DNA of 64,000 nt from Quadrisphaera sp. DSM 44207 (GTDB lineage: Bacteria; Actinomycetota; Actinomycetes; Actinomycetales; Quadrisphaeraceae). This document shows, one piece after another, positions 1 to 64,000 of this stretch; positions within the stretch are counted from its first letter, which is position 1; every line of letters begins with the position of its first letter. The notes under the pieces were generated by a model, which was not told where the DNA came from, ran no database searches, and was given only the letters and a program-made list of their open reading frames with translations. A program made the position numbers and the translations under genes. The stretch is from NCBI RefSeq assembly GCF_900101335.1, contig NZ_FNKA01000001.1:248001-312000 (forward strand), given 5' to 3'.

Positions 1-1
1 A

Positions 2-883
2 CGCCGCGCCCGGACCGCTGCCGCGGGGGCGCTGGCAGCGTCCGCGCTCGCGCTCGCCCCGGCGGCCAGCGCCGCCGCTGCGCGCACGAGCGGGGAGGAG
101 ACCGCGTACGTCCGCGTGGGTCACCTCGTCCCCGAGCTGGGCGAGATGGTGATGAGCGCCGTCCTGACGGACTACGACGGCAGCACCCAGCCGCTGGAGC
201 TCGTGCCCGAGGCGACCTACGGCGCCGTGACGGACTACGCGGCCCTGCCGGTCGGCTACTACTCCGTCTCCGTGCGCCCCGTCGGCGCCGCGCCCGACTC
301 CCCGCCCGTGCTCAGCGGCACCCTCGAGGCCCGGGCCGGGCAGGCGTACACCGTCGCGGGCCTCGGCACCGCCGAGGCCCCGCGCCTGGGCGCCATCCAG
401 GACGACATCACCCCCGCCGCGCCGGGCACGGCGCGCGTGCGCGTGGTGCCGGCCGCCAGCGCCGCCCAGCAGCTGGACGTCGGCGTCGTCGGCGGCCCCG
501 CCCTCGCCGAGGACGCCGCGTTCTCCCAGCCCACCGGCTACGTCGACGTGCCCGCCGGGGACGTGACCGTGCGCGCCGGCGCGCAGGGCGGACCGCCGTC
601 CGACACGCCCGTGGAGCTCGGGGACGGCGACGTGTACACCCTCCTCGTGCTCGACGCCCCGCAGGGCGGCCTGGAGGTGCGCGCGATCGAGGACGCCACC
701 GGTGCCGGGGTGCAGCCGGTCGGCGGCGCCGACACCGGCTTCGGCGGCCTCGCCGGCGGGCAGGACGGTGGACAGGACGGCGCGGCGTCCGCGGCCCTGG
801 CGGCCGGCGGCGGCGCGCTGGCCCTCGCCGGCACGGGCGCGCTCGCGCTGCAGCACCGGCGGCGCGCGAGCGCCTCGCGCTGA
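2..883 (+). CDS. DUF4397 cell-surface protein (5' end cut by window)
   Basis: The open frame runs from the window edge without an in-window start. The first ~25 codons read as the end of a signal peptide (Ala/Leu-rich, ending in an ASA-like site), followed by DUF4397-type beta-sandwich repeats (AYVRVGHLVPE near the start; ARVRVVPAAS in the middle). The C-terminus has a Gly-rich linker, the motif GGADTG, a hydrophobic Ala/Leu segment and a final RRR cluster, i.e. the layout of a sortase sorting signal although it is not LPXTG. Its stop codon overlaps the start of the class F sortase (TGATG at 881-885), so the two are translationally coupled and the protein is a plausible sortase substrate. The function of DUF4397 proteins is unknown; surface location is inference. 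Confidence 0.8.
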   Translation, partial: RRARTAAAGALAASALALAPAASAAAARTSGEETAYVRVGHLVPELGEMVMSAVLTDYDGSTQPLELVPEATYGAVTDYAALPVGYYSVSVRPVGAAPDSPPVLSGTLEARAGQAYTVAGLGTAEAPRLGAIQDDITPAAPGTARVRVVPAASAAQQLDVGVVGGPALAEDAAFSQPTGYVDVPAGDVTVRAGAQGGPPSDTPVELGDGDVYTLLVLDAPQGGLEVRAIEDATGAGVQPVGGADTGFGGLAGGQDGGQDGAASAALAAGGGALALAGTGALALQHRRRASASR

Positions 884-1614
884 TGCCCTTCCCGGTCCGG
901 CGGGCGCGCACGGCCCGCCACCGGGCGCCGGCGGCACGGCCCCGGCTGCCGCGCGCGGTGGGCACCGCCGTGGCGGCGGCGGCGACCGCCGCGGGCGCGG
1001 TGGCCGTCACCGCCGCCGTGCTCACGGCGGCCGCTCCCGCGCGAGGCGGGGCGAGCGCGCCGGTCGTGGCCACCTCGCCGGCGCCCGCGGCCGGCGAGGC
1101 CGGTGCCCTCGGCACCGCTCTCGCCGCGGCCCTGGCGGCCGCGCCGGCGGCGCAGGACGTCGCAGCGCCGGCGGAGCTGGTCATCCCGGACCTCGGGATC
1201 GCCTCGCCGCTCGTGCCGCTGGGCACCACGGCCTCGGGTGCGCTGGAGGTGCCGGCCGACGCGGCCGTGGCGGGCTGGTTCACCGGCGGTCCCGCGCCGG
1301 GCGCCAGGGGCCCCGCCGTCATCGCCGGCCACGTCGACTCCACCGGCGGCCCCGGCGTCTTCGCCGACCTCGACGAGCTGGAGGTCGGCGACGCCGTGCA
1401 GGTGCGCCGCACGGACGGCACCACCGCGGACTTCGTCGTCACCGGCGCCGAGCAGGTGGCGAAGACGGCCTTCCCCAGCGACGTCGTCTACGGGGCCGCG
1501 CCCGGGCCGCAGCTGCGGCTGGTCACCTGCGGCGGCGCCTTCGACCGCGCCAGCGGGCACTACGAGGACAACCTCGTCGTCTACGCGCGGACGCTGACCC
1601 CGGCACCGGCCTGA
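883..1614 (+). CDS. class F sortase
   Basis: A 243-residue sortase. It has an Arg-rich N-terminus and one membrane-spanning segment (about residues 25-50), then a sortase beta-barrel. The catalytic pair is visible: His near residue 150 in AGHVDS and Cys near residue 216 in LVTCGG; the following FDRASGHYEDN stretch supplies the candidate catalytic Arg (in FDR). Length and the TCGG motif are typical of the actinobacterial class F group. The start is ATG overlapping the stop of the DUF4397 gene, which makes that neighbour the obvious substrate. It should act on the outer face of the membrane as a transpeptidase. Family call is firm; substrate is inferred from context. Confidence 0.9.
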   Translation: MPFPVRRARTARHRAPAARPRLPRAVGTAVAAAATAAGAVAVTAAVLTAAAPARGGASAPVVATSPAPAAGEAGALGTALAAALAAAPAAQDVAAPAELVIPDLGIASPLVPLGTTASGALEVPADAAVAGWFTGGPAPGARGPAVIAGHVDSTGGPGVFADLDELEVGDAVQVRRTDGTTADFVVTGAEQVAKTAFPSDVVYGAAPGPQLRLVTCGGAFDRASGHYEDNLVVYARTLTPAPA

Positions 1615-1652
1615 GCGCCGCCGCGCGCCGGGCGGCGCTGAGGCCGGGCTCC

Positions 1653-2093
1653 TCAGGAGCCGGGGAACCAGATCCCGATCTCGCGGGCGGCGGAGTCCGG
1701 GGAGTCGGAGCCGTGCACGAGGTTCTGCTGCACCGCTCCGCCCCAGTCGCGGCCGAGGTCGCCGCGGATCGTGCCGGGCGCGGCCGTCGTCGGGTCCGTG
1801 ACCCCGGCCAGGGACCGGAACCCCTCGACGCACCGCTGGCCCTCCACGACGGCGGCGAGCACGGGCCCGGAGGACATGAACTCCAGCAGCGGCTCGTAGA
1901 ACGGCTTGCCCTCGTGCTCGGCGTAGTGCTCCTGCAGCACCGAGCGCTCCGGAGTGCTCAGCTGCACGGCGAGCAGCCGGTAGCCCTTGGCCTCGATGCG
2001 GCCCAGCACCTGCCCGACCAGGCCGCGTCGGACGCCGTCCGGCTTGACGAGCACGAGGGTCCGCTCGGTCGCGGGGGTCTGCGGGTCGGGCAC
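1653..2093 (-). CDS. ndk: nucleoside diphosphate kinase
   Basis: A 146-residue enzyme that transfers the gamma phosphate of ATP to NDPs through a phospho-histidine. The N-terminal ERTLVLVKPDGV and the active-site context NLVHGSDS (His about residue 127) are diagnostic. The open frame extends upstream of 2093, but the GTG at 2093 is preceded by AGGAG at a 7-base spacing and gives the usual length, so it is chosen. In most actinobacteria ndk follows folC and the DUF4233 gene; here a heme oxygenase gene, divergent from ndk, sits between them. Confidence 0.95.
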   Translation of the reverse strand: MPDPQTPATERTLVLVKPDGVRRGLVGQVLGRIEAKGYRLLAVQLSTPERSVLQEHYAEHEGKPFYEPLLEFMSSGPVLAAVVEGQRCVEGFRSLAGVTDPTTAAPGTIRGDLGRDWGGAVQQNLVHGSDSPDSAAREIGIWFPGS

Positions 2094-2203
2094 CGGGCGG
2101 CTCCTGTCGTGGGGGACGGGGACCGCGGGTCCCCAGGCGCGCTGCACGATAGCGGCGCCGCCGGTGCCCCTCGGCGGCGCACCGGCCCGACCGGGGAGGA
2201 CGC

Positions 2204-2905
2204 GTGAACTCACCGCAGGCGGGGCCGCCGGGCGCGTTCCCACCGACGCCGCCGGCGTCCGGGTTCGCCGCCCGGCTGCGCGCCGCGACGCGGGCCGCCC
2301 ACGCGGACGCCGAGGGCGCCGGCTTCGTGGACGACCTGCTGGCCGGGCGCCTGGCGCGCGGCGCCCACGTGGCCCTGCTGGCGCAGAACCACCTGGTCTA
2401 CGCCGTCCTGGAGGACGCCTGGGCGGCCCACCGGGACGACCCCGTGGTCGCGCCCCTCCTCGACGACGCGCTGCGGCGCCTGCCGTCGCTGGAGGCCGAC
2501 CTGCGCTCCCTCGCCGGGCCCGGCTGGCGGGCGCTGCTGCAGCCGAGCCCGGCGACGCGCCGGTACGTGGAGCGGCTGCGCGCGGTCGCCTTCGACTGGC
2601 CCGGGGGCTTCGTGGCCCACCACTACCTGCGCTACCTCGGCGACCTCTCCGGCGGCCAGGTGATCCGGCGCCTGCTCGAGCGGGCGTACGGCGCCTCCGG
2701 GGAGGGGCTGCGCTCCTACGACTTCCCGGGCGTGGCGCCCAAGCCCTACCGGGACCGCTACCGCCGCCTGCTCGACGCCGCCCCGTGGTCGCCGGCGGAG
2801 CAGGAGCTGGTCATCGCCGAGGTCGCCGGCGGCTACCGCCTGAACCGGGAGGTCTTCGACGACCTGGGGGCCCGCTCCCCCGCCTGGCGCCGACCCGGCG
2901 CGTGA
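2204..2905 (+). CDS. biliverdin-producing heme oxygenase
   Basis: A 233-residue soluble heme oxygenase that opens heme to biliverdin, CO and iron. The proximal heme ligand is His33 (in RAAHADAE) and the distal-helix signature GDLSGGQ lies at about residues 146-152, followed by the conserved RRLLERAYG. Start is GTG with GGGGAGGA upstream. The gene is divergent from ndk and has no reductase or heme-uptake neighbour, so whether it serves iron release or chromophore supply cannot be told from the window. Confidence 0.92.
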   Translation: MNSPQAGPPGAFPPTPPASGFAARLRAATRAAHADAEGAGFVDDLLAGRLARGAHVALLAQNHLVYAVLEDAWAAHRDDPVVAPLLDDALRRLPSLEADLRSLAGPGWRALLQPSPATRRYVERLRAVAFDWPGGFVAHHYLRYLGDLSGGQVIRRLLERAYGASGEGLRSYDFPGVAPKPYRDRYRRLLDAAPWSPAEQELVIAEVAGGYRLNREVFDDLGARSPAWRRPGA

Positions 2906-2924
2906 CGCTCCCGCCGTCCTCGTC

Positions 2925-3003
2925 GTGATCATGCGGTTCCGGTGCAGCGGACCGGCAGCCCTGGTGGTGGCGCGGACGAGGACGGGCCGGAACGCGAGAT
3001 CAC
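2925..3003. repeat. imperfect inverted repeat of the GTGATC...TCCGG family
   Basis: The heme-oxygenase/DUF4233 convergent gap holds two copies of a short element facing each other: 2925-2942 (GTGATCATGCGGTTCCGG) and 2987-3003 (its near reverse complement). It can form an 18-bp imperfect stem with a ~44-base loop. The same element recurs at 8143-8160, 16013-16030, 16078-16201 and 17201-17254. It may serve as a bidirectional terminator here. Confidence 0.6.
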
Positions 3004-3022
3004 CGCGGGTGGGACGAGGGGG

Positions 3023-3478
3023 TCAGGCGGGCGGGCCGGGGTCCGGTGGGCGGGAGCGGGCCTGCTGCGCCGCGAGGTCGCGGGCCCAGCGGCGGCGGTC
3101 GGCGTCGATGCGGCGCCCCACGGAGACGATCCACAGCCACAGCCCGGCGAAGAGCGCGCCGACGAGGAACATCGCCGGCACGACCACGCCCGTGGCGATC
3201 AGCACGCCCTGCAGCACCGTGCCGACGACCAGCCCGCCGGGACGGCGCACCAGGCCGGCCGCGACCAAGAAGGCCAGGGCCAGGGCCAGGCCCACGACCC
3301 ACACCTGCCCGCGCCCGAGGCCGCCCTGACCGGCCACGAGGGCGAAGGCCACCAGCGTGGCGAAGAACGCCAGGAGGGCCTCCATGAGCAGCACCGTCGC
3401 CGCCAGCCGCGCCGTCATCACCGGCGGCGGCACCTCGAGCTCCTCCGGCGCCGGGGACCCTCCCGCCGGCTCGCTCAC
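3023..3478 (-). CDS. DUF4233 membrane protein
   Basis: A 151-residue protein with four predicted membrane segments (about residues 20-45, 50-70, 75-95, 97-115) and a basic, Arg-rich tail. It matches the small membrane protein that actinobacteria place directly after folC (DUF4233). The GTG start at 3478 overlaps the folC stop (GTGA, 3475-3478), showing translational coupling. Function is unknown. Confidence 0.85.
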   Translation of the reverse strand: MSEPAGGSPAPEELEVPPPVMTARLAATVLLMEALLAFFATLVAFALVAGQGGLGRGQVWVVGLALALAFLVAAGLVRRPGGLVVGTVLQGVLIATGVVVPAMFLVGALFAGLWLWIVSVGRRIDADRRRWARDLAAQQARSRPPDPGPPA

Positions 3479-4890
3479 CGGTCGGCCCGCAGCAGCACCC
3501 GGGCCTCGCCCACGAGGGTGACCGAGCCGGTCACGACCACGCCCGCGCCCAGGCCGCCCGGCGCCTCGGACTCCGCGCGGTCGACGGCGACCTGCAGCGC
3601 GTCGTCCAGGCGGGGCGCCACGTGCACGCGGTCCTCCCCGAAGACGTCGCGCGCGACCTCCGCGAGGTCGTCGACGTCCATCGCCCGCGGCGACGCGGAG
3701 CGGGTGACGACGACCTCCTCCAGCGCCGGCTCGAGGACGTCGAGGATGCCCGCGGCGTCCTTGCCCTCGAGCACCGCGACGACGCCGACCAGCCGCGTGC
3801 AGTCGAAGCTGTCCTCCAGCGCCGCGACGAGCGCCTCGGCGCCCGCGGGGTTGTGCGCGGCGTCGACGAGCACCGTGGGGCTGCGGCGCACCACCTCCAG
3901 GCGCCCCGGGGACGAGGCGTCCGCGAGCGCGGCGCGCACGACGTCCGGGTCCAGCCCCTGCCCGCCGAGCAGCGCCTCGACCGCGGCGACGGCGACCGCC
4001 GCGTTCGACGCCTGGTGCGCGCCGAAGACCGGCAGCAGGACGTCCTCGTAGACCGTGCCGGCCAGGCCCTGCAGCGCGAGCACCTGGCCCCCGACGGCGA
4101 CCTCGCGGGAGCGCACGCCGAACTCCAGGCCCTCGCGCGCCACGGTCGCGCCCTGCTCGGCGGCGCGGCGCAGCAGCACCTCGGCCGCCTCGACCGGCTG
4201 CCGGGCCAGCACCGCGACCGCGCCGCGGGCGATGATCCCGGCCTTCTCGGCGGCGATCTCCGCCACCGTCTCCCCGAGCAGCTCGGTGTGGTCCAGGGAC
4301 ACCGGCGTGATCACGGCGACCGCGGCGTCGACGACGTTCGTCGCGTCCCACCGGCCGCCGAGGCCCACCTCGACGACGGCGACGTCGACGGGAGCGTCCG
4401 CGAACGCGGCGAACGCCATCACCGCCAGCGCCTCGAAGTAGGTCAGCGGCACCTGCCCCGCGGCGCGCAACCGGCCGTCGACCATGGCGAGGTAGGGGGC
4501 GACGTCCTCGTGCAGGTCGGCGAACGCCTCGTCCGACAGCGGCTCGCCGTCGACGCTGATGCGCTCGGGAACGCGAGTCAGGTGCGGGCTCGTGAAGCGG
4601 CCCGTGCGCAGCCCGAGCTCGCGCAGCAGCCGCTCGGCGAAGCGCGCGGTGGACGTCTTGCCGTTCGTGCCGGCCACGTGCACCACGGGGTGGGCCAGGT
4701 GCGGGTCCCCGAGCAGGGAGAGGGCCTCGCGCACCGGCTGCAGCCGCGGCTGCACCGCGCTCTCGGGCGTGCGCGCCAGCAGCTCGGCGTGCACCGCGCG
4801 CAGCCGGGCGCCGGCGTCCTCCGGCGACGGCCGAGCGGCGCCGGCGGAGGGGTCGGCGGAGGGGTCGGCGGCGGGGTCGGCGCCGCTCAT
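3475..4890 (-). CDS. folC: bifunctional folylpolyglutamate/dihydrofolate synthase
   Basis: A 471-residue Mur-ligase-family enzyme that adds glutamate to folates and may also make dihydrofolate. An N-terminal Asp/Pro/Ala-rich extension of ~25 residues precedes the catalytic domain. The P-loop GTNGKTS lies near residue 72, with TSPHL and the Mur-type SLDHTELLG following, and the C-terminal domain has [12 protein letters not shown]. The ATG at 4890 overlaps the ileS stop (ATGA, 4887-4890) and its own stop overlaps the DUF4233 start, so ileS-folC-DUF4233 are one coupled unit. Confidence 0.93.
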
Positions 4891-7800
4891 GCCCGCGCCA
4901 CCCGCACCGCGACGTCGTCGCCGGCGCCGACGCGCAGGTCGACCCGCTCGGCGAGAGTCTCGCGCGCCACCAGGGCGGCGTGGCGACGCGCCCACGCCTC
5001 GCGCGCGGCCGGCACGGTCAGGGTCAGCGCGATGCGGTCGGCCACGTGCAGGCCGGCGCCCTTGCGGGCGTCCTGCACGGCCCGCACGACGTCGCGCGCC
5101 CAGCCCTCGGCCTCCAGCTCCTCGGTGACCGCGGTGTCCAGGACGACGAACCCGCCGCCAGGCAGCGTCGCGGTCGCCCGCTCCCCGCGCGCCGCCTCGT
5201 CGACGACCGTGGTGATCTCGTACTCGCCCTCCTGCAGGTCGATGCCGCCCGCGACGACGGCGCCGGTCTCGTCCACCTCCCACGAGCCGGCCCGGGCGGC
5301 CTGGATGGCCAGCTGCACCTGGCGGCCCAGGCGCGGGCCGGCCGCGCGGGCGTTGACGGTCAGGCTCTGGCGCACGCCGAAGTCCTCCGCGTCGGCGTCC
5401 TCGACGTCGAGCAGGCGCACCGCCCTGACGTTGACCTCGTCCCCGACCAGGCCCGTCAGCGGCGCGAGGGCCTGCGCGCCGGGGACGACGACGACCAGCT
5501 CGGCCAGCGGCTGGCGCACCCGCAGGCCGGCGGCCTTGCGCAGGCCCAGCGCCACCGAGCACGCCGAGCGGGCGGCGTCCATGGCGGACACGAGCGCGTC
5601 GTCGGCGGGCAGGTCCGCGGCGTCCGGCCAGTCGGCCAGGTGCACGCTGCGCCCGCCGGTCAGGCCGCGCCAGACCTCCTCGGTCGTCAGCGGCAGCAGC
5701 GGGGCCGCGACCCGGCAGACCACCTCGAGCACCGTGTGCAGGGTGTCGATCGCGTCGGCGTCCTCGGCCCAGAACCGCTCGCGCGAGCGGCGCACGTACC
5801 AGTTGGTGAGCACGTCGAGGAAGACGCGCAGGCTCTCGCACGCCCCCGCGACGTCGTAGGCGTCCATCTGCGCCTGCACGCCGGCCACCAGGTCGCGGGT
5901 CTTGGCCAGCGCGTAGCGGTCCAGCTCGTGCGGGGAGCCGGTGCGCCAGCGCCCGACCACCCCGCCGCCCTGAGCGCCGTCCTGCCCGTCCTGCCCGTTC
6001 GAGCGGGCCGTGCCCGCGTACAGGGCGAGGAAGTACCAGGCGTTCCACAGCGGGATGAGCACCTGGCGCACGCCGTCGCGGATGCCCTGCTCGGTGGTGA
6101 CGAGGTTGCCGCCGCGCAGGATCGGGCTGGACATGAGGAACCAGCGCATGGCGTCGGCGCCGTCGCGGGCGAAGACCTCGCCGACGTCGGGGTAGTTGCG
6201 CAGGCTCTTGCTCATCTTGCGCCCGTCGTCGCCCAGGACGATGCCGTGGGAGACGCAGGTGCGGAACGCCGGCCGGTCGAAGAGCGCGGTGGCGAGCACG
6301 TGCAGGGTGTAGAACCAGCCGCGGGTCTGGCCGATGTACTCGACGATGAAGTCGCCGGGGTGGTGCTCCTCGAACCACTCGCGGTTCTCGAAGGGGTAGT
6401 GCACCTGCGCGAACGGCATGGACCCGGACTCGAACCAGCAGTCGAGCACCTCCGGCACCCGGCGCATGGTCGAGCGGCCGCTGGGGTCGTCCGGGTTCGG
6501 GCGGGTCAGCTCGTCGACGAACGGGCGGTGCAGGTCGGCCGGGCGCACCCCGAAGTCGCGCTCGAGCTCGTCGAGGGAGCCGTAGACGTCCACGCGCGGG
6601 TGCGCCGGGTCGTCGCTGACCCACACCGGGATCGGGCTGCCCCAGTACCGGTTGCGGCTGATCGACCAGTCGCGGGCGCCCTCGAGCCACTTGCCGAAGG
6701 AGCCATCGCGCACGTGCTCGGGCACCCAGGTGATGTCCTGGTTGAGCTCGACCATCCGGTCGCGGACCTTCGTGACCTCCACGAACCAGGAGGAGACGGC
6801 GCGGTAGATCAGCGCGTTGCCGCAGCGGTAGCAGTGCGGGTACGGGTGGTCGTGGGTCTCCTGGCGCAGCAGCACCGTGCCGGGGGCGACGACGCCGTCG
6901 GTGCCCGCCTTCAGGTCGCGGATGATGCTCGGGTTGGCGTCGAAGACCTGCTGGCCGGCGTAGTCGGCGACGAGGTCGAGGAAGCGCCCGCGCCCGTCGA
7001 CGGGCACCACGGTCTCGATGCCGACGGCGTCGCACGCGGCCTTGTCCTCCTCGCCGAAGGCGGGCGCGAGGTGCACCAGGCCGGTGCCGTCCTCGGTGGT
7101 GACGTAGTCGGCGGCGAGCACCTGGTGGGCGTTCCGCCGCCCGGTCAGGTACCCGAACGGCGGGGTGTACCGGCGCCCGACGAGGTCGGCGCCCTTGAGG
7201 CGGGCGAGCACGGCGGGCTCGGCGCCCAGCTCGCGCGCGTAGGCGCCCAGGCGCGCCTGCGCGAGCACGAACCGCCGGCCCGCGAAGGCGCCCTCGGCGG
7301 GCTCGACGACGACGTAGTCGACGTCCGGGCCGACCGCGACGGCCAGGTTGCTCGGCAGCGTCCACGGGGTCGTCGTCCAGACGAGCGCGTGGGCGCCGGC
7401 GAGCGGGCCCCCGTCCTCGCCGCCGCCCGCGCCCGCCAGGCGCAGGCCGACGGTGACCGCCGGGTCCTGGCGCTGGCGGTAGACGTCGTCCATGCGCGTC
7501 TCGGTGTTGCTCAGCGGCGTCTCGCAGCGCCAGCAGTACGCGAGCACGCGGAAGCCCTCGTAGACCAGCCCCCTGTCCCACAGGGTCTTGAAGGCCCACA
7601 TCACCGACTCCATGTAGTCGAGATCGAGGGTCTTGTAGTCGTTCGCGAAGTCCACCCAGCGGGCCTGGCGGGTGACGTACTGCTCCCACTCCGCGGTGTA
7701 GCGCAGCACCGAGGTGCGGCACGCCTCGTTGAACCGGGCGACGCCCATCTGCTCGATCTCGGACTTGCGCGTGATGCCCAGCTGCCGCTCGGCCTCGACC

Positions 7801-8117
7801 TCGGCGGGCAGGCCGTGGCAGTCCCAGCCGAAGCGGCGCTCGACGCGCCGGCCGCGCATGGTGCGGTAGCGCGGGACGACGTCCTTGACGTAGCCGGTCA
7901 GCAGGTGCCCGTAGTGCGGCAGGCCGTTGGCGAAGGGCGGGCCGTCGTAGAAGACGAACTCGTTCGCGCCGCGCTCGCCCTCGGGGCGCGCGGCGATGCT
8001 GGCCTCGAAGGTGCCGTCCTCCTGCCAGTAGCGCAGCACGGCGTCCTCGAGCTCGGGGAAGCGCGGGGACGCCGGGACGCTCGTGCTGCCCGCCGCCGAC
8101 GCCAGGGGGTACGCCAT
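4887..8117 (-). CDS. ileS: isoleucyl-tRNA synthetase
   Basis: A 1,076-residue class I tRNA synthetase of the long actinobacterial/eukaryote-like type. The HIGH-equivalent is HYGH in [11 protein letters not shown] (about residue 67) and KMSKS appears in [12 protein letters not shown] near residue 634; the CP1 editing domain lies between, and the anticodon-binding domain after it. The gene is preceded by a T-box leader. Its coupling to folC is unusual: valS commonly occupies that position in actinobacteria, and here valS is at 13306 on the other strand. Confidence 0.97.
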
Positions 8118-8142
8118 GTGCTGCTCCTCGCCACCGCTGCCC

Positions 8143-8160
8143 GTGATCTTGCAGTTCCGG
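8143..8160. repeat. solo copy of the GTGATCTTGCA-type element in the ileS leader
   Basis: GTGATCTTGCAGTTCCGG lies between the T-box antiterminator/antisequestrator and the ileS start codon, so it is transcribed in the 5' UTR of ileS. It is nearly identical to the copy at 16013-16030. Confidence 0.6.
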
Positions 8161-8164
8161 TCTG

Positions 8165-8375
8165 GTGCGAGGACGACGGCGCCCAGGAGGCCGGGCGCGC
8201 CGCGGTACCACCCCGCTTGCCGCCGGCCGCGCGCGTGCTGGGCGCTCGCGCGCGGTCGGCGACCGCTCGTCGACGGCTGTCACGGGCCGCACCCGTCCGG
8301 GTCTAGTGAGCTGCCCGAGCGGGCCGCTGTTCTTCCGGAGGCTCGCCGGTGATGGCCGGGTCGACGCCTGTGGGG
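8165..8375 (-). promoter_or_regulatory. ileS T-box leader
   Basis: On the minus strand the conserved T-box bulge sequence GGGGTGGTACCGCG lies at 8201-8214, followed by a GC-rich antiterminator/antisequestrator arm. Upstream, at 8353-8351, an ATC triplet sits in a short stem-loop context followed by the GGAAGAA-type element, consistent with the very short stem I of actinobacterial ileS T-boxes and an isoleucine specifier. A TAGCCT -10-like box is at 8384-8379. Uncharged tRNA-Ile should raise ileS expression; in actinobacteria this class usually acts on translation. The T-box motif is clear; the specifier assignment is probable. Confidence 0.82.
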
Positions 8376-8450
8376 TCCAGGCTACCCGAACACCCCGACC
8401 GGCCGAGCTGGACGCCGCCCCGGGCTGACCGGGCCCGTGACCTCGGTGCC

Positions 8451-8480
8451 TTGACACCCGGCGCGGGTCCCCGCGACGCT
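8451..8480 (+). promoter_or_regulatory. candidate promoter of the globin gene
   Basis: A perfect TTGACA -35 box at 8451-8456 is followed 18 bases later by GACGCT (8475-8480). Transcription would begin a few bases before the ATG at 8490, so the mRNA may be leaderless or nearly so. No ribosome binding site is seen upstream of that ATG, which agrees with this. Confidence 0.4.
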
Positions 8481-8489
8481 CCTGCCCTG

Positions 8490-8888
8490 ATGACGAACGG
8501 CGTCGAGGACCCGCGCAGCGCCCCCAGCGACTACGAGCGGGTGGGCGGCGGCCCGGCGGTCGCGGAGGTGGTCGACGCCTTCTACCAGCGGGTGCTCGCC
8601 GACGACGCGCTCGCGCCCTACTTCGCGGGCGTCGACCTCGCCCGCCTCGAGCGCCACCAGGCGCTGCTCGTCTCCCAGGTCATGGGCGGGCCGGTCGAGT
8701 ACGACGGCCGGGACCTGCGCACCGCGCACGCCGGCCTGCGCGTCACGGACGGGGACTTCGACCGCGTCGTCGAGCACCTGGTCCTCACCCTGCAGGGCGC
8801 CGGCGCGCCGGACGACGTGATCGGCCGCGTCGGTCAGGCCCTCGCCGGCACGCGCGGGGACGTCGTCGCCGGGACCGAGCCCGCCTGA
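8490..8888 (+). CDS. glbN: group 1 truncated hemoglobin
   Basis: A 132-residue two-over-two globin. It has the AFYQRVLADDALAPYF helix B region with the B10 Tyr, and the proximal F8 His in LRTAHAGLRVTD. Family members bind O2/NO and take part in NO detoxification or O2 handling. The open frame extends upstream, but the ATG at 8490 gives the normal family length and lies just after a TTGACA promoter. It is divergent from ileS and convergent with the SDR gene. Confidence 0.88.
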   Translation: MTNGVEDPRSAPSDYERVGGGPAVAEVVDAFYQRVLADDALAPYFAGVDLARLERHQALLVSQVMGGPVEYDGRDLRTAHAGLRVTDGDFDRVVEHLVLTLQGAGAPDDVIGRVGQALAGTRGDVVAGTEPA

Positions 8889-8922
8889 CGCCGAGGCCGC
8901 CGACGCGCCGGGCCCGGGGCGC

Positions 8923-9666
8923 CTACGGCTCGCGCACGACCTTGTGCTGGGCCGCCTGCGCCAGCGGGCGCACCACGAGCAGGTCGACGTTGACGTGGTG
9001 CGGGCGCGTGAGCGTCCACGCCACGCAGTCGGCGACGTCCTCGGCGGTCAGGGGCTCCCTCACGCCCGCGTAGACCGCGTCGGCCTTCTCGCGGTCGCCG
9101 CCGAAGCGGTTGAGGGAGAACTCCTCGGTGCGCACCATGCCCGGCGCGATCTCGATGACGCGCACGGGGTCGCCGGCCAGCTCCAGGCGCAGCGTGCGCG
9201 CCAGCGCGCCCTCCGCGTGCTTGGCGGCCGCGTACCCGCCGCCGCCCTCGTAGACGACGTGCGCGGCGGTCGAGCTCATCACGAGGACGTCGCCGCGGCC
9301 GCTGGCGCGCAGCGCCGGCAGCAGCGCCTGCGTCACGCGCAGCGTCGCGAGGACGTTGACGTCGAACATCCGCTGCCAGTCGGCGGGGTCGCCGGTGGCC
9401 ACGGGGTCGGTGCCGACCGCGCCGCCGGCGTTGTTGACCAGGGCGGAGCAGGCACCGGCCGCCTGCGCGACGCGGGCGACGTCGTCCGGGTCGGTGAGGT
9501 CGGCCGGGCACGGCTCGCACCCGGTCTCGGCGGCCAGCGCCCGCAGGCGCTCCTCGCGGCGGGCCACGGCCAGGACCGACCAACCCTCGGCGCGCAGCCG
9601 GCGCACCGTCGCCGCCCCGATGCCCGAGCTCGCCCCGGTGACCACTGCCCTCAGCGCGCCGTCCAC
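8923..9666 (-). CDS. SDR family NAD(P)-dependent oxidoreductase
   Basis: A 247-residue classical short-chain dehydrogenase. The nucleotide-binding TGASSGIG is at residues 10-17, NNAG at about 79-82, the catalytic Ser in MSSTA, and YAAAK supplies the Tyr-x3-Lys pair. The PGMVRTE segment and overall layout resemble the YdfG-like 3-hydroxy acid dehydrogenase group. The substrate cannot be read from context, since the gene stands alone. Confidence 0.88.
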   Translation of the reverse strand: MDGALRAVVTGASSGIGAATVRRLRAEGWSVLAVARREERLRALAAETGCEPCPADLTDPDDVARVAQAAGACSALVNNAGGAVGTDPVATGDPADWQRMFDVNVLATLRVTQALLPALRASGRGDVLVMSSTAAHVVYEGGGGYAAAKHAEGALARTLRLELAGDPVRVIEIAPGMVRTEEFSLNRFGGDREKADAVYAGVREPLTAEDVADCVAWTLTRPHHVNVDLLVVRPLAQAAQHKVVREP

Positions 9667-9690
9667 GCCGCCATCCCACCACGGCCGCCC

Positions 9691-9774
9691 GCGCCGGACC
9701 GACCGCGCCGGACCGACCGCGCCGGACCGACCGCGCCGGGCCGACTGCGCCGGGCCGACCGTGCTGGGCCGATC
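9691..9774. repeat. six-copy 14-bp tandem repeat
   Basis: Six consecutive 14-bp units based on GCGCCGGACCGACC, the first three identical and the rest drifting by one to three bases. They occupy the divergent gap between the SDR gene and the FN3 protein gene, i.e. the upstream regions of both. Confidence 0.85.
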
Positions 9775-9842
9775 GGGCGGTCGCTCCCGCGAGCGGCAGC
9801 GGGCGCCCTCACCGGCGGGTCGCGCGCGACCGATGCAGCCGC

Positions 9843-12800
9843 ATGCCCGTCCCGCGCCCGACCGCCGCCGGCTCCGTCCTCGCGCGCGCCCTCGCGCCGC
9901 TGCTCGCCGTGGCCGTCGTCGCCGCCGTCGCGCTGCCGGGCGCGCCGGGTCCGCAGGGCGCGCCGTCCGGCGTCGTGCGCCTGGACGACGCGGCCCCCGT
10001 TCACGGCCTCCTCGACTTCACGCCGCCCCCGGTGCCGTCCGGGGTGAGCGCCGCGGGGCACGACCGGTCGCTGGCGGTCAGCTGGTCCGCGGTCGTCGAC
10101 CCCGACCCCGTCACGTACCACGTGTACCTGGACGGCGTCCTGGCCCGCAGCGTGGCCGCCCCGGCGACGAGCACGACGCTGACCGGGCTGGTCAACGGCC
10201 GCTCCTACGGCGTCGCCGTCAGCGCCAGCGACGTCCACCCCAACGAGTCCGCCCGCTCGGCCGCCGTCCTCGCCGCGCCCGTGGACGACGTCGCCCCGCC
10301 CGTGCCCACCGGGCTGGCCGCGGCGCGCGGCGACGCGCGCGTGCACCTGACGTGGACGCCGGCCACCGACGCCGACACCGCGCGGGTGCGGGTGCTGCAG
10401 GACGGCGTCCGGGTCGCCGAGCTGGCGGGCACCGCCGGCAGCCACACCGCCACCGGCCTGGTCAACGACCGCGAGCACGCCTTCGCCCTCGTGGCCGTGG
10501 ACGCCGCCGGCAACGCCTCCACCGCCTCGCCGGCCGTGCGCGCCACCCCCACCGACCTGACCGCCCCGGCGGCCCCGGCGGAGGTGAGCGCCCAGGCCGG
10601 CGACGCCCGCGCGGTGGTGCGCTGGCGGGCGGTGCCGGACCTCGACGTCGTCCGGTACTCGGTGCTGCGCGAGGACGGCGCCGTCGCCGCCGGCGTCGAC
10701 GCGCCCGCGACGTCCGCGACGGTGACGGGCCTGACCAACGGCAGCACCTACCGGCTGCGCGTCGTGGCCGTCGACGGGCACGGCAACACCTCGGCGGCCA
10801 GCGCCGCGGTCGAGGTGACGCCGGTCGACACGACGCCGCCGGGCACGCCCACGGGCGTGGGGGCGGCCGCCACGGCCGGCGACCGCTCGCTGACGGTGAC
10901 GTGGACCGCGGTGACCGATCCCGACCTGGTCGGGTACCGGGTGCTCCTCGACGGGGCCGTGGCCGCGCAGGTGGGCGCGGGGACGACGTCGACCGCGCTG
11001 ACCGGGCTGGAGAACGGCCGCGAGTACGCGGTGACCGTGGTGGCGCTGGACGGCGCGGGCAACGCCTCCGCGCCCTCGGCGCCCGTGCGCGCCACCCCGG
11101 TGGACACGACCGCTCCCGCGGTGCCGGAGGTGCTCGGCGCCTCCGGCGGCGACGGCTCGCTCTCCCTCAGCTGGGGCGCGGTGCCGGACGCCGACCTGGC
11201 GGGCTACGACGTCCTGCTCGACGGCGCCGTGGTGCGCACCGCGCCCGCCGGCACCACGAGCGCGACCCTGGCCGGGCTGGTCAACGGCACGACGTACGCG
11301 GTGGCCGTGCGGGCCACCGACGCCACCGGCAACACCTCCGCCGCGAGCGCGGCGGTGCGCGTCACGCCCGCGGACCGGACCCCGCCGTCCGCACCGACCG
11401 GCGTCACCGCGCAGGCGGGCGACGCCTCGGCGGTCGTGCGCTGGAGCGCCGTCCCCGAGGGCGACGTCGCCGGCTACCGCGTCCTCGTCGACGACGCCGT
11501 GGCGGTGACCGTGCCGGCCGGGCAGCTCACCGCGACGCTGACGGGCCTGGTCAACGGCAGGGCGCACGCGGTGGCGGTGGTCGCGGTGGACGCCGCGGGC
11601 AACGCCTCCGCGCCCTCGGGCGCCGTGGCCGCCACGCCCGCGGACGCCACCGCCCCGGCCGTGCCCGACGGGGTCACCGCGACCGCTGGCGACGGGTCGG
11701 CGCGGGTGGAGTGGACGGCCGTCGCCGACGCCGACCTGGCCGCGTACCGGGTGCTGCTCGACGGCGCGACCGCGGCGACGGTGCCGGCCGGCACCACGAG
11801 CGCCTCCCTCACCGGCCTGGTCAACGGCACCGCCCACGCCGTGAGCGTCGTCGCCGTGGACTCCTCCGGCAACGCCTCCGCCGCCTCGGCCGCGGTGTCC
11901 GTCACGCCCACCGCGCCGCCCCCGCCCGCGCCGTCCCCGCCACCCGCGCCGCCGTCCCCGCCACCCGCGCCGCCGTCCCCGCCGTCCCCGCCGCCGTCGC
12001 CGTCCGTGCCGGCGCAGGGGGCGGGAGGGCTGTCGGGCCTGGCCGCCACCCGCGACGGACGCTGGGTCGTGCTCGGCACGCGGGCGGCCCTGGAGGCCGG
12101 CGACACCAACGGCCAGTACGAGCTGCACGTGCTCGACCGCCGCGCGGGCACCGCGCGCCGCATCGCCGCGCTGCCGGCCGGCGCCACGGCGAGCGACTCC
12201 ACGAACACCAGCGCGGTCGCGCTCAGCGAGGACGGGCGCTACCTCGCCCTCGCCAGCCGCGCGGCGCTGGTGGCGTCCGACACCAACGGGCAGCTCGACG
12301 CCTACCGGCTGGACCTGGCCAGCGGCGCCTGGCAGCTGGTCAGCGTCCCGGCCTCGGGCGCGGTCTCGGCGAGCGCGGGCACGGTCCTGCAGACCGGCTC
12401 CTCGATCTTCGCGACCGGCCCGTCCGTGGCGATCAGCGCCGACGGCGACCGGGTGCTGTTCTACTCCGCGCGCGCCGACCTCGTGCCGGGCGACACCAAC
12501 GGCGCCGTGGACCTGTTCGCCAAGGACGTGGGCACGGGCGCGGTGCGGCGGGTGTCCTCCAGCGCCGCGGGCGGTGAGCTCGGGCGCGCGGCGGCCGGCC
12601 CGGCGCTGGCGCTGACCCCCGACGGCCGGTACGCGCTCTTCCCGGCGAGCCGCCCGAACGGGCCCGCGACCCTGCTGCGCAAGGACCTGCTCACCGGGGA
12701 GGTGCTGCCGGTCTCCACCGGGCGCACCGCCGCGGGGGCCGTGGTCGAGGTCGCCGTCTCCCGCGACGCCGGCGACGTCGCGGTCAGCGACGACGGCCGG

Positions 12801-13271
12801 TACGTGCTCTACAGCACCGCCGCGAAGGTGACCACGACGAGCCCCGGGGCGCTGGGCGCAGCGGCGCTCGCGCACCGCCAGGACGTCGCCACGGGCGCCG
12901 TGGTGGCGCTGGGCAGCGGCCAGACCACCGCGTGGGAGCACCAGCTCGCGCTCGACCCGACCGGCCGGTACGCGTTCTTCTCCACCAGCGCGGCCGCGCT
13001 GCCCGCGGACGCCAACGGCCGCACCGACCACTACCGGCGCGACCTGGCCACCGGCGGCCTCGTGCTCGTCACGGCCCGCGCGGACGGTTCGCCCGCGCCG
13101 GGCGCCGGCGGGGCGACGACACCGGCCGAGTACGGCGCGCTGGTGGCGCTCAGCGCGGACGTCGTCCTGGTCACGACGCTGCAGCCGCTGGTCGCCGAGG
13201 ACGCCAACGGCGCCCGCGACGTCTACCGCAAGGACCTGCTCAGCGGGGCGGTCGGCTCGCTCGTGCCCTGA
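9843..13271 (+). CDS. secreted multi-FN3 protein with C-terminal beta-propeller
   Basis: A 1,142-residue predicted secreted protein. The N-terminus is a signal peptide (basic start, hydrophobic stretch to about residue 36). Seven fibronectin type III domains follow in tandem (about residues 59-690), each opening with a D-x-x-x-P-P/A-P motif and containing the G-L-V/T/E-N-G turn. A Pro/Ser-rich hinge (about 690-726) leads to a TolB/PD40-like propeller with six or seven blades marked by DGRY and DTNG repeats. FN3 tandems commonly mediate adhesion or carbohydrate binding. No enzyme motif is seen and its partner is unknown. No strong ribosome site precedes the ATG. Confidence 0.8.
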
Positions 13272-13305
13272 CGGAGCGAGCGGGGTGCTCTGGGAGACTG
13301 GGCGC

Positions 13306-15999
13306 ATGCCCGAGCACAGCCCCGCCCCCGACGCCGCCGCGACCGCCCCCGCCGGCCCTCGCGTGCCCGAGCGGCCCAGCCTCGAGGGCCTCGAGGCCAA
13401 GTGGGACGCCGTCTGGAGCGAGCAGGGCACCTACGCGTTCGACCGCACGGCGACCCGCGAGCGGGTGTTCTCCATCGACACCCCGCCGCCGACCGTCTCC
13501 GGCTCGCTGCACGTCGGGCACGTGTTCAGCTACACGCACACCGACTGCGTCGCCCGCTACCAGCGCATGCGCGGGCGCGAGGTGTTCTACCCCATGGGGT
13601 GGGACGACAACGGCCTGCCCACCGAGCGCCGGGTGCAGAACTACTTCGGCGTGCGCTGCGATCCGTCGCTGCCGGAGGAGGGCGAGGGGTTCGCGCCGCC
13701 GTCCAGCCCCGACCCCAAGCGGCCGGTGCCGGTCAGCCGCCCGACGTTCATCCGGCTGTGCGAGCAGCTGACCGCGCAGGACGAGGCGGTCTTCGAGTCC
13801 GTGTGGCGCCGGGTCGGGCTGAGCGTGGACTGGTCGCGGATGTACACGACGATCAGCGACGACGCGCGCGCCGTCGCCCAGCGCGCGTTCCTGCGCAACC
13901 TCGCCCGCGGGGAGGCCTACTCCGCCGAGGCCCCCGGCCTGTGGGACGTCACCTACCAGACCGCCGTCGCCCAGGCCGAGCTCGAGGCCCGCGAGCACCC
14001 CGGCCACCACCACCGGGTCGCGTTCCCGCGCGCCGGGTCGTCCGGGGCGTCCGGGGCGTCCGGGTCGTCCGGGTCGTCCGGGTCGTCCGGGTCGTCCGGG
14101 TCGTCCGGCGACGTCGTCATCGAGACCACGCGCCCGGAGCTGCTGCCCTCCGTCGTCGCGCTGGTCGCGCACCCGGACGACGAGCGCTACTCCCCGCTGT
14201 TCGGCTCGACCGTGCGCTCGCCGCTGTTCGGCGTGGAGGTCCCCGTGCTCGCGCACCCGCTCGCCGAACCCGACAAGGGCGCGGGCATCGCGATGTGCTG
14301 CACCTTCGGCGACCTGACCGACGTCACGTGGTGGCGCGAGCTGGACCTGCCGACGCGCTCGGTCGTCGGCCGCGACGGGCGACTGGCGCGCGAGGTGCCG
14401 GAGTGGCTGGCCGCGGCGTCCGCCGAGGGCGCCGCCCTCTACGCCGGGCAGCTCGCCGGCGCCACCACCCACACCGCCCGCGAGCGCGTCGTCGCGGCGC
14501 TGCGGGAGTCGGGCGCGCTGCTGGGCAAGCCGGCGCCGACGCTGCGCGCGGCGAACTTCTACGAGCGGGGCGACAAGCCGCTCGAGATCGTCGCGAGCCG
14601 CCAGTGGTACCTGCGCAACGGCGGGCGCGACCCGCAGCTGCGCGAGGCGCTGCTGCAGCGCGGCAAGGAGCTGCGCTGGGTGCCCGAGCACATGCGCCAC
14701 CGCTACGCGGACTGGGTCGAGGGCCTCAACGGCGACTGGCTCGTCAGCCGGCAGCGCTTCTTCGGCGTCCCCTTCCCCGTCTGGTACCCCCTCGACGAGG
14801 ACGGCGCCCCGCGCTACGACGCCCCGATCCTCGCCGACGAGGCGTCGCTGCCCGTCGACCCGGGGTCGCAGCCCGCGCCCGGGTACACCGAGTCCTCGCG
14901 CGGTGTCCCGGGCGGCTTCACCGGCGACCCCGACGTCATGGACACCTGGGCGACGTCCTCGCTGACCCCGCAGATCGTCACCGGCTGGGAGCGCGACCCC
15001 GACCTGTTCGCCCGCACCTTCCCGATGGACGTGCGCCCGCAGGCCCACGACATCATCCGGACCTGGCTGTTCTCCACGGTGGTCCGCAGCCACCTGGAGC
15101 ACGGGGCGCTGCCGTGGAGCACGGCGACGATCTCCGGCTTCGTCGTGGACCCGGACCGCAAGAAGATGTCGAAGTCCAAGGGCAACGTCGTGGTGCCCAC
15201 CGACATCCTGGACAGGTACGGCGCGGACGCCGTGCGCTGGCGCGCCGCCTCGGCCCGCCCCGGCACGGACACCCCGTTCGACGAGGCGCAGATGAAGGTC
15301 GGGCGCCGCCTGGCCATCAAGGTGCTCAACGCGAGCAAGTTCGTCCTCGGCGCGCTGCCCGCGGGCGCGCAGGCGCCGGGCGCGCAGGCCGTGGGCGTCG
15401 ACCTCGACCGCGGCCTGCTCGCCGGGCTCGCGGCGGCGGTCGCGGAGGCGACGGCAGCGTTCGACGCCTACGACTACACGCGCGCCCTGGAGGTGGTCGA
15501 GCGGTTCTTCTGGACCTTCTGCGACGACTACGTCGAGCTGGTCAAGGACCGCGCCTACGGCGGGCTGGGCGCCGCCGAGGCGGCCTCGGCGCACGCGACG
15601 CTGGCCCTGGCCCTCGACGTCCAGCTGCGCCTGCTCGCGCCGTTCCTGCCGTTCGCCACGGAGGAGGTGTGGTCGTGGTGGCGCTCCGGCTCGGTGCACC
15701 GCGCCGCGTGGCCCGCGGCGTCCGAGCTGGCCGACGCCGCGGCCGGCGCCGACGCGGGCGGCCTCGCCGTCGTCGCGGAGGCGCTGGCGGGCGTGCGCAA
15801 GGCGAAGTCGGAGGCGAAGGTCTCGATGCGCACGCCGGTCGAGCGCGTCGTGGTCACCGCCCCGGCCGCCGCGCTGGTGCACCTGCGGGCCGCGGCGGGC
15901 GACCTGCGCGCCGCGGGCCGGGTGGAGGAGCTGGAGCTGGTGGCGGAGGGCGAGGAGGTGGCGGTGCGCGAGGTCGCCCTGGCCCCGGCCCCGGCGTGA
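13306..15999 (+). CDS. valS: valyl-tRNA synthetase (type 2)
   Basis: An 897-residue class I synthetase. HVGH (in [17 protein letters not shown], about residue 66) and [10 protein letters not shown] (about residue 619) are intact. It is the actinobacterial short type lacking the C-terminal coiled coil. The CP1 editing region carries a Ser/Gly-only insertion at about residues 244-268. The frame is open from 13285, but the ATG at 13306 follows GGGAG at suitable spacing and is preferred. Confidence 0.95.
14035..14109. repeat. 9-bp microsatellite inside valS
   Basis: About eight copies of a 9-bp unit (GGGTCGTCC with two GGGGCGTCC variants) encode a run of S-S-G / A-S-G triplets. The period is a multiple of three, so copy-number change keeps the frame. 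Confidence 0.85.
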
Positions 16000-16077
16000 C
16001 CCCTCCCCCGCCGTGATCTTGCAGCTCCGGTCCGTCGAGGCACCAGACGTGCATGATCACGACCAGGACACCGCGTC

Positions 16078-16201
16078 GATCTCGCACGTCCCGCCCCCTC
16101 CGGTGGTCTTGCACGTCCCGTCCCCCCGGTGATCTCGCACGTCCCGTCCCCCCGGTGATCTGGCACGTCCCGTCCCCCCGGTGATCTTGCACGTCCGGAC
16201 C
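16078..16201. repeat. tandem array of the GTGATC-type element, 26-bp period
   Basis: Five units of GATCTYGCACGTCC(N)12 lie head to tail, the middle ones exactly 26 bp apart (starts 16131, 16157, 16183). A solo copy sits at 16013-16030 and an inverted half-copy near 16047-16062. The array ends 52 bp before the AbiEi-like gene, which carries another pair of copies on its other side. Confidence 0.85.
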
Positions 16202-16253
16202 GCGCCTGTGGACGACGACAGCGCCCGGGTCCCGGCGCGCGCCACGCTTCGCC

Positions 16254-17183
16254 GTGCGCACCTGGGACCAGCCACCTGACGGGCCGTTCGAGCGCTCGGA
16301 CCTCGACCGCCTGCGCATCCCGCGCCAGCAGCTGGCCGAGTGGCTGGCGCTGGGCGCGGTCGTGCATCCCGTGCGCGGGGTGTACCTGGCGGAGCGCTGC
16401 GCCGGCGACACCGGCGCGCGCGCCGCGGCGCTGGCGCGGCGCCTGCCGCCGGGTGCGGCGGTGGCCCGCTCCACCGCCGCGTGGCTCCAAGGCTTCGACC
16501 CCCGGGCCCCCGACCAGGCGGACGCGCCCCTGCCGCTGGAGTGCGTCGTCCCGGTCGGCGCTACCCCACCGCGCCGACCGGGCGTCGTGGCGCGGCAGTC
16601 GCTCCTGCTGCCCGGCGACGTCGTGGACGTGGACGGCGTGCCCGTCACCTCTCCGGACCGGACGGCGCTCGACCTCCTGCGCCACCTGCGCCCGCACATG
16701 GGGCTCGCCGTGCTGGACGCCATGACCGCGGCGTCAGCCGCGGCTCCGGACGCCCTGCTGGAACGGCTCGCGGGCATGCCGGGGCAGCGGTCCGTGGCAC
16801 GGGCCCGGCGCTTGGTGGAGCTGTGCGAGCCGGCGAGCGAGTCGTACGGCGAGTCGTGGCTGCGGTTGCGCCTGGTCGACGCCGGGTTCCCCCGGCCCGA
16901 GCCGCAGATCTGGATCCACGACCGGGCCGGACGAGGCCTGTACCGCCTCGACTTGGGCTGGCGCGAGCGGAAGGTGGCCACCGAGTACGACGGCGTGGAG
17001 TTCCACGGGTCCCCCGCCGCCCGCGCCGCCGACCTGAGGCGCCGTGACCGCCTCGCCCGGGAGCACGGCTGGACGGTCGTGGGCGTCGGCCGCGGCGAGG
17101 TGCTCGGCCACAGCCTGGCCCTCGAGCTCGGGGTGGGTCACCTGCTCGGCATCGCTCCGACCATCCGGCGGCGCACCTGGTGA
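16254..17183 (+). CDS. AbiEi-like antitoxin-domain / DUF559 endonuclease-fold protein
   Basis: A 309-residue protein. The N-terminal half ([23 protein letters not shown]) resembles the winged-helix domain of AbiEi-type antitoxins. The C-terminal half ([35 protein letters not shown]) has the D and E/D positions expected of the DUF559/Vsr-like PD-(D/E)xK fold. Such two-part proteins are common and mostly uncharacterised in actinobacteria. No AbiEii toxin partner is present next to it. Start is GTG at 16254. Repeats of the GTGATC family bracket the gene on both sides. A defence or DNA-processing role is inference. Confidence 0.7.
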
Positions 17184-17200
17184 GCCGCTCGTCGCTCCCC

Positions 17201-17254
17201 GGACCGGACGTGCAAGATCACCACGGGAGGAGGGTGATCTCGCGCGTCCGGTCC
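17201..17254. repeat. 22-bp inverted repeat of the GTGATC element (hairpin)
   Basis: Arms 17201-17222 and 17233-17254 pair at 20 of 22 positions around a 10-base loop. Each arm is a copy of the GTGATCTTGCACGTCCGG element. It follows the AbiEi-like gene and could terminate it. Confidence 0.8.
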
Positions 17255-17295
17255 GCTGCCCCGCGCGGAAGGTGGGGCCGCCGCGGGGACGGGGA

Positions 17296-17341
17296 CAGCA
17301 CAGGGCCCCCGGCGCGCTGGGCGGCCGGGGGCCCTGTGCTG
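17296..17341 (-). terminator. clpX terminator hairpin
   Basis: A perfect 17-bp inverted repeat (arms 17296-17312 and 17325-17341) around a 12-base loop lies 24 bases beyond the clpX stop. There is no T-tract, as is usual for very GC-rich actinobacteria. Confidence 0.75.
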
Positions 17342-17364
17342 GGGCCAGGGGTCTGCGGTGTGCC

Positions 17365-18651
<1,287 letters not shown>

Positions 18652-18781
18652 CAGGACAGTCCCTCCTCGTGGGACCCGCCGGCGCGGGCCACTGCTCCCC
18701 CATGGAACACCACTGGCAGTCGTCTGTCAGCGGCTCCGAGGAGGAGGGCGACGACACGCCGCCCTCCTCCTCGGCGGTGCC

Positions 18782-19441
18782 TCAGCTGGCCGCGAGGGCG
18801 CTGGCCTTCCTGCTCTCCAGGACCTGGTCGACCATCCCGTACTCGAGCGCCTCCTGGGCGGTCAGGATCTTGTCGCGCTCGGTGTCGAGCCGGATCTGCT
18901 CCGGGCTGCGGCCGGTGTGCCTCGACAGGGTCTGCTCCAGCCAGGTGCGCATGCGCAGCACCTCGTTGGCCTGGATCTCGATGTCGGACGCCTGCCCGTA
19001 GTCACCGCCGGTGGCCGGCTGGTGGATCAGCACGCGGGCGTTCGGCAGCGCCAGGCGCTTGCCCGGCGAGCCCGCCGCGAGCAGCACGGCCGCCGCGGAG
19101 GCCGCCTGCCCGAGGCAGACGGTCTGGATGTCGGGGCGGATGTACTGCATCGTGTCGTAGATCGCCGTCAGCGCCGTGATGGAACCGCCGGGCGAGTTGA
19201 TGTACAGCGTGATGTCGCGGTCCGGGTCCTGGGCCTCGAGCACCAGCAGCTGCGCCATCACGTCGTCCGCCGACGCGTCGTCGACCTGGACGCCCAGGAA
19301 GATCACGCGGTCCTCGAACAGGCGCGTGTACGGGTCCTGGCGCTTGAAGCCGTAGGCCGTGCGCTCCTCGAACTGCGGGAGGATGTAGCGGCTGGACGGG
19401 GCAGGCGCGGCCGCACCGCCCGGGAGGTGGAGGTTGCTCAT
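18782..19441 (-). CDS. clpP2: ATP-dependent Clp protease proteolytic subunit ClpP2
   Basis: A 219-residue serine peptidase. The triad is Ser115 (GQAASAAA), His140 (LIHQP) and Asp190 (TERDKI). The long N-terminus and the [21 protein letters not shown] start identify the ClpP2 paralogue of the actinobacterial pair, which forms mixed ClpP1P2 tetradecamers. It is 31 bases downstream of clpP1, so co-transcribed. Confidence 0.95.
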
Positions 19442-19472
19442 GGGATCTCCTCGGAGTCTGGTGCGCGGGCGG

Positions 19473-20129
19473 TCAGGCGCCGGTGCTGCCGGCGTCGGTG
19501 CCGCCGCCGTCGGTGACGTCGCGGGCGTTGGTGACGACGTGGTCGATGAAGCCGTACTCCAGGGCCTCGGCCGCGGTGAACCAGCGGTCGCGGTCGTTGT
19601 CCTTGTTGATCTGCTCGACCGTCTGGCCGGTCTGGTCGGCCGTCAGCTGGGTCAGCGTGCGCTTCATGTTGAGGATCAGCTCGGCCTGGATGGCGATGTC
19701 GCTCGCCGTGCCGCCGATGCCGCCGGAGGGCTGGTGCATCATGATCCGCGCGTGCGGGGTGGCGTACCGCTTGCCCTTGGCGCCCGAGGCGAGCAGGAAC
19801 TGCCCCATCGAGGCGGCCAGGCCCATCGCCACGGTCGCGACGTCCGGCTGGACGTACTGCATCGTGTCGTAGATCGCCATGCCGGCCGTCACCGAGCCGC
19901 CGGGCGAGTTGATGTAGAGCCAGATGTCGCGCTCGGGGTCCTCGGCCGCCAGCAGCATCAGCTGCGCGCAGATGGCGTTGGCGTTCTCGTCGCGGACCTC
20001 GGCGCCCAGCCAGATGATCCGCTCGCGCAGGAGGCGCTGGTAGATCTGGTCGTCGAGGCCCATCGGCGAACCGCCGTTGCCGCGTGCCGTCGGGTCCGTA
20101 GCGCCGGGCCGGTGCTCGCTCACGCTCAT
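19473..20129 (-). CDS. clpP1: ATP-dependent Clp protease proteolytic subunit ClpP1
   Basis: A 218-residue ClpP with Ser107 (GLAASMGQ), His132 (MMHQPSGG) and Asp181. First gene of the clpP1-clpP2 operon. The ATG at 20129 is preceded by GGATGGAG; a later Met at residue 23 is the other possible start and would match the shorter homologues. A candidate ClgR box lies 118-135 bases upstream. Confidence 0.95.
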
Positions 20130-20202
20130 CGCTCCATCCGCTCTGGCCGGGTGCACCCGGCCGATCCTGCGCCGGCGCCCCCGGGGGACGACGGCCTCGA
20201 CG

Positions 20203-20264
20203 ACCCTAGCGTCGGGGGGCGACGGTGCGTTCCGGGTCACCGCCGGTGTTCGCTGACGGCGCAC
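20203..20264 (-). promoter_or_regulatory. clpP1P2 promoter region with candidate ClgR box
   Basis: TGTTCGCTGACGGCGCAC at 20247-20264 fits the ClgR consensus I know from corynebacteria (WNNWCGCYNANRGCGWWS) at all but one degenerate position. A -10-like TAGGGT lies at 20208-20203 on the minus strand, about 75 bases before the clpP1 ATG. ClgR activates clpP operons in several actinobacteria. A separate perfect 18-bp palindrome (20145-20162, GGCCGGGTGCACCCGGCC) lies in the leader. Confidence 0.55.
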
Positions 20265-20302
20265 GGTCACCCGCGCGCCGTCAACGGACCGGCGGGGCCG
20301 GG

Positions 20303-22084
20303 TCAGGCCTCGGGAGCGGCGGGGACCTGGTCGGCGTCGGCAGCCGGGGCGTCCGCGGCGGAGGCGTCCGCGGCGGAGGCGTCCGCGGCGGAGGCGTCCG
20401 CGGCGGCGGCCTTCGCGCGCGAGGCGCGCTTGGCGGGGGCCGGCGTCGCCTCGGCGTCGGCAGCCGGCGCGTCGGCAGCCGGCGCGTCCCCGGCCTCGGC
20501 GTCCGGAGCCGCCGCGTCCGCGGCGGGAGCGGCCTTCGCGCGGGAGGCCCGCTTCGCCGGAGCCGGCCTGGCCTCGGCGTCCGCGTCGTCGGCGGCGGGA
20601 GCGGCCTTGGCGCGCGACGCGCGCCGGGCGGGCGCGGGCGCCTCCTCGGCAGGAGCGGCGGCCTCGACGTCCGCCTCGACGGCCGGGACGCCGGCCTCGA
20701 CCGGAGCGTCCACGGACGCGTCGACCGGGGCGTCGACCGGGGCGTCGACTGCACCGCCCTCGGCCTCGGCGGCGTCCGCGGAGCCCTCGGCCGTCGCGGC
20801 GGCGTCCTCCTCCTCGTCGCCGATCACGGCGCCGAGGTCCACCGGCGCGCCGGAGGCGTCGGTGACGCGAGCGCGCTCGAGGACGACGGACAGCGCCTTG
20901 CGGCGGGCGACCTCCGCCACGAGCGCGGGCACCTGGCCGGCCTGGTCCATCGCCTGCGCGAAGGCGTTCGCGTCCATGCCGTAGCGCGGGGCCTGCGCGA
21001 CGATGTACTCGACGAGCTCGGCCTGGTTCACCGAGACCTGCTCCTCCTCGGCGATGGTGTCGAGCAGCAGCTGCGTGCGCAGCGCCTTGCGGGCCTCCTC
21101 GGTGACCTCGGCGCGGTGCTCGTCGTCCTCCAGGCGCGACTCGGCCTCGAGGTGGCGGTGCACCTCCTCCTCGACGACGCTCTCGGGCACGGGCACCTCG
21201 ACGGCCTCGAGGAGGGCCTCGAGCACCTTGTCGCGCGCCTGCACGCCCTGCTCGAACTCCTTCTCCTGCTCGGCCTTGGCGCGCAGGTCCGCGCGCAGCT
21301 CCTCGAGCGTGTCGAACTCGCTGGCCAGCTGCGCGAAGTCGTCGTCGGCCTCGGGCAGCTCGCGCTCCTTGACCGACTGCACGGTCACGCGCACGGTGGC
21401 GTCCTCGCCCGCGTGCTCGCCGCCGGCCAGCGGAGCGGTGAAGGTGCGCTCCTCGCCGGCGGCGGCGCCCGTGATCGCCTCGTCCATGCCGGGGAGCATG
21501 GTGCCGGAGCCGACCTCGTAGGAGACGCCGCTCGCGGTGTCGATCTCCTCGTCGCCGATGGTGGCGGTCAGGTCGAGGGAGACGAAGTCGCCGGCCGCGA
21601 CGGGGCGGTCGACGCCGACGAGGGTGCCGAAGCGCTGGCGCAGCTGCTGCAGCTGCGCGTCGACGTCCTCGTCGGAGACCGACACGTCGTCGACGCTCAC
21701 GGCGATGCTGGAGTAGTCGGGCAGCTGCAGCGTCGGGCGGACGTCGACCTCGGCGGTGAAGCGCAGCTCGCCGCCGTCCGCCTCGGCCGGGATCTCGGTG
21801 ACGTCGACCTGCGGCTGGCCCAGGGGCCGGACGGCGGTCTCCTGCACGGCCTGCTGGTACAGCTTGGGCAGCGCGTCGTTGATGGCCTCCTGCAGCACCA
21901 CGCCGCGCCCGAAGCGCTGGTCGATGATGCGCGGGGGGACCTTGCCCTTGCGGAAGCCCGGCACCTGCACCTGCCCGGCGATCGTGCGGTAGGCGGCGTC
22001 CAGGCTCGGCTTCAGCTCGGCGAAGGGCACCTCGACGGTGAGCTTCACGCGCGTCGGGTTGATGGTCTCGACGTCGCTCTTCAC
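20303..22084 (-). CDS. tig: trigger factor with long Ala/Lys-rich tail
   Basis: A 593-residue ribosome-associated chaperone and prolyl isomerase. The N-terminal ribosome-binding domain includes [14 protein letters not shown], followed by the FKBP-type domain and a helical C-domain ending near residue 455. Beyond it is a ~135-residue low-complexity tail with three [14 protein letters not shown] blocks separated by Ala/Asp/Glu-rich spacers and ADAS-type repeats. That makes it much longer than the usual ~430-470 residues. The frame is open further upstream, but the GTG at 22084 gives the canonical N-terminus. Confidence 0.93.
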
Positions 22085-22219
22085 AGCAGGTCGTCTCCAG
22101 GTCAGGGGTCGGGTCGGGGCGGTGCTCGCGGGGCACTCCCCGCGGTCGGGCGAGCGGACGGGCACCATCGCCGGCGCCGATGCTATCGCCGCGGGCCCGG
22201 GAGCCCGGCCCTCGCTGGG

Positions 22220-22293
22220 TCGGGGTACCCGGATTCGAACCGGGGGCCTTCCGCTCCCAAAGCGGACGCGCTACCAAGCTGCGCCACACCCCG
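22220..22293 (-). tRNA. tRNA-Pro (TGG)
   Basis: A 74-base cloverleaf. The acceptor CGGGGTG pairs with TACCCCG (one G-T), discriminator A; D-loop CTTGGTAGC; anticodon loop TTTGGGA gives anticodon TGG; T-arm CCCGGTTCGAATCCGGG. CCA is not encoded. Confidence 0.95.
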
Positions 22294-22439
22294 CGGACCG
22301 GCGGCGGTGCTGCTGGTCCGCCCCGAAGGCTACGCGCTCGGCGCCCGCGGCGGGGGCGTCCGCCGCCGTCCCCGCGGCCGCGGCGGGACGGACGGCGCTC
22401 TCCGCTACGCTGCCGGGGCCGGCGTCCTCGGGCGTCCTC

Positions 22440-22510
22440 GCGGGTGTAGCTCAGTGGCAGAGCCCCAGTCTTCCAAACTGGCTACGCGGGTTCGATTCCC
22501 GTCACCCGCT
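22440..22510 (+). tRNA. tRNA-Gly (TCC), attachment site of an integrated element
   Basis: A 71-base cloverleaf with acceptor GCGGGTG/CACCCGC, anticodon loop CTTCCAA (anticodon TCC) and T-arm GCGGGTTCGATTCCCGT. Its 3' half (22468-22513) is repeated, degenerately, at 25712-25757, with xis/int-like genes directly downstream. That marks it as the attB/attL of an integrative element which rebuilt the tRNA on entry. Confidence 0.95.
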
Positions 22511-22574
22511 CCCTGTCTGACCAGCATCTTCGCAGGTCAGAGGCCTGATCGGGCCGGACGAGCCAGTCCGGCGA

Positions 22575-22811
22575 GTGACCGCCAGAGACCCGGAACGACC
22601 CCTGTTCGCCAACGCCAAGGTCACGCCGAGGTCACGCGAGGCGTCGCAAAACGGCAGGTCACGGGTCGGTTCCGGACAGGTGCGCTTCGTCCGTCGGCTC
22701 GTCGCCGAGCGCCGCATCCGCCACGCCAAGGTCGGGCGGTACATCCGCTTCGACCGCCAGGACCTCGACGCGTTCCTGGCCGCCGGCGTCCGCGAACCCG
22801 TTGAACGATGA
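22575..22811 (+). pseudogene. excisionase/HTH protein remnant
   Basis: The C-terminal half (RFVRRLVAERRIRHAKVGRYIRFDRQDLDAFLAAG) is the second helix plus wing of the MerR-like DNA-binding fold of element-encoded excisionases. The first helix (LxxxAAxxLGVS-type) is missing and replaced by an unrelated basic stretch, so the gene appears truncated at its 5' end. It lies between the tRNA and the integrase, the normal place for xis. Confidence 0.6.
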
Positions 22812-22874
22812 CCAGGCGCCCGTCGTCCACAGGCAGGGTGTCCAGTCGTGGGCGGGCGCGCCCACACTGCGGCG

Positions 22875-24017
22875 ATGTCCAGTCCTGAGGGCTCACGCGG
22901 CGCGCCGAAGGCCCGGCCGTCCGCCTTCGGGACCGTGGACAAGCTGCCCTCAGGTCGGTGGCGTGCCCGGTACGCCGCGCCGGACGGACGGCGGCGCAGC
23001 AGGACGTTCGCGACGAAGTCCGACGCGCGGGTCTGACTGGCCGCGGCGCAGGCGGACCTCGCTCGACGGGCGTGGCGGGCGCCCGAGGCCGGCCACCGGA
23101 CGGTGGGTGCCTACGCGCACGACTACCTGCGACGAGCGGACCTGCGGGAGTCCACGCAGGCGCTGTACGCCGCGACGTGGCGGCTGCACTTGTCCGAGCG
23201 GTGGGCCGACGTCCCCGTCGGGCAAGTGACGCCGCACCTGGTGCGCACCTGGCACGAGGAGGCCGCCCGCAGCATCCGCCCCACGGCGCTGGTGCACGCC
23301 TACCGGCTGCTGCGGGCGCTTCTCGCCGTCGCCGTCGACGACGAGGCGATCGCCGTCAACCCCGCGCGGCTGCGCGGTGCAGGGACGGCCCGGTCGGCGC
23401 GGGCGTCGCGATCCTTGACCGCCGAGGAAGTGAGTGCCCTCGCGGACGCCGTCCCGCCGCGCTACCGGGCGCTCGTGCTCGTGATGGCGTACGGGGCCCT
23501 CCGGTTCGGCGAAGCGACGGCGCTGCGACGGTGCGACGTCAGCGCGGACGGCAGCCTCGTCACCGTGGAGCGCTCCGTCCGCTCGGTCGGCGGCCGGCAG
23601 ATCGTCGGTCCGCCGAAGACGGACGCCGGCCGGCGCGCCGTCGCCCTCCCGCCGACCCTCGCCCGGACGCTTGCCCGACACCTCGAGGAGCACGTCGGTC
23701 AGGGGCCGGACGCCTTGGTCTTCAGCACCGGGACCGGTGGCTACCTGGCGCGGAGCGGCTGGACGGTGATGTTCCAGCGCGCCGTCTCGGCTTGCGGACT
23801 GCCGCCGGTGCGCTCGCACGAGCTGCGGCACACCGGCGCCACGCTGGCGGCCGCCACGGGGGCGACCACCGAAGAGCTCATGGCGCGCCTGGGTCACGCC
23901 TCCTCCGCTGCGGCGCTGCTGTACCAGCACGCCGCCAGCCACCGCGACGCCGAGATCGCCAGCGCGCTCGACGCACTGCTCGACGGGTCGAGCCGAACCC
24001 GCCGGAATCCGAGGTGA
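22875..24017 (+). pseudogene. tyrosine-type site-specific integrase, interrupted by one stop codon
   Basis: The frame from the ATG at 22875 reads an AP2-like N-domain (FGTVDKLPSGRWRARYAAPDGRRRSRTFATKSDARV), hits TGA at 23034-23036, and continues in the same frame to 24017. The rest is a complete core-binding and catalytic domain with the Arg in ALRFGE, H-x-x-R in HELRH, the second His in LGHAS and the Tyr in LYQHA. Homologues usually have Trp at the broken position, so a single TGG-to-TGA change explains it. A GTG at 23103 could restart a truncated protein lacking the N-domain. Confidence 0.85.
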
Positions 24018-24032
24018 CGTCCGCCTGACCGC

Positions 24033-24410
24033 TCACCGCTCGACGATGGCGCCGCGGATCCGCCGGGCGATGTCGTGGACCTCGTCGAGTTCACCGGCCG
24101 CGATGGCCATCGTGAGGTCGTACGCCTCGTCGTTGCTGAGGGTGAGCCGGTAGCCGTTGATGCCGAGGAACGCGATGCAACCCCCAAGGGCGAGCCGCTT
24201 GTCGCCGTCGACCAGGGGGTGGTTGCGGGCGAGGGAGTGCATCAGTGCAGCGGCCTTCTGGGAGAGGTCGTGATAGGCGTCCTCGCCCTGGACCGTGACT
24301 TGCGGCCGAGCGGCCGCGGCGGCCAGCAGCCCGTGGTCACGGACCTGCACCGAAGCGCCCGTGGCCCGCTCTGCCACGTGAAGCAGCTCCGCGGCGGTCA
24401 AGTAGATCAC
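24033..24410 (-). CDS. doc: Fic/Doc family toxin
   Basis: A 125-residue Doc-type toxin. The Fic signature reads HPLVDGDKRLALGG, with the catalytic His, acidic and Lys-Arg positions kept. Doc toxins phosphorylate EF-Tu and halt translation. The GTG start overlaps the antitoxin stop (GTGA, 24407-24410), giving antitoxin-first coupled order. It is the only intact functional unit inside the tRNA-Gly element and may account for its retention. Confidence 0.88.
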   Translation of the reverse strand: MIYLTAAELLHVAERATGASVQVRDHGLLAAAAARPQVTVQGEDAYHDLSQKAAALMHSLARNHPLVDGDKRLALGGCIAFLGINGYRLTLSNDEAYDLTMAIAAGELDEVHDIARRIRGAIVER

Positions 24411-24604
24411 CGACCGAGCCGCTCCAGCGCCTCGGCGTACCGCGGCAACTCGGAGTCCAACACCTGGTCGAGGAGCTCAGCGCGACTGTGGCTCTCGATG
24501 TACTCGCGCACCGCATGGCGCACGACGTCCTGCATGGACCTGGACTCCAGTTCCGCGCGGCGGCGCAGGGCCTCGGTCTCGTCGTCACTGAGGCGCAAAG
24601 TCAT
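24407..24604 (-). CDS. ribbon-helix-helix antitoxin of the Doc pair
   Basis: A 65-residue protein starting MTLRLSDDETEALRRRAE, the CopG/RHH DNA-binding strand and helices, then a C-terminal acidic/helical tail that would cap the toxin. ATG at 24604 is chosen over GTG at 24610 because it begins exactly at the RHH strand. A perfect 8-bp-arm palindrome lies 14 bases upstream, as expected for autorepression. Confidence 0.85.
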   Translation of the reverse strand: MTLRLSDDETEALRRRAELESRSMQDVVRHAVREYIESHSRAELLDQVLDSELPRYAEALERLGR

Positions 24605-24618
24605 GGGCACCAGAGCAC

Positions 24619-24636
24619 GGTATCAACTTTGATACC
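24619..24636 (-). promoter_or_regulatory. palindromic operator of the toxin-antitoxin operon
   Basis: GGTATCAActTTGATACC: 8-bp arms perfectly inverted around two bases, notably AT-rich for this genome. It sits directly before the antitoxin gene and overlaps the likely -10 region. Confidence 0.7.
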
Positions 24637-24700
24637 GCCCTGGCCATGCTGTCGTCGCTCGGCGCGCTCAACACTCCGTCAGCCGGCGCGCGCTGCCCGC

Positions 24701-25350
24701 CTAGGGGCGGGTCAGGCGTCGCAGCCGCGCGCGGAGTGTGCGCTGCGCTCTCCGGAGCTCCTCAGCGCGCCGCTCGGCCGCCGCTAGTTCCTCGAGGCGT
24801 CGTATCGCCTCATCCATGGCCGCTCTGTACTGCTCGGCGTCGAAGGTGAAAGCCCCGACCTGGGAGAGGTCAGGCATCTGCTCGCCAGCTGTGTGCGCGT
24901 CCTCGCACCGCAGGTCCGTCCAGCTCACCACCTCACGTCCGGACGCAGGATCGGCCTCTCGGCCGACAGCGACCGTGAGAGCACCGCAGTACACGTCGGC
25001 GCACTCGGGACAGATGTACAGCGGCAGCCCCCCGGCTCCAGCACGTCCCAGGCGGGGTCACGGTCGGCCCGCCCCGCCGGCTGGCGCAAGGAGGACGCTG
25101 CTTCTGCTGGCCACGCGAGGTCCGCAACGCTGACGAACTCGAACGCGGCGAAGCCGTACGGCATCGGCAGGTCCAGGGCGAGGACCCGCTGCAGGACCGA
25201 GACGCCGTCGACCTCGAAGTGCAACTGCCCCAACGGCTCCGCGAGCCGCTCGTCGTACCGCGCGCGCGCCGTGAGCCCCGGGCTGCCTGGACGGGGTCGC
25301 CCGCTCTCTACGAGTTCCAGCCGGTTCGGCGCAGCAGCCACGCCCTCCAT
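24701..25350 (-). pseudogene. uncharacterised Cys-motif protein, frameshifted in a G-run
   Basis: Two frames join into one ~216-residue protein if one G is added to the run of six (minus strand) at 25033-25028. The first part, from ATG 25350, reads ARARYDERL..FEVDGVSVLQRVLAL; the second reads LYICPECADVYCGALTVAV, then a VSWTDLRCED segment, FTFDAEQYRAAMDEAI and a charged helix. The C-P-E-C / C-G pattern suggests a metal site. Similar actinobacterial hypothetical proteins are known to me by pattern only; function is unknown. The break may be real, phase-variable or a sequencing error. Confidence 0.7.
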
Positions 25351-25496
25351 GATTCGTCAGGCGCCGACGGGAGTCACGCCGATACAGCGTGCGACCGGCC
25401 ACGCGGGGCGCTGCTTTCGACGAGGATGCCGCAGATCGACGCCCGAGCGGCGGCACGTCCGACGACCCCGGCACCCAGGTCCCGCGAAGAGACCCG

Positions 25497-25658
25497 GTGC
25501 GCCGAGGAACTCGGCCGGACAGGCTGTCCACGCCCGTGCCGGTCCGTCTTCCCGAGGCCCTCCTGCGGCAGGTGCGTGAGCGGGCCGCCGCCGACGACCG
25601 CTCCCTGTCGCAGTGGATCCGGCGAGCCGTCGAGCACGAGATCGCCCGCACGAGCTGA
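25497..25658 (+). CDS. small ribbon-helix-helix protein
   Basis: The segment VPVRLPEALLRQVRERAAADDRSLSQWIRRAVEHEI is an Arc/CopG-like RHH fold. The frame is open from 25389, but GTGs at 25497 (chosen, weak AGAGA upstream) and 25536 are more plausible starts, giving 53 or 40 residues. It lies just inside attR, with no toxin partner next to it, and might regulate element genes. Confidence 0.45.
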   Translation: MRRGTRPDRLSTPVPVRLPEALLRQVRERAAADDRSLSQWIRRAVEHEIARTS

Positions 25659-25711
25659 CCGGGCTCGCCGTCCGAGGCCGACGCGGCCGCGGAGCGGTCG
25701 CCGACCTGCCC

Positions 25712-25757
25712 GTCTTCCACACCGGCCACGCGGGTCCGATCTCCGTCACCCGCTCCC
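25712..25757 (+). repeat. attR: degenerate copy of the tRNA-Gly 3' half
   Basis: Forty of 46 positions match 22468-22513, from the anticodon-loop 5' flank to three bases past the tRNA 3' end. The last 14 bases (GTCACCCGCTCCC region) are identical; the mismatches are mostly transitions. It is no longer a tRNA. Beyond it, up to 25903, no gene is seen. Confidence 0.85.
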
Positions 25758-25903
25758 CTTGCGCTCGCGCGTCATCGGCTCCGGCGACCCGTTCCGGCGG
25801 ATCCACCGGTTCCGGCACACCGGACCGCCCCCGGGTGCGAGCATGATCCGGTCCCGCCCGTCCAGCAGAGCGGCTGGCGGGACACCGCGCCCGGTGGGGC
25901 GCC

Positions 25904-26251
25904 TCAGCCGTCCGGCCCGCCGGCCCGGCTCCCGCCGCCCTCGCGCCGGTGGGCCGCCAGCAGCTGGTGCAGCACCGCCAGGGGGTCCTCCGCCGGCGCG
26001 GAGCCCGCGGCCCCGTCCGGGGAGGACGGGCGCTGCGCCCGCTGCAGGTCGTCGAGGCGCTCGACCAGGGCGTGGTCGAGGACGTCCTCCTGGGACCCGT
26101 CGAACGGCACCAGCCCCAGCAGGTAGGCCTCCAGCTCCAGCACGCCGGCCTGTCCGCCCAGGGCCAGGTAGTCGAGCCAGAGCTGCTCGAGGGTCAGCCC
26201 GGCGCGGCGGCGGGCTGCCTCCAGCGAGCGGTGGCGCGGCGGGGTCTGCAT
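25904..26251 (-). CDS. hypothetical protein next to the GAF-ANTAR gene
   Basis: A 115-residue protein, mostly helical, with a conserved-looking core (LTLEQLWLDYLALGG..ELEAYLLGL) and a disordered Pro/Gly/Ala tail. ATG at 26251, 16 bases after the GAF-ANTAR stop, so probably one operon. I do not recognise a family; small proteins of this kind often accompany ANTAR regulators in actinobacteria. Confidence 0.6.
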   Translation of the reverse strand: MQTPPRHRSLEAARRRAGLTLEQLWLDYLALGGQAGVLELEAYLLGLVPFDGSQEDVLDHALVERLDDLQRAQRPSSPDGAAGSAPAEDPLAVLHQLLAAHRREGGGSRAGGPDG

Positions 26252-26267
26252 GGCGGCGGACCCGCCC

Positions 26268-27059
26268 TCACAGGTCGTGGGTGTTCCGGCGCCGGCCGAT
26301 CACCGAGGCCACCAGCTCGCGGGCCACCTCGACCAGCTTGGTGTTCGAGCGCTGGGAGGCGCTGGACAGCATCGTGAACGCGGCGTCCTCATCGGGTGCT
26401 CCCTGGGCGATGAGCACCCCCTTGGCCTGCCCGATGACGTCCCGGGAACTCAGCGCCTCCTTCAGCTGCTCGGCGGTGCGCTGGACGCTCTCGTGGGAGG
26501 CGACGTTGGCCAGCAGCACCGACGCCTGCTCGGCGAACAGCCGCAGGACCGCCTCGTCGGCCTCGGTGTAGGCCCCCGTCGCGGTGGAGTAGGCCTTGAG
26601 CGCGCCGAGGCGCTGACCGCCCGCGACCAGCGGGGCGCTGAGCACCGAGCGCACTCCCGCCGGTGAGACCGCGGCGGCCCAGGCGGGCCAGCGCCCGTCG
26701 TGCTCGACGTCGTCGATGCGGACCAGCTGCCCGTACCGCCAGGCGCTCAGGCACGGCCCCTGGTCCAGCTCGTACTGCAGGGCGTCGGCGGCTTCGACCA
26801 CCGGGTCGGTGGCCGCCGCGGTCCGCTTGCCCCTGTCGTCGACGAGCGTCACGCCGGCCCCTGCGGTCCTCGGGAGGGTCCGGGCGATCAGGGCGGTCAC
26901 CAGGCCGACGGCGGTCTGCACCGTCTCGTGGGCGAGCAGGAGCCCCGACATGCGCGCCAGCGCCTCGGCCAGCTCGGGGCTGACCGGGTCGGCCCCGCTC
27001 GCTCCGGCGCTCGCCACCCCGGCGTCGTCCTGCCGGGCGCTGGTGCGGTCCTGACTCAT
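26268..27059 (-). CDS. GAF and ANTAR domain RNA-binding regulator
   Basis: A 263-residue protein: a GAF sensor domain (about residues 35-185, with LDQGPCLSAWRYG and SVLSAPLV) joined to a C-terminal ANTAR three-helix domain (LKEALSSRDVIGQAKGVLIAQ, then AFTMLSSASQRSNTKLVEVA). ANTAR domains bind paired RNA hairpins to prevent termination. The only Cys in the GAF is in GPCLSA. The target is not evident. ATG has GGAG upstream. Confidence 0.9.
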   Translation of the reverse strand: MSQDRTSARQDDAGVASAGASGADPVSPELAEALARMSGLLLAHETVQTAVGLVTALIARTLPRTAGAGVTLVDDRGKRTAAATDPVVEAADALQYELDQGPCLSAWRYGQLVRIDDVEHDGRWPAWAAAVSPAGVRSVLSAPLVAGGQRLGALKAYSTATGAYTEADEAVLRLFAEQASVLLANVASHESVQRTAEQLKEALSSRDVIGQAKGVLIAQGAPDEDAAFTMLSSASQRSNTKLVEVARELVASVIGRRRNTHDL

Positions 27060-27177
27060 CCTCGGCTCTCCTGCTCGGGTCGTGCCGTCGTCTGCGCTGT
27101 GCCGTGTTCTCGGCTGGTCTGGTCGGGGCCGGTCCGGCCGGGGCCGGTGGGGGCCGGTGGGGCGGGACGGGCGACGG

Positions 27178-27987
27178 CTACCGCGGGGTGGGCACGGGGC
27201 CCCGCTCGTGCCCGTCCGCGGCGGACCCGGGGTCGCCGAGCATCCGCTCCAGGACGTCGCGGATGACGCCGTAGCACTCGCAGCTGCCAGCAGCCAGCTG
27301 GTCCCGGTCCAGCACGGTCACCACGCCGCGGGAGTAGGTGATGGACCCGCTGTGCGCCAGGCGCCCGGCGACCTCGGTGACGCTGGCCCGGCGGACCCCG
27401 AGCATGTGGGCCAGGAACTCCTGCGTGAGGGCGAACCGGGGGCCGTCGACCCGGTCGGCGGTCATCAGCAGCCAGCGGCAGGCCCGCTGCTCGATCGAGT
27501 GCAGCCGGTTGCACGCCACGTTCTGCGCCATCTGGCTGACGATCGTCTGGGTGTAGCGCTGCAGGACGACGGTGAAGGGTCCGTCGGTGTCGGCCAGCAC
27601 GTCGCGGAAGGTCTCGGCGTCCATGCGCAGCGCCCGTCCGGGCACCTGGGCGAAGGACCTCATCGGCAGGCTCTGCGCGCCGAGGAAGACCGGCAGCCCG
27701 ACCACGCCCTCGCTGCCCACCGTGGCGACCTCGACCGTGGCCCCGTCGCTCATGGCGATCACCAGCGACGCGACCGCGGTGAGCGGGAAGTACACGTCCT
27801 GGATCGGCTCCTCGGCCTCGAAGAGCAGCTGGCGCACGCCGAGCTCGACCGGCTCCAGCCGCTCGGTGCACCGCTGGTACACCGGCTCGGGCAGGGCGGC
27901 CAGGAGCCGGTTGCGGCGCCCGTCCGCGCCGCGATCGTCCACGTCCACTCCGCTCTCCGCGATCAGCACCCAGCCGCCCGAGGCCAC
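27178..27987 (-). CDS. Crp/Fnr family transcriptional regulator
   Basis: A 269-residue regulator with an N-terminal cyclic-nucleotide-binding-like beta barrel (about residues 30-150) and a C-terminal winged helix (LTQEFLAHMLGVRRASVTEVAGRL). A C-terminal CECYGV segment is unusual. The barrel lacks an obvious cAMP-type RxSA phosphate cassette, so the effector is unknown. GTG at 27987 is taken; a GTG at 27948 is an alternative. A strong inverted repeat 34 bases upstream suggests autoregulation. It lies between the copper ATPase and the GAF-ANTAR gene. Confidence 0.85.
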   Translation of the reverse strand: MASGGWVLIAESGVDVDDRGADGRRNRLLAALPEPVYQRCTERLEPVELGVRQLLFEAEEPIQDVYFPLTAVASLVIAMSDGATVEVATVGSEGVVGLPVFLGAQSLPMRSFAQVPGRALRMDAETFRDVLADTDGPFTVVLQRYTQTIVSQMAQNVACNRLHSIEQRACRWLLMTADRVDGPRFALTQEFLAHMLGVRRASVTEVAGRLAHSGSITYSRGVVTVLDRDQLAAGSCECYGVIRDVLERMLGDPGSAADGHERGPVPTPR

Positions 27988-28020
27988 CGGTCGGCGCCGG
28001 CTCCTGCTGCTGTGCGCGCC

Positions 28021-28053
28021 AGCGTACGCTCAACTGCGTACGCTGGCGTACAC
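28021..28053 (-). promoter_or_regulatory. perfect inverted repeat upstream of the Crp-like gene
   Basis: AGCGTACGC-N6-GCGTACGCT (28021-28044), 9-bp arms, immediately followed by a third GCGTACAC half-site (28046-28053). It overlaps where the promoter of the Crp-like regulator should be, and fits a dimer-binding operator. Confidence 0.65.
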
Positions 28054-28077
28054 AGGACGACGGGGGGCGGGGACCGG

Positions 28078-30426
<2,349 letters not shown>

Positions 30427-30507
30427 GGGTCCTCCTCGGACTGGCTCGCAGCGGGTCGGTGGGCGCAGGTGGGGCGGATCGGGCGCCTCGAGCGCCGGGA
30501 CCGGGTG

Positions 30508-30717
30508 CTACGCGCCGGCCACCTCGTAGCCGGCCTCCTCCACCGCGGCCCGCACGGCGGCGGCGTCGACGGGGGCGTCGCCGGTGACGGTCAGCCCACC
30601 GGTGGCCAGGTCGACGTCGACGCCGGTGACGCCGGGGACGGCGCTGACCTCCTCGGTCACCGAGCTCGCGCAGTGGCCGCAGGTCATGCCGACGACGGTG
30701 TAGGTGCTGGTGCTCAT
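30508..30717 (-). CDS. copZ: copper chaperone CopZ
   Basis: A 69-residue heavy-metal-associated domain with the metal loop GMTCGHC (residues 9-15). It delivers Cu(I) to CopA and probably to CsoR. It lies between csoR and copA on the same strand. Confidence 0.92.
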   Translation of the reverse strand: MSTSTYTVVGMTCGHCASSVTEEVSAVPGVTGVDVDLATGGLTVTGDAPVDAAAVRAAVEEAGYEVAGA

Positions 30718-30786
30718 CTCGGTCGTGCTTCCTCTCGGTCGTGCCAGGGGTCGTGCCAGGGGTCTTGCCGGTGGTGCCGGTCGGGG

Positions 30787-31152
30787 TCAGGAGCGCACGA
30801 GGCGGGCGATGGCCGCGGAGGCCTCCTTGACCTTCTCCTCGGCCTCCGGGCCGCCGGTGGCGGCCGCCTGGACCACGCAGTGGCCCAGGTGCTCCTCGAG
30901 CAGGCCCAGGGCGACGGACTGCAGGGCCTTCGTCATCGCCGAGACCTGGGTGAGGATGTCGATGCAGTACTCCTCCTGCTCCACCATCCGCTGCAGCCCG
31001 CGCGCCTGGCCCTCGATGCGGCGCAGCCGCTTGAGGTGGTCGTCCTTGCGGTGGAGGTAGCCGTGCGCACCGGCCACGTCACCGGCCACGTCACCGGCCA
31101 CGTCATCGGCCTCGTCACTGGCCCCATCGCTGGCCCCGTCGCTGGCCGCCAT
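30787..31152 (-). CDS. csoR: copper-sensing repressor CsoR
   Basis: A 121-residue all-helical repressor. The Cu(I) ligands are Cys63, His88 and Cys92; the spacing (25 and 4) is the same as in the characterised mycobacterial CsoR. ATG at 31152 is chosen because GGAGG precedes it; the frame is open slightly further up. The N-terminal tail holds D-V-A-G and S-D-G-A repeats. It is first in a csoR-copZ-copA operon. Confidence 0.93.
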   Translation of the reverse strand: MAASDGASDGASDEADDVAGDVAGDVAGAHGYLHRKDDHLKRLRRIEGQARGLQRMVEQEEYCIDILTQVSAMTKALQSVALGLLEEHLGHCVVQAAATGGPEAEEKVKEASAAIARLVRS

Positions 31153-31198
31153 GCCGTCCTCCCCCGCCGCGGGTCCGCGCGTCACGCCGTCCAACAGG

Positions 31199-31215
31199 GT
31201 ACCCGCCGGGGGTAT
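31199..31215 (-). promoter_or_regulatory. CsoR operator-like sequence
   Basis: GTACCCGCCGGGGGTAT, an inverted repeat of the T-A-C-C-C / G-G-G-T-A type that CsoR binds, 47 bases before the csoR ATG and just beyond the end of the neighbouring phosphotransferase remnant. Confidence 0.6.
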
Positions 31216-31218
31216 TCC

Positions 31219-32027
31219 TCAGGCGGGTGCGGGGTCGTCCCGCTCGGCGTCGAGCAGCGCCTCCTGGAGGGCGAAGGTGGCGGCGTAGGCGCCGGCCCGG
31301 GCCAGGTCGCGCGCCCGTGCCCCGAGCCGGCGCGCGAGCCGGGCGAAGACCGGCGCGGGCAGGCTCGTCCTGAGCGCGGCCAAGTCGACGGCGGGGTCAC
31401 CGGGCCCGCAGCCGTCCCAGTCCAGCACCCCGCACAGGTGGCCGTCGGTGGCGTCGACGCGCACGTCCTCCCCGCCCAGGTCCCCGTGCACCAGCGCGAT
31501 CGGCGCCCTCCGGGCCGCGGCCGCGGCCCGGAGGGCGCCGATCGCGCCCGCTGCGCGTCCGGCTCCGCCAGCCGCGGCAGCACGCGGTGCTCGATCCTCG
31601 CGGCCAGGTCCTGCCAGTGCTGCACCCACCCGTCCTCGAGCGCGGAGCCGATCAGCAGCGGTTCCTGCCGGAGGCGCTCGAGCAGCTGCGCGAGGTCCTC
31701 GACCAGGCGGTGCACCGCCGGCTCGCCCAGCCGCGCCGCGGCGTGCACGCCGACGCCGGGCACGAACCGCAGCAGCAGGTGCGCTCGCCCGCCGCGCCCG
31801 TCCACGTCCGCGCCGAGGACCTCCGGAGCCGGCAGGCCCCGAGCGCGGGCCCGCTCCAGGCGTTCCCGGTCCTGCGCCAGCCGGGTGCGGGCGGCCGCGG
31901 TCCTGGGAAAGCGCCACACCAGGCCGGCAGCGGCGTCGACGAGCACGTCGCAGCTCTGCCCGGTGTGCAGCGACAGGCCGGCGGGCGACCTGCCGACGGC
32001 GGCCGCGCACTCGCTCAGGCGCGTCAC
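31219..32027 (-). pseudogene. aminoglycoside/choline phosphotransferase-family gene, frameshifted
   Basis: From GTG 32027 the frame encodes the APH N-lobe (LSLHTGQSCDVLVDAAAGLVWRFPRT..) up to VLPRLAEPDAQRARS, then leaves frame. The other frame carries the catalytic C-lobe: LVHGDLGGEDV (Brenner motif) and VLDWDGCGPGDPAVDLA. The switch falls in a 54-bp perfect palindrome at 31494-31547. The two frames together make a family-length protein of ~268 residues. Either a recent mutation or a read/assembly artefact at the palindrome. Confidence 0.8.
31494..31547. repeat. 54-bp perfect palindrome
   Basis: Two 27-base arms with no spacer, centred on CCGCGG|CCGCGG between 31520 and 31521, without a single mismatch. 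It lies inside the phosphotransferase coding sequence, exactly where the frame changes. Confidence 0.9.
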
Positions 32028-32197
32028 GCCTCCAGCACGGCGGGCAGCGGGCCCGGGCGGGCGGGCGCCGCGCGAGGGGTGCCCTGGCAGTACCTGGCTC
32101 TCCCGGCGCCGCGGCGCCACGCTCCCCGCAGTCGTGCCGCGAGCGCCTCCCGCGGGCGCGGACCGTGCCGGGCACGACCGAGAAGGACAGGACCCCG

Positions 32198-33362
32198 ATG
32201 ACCGTCGCAGACCGCGGTGGGCGCCTGGGGCGTGGTGATCTCCACCGGCACCGCGTTCCTGCTCGGCGTCCTCGCCCTGCTCGGGTCGGCGTGCCCGCCG
32301 CAGCTGCGGGTGTTCCTGCTCGCCCTGGCGATCGCCGACGACGTCGGCGCGCCGACCGTGATCGCGCTCTTCTACACCGAGGACCTGCGCCTGGGCGCCC
32401 TGGCCGTGGCCGGGCTGGGGTTCGCGCTCATGTTCGCCCTGCGCTGGCTGCGGGTCTGGCGAGGACCGGCCTACCTGGTGCTCGCCGTCGTCGCGTGGGT
32501 GGCGCTGCACCCGTCCGGGGTGCACCCGACCCTGCTGGGGGTCGCCGTCGCGCTGGCCACCCCGGCGTACCACCCGCGGCGCGAGGAGGTCGAGGACGCC
32601 GCCCGGCGGGCCCGGGCCTACCTGCAGTCCCCCGACCCGGAGTACGCCGTCGCCGCGCAGCTGTCCATCGCCCGCTCGGTGCCCGCCAGCGAGCGGACGC
32701 AGCGGCTGTGGCAGCCGTGGACGAACACGGTCATCGTGCCGCTGTTCGCCCTGGCCAACGCCGGGGTGCCGCTGACCGGGGAGACCCTGCGCGCGGCGGC
32801 GACCCCACCGGTCACCCTCGGTGTGATCGCCGGCCTGGTCCTGGGCGAGCTCGTCGGCGTCCTGCTCGGCACCGGCCTGGCGGTGCGCCTGCGCCTGGGG
32901 GACCTCGCCCCGGGTCTGACCCGGCTGGACCTGGCCGGTGGCGCGGCGCTGTCGGGCATCGGGTCCACCATCTCGTTGTTCATCGTCGACCTCGCCCCCT
33001 CCGGCTCCTCGACCCAGCAGGCCCTGGCCGACCAGGCGCGGGTCGGCATCCTGGCCGCCACGGTGCTCGCCACGGTGCTCGGCGCGGCGGTCCTGCGCCT
33101 GGACGCCCACCGCGCGGGCGGGGCCGGCGAGGCTGGCGACCACCGACCTGCTCGAGCACGCCGCGGCGATCGGTCTGGACGTCGCCCGCTTCTCCCGCGA
33201 CCTCGGCTCCGGCCGGTACGCCCGGCGCGTGCGGCACGACGCGGAGTCCGCCCGGGCCAGCGGGGTCACCAGCACCTCGACCTTCTTCGTCGACGGGCGC
33301 CGGCACACCGGCCCGCACGACGCGGACACCCTCACGGCCGCGCTGCTCGCCGGCGCGCAGGA
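32198..33362 (+). pseudogene. nhaA: NhaA-type Na+/H+ antiporter with DsbA-like tail, internally deleted
   Basis: ATG 32198 (AAGGA upstream) starts a few codons, after which the sequence jumps into NhaA from transmembrane helix IV on (WGVVISTGTAFLLGVLALLG). The first ~100 residues are gone and the conserved TDIAF Asp reads TGT. The IADDVGA pair and the later helices are present. After LDAHRAGG the frame shifts into the second half of a DsbA-like thioredoxin domain (LLEHAAAIGLDVARFSRDL..TSTFFVDGRRHTG), whose CxxC half is missing. Actinobacterial NhaA proteins often carry such a DsbA tail, so this is a decayed fusion. A GTG at 32217 opens the NhaA frame, but a working antiporter is unlikely. Confidence 0.75.
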
Positions 33363-34164
33363 GGGCAGCGGCCCGGAACCGTCCGCAGGCGCGGCCGCGA
33401 GCCCCGCGCCGGCCCGGGACGAGCTGGCCTGGGGCCAGCTCGGGGCGCTGCCGGACCTGCCCGAGGACCTGCCGGAGACCCCGGACCGCGGCGGTGACCA
33501 CCCGCGGCTGACCGACGACCAGCTGGCCCGGCCGGCGCGCGCCGGCGCCCGCCGGCGGGTCGCCCGCGGCGACGTGCTGTACCGGCCCGGCGACCCCGGC
33601 TACGACTTCCACGTCGTCCTGTCCGGCGCCGTCGCGGTCGTCGGCCGCCCCGGAGGCGGAGGGGGCGAGCCGGTCGTCCGGGTGCACGGGGCGCGCCGCT
33701 TCCTCGGGTCCCTCGACCTGTTCGGCGACCGACGCGTGGTGCGTACCGCGGTGGTCGTCCGCGCCGGTGAGGTGCTGCGCCTGACCGTCGAGCAGCTGCG
33801 CGCGGTCTTCGCCCAGGACGCCGAGCTGCGGGAGCTGGTGCAGCGGGCCTTCCTCGTGCGCCACGCCACCGGGGTGGAGCTGGCCGCCGACCTGCGCGTC
33901 ATCGGGCGCTCCGGCAGCCCGGAGGTGCACCGGCTGCACGCGTGGGCCGACGCGCACGGCCTGACGGCCTCGGTCGTCGACGCGGACGGCGACGCGGACG
34001 GCGACGCGGACGGCGACGTGGACGGCGACGTGGACGGCGACCAGGTCCTGGCCGAGCTCGGCGTCTGCGAGGCCGACCTGCCCGTCGTCCTCACGCGGTC
34101 GGGCCGGGTGCTGCACTCCCCCGACGACGGCGAGCTGACCCGGGCCCTGGCGCCGGGGACCTGA
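33229..34164 (+). CDS. cNMP-binding domain plus thioredoxin-like redox domain, no reductase domain
   Basis: The frame runs from the DsbA remnant straight into a cyclic-nucleotide-binding domain (LTDDQLARPARAG..GDVLYRPGDPGYDFHVVLSGAVAVV) and a small redox-type domain (LRVIGRSGSPEVHRLHAWADAHGL..LPVVLTRSGRVLHSP). This is the N-terminal half of known cNMP-binding/thioredoxin-reductase fusion proteins; the FAD/NADPH domain that should follow is absent and a stop comes at once. A 12-bp repeat (33985-34040) encodes D-x-D-G runs. No good start codon exists for the cNMP part alone; GTG 33229 is only the first in-frame option. Possibly a pseudogene. Confidence 0.5.
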   Translation: MRHDAESARASGVTSTSTFFVDGRRHTGPHDADTLTAALLAGAQEGSGPEPSAGAAASPAPARDELAWGQLGALPDLPEDLPETPDRGGDHPRLTDDQLARPARAGARRRVARGDVLYRPGDPGYDFHVVLSGAVAVVGRPGGGGGEPVVRVHGARRFLGSLDLFGDRRVVRTAVVVRAGEVLRLTVEQLRAVFAQDAELRELVQRAFLVRHATGVELAADLRVIGRSGSPEVHRLHAWADAHGLTASVVDADGDADGDADGDVDGDVDGDQVLAELGVCEADLPVVLTRSGRVLHSPDDGELTRALAPGT

Positions 34165-34199
34165 CCGGGCGCGCCGGGCGCGCGGCCGGGCGCGCGGGT

Positions 34200-34237
34200 G
34201 CCCGGCCACCGGCTCCCCCGGGAACCGGTGGCCGGGC
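34200..34237. terminator. bidirectional terminator hairpin
   Basis: Perfect 13-bp arms (34200-34212 and 34225-34237) around 12 bases, in the 85-base gap between two convergent genes. Confidence 0.65.
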
Positions 34238-34249
34238 GGCTGGGGGCGC

Positions 34250-35185
34250 TCAGCGCTGGGCGAGCCCGATCGCCAGGTCGGTGACCGGGGTGCGGAAGCC
34301 GCCGCGGTCGGTGGCCCGCCCGGTGGGCAGGTCCACCGCGTACAGGCGGCTGGAGCCGCCGACGGTCAGGGTCGCCCAGCCCTCGACGGCGGTGGTGCGC
34401 CCGTCCCGCACGGTGCTGTAGATGTCGAACCCGGCGTCCGGCCCGGCGTCGACGCGCAGCCTGCCGGTCGCCGACAGCGTGCCGGCGTTGGCCGGGACCT
34501 GGAGGGCGACCTGGTCCATCGCCGTGTCGAGGTCGTACAGGGTGGTCGCCGTGTCGGCGCTGAGGTCGTTGTTGGTGTAGGCCGAGCCGCTGATGCCCGT
34601 GGCCGGCGCGCCGTCGTAGGTCAGCCGGCCGTCCACGACGGTGGCGGCGGTCGGGCTCGGGGCGTCGGCGGTGCCGCCGGCGAAGGGCTGGCGCAGGTTC
34701 TGCCCCGTGTCGCTGGTGATGCGCAGGGCGTTGGCGGCGGGGTTGAAGTCCACGCCGAAGTTCCTGCCCTCCAGGGCGACGCTGAGCTGGCCGACCTTCC
34801 TCGCGGCGGCGTCCCGGTCCCCGAGCAGGTAGATGCCGCCCCGCTCCCCGACGCCGTACAGCTTGCCGTTCTGCACCCGGTAGTCGATGCCCACCAGGCG
34901 GGTGTCGCCCTGCAGGCCCTTGACGTCGCCGATCCGCTGGGCGCTGCCGGGGTCGGTGGTCGTGAAGGCGACGAGGCCCTTGCCCCCGTCGCTGAGGCCG
35001 ACGGCGGCGAGCCCGTACCCGCTGCTGTCGCCGTACCCCCCGCCGCCGTAGCTGCCGGTGCTGTAGCTGCCGGTGCTGTAGCTGCTGGTGCGCTGGCCGT
35101 CGGCGGAGGCGGTCGCGGGAGCGAGGACGGCGACGGCGAGCAGGGCCGTGGTGACGGCGGTCGTGGTGCGGGCGGTGCGGCGCAT
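34250..35185 (-). CDS. secreted DUF4394 protein
   Basis: A 311-residue protein. The ATG at 35185 follows GGAGG and starts a clear signal peptide (MRRTARTTTAV.. to the ASA site near residue 29). A Ser/Tyr/Gly repeat (SSYSTGSYSTGSYGGGGYG) precedes a DUF4394 beta-rich domain with typical phrases (LVGIDYRVQNGKLYGVG, NFGVDFNPAANALRI, LYDLDTAMDQVALQVPANAGTLSATG). DUF4394 function is unknown. The upstream 170 bases are shared with the divergent sigma-factor gene. Confidence 0.88.
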   Translation of the reverse strand: MRRTARTTTAVTTALLAVAVLAPATASADGQRTSSYSTGSYSTGSYGGGGYGDSSGYGLAAVGLSDGGKGLVAFTTTDPGSAQRIGDVKGLQGDTRLVGIDYRVQNGKLYGVGERGGIYLLGDRDAAARKVGQLSVALEGRNFGVDFNPAANALRITSDTGQNLRQPFAGGTADAPSPTAATVVDGRLTYDGAPATGISGSAYTNNDLSADTATTLYDLDTAMDQVALQVPANAGTLSATGRLRVDAGPDAGFDIYSTVRDGRTTAVEGWATLTVGGSSRLYAVDLPTGRATDRGGFRTPVTDLAIGLAQR

Positions 35186-35456
35186 GGTTCCTCCACAGGG
35201 GTGTTCGCAACCGGTGGCTGCGTGCCGCACGGGTGCGACACGCAGGACTACGCCGATCGGGCGGCCGGTGTTCACCCTTCGTGGTGGTTCATCCCGATGA
35301 ATAGCGGCCGCCCGCGCGGCGTACCCCCGAGGCGCGACCCGTCACCGAGGCGGGAGGCCCGTGGCCGAGCGCACCAGGACCACCGCGGGCGGCGGGATCC
35401 GGGGCCGGTACCGTGCTCGGCGGACGCCGGGGTCCGCCGGCAGCCGGGAGGGCCTC

Positions 35457-35963
35457 GTGTCGTTCAGCATCGAGGAGGCGTACCGGGACCACGGCGCGGA
35501 GCTGTTCCGGTTCGCGGCGAACGCCCTGAGCGACCGGGCCGACGCCGAGGAGCTGGTGCAGGAGGTCTTCACCCGCGCCTGGCGCTCCGCGGCGCAGTTC
35601 GACCCGGCGCGCGCGTCGCTGCGCACGTGGCTCTTCGCCATCGCCCGCAACCTGGCGCTCGACGTCCACCGCGCCCGCGGCCGCCGGCCGCAGCGGGCCG
35701 GCGAGGCGCCCGAGGACGCCGGCCCGGCGGCGGCCGGGCCCGAGGAGGACGTGGTGGGGCGCCTGCAGGTGGTCGAGGCCCTGGCGCGCCTGTCCCCGGA
35801 GCACCGCCAGGTGGTGGTCGCGGTGCACCTGGAGGGCCGCACGTACGCCGAGCTGGCGCAGCAGACCGGTGTGGCCGTGGCGACGCTGCGCACGCGGATG
35901 TACTACGGGCTGCGCGCGATGCGCTCGGTGCTCGACGAGGCGGGAGGGGAGGCTGATGGGTGA
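35457..35963 (+). CDS. ECF RNA polymerase sigma factor (SigK-like)
   Basis: A 168-residue ECF sigma. Region 2 (LFRFAANALSDRADAEELVQEVFTRAWRSA) and region 4 (LARLSPEHRQVVVAVHLEGRTYAELAQQTGVAVATLRTRMYYGLRAMR) are intact. The frame is open from 35361; GTG 35457 with GGGAGGG five bases upstream is preferred. It overlaps the anti-sigma gene by 8 bases. Confidence 0.9.
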   Translation: MSFSIEEAYRDHGAELFRFAANALSDRADAEELVQEVFTRAWRSAAQFDPARASLRTWLFAIARNLALDVHRARGRRPQRAGEAPEDAGPAAAGPEEDVVGRLQVVEALARLSPEHRQVVVAVHLEGRTYAELAQQTGVAVATLRTRMYYGLRAMRSVLDEAGGEADG

Positions 35964-36753
35964 GGACCGGCGCGAGGAGCTGCTCGGCGCGGCCCTGGGC
36001 GGTGACCTCGACCCCTCGGAGCGCGCCGAGCTGGACGCCCTCCTGAGCGCGGACCCCTCCGCCCGCGAGGAGCTGGAGCGCTCCCGCGCGCTCGTGCGCG
36101 AGCTCGGCGCCGCGAGGACGGCGCACGGACGCCACGGGAGCCCGTGGTCCGACGCCGCCCCGCCCGACTCCCTGCGCCAGCGCGTGGTGGACGCCGCCCG
36201 GACCGGGGCGCCACCCCCCGCACCGGCGCCGTCCTCGGCACCGGTGCCGTCCTCCGCACCGGTGCCGTCCTCGGCACCGGCGCCGTCCTCGGCACCGGTG
36301 CTGCCGCGCCAGCGGCGGGCGCTGGCCCCGGCCCTGGCCGCGTGCGTCGTGGCGCTGCTGCTGGGCGCCGGCGGCGGGTTCGGCCTGGCGCGCTGGCTGG
36401 AGCGGCCCGAGCAGGGTGCGCCGGGGGTCCTGGGCGCCTCCGAGCCGATCGCCTTCGCCGGCGAGCCCGAGGGGGTCAGCGTCTCCGCCGCCGTCGTCGC
36501 GCACACCTGGGGCACCGAGACGGCCTTCGACGCCGTCTCCGGCCTGACGCCCGGCGAGACCTACCGGGTCGTGCTCGTCGCCGAGGACGGCACGCAGGTG
36601 CCGACGGGCTCCTTCGAGGCCGTCGCCGGGGTGGTGGAGTGCCGGATGACGAGCGCGGTGATGCGCCCGGACGTGCGGGCGGTGTCCGTGCTGGGCGCCG
36701 ACGGCGCGGAGGTGATGACCGCGGCGCTGCCGCCGGTGGCGGCGCCGTCCTGA
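35956..36753 (+). CDS. anti-sigma factor, RskA-like
   Basis: A 265-residue membrane anti-sigma. The N-terminal sigma-binding region (about 1-75) lacks an obvious HxxxCxxC zinc motif. A Pro/Ala/Ser repeat (PSSAPVPSSAPV, encoded by 36222-36300) is followed by one membrane segment ([24 protein letters not shown], about 117-140) and an extracytoplasmic C-terminal RskA-like domain (AAVVAHTWGTETAFDAVSGLTPGETYRVVL). Overlap with the sigma gene indicates they act together. Confidence 0.87.
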   Translation: MGEDRREELLGAALGGDLDPSERAELDALLSADPSAREELERSRALVRELGAARTAHGRHGSPWSDAAPPDSLRQRVVDAARTGAPPPAPAPSSAPVPSSAPVPSSAPAPSSAPVLPRQRRALAPALAACVVALLLGAGGGFGLARWLERPEQGAPGVLGASEPIAFAGEPEGVSVSAAVVAHTWGTETAFDAVSGLTPGETYRVVLVAEDGTQVPTGSFEAVAGVVECRMTSAVMRPDVRAVSVLGADGAEVMTAALPPVAAPS

Positions 36754-36759
36754 CCGGGA

Positions 36760-37485
36760 TCAGCGCAGGGCGGCGGCCGCGGCCGCCGCCGCGAGCCCGA
36801 CGCTGTTGGTGCCCAGGTGCAGCCCCACCGGCGCCAGGAGGCTGCTGCTGCGCTGCCGCAGCCAGCCGAGGGCCAGGCCGCCGGCCGCGGTGACGAGCAC
36901 CACCCCCACCACCGACAGGACGCGCGGGAGCGGGAACGCGGCCGGGACGGGCACCCCCGCGGCCGAGCTGAGGTGCCACAGACCGAAGACCGCGGAGGTC
37001 ACCGCCAGCGCGCGCCCGGGCGGCAGCACCCGCTGCGCCGTGGCGAGCAGCACCCCGCGGAAGGCGACCTCCTCCCACAGCACGGTCCCCAGCGGGATCA
37101 GGACCAGGGCCCGCACGGCGACCTCCCCGGGCGACAGCGCGTCCACGCGCGGGTCCGCCAGCCCGGCGCGCAGGGCGGGCACGGCCAGCACGAGGCCGTA
37201 GCCGAGGACGACGACGCCCAGGGCGCCGGCTCCCCAGCGCGCGCCCCTGCCCCACGTCGACGGGTGCAGCCCGAGCTCGGCGCGGGTCAGCCCCGCGCAG
37301 CGCGCGGCCAGCAGCAGCACCGCGGTGGCCGCGACGGCGCTCAGCGTCCGCCGTCCGGCGCCCGGCGGCAGGTGCGGGACGACGACGTTGCTCCACCCCA
37401 GCAGGCCGAGGGACAGGGCGGCCAGGGGCGCCCAGCGCCGCGCGCCGCCCGCCTCCGAGGCGGCGCCGGGCCCGCGCCGCCTCAC
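36760..37485 (-). CDS. CPBP family intramembrane metalloprotease
   Basis: A 241-residue membrane protein with about seven hydrophobic segments. The CPBP/Abi motifs are clear: EEVAFRG (EExxxR), FGLWH (FxxxH) and LHLGTNSVG. Members cleave membrane substrates, for example anti-sigma factors or prenylated peptides. GTG 37485 is chosen; it lies 11 bases past the stop of the hydrolase gene upstream, in a short direct repeat. Convergent with the anti-sigma gene, with only 6 bases between the stops. Confidence 0.88.
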   Translation of the reverse strand: MRRRGPGAASEAGGARRWAPLAALSLGLLGWSNVVVPHLPPGAGRRTLSAVAATAVLLLAARCAGLTRAELGLHPSTWGRGARWGAGALGVVVLGYGLVLAVPALRAGLADPRVDALSPGEVAVRALVLIPLGTVLWEEVAFRGVLLATAQRVLPPGRALAVTSAVFGLWHLSSAAGVPVPAAFPLPRVLSVVGVVLVTAAGGLALGWLRQRSSSLLAPVGLHLGTNSVGLAAAAAAAALR

Positions 37486-37496
37486 AGGACGCCGCC

Positions 37497-38705
37497 TCAC
37501 AGGACGCCGGAGGCGGTGAGGACCTGCCGGACCCGGGCGGTGTCGTCCTCGCCCCACCCGGGCGGGGCCGCCACCGCGACCCAGCCGTCGAGGATCGCGT
37601 CGTCGTACCGGTGCCCGTGCCCGTCGGGGACGTCCTGGGCGTGCGCGAGGTCCGTCGAGACCTGCCAGAAGGTCACGACCGGGTACCAGGCCATGGCGGG
37701 CGGCACGTCGCTGCCGCGCGGCTCGGCCAGCCAGTCGGGCCTGGTGAGCAGCAGCTCCGGGGACCACCACACGATCGGGTCGGAGGGGTGCTGCAGGTAC
37801 AGCACCCGCGGCTCCAGCCACGGGGTGGGCGGCTGCGCCGCGACGTCGTCGCCGTCCCCGTCGAAGCGGACGACGAGACCGCTGGCGTACACCGGCTGCA
37901 CCTCGCGGCTGCCGGGGTCGCGCCGCTGCACCAGCGCCGACCACACCCGGTTGGCGTTCGGCGGCCCGACCCACAGCACCCCGTCGGCCTGGGCGCGCAG
38001 GTCGGCGAGGGAGCTGAACGCGAACTCCGAGCCGTGCGAGCCGAGGCTCTCGCCGTACACCAGGACCCGGGGGCGCTGGTCCTCCGGCAGCTCCTGCACG
38101 CGGGCGGAGACGGCGTCGAAGACCAGGCGGCCCGCCTCCTCCGCGCGCGAGCGGTCGACGACGAACAAGAGCCAGCTGGGCAGGTAGGAGTACTGGGTCG
38201 CCACGAGCGCGGTGTCCCCGCCGTGGAGCAGCTCCACGCTGTCGGAGGCGGCCTCGTTGACCCATCCCGTGGTCGTCTGGTCCACGTCCATCAGCGCCGC
38301 GACCTGCCGCTGCCACCGCGCCGAGGCCACCAGCCCGCCCACCGCCAGCGCCAGCGCGGCGCCGGCGAGCACCGCCCAGCCCACCCGGCCCGCTCCTGGC
38401 GGCAGCCGGCGGCGCACACGCTCCTCCAGGCGGCGCCAGCGCTGCGAGCGCCGCACCAGCCAGGCCGCGGCGACCCCGATGCCGTAGCCGGCGGCCGCGG
38501 ACAGGCCCGAGGCGACGCCCTGGAACAGCCAGTCGCGGGGCACCAGGGACGGCGTCATGGCGAGCACCGCGAACAGCGTCCCGACGGCCAGGCCCACCGG
38601 GTGCACGGCCGGTCGGCGCGCGCCTCGCCCGGCCGGGGCCAAAAGGGGCGCCCGGACGCCGGCGGGGGACGCGCCGCTGCGCAGGGCCGCGGAACGGCCA
38701 GCCAC
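37497..38705 (-). CDS. alpha/beta-hydrolase family membrane protein (PF10081-like)
   Basis: A 402-residue protein. The N-terminal half has several membrane segments (VGLAVGTLFAVLAMTPSLVPRDWLFQGVASGLSAAAGYGIGV...). The C-terminal half is an alpha/beta hydrolase with the nucleophile elbow GESLGSHGSE, the PPNANRVW segment, and a late YLQHPSDPIVWW block. This matches the actinobacterial Abhydrolase_9 family of unknown substrate. GTG 38705 follows GGAGGG. It probably shares an operon with the CPBP protease. Confidence 0.87.
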   Translation of the reverse strand: MAGRSAALRSGASPAGVRAPLLAPAGRGARRPAVHPVGLAVGTLFAVLAMTPSLVPRDWLFQGVASGLSAAAGYGIGVAAAWLVRRSQRWRRLEERVRRRLPPGAGRVGWAVLAGAALALAVGGLVASARWQRQVAALMDVDQTTTGWVNEAASDSVELLHGGDTALVATQYSYLPSWLLFVVDRSRAEEAGRLVFDAVSARVQELPEDQRPRVLVYGESLGSHGSEFAFSSLADLRAQADGVLWVGPPNANRVWSALVQRRDPGSREVQPVYASGLVVRFDGDGDDVAAQPPTPWLEPRVLYLQHPSDPIVWWSPELLLTRPDWLAEPRGSDVPPAMAWYPVVTFWQVSTDLAHAQDVPDGHGHRYDDAILDGWVAVAAPPGWGEDDTARVRQVLTASGVL

Positions 38706-38939
38706 TCCGGTCCCTCCGGCTCCTCGACGGCGACCCGGGGCACCAGCCTCGCGGGAGCCGGCGCCGCGCGCCGTCCCCGCAGCGGCGCACGGGCTCACCT
38801 GCAGCCGCCCCGCCGAGCTGGCCGACCTCGTGCGGGCCTTCACCCTCCTCGACGCAGCGCATCCACCACGGGCCGCTGGGTAGTCGAGGACGAGCCCGGG
38901 AGCCGCCCTCGAGGGTCCCGGCCGGCCCCTGGAGGAACC

Positions 38940-39905
38940 GTGCCCGTCCCGCTGCGTCCCCCGCACGAGCAGGTCGTCGTCCTCGCCGCCCGCAACGAGG
39001 AGGCCCTGGCCCAGGTCGCGCAGGAGATCCGCTCCGCCGGCGGCAGGGCCGTGCACGTGGCCGCCGACGTCGGGCGCGAGGAGGACGTGGCGCGCATCGC
39101 CGCCACCGCGGTGGCGGAGTTCGGCCGCTTCGACACGTGGGCGAACGTCGCCGGGGTCTCGATCTTCGGCCACATGGACCGGGTGTCCACCGAGGACATG
39201 CGCCGGATGTTCGACACCACCTACTGGGGCGTGGTGCACGGGTCACGGGCGGCGATCGAGCACTACCGCGGGCGCACCGCGCCCGGCGGGGCGATCGTCA
39301 ACGTCGGCAGCATGTTCGGCGACCGCGCCACCCCGCTGCAGTCGACCTGCGCCAGCGCCGAGTTCGCCGTCCACGGCCTCACCGAGGCGATGCGGGTGGA
39401 GCTGGCGGCCGAGGGCCTGCCGATCTCGGTGACGCTGCTGCACCCCGGCCGCATCGACACGCCGTACAACGAGCACGCGCAGAGCTACACGGACCGGCAG
39501 CCGGCCCACCGCGGCATGATCTACGCCCCGGAGGCGGTCGCCGAGGCGATCCTGCACGCCGCCGAGCACCCCGTGCGCGACCTGTACATCGGCGGCCAGG
39601 TCAAGGCCGCGGTCGTGGCGACGCGCCTGGCGCCGCGCCTGGTGGACCGGGTGATGCGGCGCTACATGCACACCTCGCAGCTGGCGGACCGGCCCTCGCG
39701 GCGCACCGGCGACAGCGCCCTGCACCAGCCGGGCTACGGCCTGCACGAGCGCGGCACCCACCAGGGCCGCCTGTACCGCTCCCGCAGCTACTACCTCAAG
39801 CTCGAGGAGCACCCGCGGGCCGTCACCACGGCCGTCGTCGGGGCGGGCGCCGCCCTCGCGGGTCTGCGCCCGGCCCGCCGGCTGCTGCGGGCCGCCGGGC
39901 GCTGA
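38940..39905 (+). CDS. degenerate SDR-family protein lacking the cofactor and catalytic motifs
   Basis: A 321-residue protein of the long SDR group with the C-terminal extension (RLYRSRSYYLKLEEHPR). Start is GTG with GGAGG upstream. The N-terminus reads MPVPLRPPHEQVVV directly into LAARNEEALAQV: the ~23 residues that normally carry TGASSGIG are missing in frame. At the active site, where family members have T-Y-x-A-S-K, this one has T-C-A-S-A-E, so Tyr and Lys are both absent. The Ser (NVGSM) and the fold-level motifs remain. It cannot be a normal oxidoreductase; either a pseudoenzyme or an in-frame deleted gene. Confidence 0.82.
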   Translation: MPVPLRPPHEQVVVLAARNEEALAQVAQEIRSAGGRAVHVAADVGREEDVARIAATAVAEFGRFDTWANVAGVSIFGHMDRVSTEDMRRMFDTTYWGVVHGSRAAIEHYRGRTAPGGAIVNVGSMFGDRATPLQSTCASAEFAVHGLTEAMRVELAAEGLPISVTLLHPGRIDTPYNEHAQSYTDRQPAHRGMIYAPEAVAEAILHAAEHPVRDLYIGGQVKAAVVATRLAPRLVDRVMRRYMHTSQLADRPSRRTGDSALHQPGYGLHERGTHQGRLYRSRSYYLKLEEHPRAVTTAVVGAGAALAGLRPARRLLRAAGR

Positions 39906-39944
39906 GGCCGCGAGGGGCGGGCGCGGCGCGCCGCCGCGGACGCC

Positions 39945-40631
39945 GTGAGCAGCCGCGTCCTGGCAGCCGCCGTCGCCGCCGGGGCGGTCGCCGTGGTCGG
40001 GTGGCCGCTGGGCGGGATCCTGGCGCGCACGGCGCTCAGCCCGCGGCAGCGGGCGCGACCCGGCACCGGCGCCGTCGTCGTCCTCGGTTCCACCCTGCAG
40101 GACGGCGCCGTCCCCCCGGTGCTCGCCAGCCGCCTGCAGCGCGCCGCCGCCGTCTACCGGGAGGCGGCCGCGGCCGGACGACCGCCGCTCGTGGTCGCCT
40201 CCGGGGGCGGCGACGGCGCGACCTCGGAGGCCTCCGCCATGGCCGCCGCCCTCGTGGGCCTCGGGGTCCCGGTCGAGCGCCTGGTGCTGGAGGAGGTCTC
40301 GACCACCACCCGGGAGAACCTCGCCGAGAGCGCGGCGCTGCTGGCCCGGCGCGCCGGGGCGCCGCGCGCCGTGGTGGTCACGAGCGACTTCCACGTCTGG
40401 CGCACCGCCGCCCTCGCCCGCCGCGCGGGCCTGCGCGCGCAGGTGCTCGGCGCGCCGACGCCGGCGCGCTCCCTGCCGCGGGCGCTGCTGCGCGAGTCCG
40501 CGCTGGTGCTGGGCTCGCAGCGCTGGAGCGTCGCGGCGGCGGGTGCCCCGCTCGCCGCGACCGCCGCGCACGCCGCCGTGTGCGCCGCCGTCCGGCGCCC
40601 GCCGGGAGGACGGCGCCCGCCGCGGGCGTGA
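39945..40631 (+). CDS. YdcF/DUF218 family protein
   Basis: A 228-residue protein with one N-terminal membrane segment (about residues 5-28) and a Rossmann-like DUF218 domain (GAVVVLGSTLQDG, ASGGGDGATSEASAMAAAL, STTTRENLAESAALL, VVVTSDFHVWRTAALARRAG). Homologues such as SanA/YdcF take part in envelope processes, but the reaction is unclear. GTG at 39945. Confidence 0.88.
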   Translation: MSSRVLAAAVAAGAVAVVGWPLGGILARTALSPRQRARPGTGAVVVLGSTLQDGAVPPVLASRLQRAAAVYREAAAAGRPPLVVASGGGDGATSEASAMAAALVGLGVPVERLVLEEVSTTTRENLAESAALLARRAGAPRAVVVTSDFHVWRTAALARRAGLRAQVLGAPTPARSLPRALLRESALVLGSQRWSVAAAGAPLAATAAHAAVCAAVRRPPGGRRPPRA

Positions 40632-40647
40632 CGCGCGCCGTGGCGGT

Positions 40648-40676
40648 TTGACGAGGGCGACGCGCTCGGCTTCACT
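40648..40676 (+). promoter_or_regulatory. promoter of the sulfur operon
   Basis: TTGACG (40648-40653) and TTCACT (40671-40676) are separated by 17 bases; the start point would fall just before the riboswitch. Confidence 0.5.
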
Positions 40677-40682
40677 CAGCCT

Positions 40683-40778
40683 CGACCATCCCGAGCGGCC
40701 GAGAGACCTGGCTCGACGACGCCGCAGCAACCACCCGCCCCGACCGGGGCGGGCCGGTGCTACCGCCAGGACCGATGG
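40683..40778 (+). promoter_or_regulatory. SAM (S-box) riboswitch
   Basis: Core elements occur in the right order: GAGCGGCCGAGAGAC (40693-40707), CGACGACGCCGCAGCAACC, a GC-rich variable hairpin, then GGTGCTACCGCCAGGA. P1 can form between CCATC (40686-40690) and GATGG (40774-40778). The latter contains the start codon of the following leader peptide, so SAM binding would hide that ATG. The class is SAM-I-like by sequence. Confidence 0.8.
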
Positions 40779-40870
40779 AGGCTCCTGTGCGCTGCTGCGT
40801 GACCGTCCCGCTGACCCGACGCGTCCGCGTCGACCTGCTGCGCACCGCCAGCGACCTCTGTCGCGGCTGA
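40775..40870 (+). CDS. Cys-containing leader peptide
   Basis: A 31-codon ORF with AGGA upstream of its ATG. It encodes two adjacent Cys (codons 7-8), an LTRRVRVDLLRTAS core and a C-terminal LCRG. This is the pattern of the short actinobacterial putative leader peptides found before sulfur-assimilation operons. Translation through the Cys codons may sense cysteinyl-tRNA. It ends 109 bases before the transporter gene. Confidence 0.75.
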   Translation: MEAPVRCCVTVPLTRRVRVDLLRTASDLCRG

Positions 40871-40979
40871 CCTCCCCCTGACGCCCGGGCGCCGACCGCT
40901 GCGCGCCCGCCGCCAGACCCTCCCCTCCGCGGGCCCGAGCGCGGCCCGCGGTCCCGTGCGCGCCCGCAGGAGAGCATCC

Positions 40980-41795
40980 GTGTCCACCACCCTGGCCCCG
41001 CCCCGCACCAGCTCCGCCGCCGGCGTGCGGCTGCGCGGGGTCGGGCGCACCTTCGGCGCCCGCAGCGCCGCGCGAGGCGACGGGCACGTCGTGCTGCGCG
41101 ACGTCGACCTCGACGTCGCGCCGGGCGAGATCGTCGCCGTCCTCGGCCCGTCCGGGTGCGGCAAGTCCACGCTGCTGCGCGCGGTGGCCGGCCTCGACGC
41201 CCCCAGCCGCGGCGAGGTGCTCGTGGACGGCGCCCCGGTGCGCGGGATCGAGCCCCGCGCCGCCGTCGCCTTCCAGGAGCCGCGGCTGCTGCCCTGGCGC
41301 AGCCTGGCCGGCAACGTCGCGCTCGGCCTGCCGCGCGGCACCTCCCGGGCCGCCGGGCGCGAGCGCGTCGCCGAGCTGCTCGGCCTCGTGGGCCTGGCCG
41401 ACTTCGCCGGCCACCGCCCGCGCAGCGTCTCCGGCGGCATGGCGCAGCGGGTCGCGCTCGCGCGGGCCCTGGCGCGCCGCCCCGGGGTGCTCGTGCTCGA
41501 CGAGCCCTTCGCCGCCCTCGACGCCCTGACCCGCCTGAAGATGCAGGACCTCCTGCTCGACGTGCTGGCGGCCGCGCCCACGACGGTGCTGCTGGTCACG
41601 CACGACGTCGAGGAGGCCCTGCACCTGGCCGACCGCGTCGTCGTCCTCGGCGCCCCGGACGACGGGCGCGGGCCCGGCGCGGGCGTGCGCACGACCGTCC
41701 GCGTGCCCGGGCAGCGCCCCCGCGACCGCGGCGACGCGCGCCTGGCCGCCCTGCGCGCGGACCTGCTCGCCCAGCTCGGCGTCCCGCGCGCCTGA
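40980..41795 (+). CDS. ABC transporter ATP-binding protein, sulfonate/taurine/nitrate type
   Basis: A 271-residue ATPase with Walker A GPSGCGKST, Q-loop FQEPRLLPWR, signature VSGGMAQR, and Walker B VLVLDEPFAALD. The EPRLLPW loop is typical of SsuB/TauB proteins. GTG 40980 with AGGAG upstream. First structural gene after the riboswitch and leader peptide. Import of an organosulfur compound is inferred from the regulation and from metY in the operon. Confidence 0.9.
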   Translation: MSTTLAPPRTSSAAGVRLRGVGRTFGARSAARGDGHVVLRDVDLDVAPGEIVAVLGPSGCGKSTLLRAVAGLDAPSRGEVLVDGAPVRGIEPRAAVAFQEPRLLPWRSLAGNVALGLPRGTSRAAGRERVAELLGLVGLADFAGHRPRSVSGGMAQRVALARALARRPGVLVLDEPFAALDALTRLKMQDLLLDVLAAAPTTVLLVTHDVEEALHLADRVVVLGAPDDGRGPGAGVRTTVRVPGQRPRDRGDARLAALRADLLAQLGVPRA

Positions 41796-41836
41796 GCCGG
41801 CCCCGATCCCCCTCCCCCCTCTCCGACAGGAACACC

Positions 41837-42919
41837 ATGAGCCTGCGCACCGCCCTCACCTCCTCGACCGCCCTGGCCGCCCTGGCCGCCTCCTCCCTGC
41901 TGCTGACCGGCTGCGCCGCCGGCGAGGACGCCGCCCCGGCCCCCGCCGCGGACGGCGCCAGCAGCAGCGGCGGGGGCGTGGACCCGGCGTGCTCGACCCT
42001 CACCGTCGACTTCGCCACCTACAACCCCCTCTCCCTGGTCGTCCGCGACCAGGGCTGGCTCGAGGCCGCCCTCGCCGAGGACGGAGGGACCGTGGAGTGG
42101 GTGCAGTCCGCGGGCAGCAACAAGGCCAACGAGGCGCTGCGGGCCGGCGCGATCGACGTCGGCTCCACCGCGGGCTCGGCCGCGCTGCTGGCCCGCTCCA
42201 ACGGCTCGCCGATCAGGACGGTCGACGTCTTCAGCCAGCCCGAGTGGTCCGCGCTCGTGGTGCGCGGGGACTCCGACATCGACGGCGTGGAGGACCTGCG
42301 CGGACGCTCGGTGGCCGCGACCACCGGCACCGACCCGTACTTCTTCCTCCTGCAGGCGCTGGAGACCGCGGGCCTGTCGCCGTCGGACGTGACGCTGCAG
42401 AACCTCCAGCACGCCGACGGGCGCACCGCGCTGGACACCGGGCAGGTCGACGCCTGGGCGGGCCTGGACCCGATCATGGCCGCGGCCGAGGCGGAGAGCG
42501 GCGACCGGCTGGTCTACCGCAACGTCGACTTCAACACCTACGGGTTCCTCAACGCCACCGAGGAGTTCCTCTCCACGTGCCCCGAGCAGGCGCAGACCGT
42601 CGTCGACGCCTACGAGCACGCGCGGGCGTGGGCGCAGGAGAACCCGCAGGAGACCGCGAGCGTCCTCGCCGAGGTGGCCGGCATCGACCCGGCCGTGGCG
42701 ACGGCGACGCTGGAGCGCACGACGCTGGACGTCGACCCGGTGCCGGGCGAGGCCCAACGCGCCGTCCTGGAGCGCGTCGGCCCGATCTTCGTCACCAACG
42801 GCGACGTGCCGAGCCAGGAGCAGATCGACGAGGCGCTGGACACCCTGTTCGAGACCACCTACGTCGAGGCCGCCGACCCGGAGGCCTTCGCCGCCGAGCA
42901 CGCGGGCCACTCCTCGTGA
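41837..42919 (+). CDS. ABC transporter substrate-binding lipoprotein, SsuA-like
   Basis: A 360-residue lipoprotein. The lipobox LLTGC (Cys at about residue 25) is followed by a Ser/Gly/Ala linker and an SsuA/NMT1-type binding fold (TVDFATYNPLSLVVRDQGWLE, SNKANEALRAGAIDVGSTAGSAALLA, VKGRSVAATTG-like segment). The ligand is probably an aliphatic sulfonate or related sulfur compound. Its stop overlaps the permease start (GTGA). Confidence 0.9.
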   Translation: MSLRTALTSSTALAALAASSLLLTGCAAGEDAAPAPAADGASSSGGGVDPACSTLTVDFATYNPLSLVVRDQGWLEAALAEDGGTVEWVQSAGSNKANEALRAGAIDVGSTAGSAALLARSNGSPIRTVDVFSQPEWSALVVRGDSDIDGVEDLRGRSVAATTGTDPYFFLLQALETAGLSPSDVTLQNLQHADGRTALDTGQVDAWAGLDPIMAAAEAESGDRLVYRNVDFNTYGFLNATEEFLSTCPEQAQTVVDAYEHARAWAQENPQETASVLAEVAGIDPAVATATLERTTLDVDPVPGEAQRAVLERVGPIFVTNGDVPSQEQIDEALDTLFETTYVEAADPEAFAAEHAGHSS

Positions 42920-43806
42920 GCACCGGCCGGACGAGCGCCGACACCGACCGGGTCGACACCGCGCGGTGGGCGGGTCTGGTCCGGCGCAGCATCCCGCTGC
43001 CCGGATCGGACGTGCCGGGCACGATCCCGCCCCCGCCGAGCGAGGGCGCGCGCCGCCGGGGTGCGCGCAGGGCCGCCCTCGGCGCCGTCCTGCCGCTGCT
43101 GCTCCTGCTGGCCTGGGAGCTGGTCACCCGCGCCGGGGTCTTCTCCCCCGTGCAGCTGCCGGGCCCGGCGGCCGTGGTGCGCGCCGGCGTGGACCTGGTC
43201 ACGCGGGGCCTGCTGCTGCCCTACGTCGGCATCTCCGTGCAGCGGGTGTTGGTCGGCTTCGCCGTCGGCGCGGCCCTGGGCCTGGCGGTCGGCGCGCTCG
43301 TCGGCCTGTCCAGGCCGGCCGACGTCCTGCTCGGGCCGACGATCGGCGGGGTGCGCGCCGTGCCCTCGCTGGCGTGGGTGCCGCTGCTCATCCTGTGGCA
43401 GGGCATCGGGGAGGACTCGAAGACGACGCTCATCGCCATCGGCGCCTTCTTCCCCGTCTACACCACCGCGGCCTCCGCGCTGCGCCACGTCGACCGCCAG
43501 CTCGTCGAGGCCGGCCGCGCGTTCGGGCTGCGCGGCCTGCGGCTGCTGGGCGCCGTCCAGCTGCCCGCCGCCGTGCCCGGCGTCCTCGCCGGCCTGCGCC
43601 TGGCCCTGGCCCAGGGCTGGCTCTTCCTCGTGGCGGCCGAGCTCATCGCGTCCTCGATGGGCCTGGGCTTCCTGCTGCAGGACAGCCAGAACAACGGGCG
43701 CACCGACCGGATCCTGCTGGCGATCATCCTGCTGGCGGTGCTGGGCAAGCTCAGCGACGCGGTCATCGGCCTCTTCGAGCGCTGGGCGCTGCGGAGGTGG
43801 GCGTGA
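42916..43806 (+). CDS. ABC transporter permease, SsuC-like
   Basis: A 296-residue permease with six predicted membrane segments and the EAA-type loop (VEAGRAFGLRGLRLLGAVQLPAAVPGVLAGLR). The ~55-residue N-terminal extension before the first helix is long and Pro/Arg-rich. GTG overlaps the upstream stop, and its stop overlaps the next start (GTGA, 43803-43806). Confidence 0.9.
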   Translation: MSTGRTSADTDRVDTARWAGLVRRSIPLPGSDVPGTIPPPPSEGARRRGARRAALGAVLPLLLLLAWELVTRAGVFSPVQLPGPAAVVRAGVDLVTRGLLLPYVGISVQRVLVGFAVGAALGLAVGALVGLSRPADVLLGPTIGGVRAVPSLAWVPLLILWQGIGEDSKTTLIAIGAFFPVYTTAASALRHVDRQLVEAGRAFGLRGLRLLGAVQLPAAVPGVLAGLRLALAQGWLFLVAAELIASSMGLGFLLQDSQNNGRTDRILLAIILLAVLGKLSDAVIGLFERWALRRWA

Positions 43807-45863
43807 GCACCCTCGGCAGCGACGCGCTGACCACCCTGCTCGACGAGCAGCGCACCTTCGCCCCGCCGCCGGAGCTGGCGGCCGCGGCGAACCTCGGCCC
43901 GGAGGCGCACGAGCGCGCCGCCGCGGACCCGGAGGCGTTCTGGGCCGAGCAGGCGCAGCGCCTGAGCTGGGAGGCGCCCTGGCACACGGTGCTCGACTGG
44001 CGCCCGGCCGTGCCCGTCGACGACGCCTGCGAGAACGGCTGCGAGGACGGCGACCTGACCGTGCCGTCCGCGCGGTGGTTCCTCGGCGGGCGCCTGAACG
44101 CGGCCGTGAACTGCGTGGACCGGCACGTGGCCGCCGGGCACGGGGACCGCGTCGCGGTGCACTTCGAGGGCGAGCCGGGCGACCGGCGCACGATCACGTA
44201 CGCGGACCTGCTCGCCGAGGTCTGCCGCGCCGCCAACGCTCTGACCGACCTCGGTGTGCGTCCCGGCGACCGCGTCGTCCTGTACATGCCCGTCATCCCC
44301 GAGACGCTGGTGGCGATCCTCGCGGTGGCGCGGATCGGGGCCGTGCACTCCCTCGTCTTCGGCGGGTTCTCCGCCGAGGCGCTGCGCTTCCGCGTCGCCG
44401 ACACCGGCGCGAAGGTCGTCGTCACCACCGACGGGCAGTTCCGCCGCGGTCGCGCGGTCGGGGTCAAGGCCACCGTCGACGAGGCGGTGGCGGGCCTGCC
44501 GGACCTCGAGCACGTCCTCGTGGTGCGGCGCACCGGCGACGCCCTGGACGCGCCACCGCCGTGGACGCCGGGCCGGGACGCGTGGTGGCACGAGAGCGTG
44601 GGCCGGGCGGACGCCGTCCACGAGGCGGCGGCGTTCGACGCCGAGCACCCGCTGTTCGTCATCTACACCTCCGGCTCCACGGGCAGGCCCAAGGGGCTGC
44701 TGCACACCACCGGCGGGTACCTGACCCACGCGTCCTACGCGCACTGGGCGCACTTCGACGCCAAGCCCGCCACCGACGTCCACTGGTGCACCGCCGACCT
44801 CGCGTGGGTCACCGCGCACACCTTCGCGGTCTACGGGCCGCTGACCAACGGCGTGACGCAGGTGATGTACGAGGGCACCCCGGACACCCCGCACCGCGGG
44901 CGGCACTTCGAGGTGATCGAGCGGTACGGGGTGACGACGTACTACACGGCGCCGACGCTGGTGCGGACGTTCATGGCGTGGGGCCCCGAGGTGCCCGCGG
45001 GCCACGACCTGTCCAGCGTGCGGCTGCTGGGCAGCGTCGGGGAGCCGATCAACCCCGAGGCGTGGGTGTGGTTCCGCGAGCACGTCGGCGGCGGGCGCGC
45101 ACCGGTGGTCGACACGTGGTGGCAGTCCGAGACCGGCGCGACCGTGGTCGCGCCGCTGCCGGGCTCGACCGTGCTCAAGCCCGGCTCGGCGACCCGCCCG
45201 CTGCCGGGCCTGGACGCCGCGGTCGTCGACGGCTCCGGGCGCGAGGTCTCCCCCGGCGAGGGCGGGTACCTCGTCATCCGCCGCCCCTGGCCCGGCATGG
45301 CCCGCACGGTGTGGGGGGACCCGGAGCGCTACCGCGACTCCTACTGGCGCCGGTTCGCCGCGCAGGGCTGGTACACCGCCGGGGACGGCGCCCGCTACGA
45401 CGCCGACCGCTACCTGTGGCTGCTGGGGCGCCTGGACGACGTGGTCAACGTCTCCGGGCACCGGATGTCGACCTCGGAGGTGGAGTCCGCGCTCGTGGCG
45501 CACCCGCAGGTCGCCGAGGCCGGCGTCGTCGGCGTGCCCGACGAGCGCACCGGGCAGGCGATCGCGGCCTTCGTCGTCCCCACCCGGCGCGAGGCGCTGG
45601 AGGCGGACCCGGCCGAGCGGGCGGCGCTGGAGGCCGAGCTGCGCGCCCAGGTCGCCTCGGTGATCGGACCGGTCGCGAAGCCGCGCGACGTCGTCCTCGT
45701 CGCCGACCTGCCCAAGACCCGGTCGGGGAAGATCGTGCGCCGGCTGCTGGGCGACCTGCTCGTCGGCCGCGACGTCGGCGACACCACCTCCCTGCAGGAC
45801 GAGGCGGCGCTGAGCGCCGTCGAGGACGCCCTGCGCCGCAGACCGACCCGGAGCGGAGGATGA
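43803..45863 (+). CDS. acs: acetate-CoA ligase (acetyl-CoA synthetase)
   Basis: A 686-residue adenylate-forming enzyme that makes acetyl-CoA from acetate. The P-loop is YTSGSTGRPKGLLHTTGGYL, the acetyl-CoA-synthetase pocket DTWWQSETG (its Trp favours acetate), and the C-terminal hinge and catalytic Lys are in PKTRSGKIVRR. The N-terminus differs from typical Acs (an ENGCEDG insertion). It is translationally coupled to the transporter upstream and to metY downstream. Placement in a sulfur operon fits recycling of the acetate released by MetY. Confidence 0.9.
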   Translation: MSTLGSDALTTLLDEQRTFAPPPELAAAANLGPEAHERAAADPEAFWAEQAQRLSWEAPWHTVLDWRPAVPVDDACENGCEDGDLTVPSARWFLGGRLNAAVNCVDRHVAAGHGDRVAVHFEGEPGDRRTITYADLLAEVCRAANALTDLGVRPGDRVVLYMPVIPETLVAILAVARIGAVHSLVFGGFSAEALRFRVADTGAKVVVTTDGQFRRGRAVGVKATVDEAVAGLPDLEHVLVVRRTGDALDAPPPWTPGRDAWWHESVGRADAVHEAAAFDAEHPLFVIYTSGSTGRPKGLLHTTGGYLTHASYAHWAHFDAKPATDVHWCTADLAWVTAHTFAVYGPLTNGVTQVMYEGTPDTPHRGRHFEVIERYGVTTYYTAPTLVRTFMAWGPEVPAGHDLSSVRLLGSVGEPINPEAWVWFREHVGGGRAPVVDTWWQSETGATVVAPLPGSTVLKPGSATRPLPGLDAAVVDGSGREVSPGEGGYLVIRRPWPGMARTVWGDPERYRDSYWRRFAAQGWYTAGDGARYDADRYLWLLGRLDDVVNVSGHRMSTSEVESALVAHPQVAEAGVVGVPDERTGQAIAAFVVPTRREALEADPAERAALEAELRAQVASVIGPVAKPRDVVLVADLPKTRSGKIVRRLLGDLLVGRDVGDTTSLQDEAALSAVEDALRRRPTRSGG

Positions 45864-47221
45864 CTCCCGTGACCGACGACGTTCTTCCTCCCGTGAGCGA
45901 CCAGACCAGCGACGGGCGCCCCGAGCGGCCCAGCGACCGGACCTTCGGCTTCCGCACCCGCGCCCTGCACGCGGGCGGCACCCCCGACTCCGCCACCGGT
46001 GCGCGGGCGGTGCCGATCTACCAGAGCACGAGCTTCGTCTTCGAGGACACCGACGACGCGGCCAACCTGTTCAGCCTGCAGAAGTACGGCAACATCTACA
46101 GCCGCCTGGCCAACCCGACGGTCGCGGCCTTCGAGGAGCGCATCGCCTCCCTCGAGGGCGGAATCGGCGCGGTGGCCACGGCGTCCGGCATGTCGGCGGA
46201 GTTCGTCACCTTCGCCGCCCTGGCCGGGGCCGGTGACCACGTCGTGGCCGGCAGCCAGCTCTACGGCGGCACCGTCACGCTGCTCGACGTCACGATGCGC
46301 CGGTTCGGCGTCGACACCACGTTCGTGCCCGGCACCGACCCGAAGGACTTCGAGGCCGCGATCCGCCCGACCACGAAGGCGATCTACAGCGAGGTCGTGG
46401 CCAACCCCTCCGGGGAGGTCGCCGACATCGCCGGGCTGGCCGAGGTCGCGCACCGCAACGGGCTGCCGCTGGTGCTCGACGCGACGCTGTCGACGCCGTA
46501 CCTGGTGCGCCCGATCGAGCACGGCGCCGACATCGTCATCCACTCGGCGACGAAGTTCCTCGGCGGGCACGGGACGACGCTGGGCGGCGTGGTCGTGGAG
46601 GCCGGCACCTTCGACTGGGGCAGCGGCCGCTTCCCGCAGATGACCGAGCCGGTGCCCTCCTACAACGGCATCCGGTGGTGGCAGAACTTCGGGGAGTACG
46701 GGTTCCTCACCAAGCTGCGCTCCGAGCAGCTGCGCGACACCGGCCCTACGCTCTCCGCGCAGTCGGCGTTCCAGCTGCTGCAGGGCGTGGAGACGCTGCC
46801 CTTCCGCATGGAGGCGCACCTGGCCAACGCGCGCGGCGTCGCCGAGTGGCTGGCGCGCGACCCGCGCGTGTCGTACGTCAGCTGGGCGGGCCTGCCCTCG
46901 CACCCGCACCACGAGCGCGCCAAGCGCTACCTGCCCCTCGGGCCCGGGTCGGTGTTCTCCTTCGGCGTCGTCGGCGGGCGCGCGGCGGGCCGGAGGTTCA
47001 TCGAGTCGGTGCAGCTGGCCAGCCACCTGGCCAACGTCGGGGACACCCGCACGCTCGTCATCCACCCCGGCTCCACCACGCACCAGCAGCTCTCCGACGA
47101 GCAGCTGGAGGTGGCCGGGGTCGCGGAGGACCTGGTGCGCATCAGCGTCGGCCTGGAGGACCTCGACGACATCCTCTGGGACCTCGACCAGGCGCTGACC
47201 ACCGCGACGAAGGAGGCCTGA
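45860..47221 (+). CDS. metY: O-acetylhomoserine sulfhydrylase
   Basis: A 453-residue PLP enzyme of the Cys/Met-metabolism family that makes homocysteine from O-acetylhomoserine and sulfide, releasing acetate. The PLP Lys is in HSATKFLGGHG; YSRLANPT and the phosphate-binding ATASGMSAEF segment are present. The WWQNFGEYGFLTKLRSEQLRD stretch fits MetY rather than MetB. ATG overlaps the acs stop (ATGA). It is the methionine-pathway step that justifies SAM control of the operon. Confidence 0.92.
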   Translation: MTPVTDDVLPPVSDQTSDGRPERPSDRTFGFRTRALHAGGTPDSATGARAVPIYQSTSFVFEDTDDAANLFSLQKYGNIYSRLANPTVAAFEERIASLEGGIGAVATASGMSAEFVTFAALAGAGDHVVAGSQLYGGTVTLLDVTMRRFGVDTTFVPGTDPKDFEAAIRPTTKAIYSEVVANPSGEVADIAGLAEVAHRNGLPLVLDATLSTPYLVRPIEHGADIVIHSATKFLGGHGTTLGGVVVEAGTFDWGSGRFPQMTEPVPSYNGIRWWQNFGEYGFLTKLRSEQLRDTGPTLSAQSAFQLLQGVETLPFRMEAHLANARGVAEWLARDPRVSYVSWAGLPSHPHHERAKRYLPLGPGSVFSFGVVGGRAAGRRFIESVQLASHLANVGDTRTLVIHPGSTTHQQLSDEQLEVAGVAEDLVRISVGLEDLDDILWDLDQALTTATKEA

Positions 47222-47222
47222 G

Positions 47223-47753
47223 ATGACCACGCTGACCACCGACCCGACGCGCACCTGGGTGGGGCCGACCGCCCAGGAGCGGCTGGCGATGCTGCGGCGC
47301 GCGCAGTCCATCGCCATCGTCGGGGCCTCGGAGAACCAGGCGCGCGCGAGCTACTTCGTCGCGACCTACCTGCTCTCCTCCTCCCCGTTCGAGGTCTACT
47401 TCGTCAACCCGAAGGCGTCGCAGATCCTCGGCCGGCCGGTGTACCCCTCCCTGGCCGACCTGCCCGAGGTGCCGGACGTCGTGGACGTCTTCCGCCGCCA
47501 CGAGGACCTGCCGAGCGTGCTCGACGAGGTCCTCGAGCTGCGCCGCACCCGCGGTGGCGGCGAGAAGCCCTCGACGCTGTGGCTGCAGCTCGGCTCCTGG
47601 CACGAGGACGTCGCGCGCCGCGCGCAGGAGGCCGGCCTGGACGTCGTCATGGACCGCTGCGTGAAGATCGAGCACGCGCGCTTCCACGGCGGCCTGCACC
47701 TGGCGGGCTTCGACACGGGCGTGATCTCCTCGCGGCGCCAGATCCGCGCCTGA
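47223..47753 (+). CDS. CoA-binding domain protein (YccU-like)
   Basis: A 176-residue protein with a Rossmann CoA-binding fold (SIAIVGASENQARASYFVATYLL, VYFVNPKASQILGRPVYPSLADLP, LWLQLGSWHEDVARRAQEAGLDVVMDRCVKIEH). Such genes are often found next to metY in actinobacteria; role unknown. It begins 1 base after the metY stop and ends the operon. Confidence 0.88.
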   Translation: MTTLTTDPTRTWVGPTAQERLAMLRRAQSIAIVGASENQARASYFVATYLLSSSPFEVYFVNPKASQILGRPVYPSLADLPEVPDVVDVFRRHEDLPSVLDEVLELRRTRGGGEKPSTLWLQLGSWHEDVARRAQEAGLDVVMDRCVKIEHARFHGGLHLAGFDTGVISSRRQIRA

Positions 47754-47793
47754 GCGGCTCGACCCGGCCCCGCACCCGCGCGCGACCGCGCGC

Positions 47794-47838
47794 CGACAGC
47801 GGCCCGCCTGCTCCTCGCGAGCGGGCGGGCCGCTGTCG
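47794..47838 (+). terminator. sulfur-operon terminator
   Basis: Perfect 15-bp arms (47794-47808, 47824-47838) around 15 bases, 41 bases past the last stop. Confidence 0.75.
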
Positions 47839-47870
47839 TCCCTGGGCCCCGCGGGCACCCGGGCGCTGCG

Positions 47871-48179
47871 GATGAGCACGGGGCGCCCCTGTGCTCATCG
47901 CACGGGCACGGGGCGCCCCATGGGGCTGATCGGTGCCCGTCGTCCGGCCCGTGTCGGCGCTGGCCCTGCGGCCGCGGTGCTGCATCGCGGCTGGGATGCC
48001 GCAAGGACCAGCTTCCTGAGGCCTCCGGCCGCGGCCGGACCCGCCGGCACGCACGCGAGGGCCAGCCGGACGCCGGTCAGCGACCTGCGGCCTCCCGTGG
48101 GCGGCACGACACCCATCGGCGGTGGGCACAGGGGCGCCCAGTGCCCGTAGGACGAGCACAGGGGCGCCCCGTGCCCACC
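47871..48179. repeat. cluster of GGGGCGCCCC-centred palindromes
   Basis: The 560-base gap between the sulfur operon and the GGDEF-EAL gene has no supported gene. It holds at least four related palindromic units around GGGCGCCC: 47871-47899 (29 bases, near-perfect, flanked by GATGAGCAC), about 47903-47926, 48124-48146 and 48151-48179 (flanked by GACGAGCAC / GTGCCCACC). Each could form a hairpin. Confidence 0.75.
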
Positions 48180-48313
48180 CCGTGCGCGGACGGAGCGGGC
48201 CCGGAGCGCGAGATGCGCTGACCGGGTGACCGCTCATCCAGGGGCTCTCGGGCGCCGCCGATGCTCCGGTGCCGGCCACCTGGGCGGGAGCGGACGAGCA
48301 TCAGGAGCGCACC

Positions 48314-49744
48314 GTGGGCATCGACTGGATCACCGTGGCGACGGCCGCCGCCGCCGCGCTGGTGCTGGTCGCCCCGCTGCTCGCCGTGATGGTGCGCCAG
48401 CACCGGCGCCACGCCCGCGCCGCCCGCACCGACCCCCTGACGGGGCTGGGCAACCGCACGCTGCTCGCGCAGGCCGCCGAGCGGGTCCTCGGCGGCCTCG
48501 CCGGCCCCGGCTCCCCCGCCGACCCGCACGGCGACGGCACCCGCGGCCCGGCCGTCCTCCTGCTCGACCTCGACGGGTTCAAGGACGTCAACGACACCCT
48601 CGGCCACCACGCGGGCGATGAGCTGCTCACGCAGGTCGCGCGCCGCCTGGAGGCCGTGGCCGGCGCCGACGCGGTCGTCACCCGCCTCGGCGGCGACGAG
48701 TTCGCCGTCCTGCTGACGGCGCCCGTGACCACCTCGCAGGCCGTCCTGCACGCCAAGCGCCTGCTGGCGGCCCTGGGCGCCGGCGGCTTCACCGCCCGGG
48801 ACATCGACCTGGACATCGCGGGCAGCATCGGCGTCGCCGTGGCCCCCGGCGCCGGGCGCACCGTCGGCGACCTGCTGCGGCGCGCGGACCAGGCGATGTA
48901 CGAGGCGAAGCGCTCGCGCGCCGGCGTGTGCGCCGCCACGGCCGCGCTCGTCCCCGAGACCGCCGACGGCCTGACCACCCTGGCGCTGCTGCGCGGGGCC
49001 ATGGAGCACGGGCAGCTGTCCCTGGTCTACCAGCCGGTCGTCGAGGCCGGCACCGGTCAGCTCGTCGGCTTCGAGGCGCTGCTGCGCTGGCAGCACCCCA
49101 CGCGCGGCGTGCTGCTGCCGGCGGAGTTCCTGCCGCTGGCCGAGCGGACGAGCCTGATCCGACCGCTGACCCGCTGGGTGCTGCTGACGGCGGTGCGCCA
49201 GGCCGCGGACTGGCGCCGCGCCGGCCTCGACACGAGCATCGCCGTCAACGTCAGCGCCTCGGTGCTCGAGCCGGGCCTGCTCGGCATCGTCGAGGAGGCG
49301 CTGGCGCTCAACAGCTGGCCGGCGGAGCAGCTGGTGCTGGAGGTCACCGAGTCGGCGCTGGCCGCCGACGCCCAGGAGGCCCGCGAGGTCATCCTCGCCC
49401 TCAGCGCCCGCGGCCTGCCCGTCTCGATCGACGACTTCGGCGCCGGCTACACCAGCCTCGGGCAGCTGCGGGGCCTGCCGGTGCGCCAGCTGAAGATCGA
49501 CCGGCAGTTCGTCACGTGCATGCTCGAGGCCCCGGACGACGCCGCGATCACGGCCAGCATCATCGACCTCGGGCACCGCCTGGGGCTGCGCGTGGTCGCC
49601 GAGGGCGTCGAGAGCCCCGGCACCACCGACCGCCTGCGCGACCTCGGCTGCGACCACCTGCAGGGGTTCTCCATCAGCCGCCCGGTCAGCGCGGCCGCGG
49701 CCCTGGAGGCGTGGCGCTCCGCGCGCCCCACCCCGCTGCCCTGA
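48314..49744 (+). CDS. GGDEF-EAL cyclic-di-GMP turnover protein
   Basis: A 476-residue protein. One N-terminal membrane segment (about 5-28) precedes a GGDEF domain with intact RLGGDEF (about residues 125-131) and an EAL domain with FEALLRW, NVSASVLE, ESALAAD-type, DDFGAGYTSL and KIDRQFV motifs. Both activities may be present, or one may be regulatory. The frame opens at 48269, but GTG 48314 with AGGAG is preferred. Convergent with the phosphatase gene. Confidence 0.92.
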   Translation: MGIDWITVATAAAAALVLVAPLLAVMVRQHRRHARAARTDPLTGLGNRTLLAQAAERVLGGLAGPGSPADPHGDGTRGPAVLLLDLDGFKDVNDTLGHHAGDELLTQVARRLEAVAGADAVVTRLGGDEFAVLLTAPVTTSQAVLHAKRLLAALGAGGFTARDIDLDIAGSIGVAVAPGAGRTVGDLLRRADQAMYEAKRSRAGVCAATAALVPETADGLTTLALLRGAMEHGQLSLVYQPVVEAGTGQLVGFEALLRWQHPTRGVLLPAEFLPLAERTSLIRPLTRWVLLTAVRQAADWRRAGLDTSIAVNVSASVLEPGLLGIVEEALALNSWPAEQLVLEVTESALAADAQEAREVILALSARGLPVSIDDFGAGYTSLGQLRGLPVRQLKIDRQFVTCMLEAPDDAAITASIIDLGHRLGLRVVAEGVESPGTTDRLRDLGCDHLQGFSISRPVSAAAALEAWRSARPTPLP

Positions 49745-49754
49745 GGCGCCCCGC

Positions 49755-50891
49755 TCACCGGGCCGGGTGGGCCCCGCAGGCGGTGCGCCAGACCAGCACG
49801 AGCGCCCGGTCGTCGTCCTCGGCCACCTCGGCGGCGTCCACGAGCCGCTCGGCGTCACCGTCCTGGCACCCGTCGTCGCACACCCGGGCGGCGAGCTCGA
49901 GCAGGGCCTGCGTGCCCACCGACAGGTCCACGCCCGGGGTCTCGACCATGCCGTCGGTGTAGACGAACAGCGCCGCGCCGTCGTCGAGGCGGCCGCGCAC
50001 CGCGGGGTACTCGGCGTCCGCGACGAGGCCCAGCGCCGGCCCGGCCCCGCCCTGCACGAGCGCCCAGGGCCGCCCGCGCTCCCCCCGCGCGGCCGGCGGG
50101 TGCCCGGCGTAGCTGAGCCGGTACTCCCCGCTGGACAGGTCCAGCGCCACGTGGACGGCGGTGGCGAACCCCTCCGGCCAGTCCTGCCGGAGCAGGTAGG
50201 CGTTGGCGGCCGGCAGGAACTCCTCCACCGGCATCGCCCCGAGCAGCCCGCCGAACGCCCCGGACAGCGCCAGCGCCCGCGTGCCGGCGCTCTGCCCCTT
50301 GCCGGAGACGTCGACCAGCGCCAGCTCCAGGCCGTGCCCGGACGCCGAGCGCGCGGCGACGAGGAAGTCGCCGGAGAAGGAGTCCCCGAAGGCCGGACGC
50401 AGCACGGTCTCCACGTGCCAGGACGCCGGCAGCTGCGGCACCCGGCCCTGCGCCCGCAGGCGGTCGCGCAGGTCCACGAGCATCGCGTCGCCGAGGGTGC
50501 CCTGCAGGCCGAGGCGCTCGCGGGTGCGCACGAACGCCATGAGCATCAGGGCGGTCAGCGCCACGACGAGGTACCCGCCGGGCGGGGACGGCGGGGCGTC
50601 CGGCGGCCGCCACACCGCCGAGAACGCCAGCGCGGCGGCGACGACGAGGTACAGCAGCACCATCGTGCGCATGCGCAGCAGGAACCCGCCGAGCAGCAGC
50701 ACCACGACCATCGAGGAGACGGGCAGCCACCGCGGGGTGAGCAGCCCGAGGGCGGCGACCACGAGCGCCAGCGCGGTCAGCCACAGCAGCAGCAGGGCCT
50801 GGCGCGGCATGGTGCGGGGTCGGAGCCGCAGCCTCGCCCGTCGCAGGCGTCGGGACAGCCATCGACGGACGGCGCTCGGCTCCGGGCGCAT
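49755..50891 (-). CDS. SpoIIE/PP2C-type serine phosphatase with membrane N-terminus
   Basis: A 378-residue protein. The basic N-terminus is followed by about four membrane segments (LLLLWLTALALVVAALGLL, MVVVLLLGGFLLRM, YLVVAAALAFSAV, YLVVALTALMLMAF), then a PP2C-like domain with FSGDFLVAARS, LALVDVSGKGQSAG, YAGHPPA and FVYTDGMVETPG. RsbU-like proteins of this kind act on anti-sigma-factor antagonists; no partner is adjacent. Confidence 0.9.
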   Translation of the reverse strand: MRPEPSAVRRWLSRRLRRARLRLRPRTMPRQALLLLWLTALALVVAALGLLTPRWLPVSSMVVVLLLGGFLLRMRTMVLLYLVVAAALAFSAVWRPPDAPPSPPGGYLVVALTALMLMAFVRTRERLGLQGTLGDAMLVDLRDRLRAQGRVPQLPASWHVETVLRPAFGDSFSGDFLVAARSASGHGLELALVDVSGKGQSAGTRALALSGAFGGLLGAMPVEEFLPAANAYLLRQDWPEGFATAVHVALDLSSGEYRLSYAGHPPAARGERGRPWALVQGGAGPALGLVADAEYPAVRGRLDDGAALFVYTDGMVETPGVDLSVGTQALLELAARVCDDGCQDGDAERLVDAAEVAEDDDRALVLVWRTACGAHPAR

Positions 50892-50946
50892 GCTCGGACC
50901 CTAGCGTCCTGCCCGCGCGCCGCCGGGGACCCGACACGGGCCTGGG

Positions 50947-50997
50947 TAGCATCCGCTGGACGGCGCGCAGCACGAGCGCGCAACGCGCTCGTGCTGC
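50947..50997 (+). promoter_or_regulatory. esterase leader: -10 box and perfect 14-bp hairpin
   Basis: TAGCAT at 50947-50952 is a good -10 for the rightward gene. The transcript would begin just before a perfect hairpin, arms 50967-50980 and 50984-50997, three-base loop. The gap is a divergent intergenic region, so this is unlikely to be a plain terminator. Confidence 0.5.
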
Positions 50998-51054
50998 ACG
51001 AACGCGCGGCACGAGCGCGCCGGAGCGCGGCGCACGGCAGGACGGGGGACAGCC

Positions 51055-51762
51055 ATGGCCGACGGCCACCGCAGCGGCCACCGCAGCGGCCGCCTCTCCG
51101 TGCGCGTGCCGCGGCCGCCGGCGGGCGCGGACCCGTCCTCGCCCCCGCCGGCCGCGGGGACCCGCGAGCTCGACCTCGGCGGCGGGGCCAGGGCGCTGCA
51201 GCTGGTCCCGCGAGGGCTGGGCGCCGGCCCGGCGCCGCTCGCGGTCGTCCTGCACGGCGCCGGCGGCACGGCGGAGGGGATGCTGCGCACGCTCGCGCCC
51301 GTGGCCGAGCGCTGCGGCGCGGTCCTCCTGCTGCCGCAGTCCGGGGACCGCACCTGGGACGTCATCCGCGGCGGCTACGGGCCGGACGTGCGGGCGCTGG
51401 ACGCCGCGCTCGCCCACACCGTGCGGCACTGCCCGGTCGACCCGGACCGGGTGGCGGTCACCGGCTTCTCCGACGGCGCCTCGTACGCGCTCTCCCTCGG
51501 CGTCGCCAACGGCGACGTCTTCACGCACGTCCTGGCGTGGTCCCCCGGCTTCGCCGCCCCGCTGGTGCGCTCCGGCAGCCCGCGGGTGTTCGTCTGCCAC
51601 GGCACGGCCGACGCCGTGCTGCCGATCGACCGCACCAGCCGCACCGTCGTCCCCCGGCTGCGCGCCGAGGGCCTCGACGTCACCTGCGTCGAGTTCGAGG
51701 GCGCGCACGTGATGAGCGGGGAGCTCGTCGAGCGCTCGTTCACCTGGTTCGCGGGCTGCTGA
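51055..51762 (+). CDS. alpha/beta-hydrolase (carboxylesterase/depolymerase type)
   Basis: A 235-residue hydrolase. The oxyanion segment is VVLHGAGGTAEGM, the nucleophile GFSDGAS, the acid in HGTADAVLP and the final His in EGAHVMS. Shape and length match the phospholipase/carboxylesterase and PHB-depolymerase-like group; substrate unknown. No signal peptide is seen. The last 23 bases overlap the convergent nei gene. Confidence 0.87.
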   Translation: MADGHRSGHRSGRLSVRVPRPPAGADPSSPPPAAGTRELDLGGGARALQLVPRGLGAGPAPLAVVLHGAGGTAEGMLRTLAPVAERCGAVLLLPQSGDRTWDVIRGGYGPDVRALDAALAHTVRHCPVDPDRVAVTGFSDGASYALSLGVANGDVFTHVLAWSPGFAAPLVRSGSPRVFVCHGTADAVLPIDRTSRTVVPRLRAEGLDVTCVEFEGAHVMSGELVERSFTWFAGC

Positions 51763-52663
51763 GCCAGGGCAGCTGGAACGGCGGCGCGGCGCCCGGGGCC
51801 TGGCACTGCGGGCACCAGAACAGGTTGCGCCCCTCCACCACGGCGGTGGCGACGGGCGTGCCGCACAGCCGGCACGGCAGGCCGGCGCGGCCGTAGACGT
51901 AGTGGTCGAGCGGGCGCCCCTCGGGCCCCGGGCCGGTGCGGTGCTCCGGCTCGGTGGTGACGATCCTGCCCAGGCGCACGCCCTCGCGCAGCAGGCGGCG
52001 CGAGTCCTCCCACACCAGCGGCAGCCGGTCGGGGTCGACGGTGCGCCCCGGCGCGTACGGGTCCAGGCCGGCGCGGTACAGCACCTCGGCGCGGTAGATG
52101 TTGCCCAGCCCCGCGATCACGTCCTGGTGCATCAGCAGCGCGCCGACGGGCGCTCTGGACGCCGCGACGCGGGCGTAGAAGGTCTGCGGGTCGGCGTCCT
52201 CGCGCAGCGGGTCCGGGCCCAGCCGCGAGCGCAGGCGGGCCGCGCCGTCGGGGTCGAGCACCTCGCACGCCGTCGGGCCGCGCAGCAGCGCCCAGGCGGG
52301 GCCGCGCGGCCCGTGCGCCGTCAGCAGCAGCCGTCCGGCGCCCTGGGGCGGCGGCGCCTCGCCCTGCTCCACCGGGAACCTGCCGTACAGGCCCAGGTGC
52401 ACGTGCAGCCAGCGCGGCACGGCAGCGGGCTCGAGGGGCGCGACGGCTCCGGCCGCGTCGCCCCCGTCGTGCGCGGCGCCCGGGTCGGCGAAGCCGAGCA
52501 GGAGGTGCTTGCCGTGGGCGTCCGCGACGACCATGCGGGTGCCGTCCAGCAGGGCCGCGCCGTCCGCGAAGCGCCCCTGGGGGCTGCTGGCGGCGACGAC
52601 GGCGCCGCCCATCGCGCGCCGGAAGGTCGCGGCCATCCGGTGCAGCGTGTGTCCCTCGGGCAC
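51740..52663 (-). CDS. nei: Fpg/Nei family DNA glycosylase (endonuclease VIII-like)
   Basis: A 307-residue base-excision repair enzyme. After Met removal, the N-terminal Pro-Glu-Gly (PEGHTLHR) forms the catalytic nucleophile. It has the helix-two-turn-helix (GLGNIYRAEVLYRAGL) and a C-terminal zinc finger (PCRLCG..FWCPQCQ). The PEGHTL start favours the Nei rather than the Fpg group. It starts 19 bases before rpiB ends, in the same direction. Confidence 0.92.
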   Translation of the reverse strand: MPEGHTLHRMAATFRRAMGGAVVAASSPQGRFADGAALLDGTRMVVADAHGKHLLLGFADPGAAHDGGDAAGAVAPLEPAAVPRWLHVHLGLYGRFPVEQGEAPPPQGAGRLLLTAHGPRGPAWALLRGPTACEVLDPDGAARLRSRLGPDPLREDADPQTFYARVAASRAPVGALLMHQDVIAGLGNIYRAEVLYRAGLDPYAPGRTVDPDRLPLVWEDSRRLLREGVRLGRIVTTEPEHRTGPGPEGRPLDHYVYGRAGLPCRLCGTPVATAVVEGRNLFWCPQCQAPGAAPPFQLPWLSSPRTR

Positions 52664-52681
52664 GAGCGCTCGCTCCCGCGC

Positions 52682-53161
52682 TCAGGCCAGCCGGCCCGGC
52701 AGCGGCGGCAGCTCGTGGTCCTGCTCGTAGCGGGTGAGCATCGCGATCCGCCGCGCGTGCCGCTCCTCACCGGAGAACGGCTCGGCGAGGAAGGCGTCGA
52801 CGATCGCGGTCGCCTCCTGCAGGGTGTGCATGCGCGCGCCCACCCCGAGGGCGTTGGCGTCGTTGTGCTGGCGCGCCAGGCGGGCGGTCTCCAGGCTCCA
52901 CCCCAGCGCCGCGCGCACGCCGGGCACGCGGTTGGCGGCGATCTGCTCGCCGTTGCCGGACCCGCCGAGCACCAGGGCCAGGGCGCCGGGGTCGGCGGCC
53001 ACGGCTTCCGCGGCGCGCAGCACGAAGACGGGGTAGTCGTCCTCCGCGTCGTAGCCGGTCGGCCCGTGGTCGACGACCTCGTGCCCGCCCTGCGCCAGGT
53101 GCTGGGCGAGGTGGGTCTTCAGGTCGTAGGCGGCGTGGTCGCCGGCCAGGTGCACGCGCAT
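52682..53161 (-). CDS. rpiB: ribose-5-phosphate isomerase B
   Basis: A 159-residue RpiB/LacAB-type isomerase. It begins MRVHLAGDHAAYDLK; GGSGNGEQIAANRVPGVRAAL carries the substrate loop (Ser-Gly-Asn-Gly where some homologues have Cys), and NDANALGVGARM follows. ATG 53161 is preferred over 53170 because GGGAGG is then nine bases upstream. The glycosylase gene nei follows closely, an arrangement seen in other actinobacteria. Confidence 0.93.
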   Translation of the reverse strand: MRVHLAGDHAAYDLKTHLAQHLAQGGHEVVDHGPTGYDAEDDYPVFVLRAAEAVAADPGALALVLGGSGNGEQIAANRVPGVRAALGWSLETARLARQHNDANALGVGARMHTLQEATAIVDAFLAEPFSGEERHARRIAMLTRYEQDHELPPLPGRLA

Positions 53162-53207
53162 GCGCGGCATCCTCCCAGCCGGCGGCCGCGCCCGCCCGCG
53201 CGAGCGC

Positions 53208-53861
53208 TCAGTCGAAGATCGGGCCGGCGTCGCGGCTGCGCTTGAGCTCGTAGAAGCCAGGGGTGCCGGCGACGGCGAGGACGCCGTCCCACAGCGTCGC
53301 GGCCGCCTCGCCCTTGGGGGCCGGGGTGACGACGGGACCGAAGAAGGCGACGCCGTTGACGGCGATGACGGGCGTGCCGACGTCCTGGCCGACCTTCTCG
53401 ATGCCCTCGGCGTGGCTGGCGCGCAGCTGCTGGTCGTACTCGTCGGAGTCGGCGAAGCGCGCGAGGTCGGTCGGCAGGCCGACCTCCTCCAGCGCGCCGC
53501 GCACCGCAGCCGCGAAGTCCTCCTCGCCGCCGGGGTGGATGCGGGTGCCGATCGCGGTGTACAGCGGCCCGACCACCTCGGGGCCGTGCAGCTCGCGGGC
53601 GGCGGTGACGACGCGGACCGGGCCCCAGGCCCTGGCCATCAGCTCCCGGTACTCCTCCGGCAGGTCCCGCCCCTCGTTGAGCACGGCCAGGCTCATCACG
53701 TGCCAGACGACCGTGACGGGACGCACCTGCTCGACCTCCAGCACCCAGCGGGACGTCATCCACGCCCACGGGCAGACGGGGTCGAACCAGAAGTCGACGA
53801 CGTCGACGCCGGTGGTCTGCTCGGGGGTCTGCTCGGGGGTCTGCTCTGCGGTGGTGGTCAT
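53208..53861 (-). CDS. mycothiol-dependent DsbA-family nitroreductase (Rv2466c-like)
   Basis: A 217-residue thioredoxin-fold protein with CPWAW at the active site and the DsbA helical insertion (VMSLAVLNEGRDLPEEY). This is the signature of the actinobacterial mycothiol-dependent reductases related to mycobacterial Rv2466c. The N-terminus has an E-Q-T-P tandem (three copies). ATG at 53861; divergent from pepN with 39 bases between. Confidence 0.9.
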   Translation of the reverse strand: MTTTAEQTPEQTPEQTTGVDVVDFWFDPVCPWAWMTSRWVLEVEQVRPVTVVWHVMSLAVLNEGRDLPEEYRELMARAWGPVRVVTAARELHGPEVVGPLYTAIGTRIHPGGEEDFAAAVRGALEEVGLPTDLARFADSDEYDQQLRASHAEGIEKVGQDVGTPVIAVNGVAFFGPVVTPAPKGEAAATLWDGVLAVAGTPGFYELKRSRDAGPIFD

Positions 53862-53900
53862 GGCTGGGGCAGCGCGCGGGGGGCGTGGGAGCATTCCCGG

Positions 53901-56501
<2,601 letters not shown>

Positions 56502-56641
56502 CGCCCGCGCGGCGGGCGGGGCGCGTCAGCCCCGCGGCGCTCCCGGGGCCGCCGTCGGGGTGACGCGCGCCGCCGGGGCGTCAAGGGCCGCGCCGCGCCG
56601 GCCGATGCGGCTCGCGTGGCCCGCCTCCGGCGCGGCGCCCG

Positions 56642-57226
56642 GTGATCGGGCCCGCCTTCCCCGAGGTGCTGGCCGCTGCCCGGGTGCGGGCGCCGTGGGC
56701 GCTGGAGCGGATCTACCGCGACCTGTGCGGCCCGGTCACCGGCTACCTGCGCCTGCACGACGCCGCCGACCCCGACGACACGGCCAGCGAGGCCTTCCTC
56801 GGCGTCCTGACCGGCATCGGGTCGTTCTCCGGCGACGAGCGCGCCTTCCGCGCCTGGGTGTTCACGGTCGCGCACCGCCGCCTCGTGGACGAGTGGCGCC
56901 GAGCCGGCCGCCGCCCGCAGCTGGCGGACGTCGACGACGCCGTCCTCGCGCAGCGCGCCGGCGGCGACGTGGAGGCCGAGGCGCTGCTCGCCCTGAGCGC
57001 GCAGCGGGTGCGCGCCCTGTGCGAGGGCCTGGCGCCCGACCAGCGCTCGGTGCTGCTGCTGCGCATCCTCGGCGACCTGACCGTCGAGCAGGTGGCGCAG
57101 GTGCTCGGGCGCAGCCCGGGCGCCGTCAAGCAGCTGCAGCGCCGCGCCCTGAGGGCCGTCCGGGTGAACGCCGAGCGGGCGGGCGTACCCCTGCGCGACC
57201 CCGCCGCGATGACGGAGGTGACATGA
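56642..57226 (+). CDS. ECF-type RNA polymerase sigma factor
   Basis: A 194-residue sigma. Region 2 is somewhat diverged (WALERIYRDLCGPVTGYLRLHDAADPDDTASEAFLGVL); region 4 is clear (GLAPDQRSVLLLRILGDLTVEQVAQVLGRSPGAVKQLQRRALRAVR). Start GTG 56642. It overlaps the next gene by four bases (ATGA), so that gene is its likely regulatory partner. Confidence 0.88.
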   Translation: MIGPAFPEVLAAARVRAPWALERIYRDLCGPVTGYLRLHDAADPDDTASEAFLGVLTGIGSFSGDERAFRAWVFTVAHRRLVDEWRRAGRRPQLADVDDAVLAQRAGGDVEAEALLALSAQRVRALCEGLAPDQRSVLLLRILGDLTVEQVAQVLGRSPGAVKQLQRRALRAVRVNAERAGVPLRDPAAMTEVT

Positions 57227-58470
57227 CCGGAGACCGATCTCTCGACGACGCGTTCGAGGCGCTGCTCGCACGGCGTCCCGGACCGGCGGAGGCTGCGCCG
57301 CTGGCGGCGCTGACCCGCGCGGTGCGGGCCAGCGCCGTGCCGGGTCGCGCCAGCGACCGCCTCGCCGAGCTGCTCACCACCGGCCGCGTCACGAGCGAGC
57401 TGCTCACGAGCGACCTGCTCACCGACAAGGGCGACCCGTCCGCGAGGGCGGTCAGCAAAGCCACCGGGCCTGCTGCGCAGGCGTCCGGGCCACCGAAGGA
57501 GAGACGCCGTCCCATGCTCATCACCAACACCATCAGCGCCGCCGTGGCCAAGTTCGCCGCCGCCGGCACCGTCGCCCACGCCGCCGCGGGCGTCACCCTC
57601 GCCGCCGCCGGCGTCACCGGCGTCGGCATCGCCGGAGCCCTGCCGGCCGCGGCCCAGGACACCTTCGCCGCCGCGGTCGAGGCCGTCACCCCCTTCGAGG
57701 TCCCGGACGCCGGGGAGGCGGCCGCGGCCGACGGCACTGCGGACCCCGCGACCGTCCCGAGCACCGACCCGAGCACCGACCCGAGCACCGACCCGAGCAC
57801 CGACCCGACGGCGGACCCCGCCACCGACCCCACGGCCGGCCCGGCGACCGACCCCGCCGGTGAGCCGACGACCGACCCCACCACGGACCCGGCCACCGAC
57901 CCGACCGGCGACCCGGCCACCGACCCGGCCACCGACCCGACCGGCGAGCCCGCCACGGACCCGGCCACGGACCCGGCCACCGACCCGGCCACCGACCCGA
58001 CCGGCACGACCGGTGGGCCCGGCGACGACGCGACCGGCGGCTCGGACGACGAGGCGGAGGAGACCGACGACGACGGCCCCGCGGCGGACCACGGCCAGCA
58101 GGTGAGCGCGCAGGCGCACGCCCGCAACGAGGCGCGCAAGGCCGAGCACGACGCCCGCAAGGCCCAGGAGGAGGCCGCGGAGGAGGCCCGCGAGGCCGCC
58201 GAGGAGGCCGCGGAGGAGGCCCGCGAGGCGCAGGAGGAGGCCCGCGAGGCCGCGGCGAAGACCGCCGAGGCGGAGGCGAAGGCCGAGGAGAAGGCCCGCA
58301 AGACCCAGGAGAAGGCCGCGGAGGAGGCCCGCAAGACCCAGGAGAAGGCGGCGGAGGAGGCCCGCAAGGCGCAGGAGAAGGCCGCCGAGGCCGCAGCGAA
58401 GACCGCGGCGAAGGCGGAGGGGAAGCAGGGCGCCGAGTCCGACGAGGACGGCGACGACTCGGACGACTGA
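57223..58470 (+). CDS. sigma-linked membrane protein with T-D-P repeats and a charged coiled coil
   Basis: A 415-residue protein. Residues 1-90 resemble the cytoplasmic part of anti-sigma factors by position and composition (DDAFEALLARRPGPAEAAPLAALTRAVRAS). Residues ~100-150 are hydrophobic and Ala-rich, then come ~95 residues of (S/A)-T-D-P repeats, an acidic stretch, and ~115 residues of Glu/Lys/Ala heptads (AAEEAREAAEEA; KAEEKARKTQEKAAEEARK) predicted to be a long coiled coil. An internal ATG at 57514 has an excellent AAGGAGAG site, so a shorter second product or separate gene is possible. No family is recognised. Confidence 0.75.
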   Translation: MTGDRSLDDAFEALLARRPGPAEAAPLAALTRAVRASAVPGRASDRLAELLTTGRVTSELLTSDLLTDKGDPSARAVSKATGPAAQASGPPKERRRPMLITNTISAAVAKFAAAGTVAHAAAGVTLAAAGVTGVGIAGALPAAAQDTFAAAVEAVTPFEVPDAGEAAAADGTADPATVPSTDPSTDPSTDPSTDPTADPATDPTAGPATDPAGEPTTDPTTDPATDPTGDPATDPATDPTGEPATDPATDPATDPATDPTGTTGGPGDDATGGSDDEAEETDDDGPAADHGQQVSAQAHARNEARKAEHDARKAQEEAAEEAREAAEEAAEEAREAQEEAREAAAKTAEAEAKAEEKARKTQEKAAEEARKTQEKAAEEARKAQEKAAEAAAKTAAKAEGKQGAESDEDGDDSDD

Positions 58471-58487
58471 CCGACCGCGGCCGCGCC

Positions 58488-58525
58488 GCCGGCCGCGCTC
58501 CCGCAAGGACGGGAGCACGGCCGGC
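58488..58525 (+). terminator. terminator of the sigma operon
   Basis: 16-bp arms (58488-58503, 58510-58525), 15 of 16 paired, six-base loop, 18 bases past the stop. Confidence 0.7.
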
Positions 58526-58669
58526 AGCGCTGTCGGTGCAGGCGGGTACCCTGCGGCACGTCGATGGCGCGCGACGACCGGTCCGGGCCGCGGGCCGGTC
58601 GGGGGGATCGACATCACGGCACAGACCCGTCTGCAGGACGGCGCAGCGGACGGCGTCCGGGACAGCCCG

Positions 58670-59425
58670 GTGGACGGCTCGGCGCGGCTGCGGCTCGCCG
58701 CGGGCGCCGTGCACCTGTACACCGCCAGCGGCTCCGCGCTCGCGCTGCTCATCGTCCTGGCCGCCATCGGCGGCGACGCCGTGCTGGCGCTGTGGCTCGG
58801 CCTGGTCGCGCTCGTGATCGACGGCACCGACGGCATGCTCGCCCGGCGCCTGCGCGTGAAGGAGCGGCTGCCGTGGTTCGACGGCGCGCGCCTGGACGAC
58901 ATCGTCGATTACCTGACGTACGCGTTCGCGCCCGTCCTGCTGCTGCTGACGGACGAGCGGCTGCCGGCGGGGCCGGCCGGCACCGCGCTCGCCGCCGTGC
59001 CGCTGCTCGCCTCCAGCTTCCAGTTCTGCCGCGTCGACGCCAAGACCGACGACCACCTCTTCCTCGGCTTCCCCAGCTACTGGAACGTCGTCGCGTTCTA
59101 CGCCGTCGTCCTCGACCTCGGCCCCGCCGCGGTCGCCACCGTCCTGCTGGTCTGCTCCGCCCTGGTGTTCGTGCCGGTCGGCTACGTCTACCCCTCGCGC
59201 ACGAGCACCCTGCGGCGCACCAGCCTGGCCCTGACGGCGCTGTGGCTGCTCGCGTACGCCGTGCTGCTGGCGCAGGTGCCGGACCCGCACCCGGCCGTCG
59301 TCGCCGTCTCGCTGGGGTACCTGGTCTACTACGTCGCCCTGAGCCTGCACCTGACCGCGGCGCGGCGGCGGGCTGCGCGAGCGGCTGGGGCGGCGCCGGC
59401 CGGCTCCCGAGGGCGCGAGGACTGA
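58670..59425 (+). CDS. CDP-alcohol phosphatidyltransferase, phosphatidylcholine-synthase-like
   Basis: A 251-residue membrane enzyme with about eight hydrophobic segments. The CDP-alcohol signature is split as DGTDGMLARR..FDGARLDDIVDYLTY (D-G-x2-A-R ... G-x3-D-x3-D), followed by FQFCRVDAKTDDHLFLGFPSYWN. That layout matches bacterial phosphatidylcholine synthase (Pcs) better than PgsA or PssA. GTG 58670 is the only supported start, with a weak GGGAC site. Five bases separate it from the next gene. Confidence 0.82.
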   Translation: MDGSARLRLAAGAVHLYTASGSALALLIVLAAIGGDAVLALWLGLVALVIDGTDGMLARRLRVKERLPWFDGARLDDIVDYLTYAFAPVLLLLTDERLPAGPAGTALAAVPLLASSFQFCRVDAKTDDHLFLGFPSYWNVVAFYAVVLDLGPAAVATVLLVCSALVFVPVGYVYPSRTSTLRRTSLALTALWLLAYAVLLAQVPDPHPAVVAVSLGYLVYYVALSLHLTAARRRAARAAGAAPAGSRGRED

Positions 59426-59430
59426 CCCGC

Positions 59431-60327
59431 GTGGTCCTCGGGGTGCTCCTCGGCCTCGCCGCGGCGGTGGCCTTCGGCGTGGCGGCCCTGCTGCAGGCCC
59501 TCGCCGCGCGGCGGGAGGCGACCGCGCGCAGGGTGGACCCGCGGCTGCTGCTGCGGCTGCTGCGCCACCCGGCCTTCCTGGCGGCGCTGGCCCTCAACCT
59601 CGCCGGCTTCGGGCTGCACCTGGCGGCGCTGCGCACGCTGCCGCTCTTCCTCGCCCAGACGGCGGTGGCCGCCAGCGTCGTCGTCACGGCCCTGCTGAGC
59701 ACCCGCGTGCTCGGGCACCGGCTGGCGGCCTCGGAGCTGCTGGCGGTGCTCGGGGTCTGCGGCGGGCTGGTGCTGCTGACCGCGACCGCGGCGGAGACCG
59801 GCACGGTGCAGGCCGATGCCGGTCTGCGGGCCGCGCTGCTGGTCGCCGTCGCGGCCGTGGGCGCCGGCGGGGTGCTGGCCGGGCGCCTGCGCGGGGCGGG
59901 CGGCGCGTCGCTGCTGGGCCTCGTCGCGGGCCTCGGCTTCGCCGTCGTGGCCGTCGCGGGGCGCGTGCTGCCGGACCTGCACCCGGCCGCGCTCGTCGCG
60001 GACCCGGTGACGTGGGCGCTGGTGGCGGGGGGCGCCGTGGCGTTCCTGCTCTACTCGACGGCGCTGCAGCGCGGCTCGGTGCTGACGGCGACCTCGACCA
60101 TGGTCCTCGCCCAGACCGTCGCCCCGGCCGCCGTCGGCGTCCTCCTGCTGGGCGACCAGACGCGCGCGGGCACCGCGCCGCTCGCGCTGGCCGGCCTGGT
60201 CCTGGCCGCCACGGGGGCCGCCGCCCTCGCGCGCTTCGACCCCGCGGTCATCGCGGCCGCGCGCCGCTCCCCCGACGAGGCCCCCGACGAGGCCGCCGAC
60301 CGGGACGCCGACCGGGTTCCGGACTGA
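59431..60327 (+). CDS. DMT-superfamily-like membrane protein
   Basis: A 298-residue protein with nine to ten hydrophobic segments in two similar halves (VVLGVLLGLAAAVAFGVAALLQALAARR.. and TWALVAGGAVAFLLYSTALQRGSVLTATSTMVLAQTVAPAAVGVLLLGDQ), the arrangement of EamA-type transporters. The charged C-terminal tail (PDEAPDEAADRDADR) is disordered. Substrate unknown; probably co-transcribed with the Pcs-like gene. Confidence 0.7.
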   Translation: MVLGVLLGLAAAVAFGVAALLQALAARREATARRVDPRLLLRLLRHPAFLAALALNLAGFGLHLAALRTLPLFLAQTAVAASVVVTALLSTRVLGHRLAASELLAVLGVCGGLVLLTATAAETGTVQADAGLRAALLVAVAAVGAGGVLAGRLRGAGGASLLGLVAGLGFAVVAVAGRVLPDLHPAALVADPVTWALVAGGAVAFLLYSTALQRGSVLTATSTMVLAQTVAPAAVGVLLLGDQTRAGTAPLALAGLVLAATGAAALARFDPAVIAAARRSPDEAPDEAADRDADRVPD

Positions 60328-60348
60328 GCCGCCCGAGCCGGCTGCGGC

Positions 60349-61935
60349 TCAGACCGCGCCGTCGGCCGCGGCCGACGGCGGCACCACCGCGGCGTGCTCG
60401 GGCAGCACGCGGGCCGGCGAGCGCCGCCGGACGGCGTACCAGGTCAGGCCGACCAGGGCGATCGCCCCGACGAAGACGAACGCGCCCCACTGCAGGTACC
60501 AGTGCTGCGGCCCGACCGCGTTGTAGACCTCCCGGCGCGGCCAGGCCAGGTTCAGCGCCATCGCGGCGCCCCACAGGACCGCAGCCGCGTTGACCGGCAG
60601 CCCCCACCGGCCCAGCGTGAAGCCGCCCGCCTCGCGCGGCGGCCACGTGCCGCGCAGGCGCGCGAGGAGCATCGGGACGGTCACCAGCAGGTAGGACGCG
60701 TAGATCATGACCACGGCGATGCTCGTGACCACCGTGAAGATCTGCGGCTGGCGCACGTTGACCAGCAGGATCGCCACCGCCACCACCCCGACGAGCACGG
60801 ACGCCGTCACCGGCGTGCGGAAGCGCGGGTGCAGGCGCGCCAGGCGGGCGCTGGCGGGCAGGTTGTCGTCGCGGGCCATCGCGAACACCGTGCGGATGGT
60901 CGCCGTGTGCACCGCGAGCGCGCACACGGTGATGGCGACGGCGATGCAGGCGAGGAAGACCTTGCCCACGGTGCCGCCGAGCGCGCCGAGGACGACGTGC
61001 TGCAGGCCCCCGGAGCTGGAGCTCAGCAAGGGGTCGCCCGGGTCGCGCACCGCCATGACCCCGAAGAGCAGGATCAGCCCGCCCAGGACGAACGAAGCGA
61101 CCAGCGCCCGCAGGATCGCGGCCGGGGCGGTGCGGCGGGGGTCGACGGTCTCCTCCCCCAGCGAGCTGGCGGTGTCGAAGCCGTACATGACGTAGCCGGA
61201 GGCGAGGGAGGCGACGAGGAAGGCGCCGAGGTAGCCGAGCGAGCGGTCGCCGCCGAAGCCGTTCGTCTCGGTCACGACGCCGGGACCGCGCACCGCGCTG
61301 GCGGCCAGGAGCACGATCAGCAGCACCGCGGCCACGAGCTCGACGAACACGCCCGCGCTGTTGATGCGCGACATCAGCCTCACGCCGCAGGCGTTGACCA
61401 CGGTCACGAACACCACGAGCGCGCTGCCGAGGACGACGGCGTTGACGGCGTAGTCGTACGGCCCGGTGCCGTCGCCGACGACCTGGAAGCCGGACCACAG
61501 CTGCGGCAGCGTGATCTGGTACGCCAGGACGACGGCCGCGAGCGTGACGACGGACGCGCTGAGCATCATCCAGCCCGCCATCCACGACGTCGTGGGCCCG
61601 CCGAGCTTCTTGGCCCAGTTGTAGACCGAGCCGGCCACCGGGTAGCGCGCGGCCAGCTCCGCGAAGCACAGGGCCACCATCAGCTGCCCGGCGAAGACGA
61701 GGGGCCAGGACAGCACGTACGCCGGGCCGGCCGTGCCGTAGCCGACGTAGAACAGCTGGAAGGTGCCGGTGAGGATCGAGATGTAGCTGACCCCGGCCGC
61801 GAAGGACGCGAAGCGGCCGAGGGTGCGGTCCAGGCGCTGGGCGTAGCCGAACTCCGCCAGCCCGCCGCGGTCCTCCGCCCCCGTCCCGGGGCCGCTGCCG
61901 GCGCTGCGGGCGGGGGTGGACCCGGAGGCGCTCAC
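60349..61935 (-). CDS. APC-family amino acid/amine permease
   Basis: A 528-residue transporter with about twelve membrane segments. The N-terminal RFASFAAGVSYISILTG helix with its GxxG-like break and ELAARYPVAGSVYNWAKKLGG match the amino acid-polyamine-organocation family (GABA/amine-type). GTG 61935 overlaps the malQ stop (GTGA), so it is translated with malQ despite no obvious pathway link. Its stop is 21 bases from the convergent DMT gene. Confidence 0.9.
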   Translation of the reverse strand: MSASGSTPARSAGSGPGTGAEDRGGLAEFGYAQRLDRTLGRFASFAAGVSYISILTGTFQLFYVGYGTAGPAYVLSWPLVFAGQLMVALCFAELAARYPVAGSVYNWAKKLGGPTTSWMAGWMMLSASVVTLAAVVLAYQITLPQLWSGFQVVGDGTGPYDYAVNAVVLGSALVVFVTVVNACGVRLMSRINSAGVFVELVAAVLLIVLLAASAVRGPGVVTETNGFGGDRSLGYLGAFLVASLASGYVMYGFDTASSLGEETVDPRRTAPAAILRALVASFVLGGLILLFGVMAVRDPGDPLLSSSSGGLQHVVLGALGGTVGKVFLACIAVAITVCALAVHTATIRTVFAMARDDNLPASARLARLHPRFRTPVTASVLVGVVAVAILLVNVRQPQIFTVVTSIAVVMIYASYLLVTVPMLLARLRGTWPPREAGGFTLGRWGLPVNAAAVLWGAAMALNLAWPRREVYNAVGPQHWYLQWGAFVFVGAIALVGLTWYAVRRRSPARVLPEHAAVVPPSAAADGAV

Positions 61936-64000
61936 CGGGCGACCACGGCAGCGAGGGAGGCCGCGCGCGGCGACGTGCGCAGGTCCTCGACGAGCACCGG
62001 GCGGCCCTCGCCGTCGGCCAGGGGCACCCGCCAGTTCGGGTGCTCGTCGGAGGTGCCGGGCTGGTTCTGCGTGCGGTGCTCCCCCACGGCGTCCGTCAGC
62101 GCCACGCCCAGCAGCCGGCTGGGGGTGAGCGGGAGGAAGGCGTGCAGCGCCTCGACGACGTCCTGCTCGCTCGCGCCCTCGTGCAGCAGGCCGAGGTCGC
62201 GCAGCTGCTGCAGCACGGCGCCCTGCTCGTCGGCGTCGGCGGCGCGCTCCTCCTCCACCGGGCGGGTCAGCAGCCCCAGGCGGTCGCGCAGCGCGACGTG
62301 CTCGTGCGCGAGGTAGCCGGCCGTGGGCGGAAGGTCGTGCGTGGTGACGGTGGCCAGGCACAGCTCCCGCCACGCCTGCGGTGGCAGCGGCCTGCCCTGC
62401 TCGTCGCGCTCCCACCACAGCACCGAGGTGCCGAGCACGCCGCGCTCGCGCAGGTAGACGCGCACCCACGGCTCGACGACGCCGAGGTCCTCCCCCACGA
62501 CCACCGCGCCGGCGCGGGCGGCCTCCAGGCACAGGATGCCGACCAGGGCGTCGTGGTCGTAGCGCACGTAGGTGCCCAGGGCCGGGCCGAGCCCCTGCGG
62601 CACCCACCACAGGCGGAACAGGCCGATGACGTGGTCGACGCGCAGTCCCCCGGCGTGGCGCAGGATCGTGCGGACGACGTCGCGGAAGGGCAGGTAGCCG
62701 GCCTCGGCGAGCGCGTCGGGGCGCCACGGCGGCTGCGACCAGTCCTGCCCCTGCTGGTTGAAGGCGTCCGGCGGGGCGCCGACGTTGACGCCGCGGGCGA
62801 GGACGTCGCGCAGCGCCCACGAGTCCGCCCCGGAGGGGTGCACGCCGACGGCCAGGTCGTGCACGACGCCCAGGGCCATGCCGGCCTGCGCCGCCGTCCG
62901 CTGGGCGGCGGCCAGCTGCTCGTCGCACAGCCACTGCAGCCACGCGTGGAAGGTCACGCGCTCGGCCAGCTCCTCGCGGGCCCGGGCGACGGCCGCCGAG
63001 CGCGGGTCCTGCAGCTCGGTCGGCCACTCCTCGCCGCCGGAGCGCTCGGCGAGGGCGCACCACAGCGCGAAGTCCTCCAGGCCGCTGCCCTCGCGGGCGC
63101 GGTAGGCCTCGAAGGACGCCTGGCGCGCGGGGCTGCGCCCCGCGGCGAAGACGACCTCCAGCGCGGCGCGCTTGGCGGCCCACACGACGTCCCGGTCGAG
63201 GGAGTCGGGGTCGGTGTTCGCCGCCCGCGGCACCTGCGAGAGGCGCTCGAGCTCCGCGCGCTGCGCGGAGGGCAGGTAGGCGACCTCGCGCACGTCCTCC
63301 ACGCGCAGGTAGACCGGGTTGGTGAAGCGCCGCGTGGTCGGCAGGTACGGGGAGGGCTGCATGCGCCCGGCGGGCTCGGCCGCGAGCAGCGGGTTGACGA
63401 GCAGGAAGTCGGCGCCCAGGTCGCGCCCGCTCCAGTCGAGCAGCTCGGCGAGGTCGGCCAGGTCGCCCAGGCCCCACGAGCGGGTGCTGCGCACGGAGTA
63501 CAGCTGCGCCATGAAGCCCCAGCGGTGCCCGCCGGGGCCGAGGGAGGCGGGCAGCTCCAGCCGGTCGGGTGTGACGACGAGGGATGCGGTCGCCATCGAG
63601 CCGTCGCCCGCCGCCGCGCGGACGACGTGCCAGCCCAGCGGCAGCCCGGCGGGCAGCGCGTACGTCGCCTCCCCGACCTCGACGCCGTCGACCCGCTGCG
63701 GCTCCACCCACCGCTGCACCTGCTCCAGGTCGCGGCGCCCGCCGTCCTCGAGCTCCACCCACACGCGCAGCTGCTGCCCGTGCCGGACGTGCACCGGCAC
63801 GGTGCGCTCGGCCTCCCCGGAGCGCAGGACGACGACCGGCGGGAGCACGCGGCGCCACGGGGCGAGCTGGTGCTCGGCGAGCGCCGCGCGCGCCTGCGCC
63901 TCGTCCGCGGCCCGCACGCCGAGCGCGGCGAGGACGGCGACGATCGTGGCCTCGGGGACGACGACGTGGCGGCCCTGCCAGTCCCAGTACTCGGTGGCGA
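61932..64000 (-). CDS. malQ: 4-alpha-glucanotransferase (5' end beyond window)
   Basis: The frame stays open to the window edge; the residues above the GTG at 63917 (ATEYWDWQGRHVVVPEATIVAVLAALGV) are typical of the MalQ N-terminal region, so the true start is outside. GH77 landmarks: WGLGDLADL, RVDHVIGLFRLWWVP with the Asp nucleophile, VVGEDLGVVEPWV with the acid Glu, and TTHDLPPTAGYL. It rearranges maltodextrins. The long N-terminal beta domain is the actinobacterial form. Confidence 0.94.
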   Translation of the reverse strand, partial: ATEYWDWQGRHVVVPEATIVAVLAALGVRAADEAQARAALAEHQLAPWRRVLPPVVVLRSGEAERTVPVHVRHGQQLRVWVELEDGGRRDLEQVQRWVEPQRVDGVEVGEATYALPAGLPLGWHVVRAAAGDGSMATASLVVTPDRLELPASLGPGGHRWGFMAQLYSVRSTRSWGLGDLADLAELLDWSGRDLGADFLLVNPLLAAEPAGRMQPSPYLPTTRRFTNPVYLRVEDVREVAYLPSAQRAELERLSQVPRAANTDPDSLDRDVVWAAKRAALEVVFAAGRSPARQASFEAYRAREGSGLEDFALWCALAERSGGEEWPTELQDPRSAAVARAREELAERVTFHAWLQWLCDEQLAAAQRTAAQAGMALGVVHDLAVGVHPSGADSWALRDVLARGVNVGAPPDAFNQQGQDWSQPPWRPDALAEAGYLPFRDVVRTILRHAGGLRVDHVIGLFRLWWVPQGLGPALGTYVRYDHDALVGILCLEAARAGAVVVGEDLGVVEPWVRVYLRERGVLGTSVLWWERDEQGRPLPPQAWRELCLATVTTHDLPPTAGYLAHEHVALRDRLGLLTRPVEEERAADADEQGAVLQQLRDLGLLHEGASEQDVVEALHAFLPLTPSRLLGVALTDAVGEHRTQNQPGTSDEHPNWRVPLADGEGRPVLVEDLRTSPRAASLAAVVAR

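Follow-up and report, generated by a model that had tools for sequence, protein, structure and literature searches.

The window, by which we mean the whole 64,000-nucleotide stretch of Quadrisphaera sp. DSM 44207 that was analysed, carries on its forward strand a predicted SAM-I aptamer, a short open reading frame (ORF) that ends at position 40870, and a group of genes which protein matches assign to sulfonate uptake and to a metY-like enzyme. A gene for a DUF218 protein (PF02698; 39945 to 40631, same strand) lies immediately upstream of the aptamer. In the region 40400 to 41100 no promoter was detected by a sigma-70 consensus scan, and no intrinsic terminator was found. The features of the locus are the following.

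40683 to 40781 (+): SAM-I riboswitch aptamer, predicted (RF00162; cmscan 44.1 bits, E 5.7e-9)
40686 to 40690 (+): 5' strand of P1, CCATC (sequence, RF00162 alignment)
40774 to 40778 (+): 3' strand of P1, GATGG, with ATG 40775 to 40777 inside (sequence, RF00162 alignment)
40775 to 40786 (+): possible in-frame extension of the leader from the P1 ATG (MEAP), judged unlikely (in frame at 10 of 39 leader loci)
40777 to 40781 (+): Shine-Dalgarno GGAGG of the leader, two bases in common with P1 (sequence)
40787 to 40870 (+): Cys leader peptide, MRCCVTVPLTRRVRVDLLRTASDLCRG, most likely with a GTG start, stop TGA (leave-family-out HMM, NF042934, alignments)
40793 to 40798 (+): Cys codon pair TGC TGC, without conservation (CC in 4 of 39 leaders)
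40859 to 40861 (+): TGT, codon of the conserved C-terminal Cys, nine residues past a fixed Asp and three codons ahead of the stop (+9 in 71 of 74)
40871 to 40965 (+): spacer rich in C and poor in G, putative loading region for Rho (C 0.56, G 0.32)
40968 to 40974 (+): Shine-Dalgarno AGGAGAG of ssuB (sequence)
40980 to 41795 (+): ssuB-like ABC transporter ATPase, GTG 40980 (PF00005; NCBIfam sulfonate/nitrate/taurine ATPases below their cut-offs)
41837 to 42919 (+): ssuA-like substrate-binding protein (TIGR01728, 212.3 bits, cut-off 163.5)
42904 to 43806 (+): ssuC-like permease, start tentative (PF00528, E 4.4e-23 on 42904 to 43803)
43839 to 45863 (+): acetate--CoA ligase, start tentative (TIGR02188, 834.3 bits, cut-off 724.95)
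45896 to 47221 (+): Cys/Met PLP-dependent enzyme, metY-like, start tentative (PF01053, E 7.8e-126)

The match to RF00162, obtained with cmscan in a 401-base stretch, is full-length (model positions 1 to 108 of 108), and its score lies 0.3 bits under the Rfam gathering score of 44.4, the margin by which the window aptamer is absent from an Rfam scan at the curated threshold. A sister aptamer of the same genome scores 53; altogether this genome has four RF00162 matches and, elsewhere, three SAM-IV matches, and at least 85 of the 198 genomes of the set of relatives have an RF00162 match above the cut-off. The identity of 40683 to 40781 as a SAM-I riboswitch is well supported by these sequence comparisons, and binding of SAM is predicted. 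The initial annotation had P1 pair CCATC with GATGG; the sequence and the RF00162 alignment, which could have put this stem elsewhere, bear out precisely this pairing, between 40686 to 40690 and 40774 to 40778. When the aptamer RNA was folded by itself (z -2.1), the structure of lowest energy lacked P1. The proposal that the leader peptide is the output of the riboswitch agrees with the anatomy of the locus, given that P1 is placed to block translation, the leader is the first ORF, and a sulfur operon lies downstream.

Initiation site of the leader in the window and its relatives

The 3' strand of P1 (40774 to 40778) overlaps the initiation site of the leader, since the sequence and the RF00162 alignment put GGAGG at 40777 to 40781; in GATGGAGGCTCCTGTG, downstream of P1, GGAGG is followed by five bases and then by GTG at 40787. 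The ATG at 40775 to 40777 is in frame with the ORF ending at 40870. The loci used for comparison (L001 to L114) include four of the window's genome, 30 selected by program and 80 hand-picked among the matches listed, 20 of these in list order and the rest giving precedence to the same family, with some near-duplicates skipped. The aptamer pattern, which forces the first four pairs of P1, missed four of the 114 loci (L005, L009, L045 and L103, of which L045 coincides with a leader hit) and yielded 112 aptamer places from 110 loci. The first ORF after these aptamers was a structural gene in 45 places, a leader in 37, another short ORF in 23, and unassigned in seven; two of the short ORFs, L074 and L091, were recognised by eye as leaders, which brings these to 39. 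The proportion 39 of 112 is not a rate, because the places were partly hand-picked. Five families, with 22 genomes, contribute the 39 loci in which a leader follows SAM-I.

At the point where P1 meets the Shine-Dalgarno, the sequence was GATGGAGG in 65 and GATGGGAG in 19 of the 112 places surveyed in the order (84 together), ahead of leaders and structural genes alike, and a start codon was located 8 to 12 bases past GATG in 34 of the 39 leaders and in 36 of the 45 structural genes. From these counts and from the shared spacing of the starts, the fusion of P1 with the Shine-Dalgarno can be read as the expression platform that SAM-I switches of the window's order generally use. A longer P1 covering the entire Shine-Dalgarno site was considered and discarded, given that positions 6 to 12 were paired in only 9 to 55% of the 112 places.

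In a reading that builds on the arrangement originally described, the leader would start at ATG 40775 in P1, binding of SAM would conceal this very codon, and the sensor would be the pair of neighbouring Cys codons. The ATG is in frame in the window, with AGGA a few bases upstream, and it is in frame and open in 22 of the 45 structural genes that directly follow an aptamer; however, it is in frame with the leader in only 10 of the 39 leader loci (window included), where 13 would be expected if the frame were random, GGAGG followed by GTG fits the spacing seen in the relatives, and adjacent cysteines occur in the window and in just three other leaders. Moreover, the AU of the P1 3' strand is already part of the aptamer consensus, therefore the conservation of the ATG needs no start codon. 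Because of the Shine-Dalgarno fusion and its spacing, the low number of loci in frame, and an ATG explained by the aptamer, we set the leader start at GTG 40787, where translation most likely begins, and leave ATG 40775 only a slim chance of being used. The presence of an in-frame ATG inside GATGG is thus correct as an observation and was judged unlikely as a start; likewise, the overlap that was searched for in relatives recurs as a fusion of P1 with the Shine-Dalgarno, with the P1 ATG in frame at a minority of the leader loci. The initial annotation was right in most of what it observed, with a start codon that is probably misplaced, and right in part in its interpretation. The case also advises caution, as the ATG found in the stem of a riboswitch may belong to the aptamer and not be a start codon.

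The leader group and its cysteine codons

The ORF of the window, with 27 residues, is supported as a leader of a conserved group by several comparisons. A leader profile built without the window's family ranked it first of six frames (E 9.3e-6; next 0.097), and a leader pattern, composed once examples were known, was present after 37 of 110 aptamers, compared with 0.03 expected in dinucleotide shuffles. The 'putative leader peptide' family NF042934 matched the window leader with 16.6 bits (E 0.0044), below its curated cut-off of 27, hence we regard the leader as a homologue and not as a formal member. At E ≤ 0.1, NF042934 matched 31 of the 37 leaders of alignment A2, and the Cys-rich leader families Ms5788A (NF042933) and Ms4527A (NF042936) matched 17 and 14 of the 37. 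In alignment A1 (20 leaders) R and D are invariant and Cys is nearly so, and A2 (37 of the 39 leaders, without L018 and L091, four rows being N-terminally trimmed) is alike. The group is wide, with a hit at E ≤ 1e-4 in 153 of the 246 genomes of the class sample, and the pooled change between close leader pairs (pN/pS 0.73) indicates no more than weak constraint. The ten proteins examined downstream of leaders were four solute-binding and two FAD-NAD(P)-binding proteins, a Cys/Met PLP enzyme, a nitrite/sulfite reductase, a rhodanese-like protein and a flavin reductase. A second leader of the window's genome, MAGHFHAARRRHVDLRRTAGGSCP (L116), precedes a gene with rhodanese-like domains (PF00581), and its stretch gave no Rfam match. 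In this genome L001 and L004 have the switch but no such leader, L116 has the leader with no switch found, and the window has both together, which makes leader and switch separable parts.

The two adjacent Cys codons and the third one near the end of the leader are present as the initial annotation stated, but the pair is the part that varies, and the third Cys is the conserved residue. In 74 leaders (39 after SAM-I aptamers, eight after SAM-IV aptamers and 27 without an aptamer found) a Cys is located at +9 from the Asp of VDL in 71, of which 66 encode it with UGU. UGU represents 28 of 467 Cys codons in coding frames sampled from the window's genome, a background obtained with a custom G+C filter. 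At its remaining positions in the SAM-I leaders, Cys is encoded by UGC in 27 of 30 cases; in a second set of 28 leaders the codons at such positions are mixed (seven UGC, six UGU). Since the codons of nearby conserved residues vary (V, GTC/GTG; L, CTG/CTC; R, CGC/CGG/CGT), UGU is probably not mere inherited sequence, even though the loci are related. From this pattern the third Cys is more likely to be the sensor than the adjacent pair. UGU would be a rare, wobble-read codon at which the pause would lengthen when cysteinyl-tRNA is short; alternatively, it would belong to an RNA element CUGUC, as C precedes UGU in 86% and follows it in 94% of the leaders (n=72). Pairing of the leader CUGUC with a GACAG in the spacer was tried and abandoned: it was found at 3 of 33 loci against 3.0 expected, and with G-U pairs allowed at 30 sites against 23.7. 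Two of the 39 leaders (L012 and L013, one genus) contain no Cys, so that cysteine cannot be the sole reason for the leader.

Association with SAM-I and SAM-IV aptamers

In the 198 genomes, at least 44 of 136 leader hits have a SAM-I aptamer upstream of them, in the same orientation and no more than 150 bases away, where chance would give 0.009 (for genomes of 4.5 million bases); this figure denotes co-location and not an unbiased rate, because the profile was built from leaders beside SAM-I aptamers. Among relatives with a homologous ssuB, the order SAM-I, leader, ssuB occurs in L054, L074 and L095, and SAM-I stands directly on ssuB in L006, L007, L029, L038, L047 and L098. The same type of leader follows a SAM-IV aptamer at eight loci (L345, L351, L354 to L358, and L209/L359), one of which (G392) is outside the order. 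The SAM-IV pattern failed at 6 of 31 loci, and 1 of the 25 that were read had a leader of the window's type; the remaining SAM-IV cases come from the comparison of hit coordinates or from Rfam. In the class sample, a pattern search showed no such leader within 60 bases after the best 30 SAM-I and the best 30 SAM-IV loci (at least one locus, L248, was out of register). Among the best 30 leader loci of the class, one of which (L220) yielded no ORF with the pattern, L209 was the one where Rfam placed an aptamer. From these results, the pairing of SAM aptamer and leader appears frequent in the order and rare elsewhere as sampled. The SAM-I/IV variant RF01725 had no match in 148 genomes, a result that says nothing about its absence, given that the control genomes also gave none. 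In 80 loci found through SsuB, the sole leader-like ORFs, in L128, are unlike the leader family of the window, and a comparison of nine of these loci and L116 with Rfam returned one SAM-I aptamer (L123), on the strand opposite ssuB.

Other short ORFs were observed next to SAM aptamers. L023, whose ssuB is the closest to that of the window (71% identical), has between aptamer and ssuB an ORF of 32 residues with six Cys, MPPTYRPCEVEFHGVAAASCCPAPTLTCRCCL. In the window's genome, two SAM-IV aptamers (L290, L291) stand before short ORFs that contain Cys but do not resemble the HVDL group: MTSRRCR is ahead of a gene for a Cys/Met PLP enzyme (PF01053), and MRCSPCP... (MRCSPCPAPRHLPRRPARRDDPCRRGPRTAVHR) is ahead of an ABC ATPase gene (PF00005) that we read as methionine-transporter-like. 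In another genus of the window's family, all four SAM-I loci L026, L030, L031 and L058 have an 8-codon ORF, M-S-x-C-M-x-x-R and stop, and approximately 185 to 220 bases past the aptamer begins the next gene, whose product looks like a solute-binding lipoprotein. In eight loci of family f14 (L014, L015, L036, L037, L039, L041, L044 and L049) SAM-I is followed by an ORF of 19 to 20 residues without Cys, for instance MMRSTDVVDAYPVPVPGSPR, which is possibly a second leader type. Finally, SAM-I and SAM-IV occur on opposite strands, about 100 bases apart, in G012:C221:2149-2458 and G007:C31:34109-34414.

A possible two-step sulfur sensor and its alternatives

The spacer between leader and ssuB has a C minus G of 0.242, a value reached by none of 24 control upstream regions of the same genome (mean 0.015, one reaching 0.2), which were taken from 93 genes of this one genome predicted with a crude custom gene finder. 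Spacers were collected for 33 of the 37 pattern leaders, with the start of the next gene picked by hand (L016, L073 and L093 had no next gene, and L081, of 249 bases, was excluded); C exceeds G in all 33, with a mean difference of 0.27, compared with -0.008 upstream of the aptamers, 0.087 in the leaders and 0.123 in the first 150 bases of genes. The genes after the leaders also have more C than G in 31 of 33 cases, less strongly than the spacers. Rho loads on untranslated RNA that is rich in C and poor in G. The excess of C in 33 of 33 spacers fits such loading, and for this reason we propose Rho for the spacer, whose composition is a fitting sign of a putative rut site. Six loci (L061, L065, L069, L072, L078 and L090) have a hairpin GACGGAC...GTCCGCC directly ahead of the ribosome site of the downstream gene, with an outer stem that is kept while the inside varies, in L065 and L069 on both sides.

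We propose, with about even confidence, that a single 5' leader RNA of the window senses sulfur in two steps, combining SAM-controlled ribosome loading, stalling at Cys and shielding from Rho. With SAM bound, P1 (CCATC/GATGG) would form and cover part of GGAGG, and ribosomes would not load on the leader; the anatomy of this step is observed, its effect is what we infer. When SAM is low, the leader would be translated, and with plentiful cysteinyl-tRNA the ribosome would reach the stop and leave; if cysteinyl-tRNA is scarce as well, it would presumably wait at the conserved UGU three codons ahead of the stop. An absent or departed ribosome would expose the spacer to Rho and bring an early end of transcription, and a ribosome parked at UGU would shield the spacer, allowing the sulfonate-uptake operon to be made. 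This shielding step, the weakest of the three, is proposed on account of the spacer composition and of a role of Rho that the available text of PMC1262725 suggests and that of PMC12810186 reports. The net logic would be that the operon is expressed only when both SAM and cysteine are low. That one RNA senses the two in series, as suggested in the initial annotation, is in this light plausible from sequence, and the layout recurs in relatives. More tentatively, and as a possibility we do not favour, Actinobacteria may repeatedly have put a SAM-I or SAM-IV aptamer ahead of one peptide family to give an RNA AND gate, in which SAM would govern ribosome entry, and the nascent chain, with its fixed Asp-to-Cys spacing, together with the rare UGU would govern the stall; the leader would then be more than a hungry-codon counter and would act as an arrest peptide, with the stall determined by its HVDL core.

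The route from leader to ssuB could be a different one. In translation attenuation, which is stated for cysteine genes of M. smegmatis in the accessible part of PMC13236596, the leader region would fold over the ribosome-binding site of ssuB unless a ribosome stalls at Cys, and SAM would gate the loading. In the window alone, opening the ssuB site becomes 3.0 kcal/mol cheaper with a ribosome at the last Cys (-0.9 with shuffled spacers), and in L056 the relief is 5.8 against 1.3 kcal/mol; over the 33 leader loci, however, mean relief was 0.2 kcal/mol against 0.06 in shuffles (p 0.96), which does not support a general hiding of the downstream ribosome site, and the downstream sites were more open than with shuffled spacers (5.7 vs 6.4 kcal/mol, p 0.003). 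We consider this route rather unlikely. The leader could also be a mere carrier of ribosomes under the control of SAM alone, which would bar Rho or feed re-initiation, with a non-regulatory Cys. The two leaders without Cys, the other aptamers of the order that precede short ORFs without Cys, and the M. tuberculosis case, as far as PMC11260477 is available, count in favour of such a carrier; yet a fixed distance between Asp and Cys and a UGU codon would be superfluous for mere translation, and the L116 leader stands ahead of a rhodanese-like gene of the same genome with no aptamer found, so we hold this reading to be fairly improbable too. Hardly any credence can be given to a chance ORF behind an ordinary riboswitch that acts on ssuB in some other way: the window ORF is indeed short and under the curated leader cut-off, but the frequency of the pattern after aptamers, the profile with the family held out, alignment A2 and the co-location with SAM-I all speak against it.

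Riboswitch base stems that directly overlap initiation sites in Actinobacteria are described in the available portion of PMC1262725, and the translational type of SAM-I (S-box) of this phylum is like the window in having the aptamer fold and a base stem over the initiation site; the window differs in that the covered site is that of a leader peptide and not that of a structural gene, as in 39 of the 112 partly hand-picked places. The same portion of PMC1262725 deals with Cys leaders of cys operons and suggests a role of Rho for those without terminators. Cys upstream ORFs (uORFs) precede cysA2 and nirA in mycobacteria and, in the consulted sections of PMC4633059, they lie on leaderless transcripts, whereas the ORF of the window is preceded by an aptamer and has its own Shine-Dalgarno. 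The actinobacterial Cys leaders (NF042934, Ms5788A, Ms4527A and the polycysteine uORFs) share with the window a short ORF, Cys near its end, a position before sulfur genes and detectable homology. The polycysteine uORFs have a Cys run, in contrast to the single conserved terminal Cys with its UGU codon in the group of the window. Experimental work on polycysteine attenuators has reportedly been carried out (Canestrari 2020).

Riboswitches that control or join a small upstream ORF are present in M. tuberculosis (B12 of metE/ppe2; Mbox of pe20) according to the available text of PMC11260477 and PMC12810186, and Rho-dependent termination is reported for the Mbox uORF (PMC12810186, in part); their ligands are others, and in these portions no uORF is described as being itself an amino-acid sensor. 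In the SAM-II riboswitch of metA from Sinorhizobium meliloti, SAM hides a Shine-Dalgarno away from the real start, as is predicted for the window, but the aptamer class is another one, the start is at the in-frame AUG2, and the available part of PMC9373788 describes no Cys leader. The uORFC-8-2 before cysS of Rhodobacterales likewise has tandem Cys codons and differs by its intrinsic terminator, by its phylum and in that no riboswitch is named in the accessible text of PMC8632094. For Streptomyces lividans, SAM switches and leaders are given as separate items in the consulted part of PMC8079986; the metL leader before metNIQ, published there (Table 4) as methionine-dependent, has three Cys near its end (CMCRRMC), and it might be readable as a Cys leader. 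In the titles and abstract openings of the papers listed from the open-licence PMC literature we found no description of a SAM riboswitch controlling a leader peptide, nor of a UGU rule in Cys leaders.

The locus joins two known kinds of element in a new way, recurrent in relatives and with a codon-level signature. Riboswitches and leader-peptide attenuators are usually seen as alternatives, but in this locus the one seems to feed its output into the other, in an arrangement that concerns two linked metabolites, SAM and cysteine, and that is seen again in several families and behind two classes of aptamer. If this is true, it would be a natural two-input sulfur gate, it would suggest one use for the widespread 'putative leader peptide' family, and it would make a sharp prediction at the codon level, the change of UGU to UGC at one position.
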